9,175 bases of DNA. Origin: Candidatus Woesearchaeota archaeon (lineage in GTDB: Archaea > Nanobdellota > Nanobdellia > SCGC-AAA011-G17 > UBA489). Shown here piece after piece: positions 1 through 9,175 of this stretch. How positions within the stretch are numbered: the stretch's first letter is position 1; each line of letters starts with the position of its first letter. The stretch is from contig JAUXTV010000060.1 in NCBI GenBank assembly GCA_030679025.1, forward strand, positions 1-9,175. The letters are read 5' to 3'. The position numbers and the translations under genes were made by a program. The notes under the pieces were generated by a model. The model saw only the letters and a list, made by a program, of their open reading frames with translations. It was not told where the DNA came from and searched no databases.

Positions 1-261
1 GCCTGCTCTTCCAGGGACACAAACTTTACTGTCAAACTGTAGTTGTCTTGCAATGTCTACGCTTCCTAATGTATCAGAAGCTGCTGCATTTTGACCAACA
101 ACAATTGCTGTATTAGGGTTGAATTTACCCTTGTCTACGAATGGAGCTGGGTATTGATTTAAATCTGCTGCTGCTAAAGCTCCCATTATGGTTGCTCCAG
201 TCATAGCTACTCCAGCACCGATTGCTGCCATCTTTTTGATAGCTGTTCTTAATCTTTGCAT
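1..261 (-). CDS. S-layer protein, N-terminal part (3' end outside window)
   Basis: First 87 codons of a gene that runs off the left edge with no stop. The start is ATG at 261-259, seven bases after a perfect GGAGGTG Shine-Dalgarno, so the in-frame Met codons at residues 11 and 20 are unlikely starts. The protein begins with a basic n-region (MQRLRTAIKK), an Ala/Gly/Met-rich hydrophobic segment (about 11-30) and an Ala-Ala-Ala cleavage region near residues 30-32, followed by DLNQYPAPFVDKG. Residues about 51-74 read AIVVGQNAAASDTLGSVDIA, close to the AxVVVGxxAxxxDVxxAxDIAxxIG pattern of methanococcal-type S-layer proteins. Known role of the family: subunit of the paracrystalline cell envelope. 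The gene has its own promoter and a long leader, as expected for an abundant protein. The pattern also resembles cell-wall-binding repeats of the CWB2 type, which is the main alternative; the archaeal context favours S-layer. Confidence 0.8.
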   Translation of the reverse strand, partial: MQRLRTAIKKMAAIGAGVAMTGATIMGALAAADLNQYPAPFVDKGKFNPNTAIVVGQNAAASDTLGSVDIARQLQFDSKVCVPGRAG

Positions 262-314
262 TAAAACACACCTCCGTAGTATGTTTGCACTTGTTGCATT
301 TTATTTGATAGCAT
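261..314 (-). other. possible 17-aa leader ORF overlapping the S-layer start (TAATG)
   Basis: An ATG at 314-312 opens a 17-codon frame (MLSNKMQQVQTYYGGVF) whose TAA stop shares an A with the ATG of the S-layer gene (TAATG). The Gly-Gly-Val codons near its end are the S-layer Shine-Dalgarno itself. I see no good ribosome binding site before the leader ATG, although GAAGAG lies about 9 bases upstream. A second in-frame ATG lies at 299-297. The layout would allow translational coupling, but a frame this short can arise by chance. It lies inside the predicted 5' leader of the mRNA. Confidence 0.25.
269..275 (-). promoter_or_regulatory. Shine-Dalgarno site of the S-layer gene
   Basis: GGAGGTG on the minus strand, seven bases before the ATG at 261. 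It is a full match to the archaeal anti-SD sequence and the strongest ribosome binding site in the window. It fixes the start of the S-layer gene. Confidence 0.85.
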
Positions 315-377
315 GATATGCTTCTCTTCCTAAATCTGGATAGAGATGCCTATGCTTGGAAACAGGGGTCTAGAGAG

Positions 378-396
378 CTTTATAAACATTTATATG
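378..396 (-). promoter_or_regulatory. TATA-box region of the S-layer gene promoter
   Basis: On the minus strand CATATAAATG (396-387) runs directly into TTTATAAAG (386-378), two adjacent TATA-like elements. An archaeal start site about 25 bases downstream would fall near 350-365, giving a 5' leader of roughly 90-100 bases before the S-layer ATG. Which of the two elements is used cannot be decided by eye. No other TATA-like element nearer the gene was seen. Confidence 0.6.
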
Positions 397-480
397 CTAC
401 AGGAGATAGATTTGGGTTAAAAGAGGTTTAGAGAAGCTATAAAGGTCATCAATAAGGGGTGAAAGGATAAGAATTTCAAG

Positions 481-495
481 AAAAGTTATAAAAAA
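481..495 (-). terminator. T-rich terminator of the pilin-like operon
   Basis: Immediately after the TGA of the last operon gene (499-497) the minus strand reads TTTTTTATAACTTTT. Oligo-T tracts without a strong hairpin are typical archaeal terminators. Its position between the operon end and the S-layer promoter fits. No stable hairpin was seen before it. Confidence 0.5.
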
Positions 496-496
496 G

Positions 497-919
497 TCAA
501 GAGCAAAGACGTAATTGAACCTCATAAAAGCCTCCTATAGCCGTAAAAGGATAAGAACTAACTACTCCTAGAGTACATTGTTCAAGACGAAGGATATTTT
601 GATCATTATAAAGCAAATAAAAGCTATATTTTTGTCCTTTTTTAAGAAGTATAGTAAATATGTTCTCAATCTCTTGACGGAGGACAGTACAAGCAGCAGA
701 ATCCTCAGAACAGGCTACAGCGTACTCTTGAAAAGACTTTCCTTGGATCGTAGTTAAGACTAAAGCTTGGAGAAGTCTAGTACTTTCTAGAGATGATCTG
801 CTATCAGCTAAAGTAGTAGACTTTGGTGTAACTGAAAACTTCAAAAAAAGAACCCCTAAAACTAAGAGAAGAATAACTATAACTAACAAGCCAACCATTT
901 CCATTTGACCTCTTTTCAT
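497..919 (-). CDS. pilin-like single-span surface protein (140 aa), last gene of the operon
   Basis: Function not known; described from sequence. The N-terminus MKRGQMEMVG is followed by one hydrophobic helix (about residues 9-26). R3-G4 then Q5 resembles an archaeal class III (prepilin-type) signal peptide cleaved after Gly, with Glu at +3 instead of the usual +5. The remaining ~110 residues would lie outside the membrane and hold four cysteines (C70, C77, C115, C139) that could form two disulfides; residues 78-115 contain a predicted-looking helix and a Tyr/Leu-rich strand. The start ATG (919-917) overlaps the TGA of the preceding gene (ATGA) and has AGAGGT six bases upstream. Length and cysteine spacing match the 177-aa gene before it, so the two are probably related subunits. 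A plain N-terminally anchored membrane protein is the alternative. Confidence 0.7.
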   Translation of the reverse strand: MKRGQMEMVGLLVIVILLLVLGVLFLKFSVTPKSTTLADSRSSLESTRLLQALVLTTIQGKSFQEYAVACSEDSAACTVLRQEIENIFTILLKKGQKYSFYLLYNDQNILRLEQCTLGVVSSYPFTAIGGFYEVQLRLCS

Positions 920-1449
920 CGGTAAACCTCTAAAGTTAGTCTGCCTAAAGTATACAAATCTTGTTCTGGATAGTAGAGAGAGACTACAGTAGATAATACT
1001 TGAGTGCTTCTAACAGTTGAAGGTTTTTGTTCATACAATATCCACTTAGAACAAGATCCAGGATAAGCAGGTTGTAAATAAAGAGAAGCAGTGCAATAGG
1101 TGGGTGAAGTATGTTGGGGGTATAACTCTTCTACAGATATTTTTTGAGTACCTAAAAGAACAGTATAGGTAGTCCTCTGTTGTTGAACTAGAGCTTGAAA
1201 GGGTAAGAACTTAGCAGTGTCCAAGCAAGGTTTGTCCGAGCAACGAAGCTCCGCTAGACTAGTAACTTTCGATAAAAAAACCGTGCTGTCTTGTTCTGAT
1301 AAGGTGTTTGCTTGCCCTTCTAAAGACTGAAAGAAGAATTTGGAATAGAGAAAAAGGCCTAAAAAAAGAAGTATGACTATAATAAACAAGACTAAAAAAG
1401 TCTCATTCAGTTGGACTTGTCCTTGTTTAGTAGAGGGTTGGGCAGTCAT
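916..1449 (-). CDS. pilin-like single-span surface protein (177 aa), GQVQLNET type
   Basis: Function not known. The protein has an N-terminal extension (MTAQPSTKQG) before QVQLNETFLV and a strong hydrophobic helix (about 18-35). K8-Q9-G10 followed by Q11 and Glu at +6 resembles a class III prepilin signal. Four cysteines lie outside the membrane: C70 and C75 (LRCSDKPC), C119 and C133. The C-terminus ends in strand-like VSLYYPEQDLYTLGRLTLEV. From memory, GQxQxNET plus this type of C-terminus recurs in DPANN hypothetical proteins. The start overlaps the preceding gene by 23 nt; TGAGGAT ten bases upstream and the absence of a later Met before the helix support it. Its TGA overlaps the next start by 4 nt, so coupled translation with the 140-aa partner is likely. 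Confidence 0.7.
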   Translation of the reverse strand: MTAQPSTKQGQVQLNETFLVLFIIVILLFLGLFLYSKFFFQSLEGQANTLSEQDSTVFLSKVTSLAELRCSDKPCLDTAKFLPFQALVQQQRTTYTVLLGTQKISVEELYPQHTSPTYCTASLYLQPAYPGSCSKWILYEQKPSTVRSTQVLSTVVSLYYPEQDLYTLGRLTLEVYR

Positions 1450-2395
1450 TGTGTTCTAAATCCTCATTGATGCTTTGTAAAGAGCGGGTTGTAGCATGAA
1501 GTAAGGTAGATTCTGTGGTTGTGGATAAAGTGCGGAATAAGGAAGCTGCTTGAGAATAAAAAGTTTGGCAGGAAGAGCCTGCGCCTACTTTCTGTTGCAA
1601 TAAAGTAGCCTTATGTTGATATAAGATTGCTAATTGATGTAATCTTGCTATTAATCTAGTGGTATGGCAGGCATATTGTGCTGGTCCAAAAAAAGCGCCA
1701 AAGAGATGAGCTTCACCATAGTAAGGATACTCCTTTTGTTCAGGATAAAGAGTAACTAGAGATTGGACAAGATCCACTTCCATGATTTTGATGGGTGGTG
1801 AGCGGATAGTCGCTAATAAAGTCGCAGGATTTGGAGCACGTCCTATAAAAACAAGAGTAGCACTTTGATATCCCTGAAGTTCTTGTTGTAACTGTTGCAC
1901 AGAATAAGAAGATACTGGTAAAGAAATAACAGGCATCGAAGTAGGTATGTCTAAAGAAGTTACAAAAGAAGCTGCTGAAGGTTCATAATAAAGAATGACT
2001 TTGGTGTCTTTAGGAATAAGATAATAGAGCATGTCTGCATAAAAGGGAAAATGCCAGGGTTTGCCTACTAGAGTATAAGGTTGTTTATTCAAGGTACTAG
2101 GGCTGAAAAGAAAAAGAGAAGTTGATTCTTGCGCTTTGTCTGTAAAAAAACTATCACAATCCATATGGACAGTTAGTGTGCGGGGAAAAGTAAAAGTCTT
2201 GCTGATTGCATCTGTAGTTCCGAGGCTGGAGAGTTGCTGTTCAAAAGTACGAAGAAATTCAATATCTTCAACAGTGCTCGATGTGTCGGCATGTCTTCCA
2301 GCCCAGAGGATAAAGAACAAAAGTAATAAAGCGCCGGCGATCGCTGCAAACATCCAAATAAATAATTCAGAAGAGACTCCGCGTTTGGACATCAT
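1427..2395 (-). CDS. pilin-like single-span surface protein (322 aa), KRGVSSE type
   Basis: Function not known; the largest of the five short operon proteins. The N-terminus MMSKRGVSSE leads into a long hydrophobic helix (about 11-31). Cleavage after G6 would put Glu at +4, close to the archaeal prepilin rule. The outer part starts with a likely amphipathic helix (about 42-60), then FTFPRTLTVHMDCD with C80, and a GKPWHFPF segment around W114. A middle part (about 125-220) has alternating strands and helices (VILYYEP, ATLVFIGRAP) that hint at a compact alpha/beta fold. Three further cysteines occur towards the C-terminus, the last at residue 318. ATG codons at 2395 and 2392 are both possible; the first forms an ATGA overlap with the preceding gene, and AAGGA lies six bases before it. 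Its stop lies inside the next gene. Confidence 0.7.
   Translation of the reverse strand: MMSKRGVSSELFIWMFAAIAGALLLLFFILWAGRHADTSSTVEDIEFLRTFEQQLSSLGTTDAISKTFTFPRTLTVHMDCDSFFTDKAQESTSLFLFSPSTLNKQPYTLVGKPWHFPFYADMLYYLIPKDTKVILYYEPSAASFVTSLDIPTSMPVISLPVSSYSVQQLQQELQGYQSATLVFIGRAPNPATLLATIRSPPIKIMEVDLVQSLVTLYPEQKEYPYYGEAHLFGAFFGPAQYACHTTRLIARLHQLAILYQHKATLLQQKVGAGSSCQTFYSQAASLFRTLSTTTESTLLHATTRSLQSINEDLEHNDCPTLY
1460..1466 (-). promoter_or_regulatory. Shine-Dalgarno inside the preceding gene, supporting the 177-aa protein start
   Basis: TGAGGAT lies ten bases before the ATG at 1449, inside the coding sequence of the 322-aa protein. It supports the 23-nt gene overlap rather than a later start. 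Confidence 0.5.
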
Positions 2396-2889
2396 AAACG
2401 TTCCTTGACATTCACTGCAATTTTATTGTCGACAACAATCGTTTCAATATATACTTGAAAATCATTCGCGGTCAGAACACATACTGGATTTTGTTGACCC
2501 TCCACAGTCAGATGATCTATGAAAAAACCAGGTCCTGGATTTTGAAATTTTTCTAAGGGTAAGACAAATAAGTTATTTTTTTTATCGCCTCGTAGCAGCG
2601 CATTTAAAACAGGATCACTGATGTCTCTCACAGGTTTATTAGAATTAAAAAAACAAATTTGATTAACTCCGGAAGGTACAGAAAGTTTTACTAATTTATT
2701 GCTGCCTACATCAAAGTTTGCGTAAGTTTGTACTTCTTTTTTAAAATCTTCAACAAAACTTAAAGTTGCTATCTTTTCTCCAGTATCATTGACGAGAATA
2801 ACTTGGCGAACTCCAAACATCAGCACAAAAGCCATCATGATAAGGGCAAAAATAAAGATGAAAACCTGTTGTGTCATACCTTTCTGCAT
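2392..2889 (-). CDS. pilin-like single-span surface protein (165 aa), KGMTQQ type
   Basis: Function not known. The short N-terminus MQKGMTQQ is followed by a Phe/Ile/Met-rich helix (about 9-27). K3-G4 looks like a prepilin-type cleavage site, but Gln (Q7, Q8) stands where Glu is expected. The outer domain starts with a helix (LSFVEDFKKEVQTY, 43-56), then LVKLSVPSGVNQICFF with C79, and ends with strand-like QVYIETIVVDNKIAVNVKE; the only other cysteine is C137, so one disulfide is possible. It starts 11 bases after the stop of the giant cysteine-rich gene, the only junction in the operon without an overlap. Upstream there is a run of five G seven bases before the ATG in place of a normal GGAGG, so translation may depend on coupling. 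Its stop overlaps the next start (ATGA). Confidence 0.7.
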   Translation of the reverse strand: MQKGMTQQVFIFIFALIMMAFVLMFGVRQVILVNDTGEKIATLSFVEDFKKEVQTYANFDVGSNKLVKLSVPSGVNQICFFNSNKPVRDISDPVLNALLRGDKKNNLFVLPLEKFQNPGPGFFIDHLTVEGQQNPVCVLTANDFQVYIETIVVDNKIAVNVKERL

Positions 2890-2900
2890 GTATAAACCCC

Positions 2901-5900
2901 CTAAACAAAGACACGATAAGATGCATCATTCTGGAAAGCATCACGACATGTCAAATAGTAGACATTATTATCTAAAGTAGTGGTATGTTCTCTAGTATTT
3001 TCTCCAGTCATGCGTACGCCTCTGCCAAAGGCAAATGCACCTGTGCTGGAGTATTCGCAAATGCTGTCTTCATGAGTAATAATATACAGTAAAGTACCCT
3101 CAGTATAAATTTGTGAAAGATGAGGTCCTAAAGTATCAATATTCACATTGAAAGTAGTATTGGTTTGTGCTAAATTGCCTGCAACATCAAAGCAGCTGAT
3201 GTAAGTAGTATAATCTCCAGGAACTAATGCTTCAAATTGTTGTTCATGAGTTGTAGAATTGGTTTTGCTAAATTCTAGAGCATTTACTGGTGTTGGATCA
3301 TTGAAATTATAACCACAAACTGCAACTCCTCCTTGTGCGCCTTTGCTAGTCACAACTTTAACTAGAGGATTAGCTATGAAGAATCTAGTGCCTTGTGGTG
3401 GAGCAACACTGGTAATCTCTAAAGGAATTGTTCCAGTTAATCTAAAAGGATAACTGTCAGAATTAACATTACCAACTTGATCTTTACAACGCATATAATA
3501 ATTGTTAGCTCTGCCAGCTTGAATATTATCTAAGAGAGTAGTGCAGTCATACAATCCATAATAAATTGAGCTAGTAGGTTGTTGTGAAGTAGTGCATGCA
3601 AAGGAGTTGTGCATTTGTTCAAACTCTGTGTCGATGTCATCCCATTTGCAAGTGCTAGGTTCATTAGTATAAAGAGTTAAAACAGTTGCATTAACACCTG
3701 TAGGAACATAAGCGCCATTCGCAATGCTTGTCGCTTCAATTACTGGTGCAGTAATATCTGGTCCAGGTTTAATAGCGAAGTTTATGTAGTAAGCTTTATT
3801 GTTTTTATTACCATTGCCATCTTGACAGCGGAGATAAACTGTATATTTTCCACCATTAGTTAAACGTAATGCTTCATCTTTAGCCATAAGTGATGAAAGT
3901 GCAAACGTCGTCTTGTGTTCTTGTGCAAAGATACCTTCTCCGAAAAAGTTAGTCATCTGATCATAAGTTTTACTAAGTTCAGTAGAGAATTTACATTGGC
4001 TAAATTCATCAGTTTTGATACCAAGAGATACTGCAGTGAAAGGTTCAATTTTTTGATTGAGAGTAAATCCTACTCCAGTTGCTTCAGTTAAAGTATATCC
4101 TCTTGCTAAGGCACTAGAATCAGCATGAATAATTGGTGAAGTAGCATCATTAGGGTGTGCATTGACACAGGCTTCTTGTTTAGTTCCTGCATTCAATAAT
4201 TTACAAGTTTGTCCTAAACTTCTACAACGATATTCACTGCATTCTTTTCCTTCTGCGGTACATTTCTCACAGTCTGCTCCGCCTGAAGGCGCAACCCAAG
4301 GTTGACAACTAATAGTAATAGTTTCAGTTTTCGTATCTGCAAGTAGAACATCTAAGAGACTATAAATGGTATACACCCATGCAATAATATTGAGTGCATA
4401 AAAGAATTGTCCCCCTCCACTAGCAGCAGGTTGAACAGTAGTTCCTTGTGTTGCTTGAAAACCTCCTTTTGGAACAGTAGCAAAGGGAGTTTGCCCAGCA
4501 GGAATATTAACAGTTGATAATCCTTGACCTGCTGGAGTAACTGTACTAATAGTTCTACCTGTGGCATCTACATAAGTCTTAGGAAGTTGTTGTGCAAGTT
4601 GGTCTGCCATCGCTTTTGGAACTTTTGTATATATTTGTCCTCCAGCAAATGAAACTCCATCACCTGCAACAGCAGGATAAGCCTGAGCACCAGCAGCAGG
4701 ACTAATAGTTCCAGTAGTAAAGCTTCGTCCAGCTAATTGTCCAAGGGTAGTATCACCCATAGCTTCTAAGCCAAAAACACCACTAGTGCCTGCAAAAAAA
4801 CCTTGACCTAGAGCTTGTCCTAAAGCCATCGTACCATAACCATAAAAAGCAATAGCAGTTCCAACAGCAGTCAATCCAATAACGATTAATCCTGGAGCAG
4901 CTTGTTTGAAAAACGCACCAAATTTATTATTATAATCGCTTTTTCCTCCTGCTGGAAAAACTAAGCTGTCATAATCTTCTACATCTGCAGAAGTTAAATC
5001 ACTATTATTATTAGTTTCTATGAATCCGCCTGTAGTAAATTTACCATTAATATTATACCATGCGCCACAATCACCTAGAGATTTACAATAATTATTGGTT
5101 GCTTGTAAATATTCTTTGTTCAAACATTCACAGTTGCCGACACATTTCCATCCAGCACCATCACCACTCCAGGTACTTCCTTTCAATAAGTCTCCGCCAA
5201 GTCCTGCCTTTTGCCAAACAACTTTGCATTCAGTATTGCCTTTGTCACAAGTTGCTTTCGGATCTAGTCCAGAAACTTTTGTCGTGCTTTCTCCAGGCCA
5301 GAACGCGATACCAGGAGAAACTAAAGGAGCACATTTGCCTTCAGTATTTTCTCGTTGTTTTTGTTCGCCTGCTGAAGTTTCAAGACGTTTGCCAATCCAG
5401 TAGCAGTCTCTTGCTTGAATATTCTCGCAGTCATATTGATTTTTGATATCAGGACAGCTGGAATGTCTGTTCGGTCTGCAGAGAGCTTCAATATACTCTC
5501 CTTGTCCAAGTGCGAATGATTGTTGAGTTCCTAGAGGAGGTTGCCCTTGAACACCTTGCACACAAATTTCTTCTCTAAAATCTTTACAAGGTTCAGTAAG
5601 TTCTTGTCCGTTGATACAAAGTTGTCTATAATGTCTGCTGCCGACAAAATCTCTGCCAAATCCAGGAGCGCCATCATAAGAACACCAGCTTTCTCCTAGT
5701 TTTTTTTGTCCACTTTGAGATGCAGGACTAGTAGGAGATTGTCTGATAGTGTTGCAGCTTAAATCTAAGCAAGCATAATCGCCAAACGTAGGATTAACAG
5801 TGCTTGGAGCTACACCACATAAAGTTCCTTTTGTAAAATCACAATTGCCACAGCCAGGATTATTTATATTATTGTTTTGATTATTACAGCTCTGTTCTTT

Positions 5901-6668
5901 CGGTAGAATAAAACCATTATTATAAGAAGCACGTTTGTCTGCGGAATAAATGTTTTCAGGATTGCCGCAGCTGTCAAACCAATACACTCCATCAGCGTTA
6001 GGTAAGCAGTCAGTATATTGTTGTGCTGCACATTCAGTGCCTAATTGTGGATTGCTGCAGAGTCTATTAGGATGAAATCCAACTAAAGGACCTGTCTGAT
6101 TAACTTCTAAAGTTGCTTGCACTCCGCATTCTGCTCGCGTAGTAAACGTACAGCTACCTTCAGAGGTAACACAAGCACCGCGTTCAAAACTGCGGCACTG
6201 ATTAATACAGGCAAACTCGTCAGTGATGCTTTCATCAAAAGTCATGTTGACATCTTTGAATTGAGAAGTAATTCTTTTACATTGGAGTTGTGTTACAAAA
6301 CTGCATTCATTGCTCAACACACAACAACCTTGTTGGCATTGAGGAATATCACAGCTTGCAGATTCAGTCCAAGTACATTGGCCATTAGATTGGCAAGTAA
6401 ATTTAGGAGTATTTTTGAAACAGCGTCCTGATTCTTGATCAAATCCGCAGCCTAATTTACAAAAACTAGTTTGGCTACAGCTTGTGCTTGCTTGTAAAGA
6501 ACCAGGTTTACATTGGCTTTGAGGAACATACTGACAATGATTATTATCTACAGTTTCTGAACAACAGACTTGCTGTTCTTCAGCAATTACAGGCGTCGGT
6601 GCTAACAAAGAGACTGAAAAAACAGATCCAAGAATCAAAAAAATTTGAAAGAGTGCTGCCCACTTCAT
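2901..6668 (-). CDS. giant cysteine-rich exported protein with Ig-like repeats (1255 aa), adhesin-like
   Basis: Probable cell-surface protein; exact role not known. Signal peptide: MKWAALFQIFLILGSVF then LLAPTPVIA, likely cut after A29. Residues 35-540 form a domain with about 47 cysteines, including CC, CxxC and GCGNC groups. Two hydrophobic segments (about 592-615 and 756-778) flank a cysteine-free Gly/Ala/Thr/Gln-rich linker. A 7-cysteine module follows (788-834: CQPWVAPSGGADCEKC, then ECSEYRCRSLGQTC), then four Ig-like repeats (about 844-971, 972-1080, 1081-1178, 1179-1255), each with an inner Cys strand and a YxxxCxD..GN-type strand. N-glycosylation sequons occur (NMT, NQT, NNS, NAT, NST, NTT). 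The start overlaps the preceding stop by 4 nt (ATGA), with AAGGTGAG eight bases upstream. Residues from 788 on are paralogous to the partial gene at 7478-9175. Structural surface protein, adhesin or filament-associated protein are all possible; I see no enzyme motif. Confidence 0.75.
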   Translation of the reverse strand: MKWAALFQIFLILGSVFSVSLLAPTPVIAEEQQVCCSETVDNNHCQYVPQSQCKPGSLQASTSCSQTSFCKLGCGFDQESGRCFKNTPKFTCQSNGQCTWTESASCDIPQCQQGCCVLSNECSFVTQLQCKRITSQFKDVNMTFDESITDEFACINQCRSFERGACVTSEGSCTFTTRAECGVQATLEVNQTGPLVGFHPNRLCSNPQLGTECAAQQYTDCLPNADGVYWFDSCGNPENIYSADKRASYNNGFILPKEQSCNNQNNNINNPGCGNCDFTKGTLCGVAPSTVNPTFGDYACLDLSCNTIRQSPTSPASQSGQKKLGESWCSYDGAPGFGRDFVGSRHYRQLCINGQELTEPCKDFREEICVQGVQGQPPLGTQQSFALGQGEYIEALCRPNRHSSCPDIKNQYDCENIQARDCYWIGKRLETSAGEQKQRENTEGKCAPLVSPGIAFWPGESTTKVSGLDPKATCDKGNTECKVVWQKAGLGGDLLKGSTWSGDGAGWKCVGNCECLNKEYLQATNNYCKSLGDCGAWYNINGKFTTGGFIETNNNSDLTSADVEDYDSLVFPAGGKSDYNNKFGAFFKQAAPGLIVIGLTAVGTAIAFYGYGTMALGQALGQGFFAGTSGVFGLEAMGDTTLGQLAGRSFTTGTISPAAGAQAYPAVAGDGVSFAGGQIYTKVPKAMADQLAQQLPKTYVDATGRTISTVTPAGQGLSTVNIPAGQTPFATVPKGGFQATQGTTVQPAASGGGQFFYALNIIAWVYTIYSLLDVLLADTKTETITISCQPWVAPSGGADCEKCTAEGKECSEYRCRSLGQTCKLLNAGTKQEACVNAHPNDATSPIIHADSSALARGYTLTEATGVGFTLNQKIEPFTAVSLGIKTDEFSQCKFSTELSKTYDQMTNFFGEGIFAQEHKTTFALSSLMAKDEALRLTNGGKYTVYLRCQDGNGNKNNKAYYINFAIKPGPDITAPVIEATSIANGAYVPTGVNATVLTLYTNEPSTCKWDDIDTEFEQMHNSFACTTSQQPTSSIYYGLYDCTTLLDNIQAGRANNYYMRCKDQVGNVNSDSYPFRLTGTIPLEITSVAPPQGTRFFIANPLVKVVTSKGAQGGVAVCGYNFNDPTPVNALEFSKTNSTTHEQQFEALVPGDYTTYISCFDVAGNLAQTNTTFNVNIDTLGPHLSQIYTEGTLLYIITHEDSICEYSSTGAFAFGRGVRMTGENTREHTTTLDNNVYYLTCRDAFQNDASYRVFV
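4259..4307 (-). other. 7-cysteine module, first half (giant protein)
   Basis: Encodes CQPWVAPSGGADCEKC, the best conserved block between the 1255-aa protein and its upstream paralogue (CEPWVAPSGGADCEKC). It sits directly after the second hydrophobic segment, probably at the outer membrane face as a stalk base. The DNA of the two copies differs at many synonymous positions, so this is an old, selected duplication and not a recent repeat. Confidence 0.6.
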
Positions 6669-7423
6669 GCTGTCGGCTCACCTTGTACCATAAACTGGAA
6701 GATATAAGGGCTGTCTTTAGTTTTCAAAATATACACTTTGTCAGGATAAGGTTTCTTTTTGTCAATAACATATTCTCCTTTATGCACCAGCATATAACTA
6801 AGTTGTTCAAAGTCTCCAAATTGACTTTCATAATCAACAATAGTTTGGCTCACTTCATAGAGTCTTCCTAAAGGATAATCAAAAGTTTTGCTGAAGCTGT
6901 CTCGTCTGACAACAATATCTTCTTTGCTGATGGTCAAAGGCATCTTGAGAGTGACTACAACACTGCTAGGTCCTATGGCTGTGACTACTTCTTGTTGGCC
7001 AATAGTCATATCAAATCCTTTTTTAAATTTGCCAATATTCAAGCAAGTTGCTAAGCCATCGCTGATAGCCTCGGAGAGTTGTTGTTCCATAGATGTAGTT
7101 GTAAGCATACGATTAGAGCAAGTCGCTTTGCCTCCTTGACTAAAACAAAGATAACTAATGCTTTGACCTTTGTAAGAAGAAAAAGTTCCTGGATTCAAAA
7201 CAAGATAACCACCTTGTAATCCTAAACGTTTAAGAGGCTCATCACTCACATCTTGTAAGCAATCTTTGATATGAGTCTCCAAAGGAACTAAGCGATCTTG
7301 AAGTGTGGTTGTAGTTACAGGTCCAAAGAAAAATTGTCCTCGTAAGTAAAATAGCAGAATGACTACTGCGAGAATAACTATACCTACAATAACAAATGCT
7401 GTTGTCTGTCCTCTTTTAGCCAT
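6665..7423 (-). CDS. single-span surface protein (252 aa), KRGQTTAF type, first gene of the operon
   Basis: Function not known. The N-terminus MAKRGQTTAF is followed by a long Val/Ile/Leu helix (about 9-27). K3-R4-G5 then Q6 looks like a class III signal, but no Glu follows, so processing by a prepilin peptidase is less certain than for its neighbours. The outer domain has a helix around 41-58, four cysteines (C55, C93, C102, C127), a GGYLVLNPG segment (71-79), then a longer alpha/beta-looking C-terminal half with charged strands (TISKEDIVVRR) and an amphipathic stretch around GRLYEVSQTIVDY. From memory this KRGQxTxF...GGY family recurs in DPANN archaea as an unnamed protein. It is first behind a TATA box. 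AGGAG (7439-7435) and GAGGT (7431-7427) lie upstream of the ATG. Its stop overlaps the start of the giant gene, which suggests the two products are made together. Confidence 0.75.
   Translation of the reverse strand: MAKRGQTTAFVIVGIVILAVVILLFYLRGQFFFGPVTTTTLQDRLVPLETHIKDCLQDVSDEPLKRLGLQGGYLVLNPGTFSSYKGQSISYLCFSQGGKATCSNRMLTTTSMEQQLSEAISDGLATCLNIGKFKKGFDMTIGQQEVVTAIGPSSVVVTLKMPLTISKEDIVVRRDSFSKTFDYPLGRLYEVSQTIVDYESQFGDFEQLSYMLVHKGEYVIDKKKPYPDKVYILKTKDSPYIFQFMVQGEPTA
6677..6684 (-). promoter_or_regulatory. Shine-Dalgarno of the giant cysteine-rich gene
   Basis: AAGGTGAG, eight bases before the ATG at 6668, lies inside the last codons of the 252-aa gene. Together with the ATGA overlap and the signal peptide starting at that ATG it fixes the start. 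Confidence 0.65.
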
Positions 7424-7458
7424 GAAACCTCTTTCTCCTGTCTTTTTCTTATCCTTGA

Positions 7459-7468
7459 CTTATATAAA
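7459..7468 (-). promoter_or_regulatory. TATA box of the six-gene pilin-like operon
   Basis: TTTATATAAG on the minus strand, centred about 40 bases before the ATG at 7423. A start site about 25 bases downstream would give a short leader of roughly 15 bases containing GAGGT. It sits in the only clear gap on the right side of the window. No T-run separates it from the upstream gene, so read-through from there is also possible. Confidence 0.6.
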
Positions 7469-7477
7469 CATTATGGT

Positions 7478-9175
7478 TTAAATAATGATTGTAATTGGTC
7501 CTATCAAATTCTCTTGAGCATCCCAACACAACACATAATAATGGATTTGATTTATAACTAAAATATGATCTTTGGTATTTTGTCCTTCTAATAACGTGCC
7601 TTCTGTTCTGCTAAATGTGCTGGAAGTTGTGGAATAGCTGCAAGTGCTAGGTTCATTTGTAAGAATATGGAGTGTTGAACCTTCAGTATAAAGTTGTGTA
7701 ATGCTCGGTCCTTTAGTATCAGTAGTCACAGCAAAAGTAGTTGTCTGTCGTGCAGTATTGCCAGCTGCGTCAGTGCAAACAATTGCATAAGTATAACTTG
7801 CTTGAGGTAATGGTCCAAAAGATTGACTATGTTGATTGCTGCCTGTAGTGAAAAAGGGAACAAAATTAAATCCTTCCTGTTCATAGGTGCAGCTTGCTTT
7901 TCCTTGTTCTGCTCCGCCTGCCGTAGTTACTTGTAAATTAGGAGATGCTGTTAAAATATCGCCTTGAGGAGTTAGAGAAGTAATTTGTAAAGGAGTTGTT
8001 CCTTGAAGGCTAAAGGGAGTGCTCTGTTGTTGTTCTTTGTTATTGAGATCTTTGCAGCGGAAATAATATTGTATTTTTGTGTTGTCCTGAATACCCTTAA
8101 GCATAGTGCCACACATGTATTCTCGAGCATGTAAAGGATTTTGACTGATTTCATCTTCACAGAGGAATAATTGTGTTTCTGGCATACTGGCATAGTTCTG
8201 ATCTTGAGTGCTCCATCTGCAATAACCAGGCTCATTGAGGTACATAGTCAAAGAAGTTTCTGTAACGCCAGAGGGAATAAATGCTCCATCAATCAAACTC
8301 TTGGAAAGAATTTGTGGTGGAGTCTCATCTGGCTGTCTGTTTATAGAAAATTGAACTAAGTATTCTTTGGAAGGGCTGTCAGATTTAGGAACACCGTTCA
8401 CATCTTGGCACCGCACATAAAAAGTATAATCTCTGCCAGGAGAAAGTGTTGTAGTCATCTTATGTTCAAGTTTGTAGCCGCTAGATCCAAAAGGTTGTGT
8501 CATAGCATCTAATGTAGGAGTATGTTGATCAGCAATTTTACATTGTGCTAATTCATCTGTCTTGATGCCGAAAGTAATAGGTAAAAATGCAGGAACTGCT
8601 GGTCGAATAATATAACCATTAGTCATAGGATTAATTCTAAATCCTTGCGTTAAAACTTCTGGCCAAGGAGAAATAATTGGTGAGTTCACATCATTCGGAC
8701 TTGCATGTGCGCAGCTTTGGTCTTCAGGTAAATATTTGCATGCTGCTCCTAAACTGTGACATCGATATTCTGTACATTCTTTCGAAGGATCATCATCGCA
8801 CTTTTCACAGTCTGCTCCTCCACTTGGTGCAACCCAGGGTTCGCAAGTAATCGTTGCTGTATTAGTTTTAATAGTAGCTCCGCCAACAACAAAGCTCCAA
8901 ATAACTGCTACAGCTATGACAATGGCTCCAGCTATCCATCCAATGCCGGGAATAAGAAGAAGTATTCCGCCTATCATCATGAGACCACCTGTAACACTTG
9001 TTCCTACATCTCCATGTGTAATACCATAAGCTAATAAAAATGCTCCGGCAACAACTGCTACAACTCCTGCTACTGCACTTACTGAACTTACAGACGCCGG
9101 TGCTGCACTTGTTGCTGTTCCTCCAGTGAATGCTGTAGCTACTGTACCTGCTGGTGCTGCTGTTGCTGCTACAGT
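7478..9175 (-). CDS. membrane-anchored Ig-like repeat protein, C-terminal part (5' end outside window)
   Basis: The frame is open from the right edge to the TAA at 7480-7478: 565 visible codons, no start. The Met codons at 8980-8975 lie inside a hydrophobic segment and are not the start, since the frame continues upstream for 65 more codons with the same composition. Visible order: an Ala/Thr/Val/Gly-rich stretch (1-33), a hydrophobic segment (34-52), a longer one (about 64-98, broken by IPGIG, so one or two helices), a 7-cysteine module (from visible residue 111: CEPWVAPSGGADCEKC, then ECTEYRCHSLGAAC), and four Ig-like repeats ending in GPITIII. All 17 cysteines after the membrane segments have a counterpart in the 1255-aa protein. 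Probable surface protein; whether it also has a large cysteine-rich N-terminal domain lies outside the window. No enzyme motif seen. Confidence 0.75.
   Translation of the reverse strand, partial: TVAATAAPAGTVATAFTGGTATSAAPASVSSVSAVAGVVAVVAGAFLLAYGITHGDVGTSVTGGLMMIGGILLLIPGIGWIAGAIVIAVAVIWSFVVGGATIKTNTATITCEPWVAPSGGADCEKCDDDPSKECTEYRCHSLGAACKYLPEDQSCAHASPNDVNSPIISPWPEVLTQGFRINPMTNGYIIRPAVPAFLPITFGIKTDELAQCKIADQHTPTLDAMTQPFGSSGYKLEHKMTTTLSPGRDYTFYVRCQDVNGVPKSDSPSKEYLVQFSINRQPDETPPQILSKSLIDGAFIPSGVTETSLTMYLNEPGYCRWSTQDQNYASMPETQLFLCEDEISQNPLHAREYMCGTMLKGIQDNTKIQYYFRCKDLNNKEQQQSTPFSLQGTTPLQITSLTPQGDILTASPNLQVTTAGGAEQGKASCTYEQEGFNFVPFFTTGSNQHSQSFGPLPQASYTYAIVCTDAAGNTARQTTTFAVTTDTKGPSITQLYTEGSTLHILTNEPSTCSYSTTSSTFSRTEGTLLEGQNTKDHILVINQIHYYVLCWDAQENLIGPITIII

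Follow-up and report, generated by a model that had tools for sequence, protein, structure and literature searches.

Five prepilin-like proteins encoded with a giant cysteine-rich protein in DPANN archaea: a candidate pilus-tip-like surface complex

What do five short prepilin-like proteins do beside a giant exported protein rich in cysteine? The means by which DPANN archaea make contact with other cells and grip them are a major unsolved problem, and roles have been assigned to few of their surface proteins. We analyzed a stretch of 9,175 nucleotides (the window) that carries such genes. No description of the cluster was recognized in the open full-text journal literature searched.

Layout and conservation of the cluster

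The ORF check of the window recovered six genes on the minus strand, five short (A to E, of 252, 165, 322, 177 and 140 aa) and one for a 1255-aa giant (G, or G1 in the window), at the same coordinates as claimed by the first-pass annotation. Two neighbors overlooked there, the truncated paralogue G2 upstream and an S-layer gene downstream, are included in the following list of features.

7478..9175, minus strand: G2, C-terminal 565 aa of a second giant, a paralogue of G1; the contig end cuts the gene
6665..7423, minus strand: A, 252 aa, prepilin-type N-terminus, 4 invariant Cys; orthologues in 21/21 loci
2901..6668, minus strand: G1, 1255-aa exported protein; 64 Cys
2392..2889, minus strand: B, 165 aa, prepilin-type N-terminus, 2 conserved Cys; orthologues in 17/21 loci
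1427..2395, minus strand: C, 322 aa, prepilin-type N-terminus, the largest outer domain among B to E; orthologues in 20/21 loci
916..1449, minus strand: D, 177 aa, prepilin-type N-terminus (KQG, then Q after the predicted cut), 4 invariant Cys; orthologues in 20/21 loci
497..919, minus strand: E, 140 aa, prepilin-type N-terminus, two Cys positions invariant and the rest less conserved; orthologues in 19/21 loci
1..261, minus strand: start only of an S-layer protein gene (TIGR01564 S_layer_MJ, 2.5e-08; PF05124, 2.3e-05); the contig end cuts the gene

By the window coordinates, overlaps of 4 bases join A to G, B to C and D to E, C and D overlap by 23 bases, and a gap of 11 bases separates G from B, so the proposed tight coupling of the short genes to the giant stands. 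The order A-G-B-C-D-E, on one strand, was found in 21/21 loci, i.e., the window and 20 loci of relatives picked because G matched there with ample contig around it. An orthologue of B was not found in four of these (L037, L042, L047 and L049), those of C, D and E were not found in L038, where the contig ends, and that of E was not found in L043, at the edge of the stretch compared. Named Woesearchaeota and Pacearchaeota MAGs show the same order, in most cases followed by an S-layer gene. The gene run is kept across two large DPANN groups, and the conserved order that had been proposed as a check was observed. Matches to G, some of them weak, were detected in 87/117 relatives, and matches to A, long forms counted, in 315/371 genomes of the phylum; the clusters of G036, G063 and G091 are cut by contig ends. 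For A, the set comprised 24 matches, with 3 extra copies left out, and a further sequence set, A3, drew on the window piece, 17 of the 20 relative loci and 47 of 120 listed database homologues.

Prepilin-type signals in the short proteins

The N-termini of the window proteins read MAKRGQ (A), MQKGMT (B), MMSKRGV (C), (T)KQGQ (D) and MKRGQ (E), and a single strongly hydrophobic segment comes after each of them. Among the orthologues, [KR][GA] stood ahead of the helix in 20/21 sequences of A, 16/17 of B, 17/20 of C, 14/20 of D and 17/19 of E, a total of 84/97, in which some starts were set by rule and a few sequences scored without the motif may merely start too late. The D of the window has KQG in this place. 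The prepilin-type signals claimed for the five proteins, a basic residue with Gly or Ala and then a hydrophobic helix, are thus upheld. The archaeal motif quoted along with them, with Glu at +5, was largely missing, since E or Q occupied this position in only 5/97 sequences (A 0/21, B 3/17, C 0/20, D 2/20, E 0/19). The window proteins A to E contain 4, 2, 4, 4 and 4 cysteines, and the giant 64; four cysteines were kept in 21/21 orthologues of A and in 20/20 of D.

None of the five is covered by a Pfam or NCBIfam family, and profiles of A, C and G compared with the sequences of solved structures gave no match below E 0.05. The likeness between B and C is limited to the N-terminal helix. A common origin of A to E beyond this helix was rejected as a candidate, with E 0.016 for the best pair when hhalign was run without the helix. 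The model of A (mean pLDDT 88.5) contains a membrane helix and then a second helix, in contrast to the single long helix of pilins, and no known head; solved pilins were absent among the structure matches listed.

The giant protein and its pairing with A

The N-terminal half of G1 is rich in cysteine, and Ig/FN3 matches across the C-terminal half suggest a tandem Ig/FN3-like arm (model mean pLDDT 81.6). We found 177 homologues at E ≤ 0.001. G2 aligned with residues 761-1247 of G1 with 43% identity (E 3.2e-102), and a full-length G2 homologue of 1062 aa occupies the same position in L032. When G was compared with Pfam at E ≤ 1, Ig-like and other weak matches were all that appeared, and the PilY1 (neisserial PilC) domain was not among them. 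Two central hydrophobic segments of G1, at about residues 590-608 and 758-776, were considered as a conserved pore-forming hairpin; this reading was unsupported and was dropped because some loci encode the giant as two genes that part between its halves, and because the four fused proteins described below have no hairpin. Judged from the modelled fold alone, an adhesive role of G is likely.

G adjoins A in 83/89 cases, and the two are co-duplicated. When the trees of A and G were compared, the true pairing beat a within-locus swap in 12/12 loci (75 of the 83 pairs were included, and the first two pairs of each locus were used). The match of the trees alone does not imply physical contact, as co-duplicated neighbors give matching trees anyway. 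Moreover, natural A::G fusions were found in other families, as four ORFs of 1088-1306 aa whose sole hydrophobic segment is N-terminal, and in these fused forms the giant is predicted to hang from the pilin-like helix of A. Of the 9 loci with a long variant of A, 7 have it immediately upstream of another giant; in the remaining two, it is followed by the end of the stretch or by a further A gene. By its sequence relationships, A is the predicted partner or fusion mate of the giant.

B to E showed a different association. C was found beside a second giant family, unrelated to G, in 8/8 loci examined, together with B in six and with D and E in seven, which points to B to E being a cassette separate from the pair of A and the giant. 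Neither this pair nor the separate cassette had been recorded in the first-pass annotation.

The S-layer neighborhood

An S-layer-like ORF follows E in 15/16 named loci with a readable downstream ORF, and several families retain the position near the PCNA, TFS and RpoL genes. Both observations would suit a complex of A to E and G that holds or inserts the S-layer lattice encoded next door. We regard such a function as quite improbable, however, as TIGR01564 also matches genomes where G has no match (e.g., G054, G059, G066, G076, G081 and G100), no S-layer match was found near the A::G genes of L154-L156, and the 235-base gap between E and the S-layer gene leaves room for a promoter of its own.

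Pilus motor genes

The peptidase, ATPase and platform protein that had been proposed as a check were all found in the same genome (G000), as Peptidase_A24 on C48 (2.6e-14), T2SSE and T2SSF. The pilus-motor locus is separate from the cluster and, as judged by eye, has two pilin-like genes of its own; in the cluster loci themselves, neither the motor queries (ATPase, TadC) nor those for the peptidase had a match. Peptidase_A24 was detected in 105/117 relatives.

Two genomes, G074 and G084, raised the question of whether a motor is needed at all. Both hold A, G, B, C, D, E and Peptidase_A24, the A of G084 being a 224-aa ORF without the last part of the profile, and the queries used detected no motor in these drafts, which are 92% and 89% complete. 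FlaJ had no match at E ≤ 1, T2SSF had none over the cut-off even at E ≤ 10, and the only ATPase was a paralogous one of ~760 aa, with an intein in G074. The same queries do detect a diverged motor ATPase in G091, near a contig end, and in G100, both of the same genus. If real, this absence would be a poor fit to a pilus tip and would favor a stationary display, in which A to E and G undergo trimming and membrane assembly but are never pushed out on a filament. Such a display is nevertheless unlikely: 8-11% of the two drafts is missing, compact diverged ATPase/platform pairs occur in G063, G069 and G100, G098 has a FlaI fragment, and T2SSF alone is already present in 107/117 relatives. As a main claim, motor independence was withdrawn on account of G069, first scored as motor-less, as FlaJ gave no match there at E ≤ 1 and T2SSF only one of 4.5e-5. 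Its second FlaI match (6.6e-8) is a 418-aa FlaI-like ATPase beside a 475-aa membrane protein that matches T2SSF weakly (4.2e-5) and has relatives bearing T2SSF or the name FlaJ. G011 (100% complete) has no T2SSF and holds giants without adjoining A to E; it also has a diverged A and, at the edge of another contig, a 102-aa piece of C, so that it gives no clean motor-less case.

The filament or pseudopilus proposed by the first-pass annotation is therefore left with mixed evidence: the prepilin signals, the gene order and the motor genes agree with it, and the second helix in the model of A, the motor-free cluster loci and the motor locus with pilin-like genes of its own do not. Missing motor genes, models without pilin packing and an unconserved gene order had been named as findings that would speak against it, and none of these came out clearly. 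Type II secretion pseudopili contain several different pilin-like subunits. The several subunits of the cluster and the motors in the genome are consistent with a pseudopilus for secretion or uptake across the S-layer, of which G would be the cargo or the receptor; this is a highly improbable function, given that the cluster encodes no channel-like part and that G is tied to A through fusion, which argues against G being simply cargo.

A proposed surface complex

The reading that we tentatively prefer, as a real possibility a little short of probable, is that A to E and G form a single surface complex resembling a pilus tip, with A holding the giant and B to E making up the base. Points against it are the two helices and unrecognized head in the model of A, the rarity of Glu at +5, the lack of a PilY1 domain in G by Pfam, the four loci of 21 in which B was not found, the shortened A of G084, and G074 and G084 as genomes with the whole cluster in which the queries used detected no motor. 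In such a complex, the prepilin peptidase would trim A to E after Gly or Ala, as the motif and the peptidase in the genome suggest. Each of the five would then be held in the membrane by one N-terminal helix, with the helices bundled and disulfide-stabilized heads outside, a topology that follows from hydropathy, the conserved cysteines and the habit of pilins. The giant would be bound and anchored by A, in line with their adjacency, their co-duplication and the natural fusions. B to E may act as a base able to carry different giants, since they recur beside an unrelated giant family. Finally, the complex would sit at the S-layer and display the Ig/FN3-like arm of G for adhesion or cell contact, either staying in place as a stub or being extended as a tip by pilus motors encoded elsewhere in the genome. 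It possibly serves to hold on to other cells.

If this is true, the tip-complex plan of bacterial pili would have been carried into archaea by another route. The locus offers a conserved six-part surface set, a defined pair of A and G, a fusion that tells how a giant can be held, a base that recurs with another giant, and defined proteins to seek in tomograms, proteomes and co-cultures.

Comparison with known systems

In the part of the account drawn on here (PMC7541494), PilY1 and four minor pilins form the priming and tip complex of bacterial type IVa pili. That system likewise links several prepilin-type genes to one giant exported protein, and it is membrane-sited and able to display an adhesin, features that are predicted for the archaeal complex, whose motor genes lie elsewhere in the genome. 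The present set differs in that G has no PilY1 domain by Pfam and an Ig/FN3-like C-terminal half, fusions of A with the giant occur, the base also turns up beside an unrelated giant, and the genes are archaeal and Nanoarchaeota-wide. The likeness would be one of layout, not of homology.

Among archaeal type IV pilus loci, those of Thermoproteales clade 4G, as far as described in the passages used of PMC4858521, also combine large exported proteins with small cysteine-bearing pilin-like ones and are associated with S-layer-like proteins. They are centered on ATPase and TadC, whereas the present clusters gave no match to such queries. The excerpted description of bimodular pilins such as Streptococcus sanguinis PilB (PMC8179133) has a pilin module bearing a large adhesive module, an arrangement that the A::G fusion resembles; in contrast, the A module has no recognized pilin head and bears a giant of about 1000 aa.

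In related archaea, the Nanobdellota attachment organelle is, in the portions cited of PMC11104419 and PMC11420986, a large envelope structure at the host contact in which a cone replaces the S-layer, and its proteins are stated as unknown in that portion of PMC11420986. No genome in the set searched was recognized as that of either imaged strain. It is a long shot that the cluster specifies a distinct type of surface machine, with a modular prepilin-type base, interchangeable giants and no motor in some lineages, which would be the Woesearchaeal and Pacearchaeal counterpart, or a part, of this organelle. The organelle was seen by cryo-tomography (PMC11104419, PMC11420986, in the same portions), whereas the complex proposed here is predicted from genes.

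Conservation of the Gene Cluster

In the window, which makes up the whole of contig C208 in a 1.07-Mb draft genome (83% complete), the genes for the five short prepilin-type proteins (A to E) and the giant cysteine-rich exported proteins (G) were arranged as follows, all on the minus strand:

7478-9175, minus: G2, second giant, directly upstream of A, truncated by the contig end
then A (252 aa), minus
G1 (1255 aa), minus
B (165 aa), minus
C (322 aa), minus
D (177 aa), minus
E (140 aa), minus
start of an S-layer gene, minus

The A-to-E reading frames overlap or almost touch, and a gap of 235 bases precedes the S-layer gene. The closest named match of A was found in the Woesearchaeota MAG RIFCSPHIGHO2_02_FULL_36_21 (93% identity, locus L070). 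Among the genes found, the order A-G-B-C-D-E on one strand was observed in 21 of 21 loci, i.e., the window and 20 relatives' loci picked among G matches on contigs with room. Orthologues were not found for B in four of these loci, for E in one (edge of the fetched stretch), and for C-D-E in one (contig end), and several carried extra genes inside the cluster. The same order was found again in named Woesearchaeota and Pacearchaeota MAGs, within 78 named loci fetched with A (the best 80 of 307 matches, many of them on contigs already present in the first set). In several of these, including Pacearchaeota, G was split into adjacent N-half and C-half genes, each with a signal-like start. G was matched in 87 of 117 relatives (E<=0.001), and A in 315 of the 371 genomes of the phylum. 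An S-layer-like ORF followed E in 15 of the 16 named loci with a readable downstream ORF, ten more loci being unreadable there; ten S-layer proteins in the first locus set served to build the profile for this count.

Other genes were observed in or beside the clusters:

L032 14450-15316: trypsin-like protease gene (PF13365), facing the opposite way and adjoining the giant, with an N-terminal hydrophobic stretch
L035 6424-7371: Fic-domain gene between C and D
L036 6098-6879, L040 5021-6093, L044 4081-4695, L046 11286-12321, L050 14978-15915: nucleotidyltransferase genes

A small gene was paired with most of the cluster-linked nucleotidyltransferases, an arrangement resembling MNT/HEPN-type modules. 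PCNA, TFS and RpoL genes lie beside the cluster in L032 (15323-17360), and several families of the order retain the same neighbourhood. Related loci also contain tandem A-G units, e.g., G-A-G-A-G in L033.

A and G as a Unit

The named loci contained 89 short A genes, and for 83 of them G was the next gene within 3 kb, at 100 bases or less in 74 of the 83; the remaining six were near the stretch end (three) or ahead of another A (three). Tree distances of A and the G N-half correlated with r 0.748 (maximum over 1000 permutations, 0.148), and swapping partners within a locus lowered the tree fit in 12 of 12 loci having two A-G pairs, a match that joint duplication of neighbours would also produce. 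Members of other families of the class encode A and G as one fused ORF of 1088-1306 aa (G206, G174 twice, and G232; loci L154, L155, and L156). These ORFs have one N-terminal hydrophobic segment, the G profile match begins at about position 273-301, and no internal signal or hairpin was found in them. Further A matches, judged by frame length only, fell in frames of 1196-1310 aa in the search of 371 genomes. Long A variants (about 500-760 aa) were located directly upstream of other giants (1411-2208 aa) in L126, L129 (gap of ~530 bases), L131, L139, L145, L158, and L159, the giant of L139 containing an NlpC/P60 domain. L157 is apparently the same place as L131, the L140 stretch stops after the long A, and L144 shows two long A genes in a row near its end. 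Proteins of the A type may be general anchors for giant exoproteins.

The B-E Cassette beside a Second Giant Family

C was searched for in 18 genomes. Families with long A frames supplied 11 of these, and in G174, G206, and G232 the fusion was verified. C was present in 10 of the 11, the miss being G206, and in the 10 positive genomes C and the long A frame were on different contigs. All eight C loci fetched (L160-L167) had a giant cysteine-rich protein beside C. These giants, with up to 112 Cys, are mutually related and gave no match to the G profile; for four of the eight, the N-terminus could be seen and was signal-like. D and E accompanied them in seven of the eight loci and B in six, with C-D-E oriented away from the giant and B in L161. 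The L162 locus reads A'-giant-B-C-D-E, where A' (533 aa) matches only positions 1-76 of the A profile. The B-E base is thus found again beside giants of an unrelated family. Several of L160-L167 contained more small pilin-like genes downstream.

Prepilin Peptidase and Pilus Motor

The window's genome encodes a prepilin peptidase (Peptidase_A24, contig C48) and, at a separate locus, the motor ATPase T2SSE, two T2SSF platform proteins, and two pilin-like-looking genes. Seven queries covering FlaI, FlaJ, TadC, and the peptidase gave zero matches at E<=0.001 across the cluster loci, which total 1,405,178 bases with overlapping copies counted, and 48 matches in five motor-type loci, two of them the query sources. 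T2SSF was absent at E<=0.001 from 10 of 117 relatives, among which G was matched in seven and Peptidase_A24 in eight (one under the cut-off). A cluster outliving the pilus motor was weakened as a reading by motor-type genes in four genomes. In G069, a 100% complete genome with the whole cluster at locus L148, the gene for a 418-aa FlaI-like ATPase precedes that for a 475-aa T2SSF/FlaJ-type membrane protein; similar pairs were found in G100 and G063, and the ATPase in G091. The ATPases located were:

L172 1633-4425, L173 1007-3817, L175 864-3535: compact diverged FlaI-like ATPase (385-418 aa) with TadC-like partner (465-475 aa)
L174: compact ATPase alone
L170 289-4122: ~760-aa FlaI-like paralogous ATPase of G074, interrupted by an intein (PF14890, LAGLIDADG_3)

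Pfam T2SSE misses the compact ATPases of L172-L175. An STT3 oligosaccharyltransferase gene adjoins the compact ATPase locus in L173 (Pfam) and, by eye, apparently also in L172 and L174. The only remaining motor-less candidates were G074 (92% complete) and G084 (89%), both with A (a short 224-aa ORF in G084), G, B, C, D, E, and the peptidase. They gave no FlaJ match at E<=1 and no T2SSF above the cut-off at E<=10, and their FlaI matches were confined to a ~760-aa ATPase. A similar ATPase occurs in addition to FlaI in the motor-bearing G004, G029, and G097, and frames of similar length in G091, G100, and G002. The results for G074 and G084 could be due to sequence missing from the assemblies or to another diverged motor, so we do not conclude motor independence.

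Proposed Function and Comparison with Known Systems

The most economical reading of the gene order, signals, peptidase, A-G pairing, fusions, and recurring base observed here is a pilus-tip-like cell-surface complex. A-E would be trimmed by the prepilin peptidase and held in the membrane through their helices, with A anchoring the giant, presumably by direct contact, and B-E forming a shared base. The Ig/FN3-like arm of the giant would extend near or through the S-layer, where the complex might be seated and act in adhesion, and a motor might move it. In two Nanobdellota, an attachment organelle with a cone has been described by cryo-tomography, the cone replacing the S-layer in one (PMC11104419), and the proteins of this organelle are reported to be unknown (PMC11420986). 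The cluster is only a candidate source of them. A was not matched in 56 of the 371 genomes of the phylum; some of these, such as G107 and G210, are compact at 0.6-0.7 Mb in a single contig and could be of the imaged kind.

The PilY1/minor-pilin complex primes and tips bacterial pili (PMC7541494), and by analogy the A-E/G complex may work in a like manner. Unlike PilY1, G has no PilY1 domain by Pfam, and the cluster is therefore not classed as a member of the PilY1/minor-pilin system.
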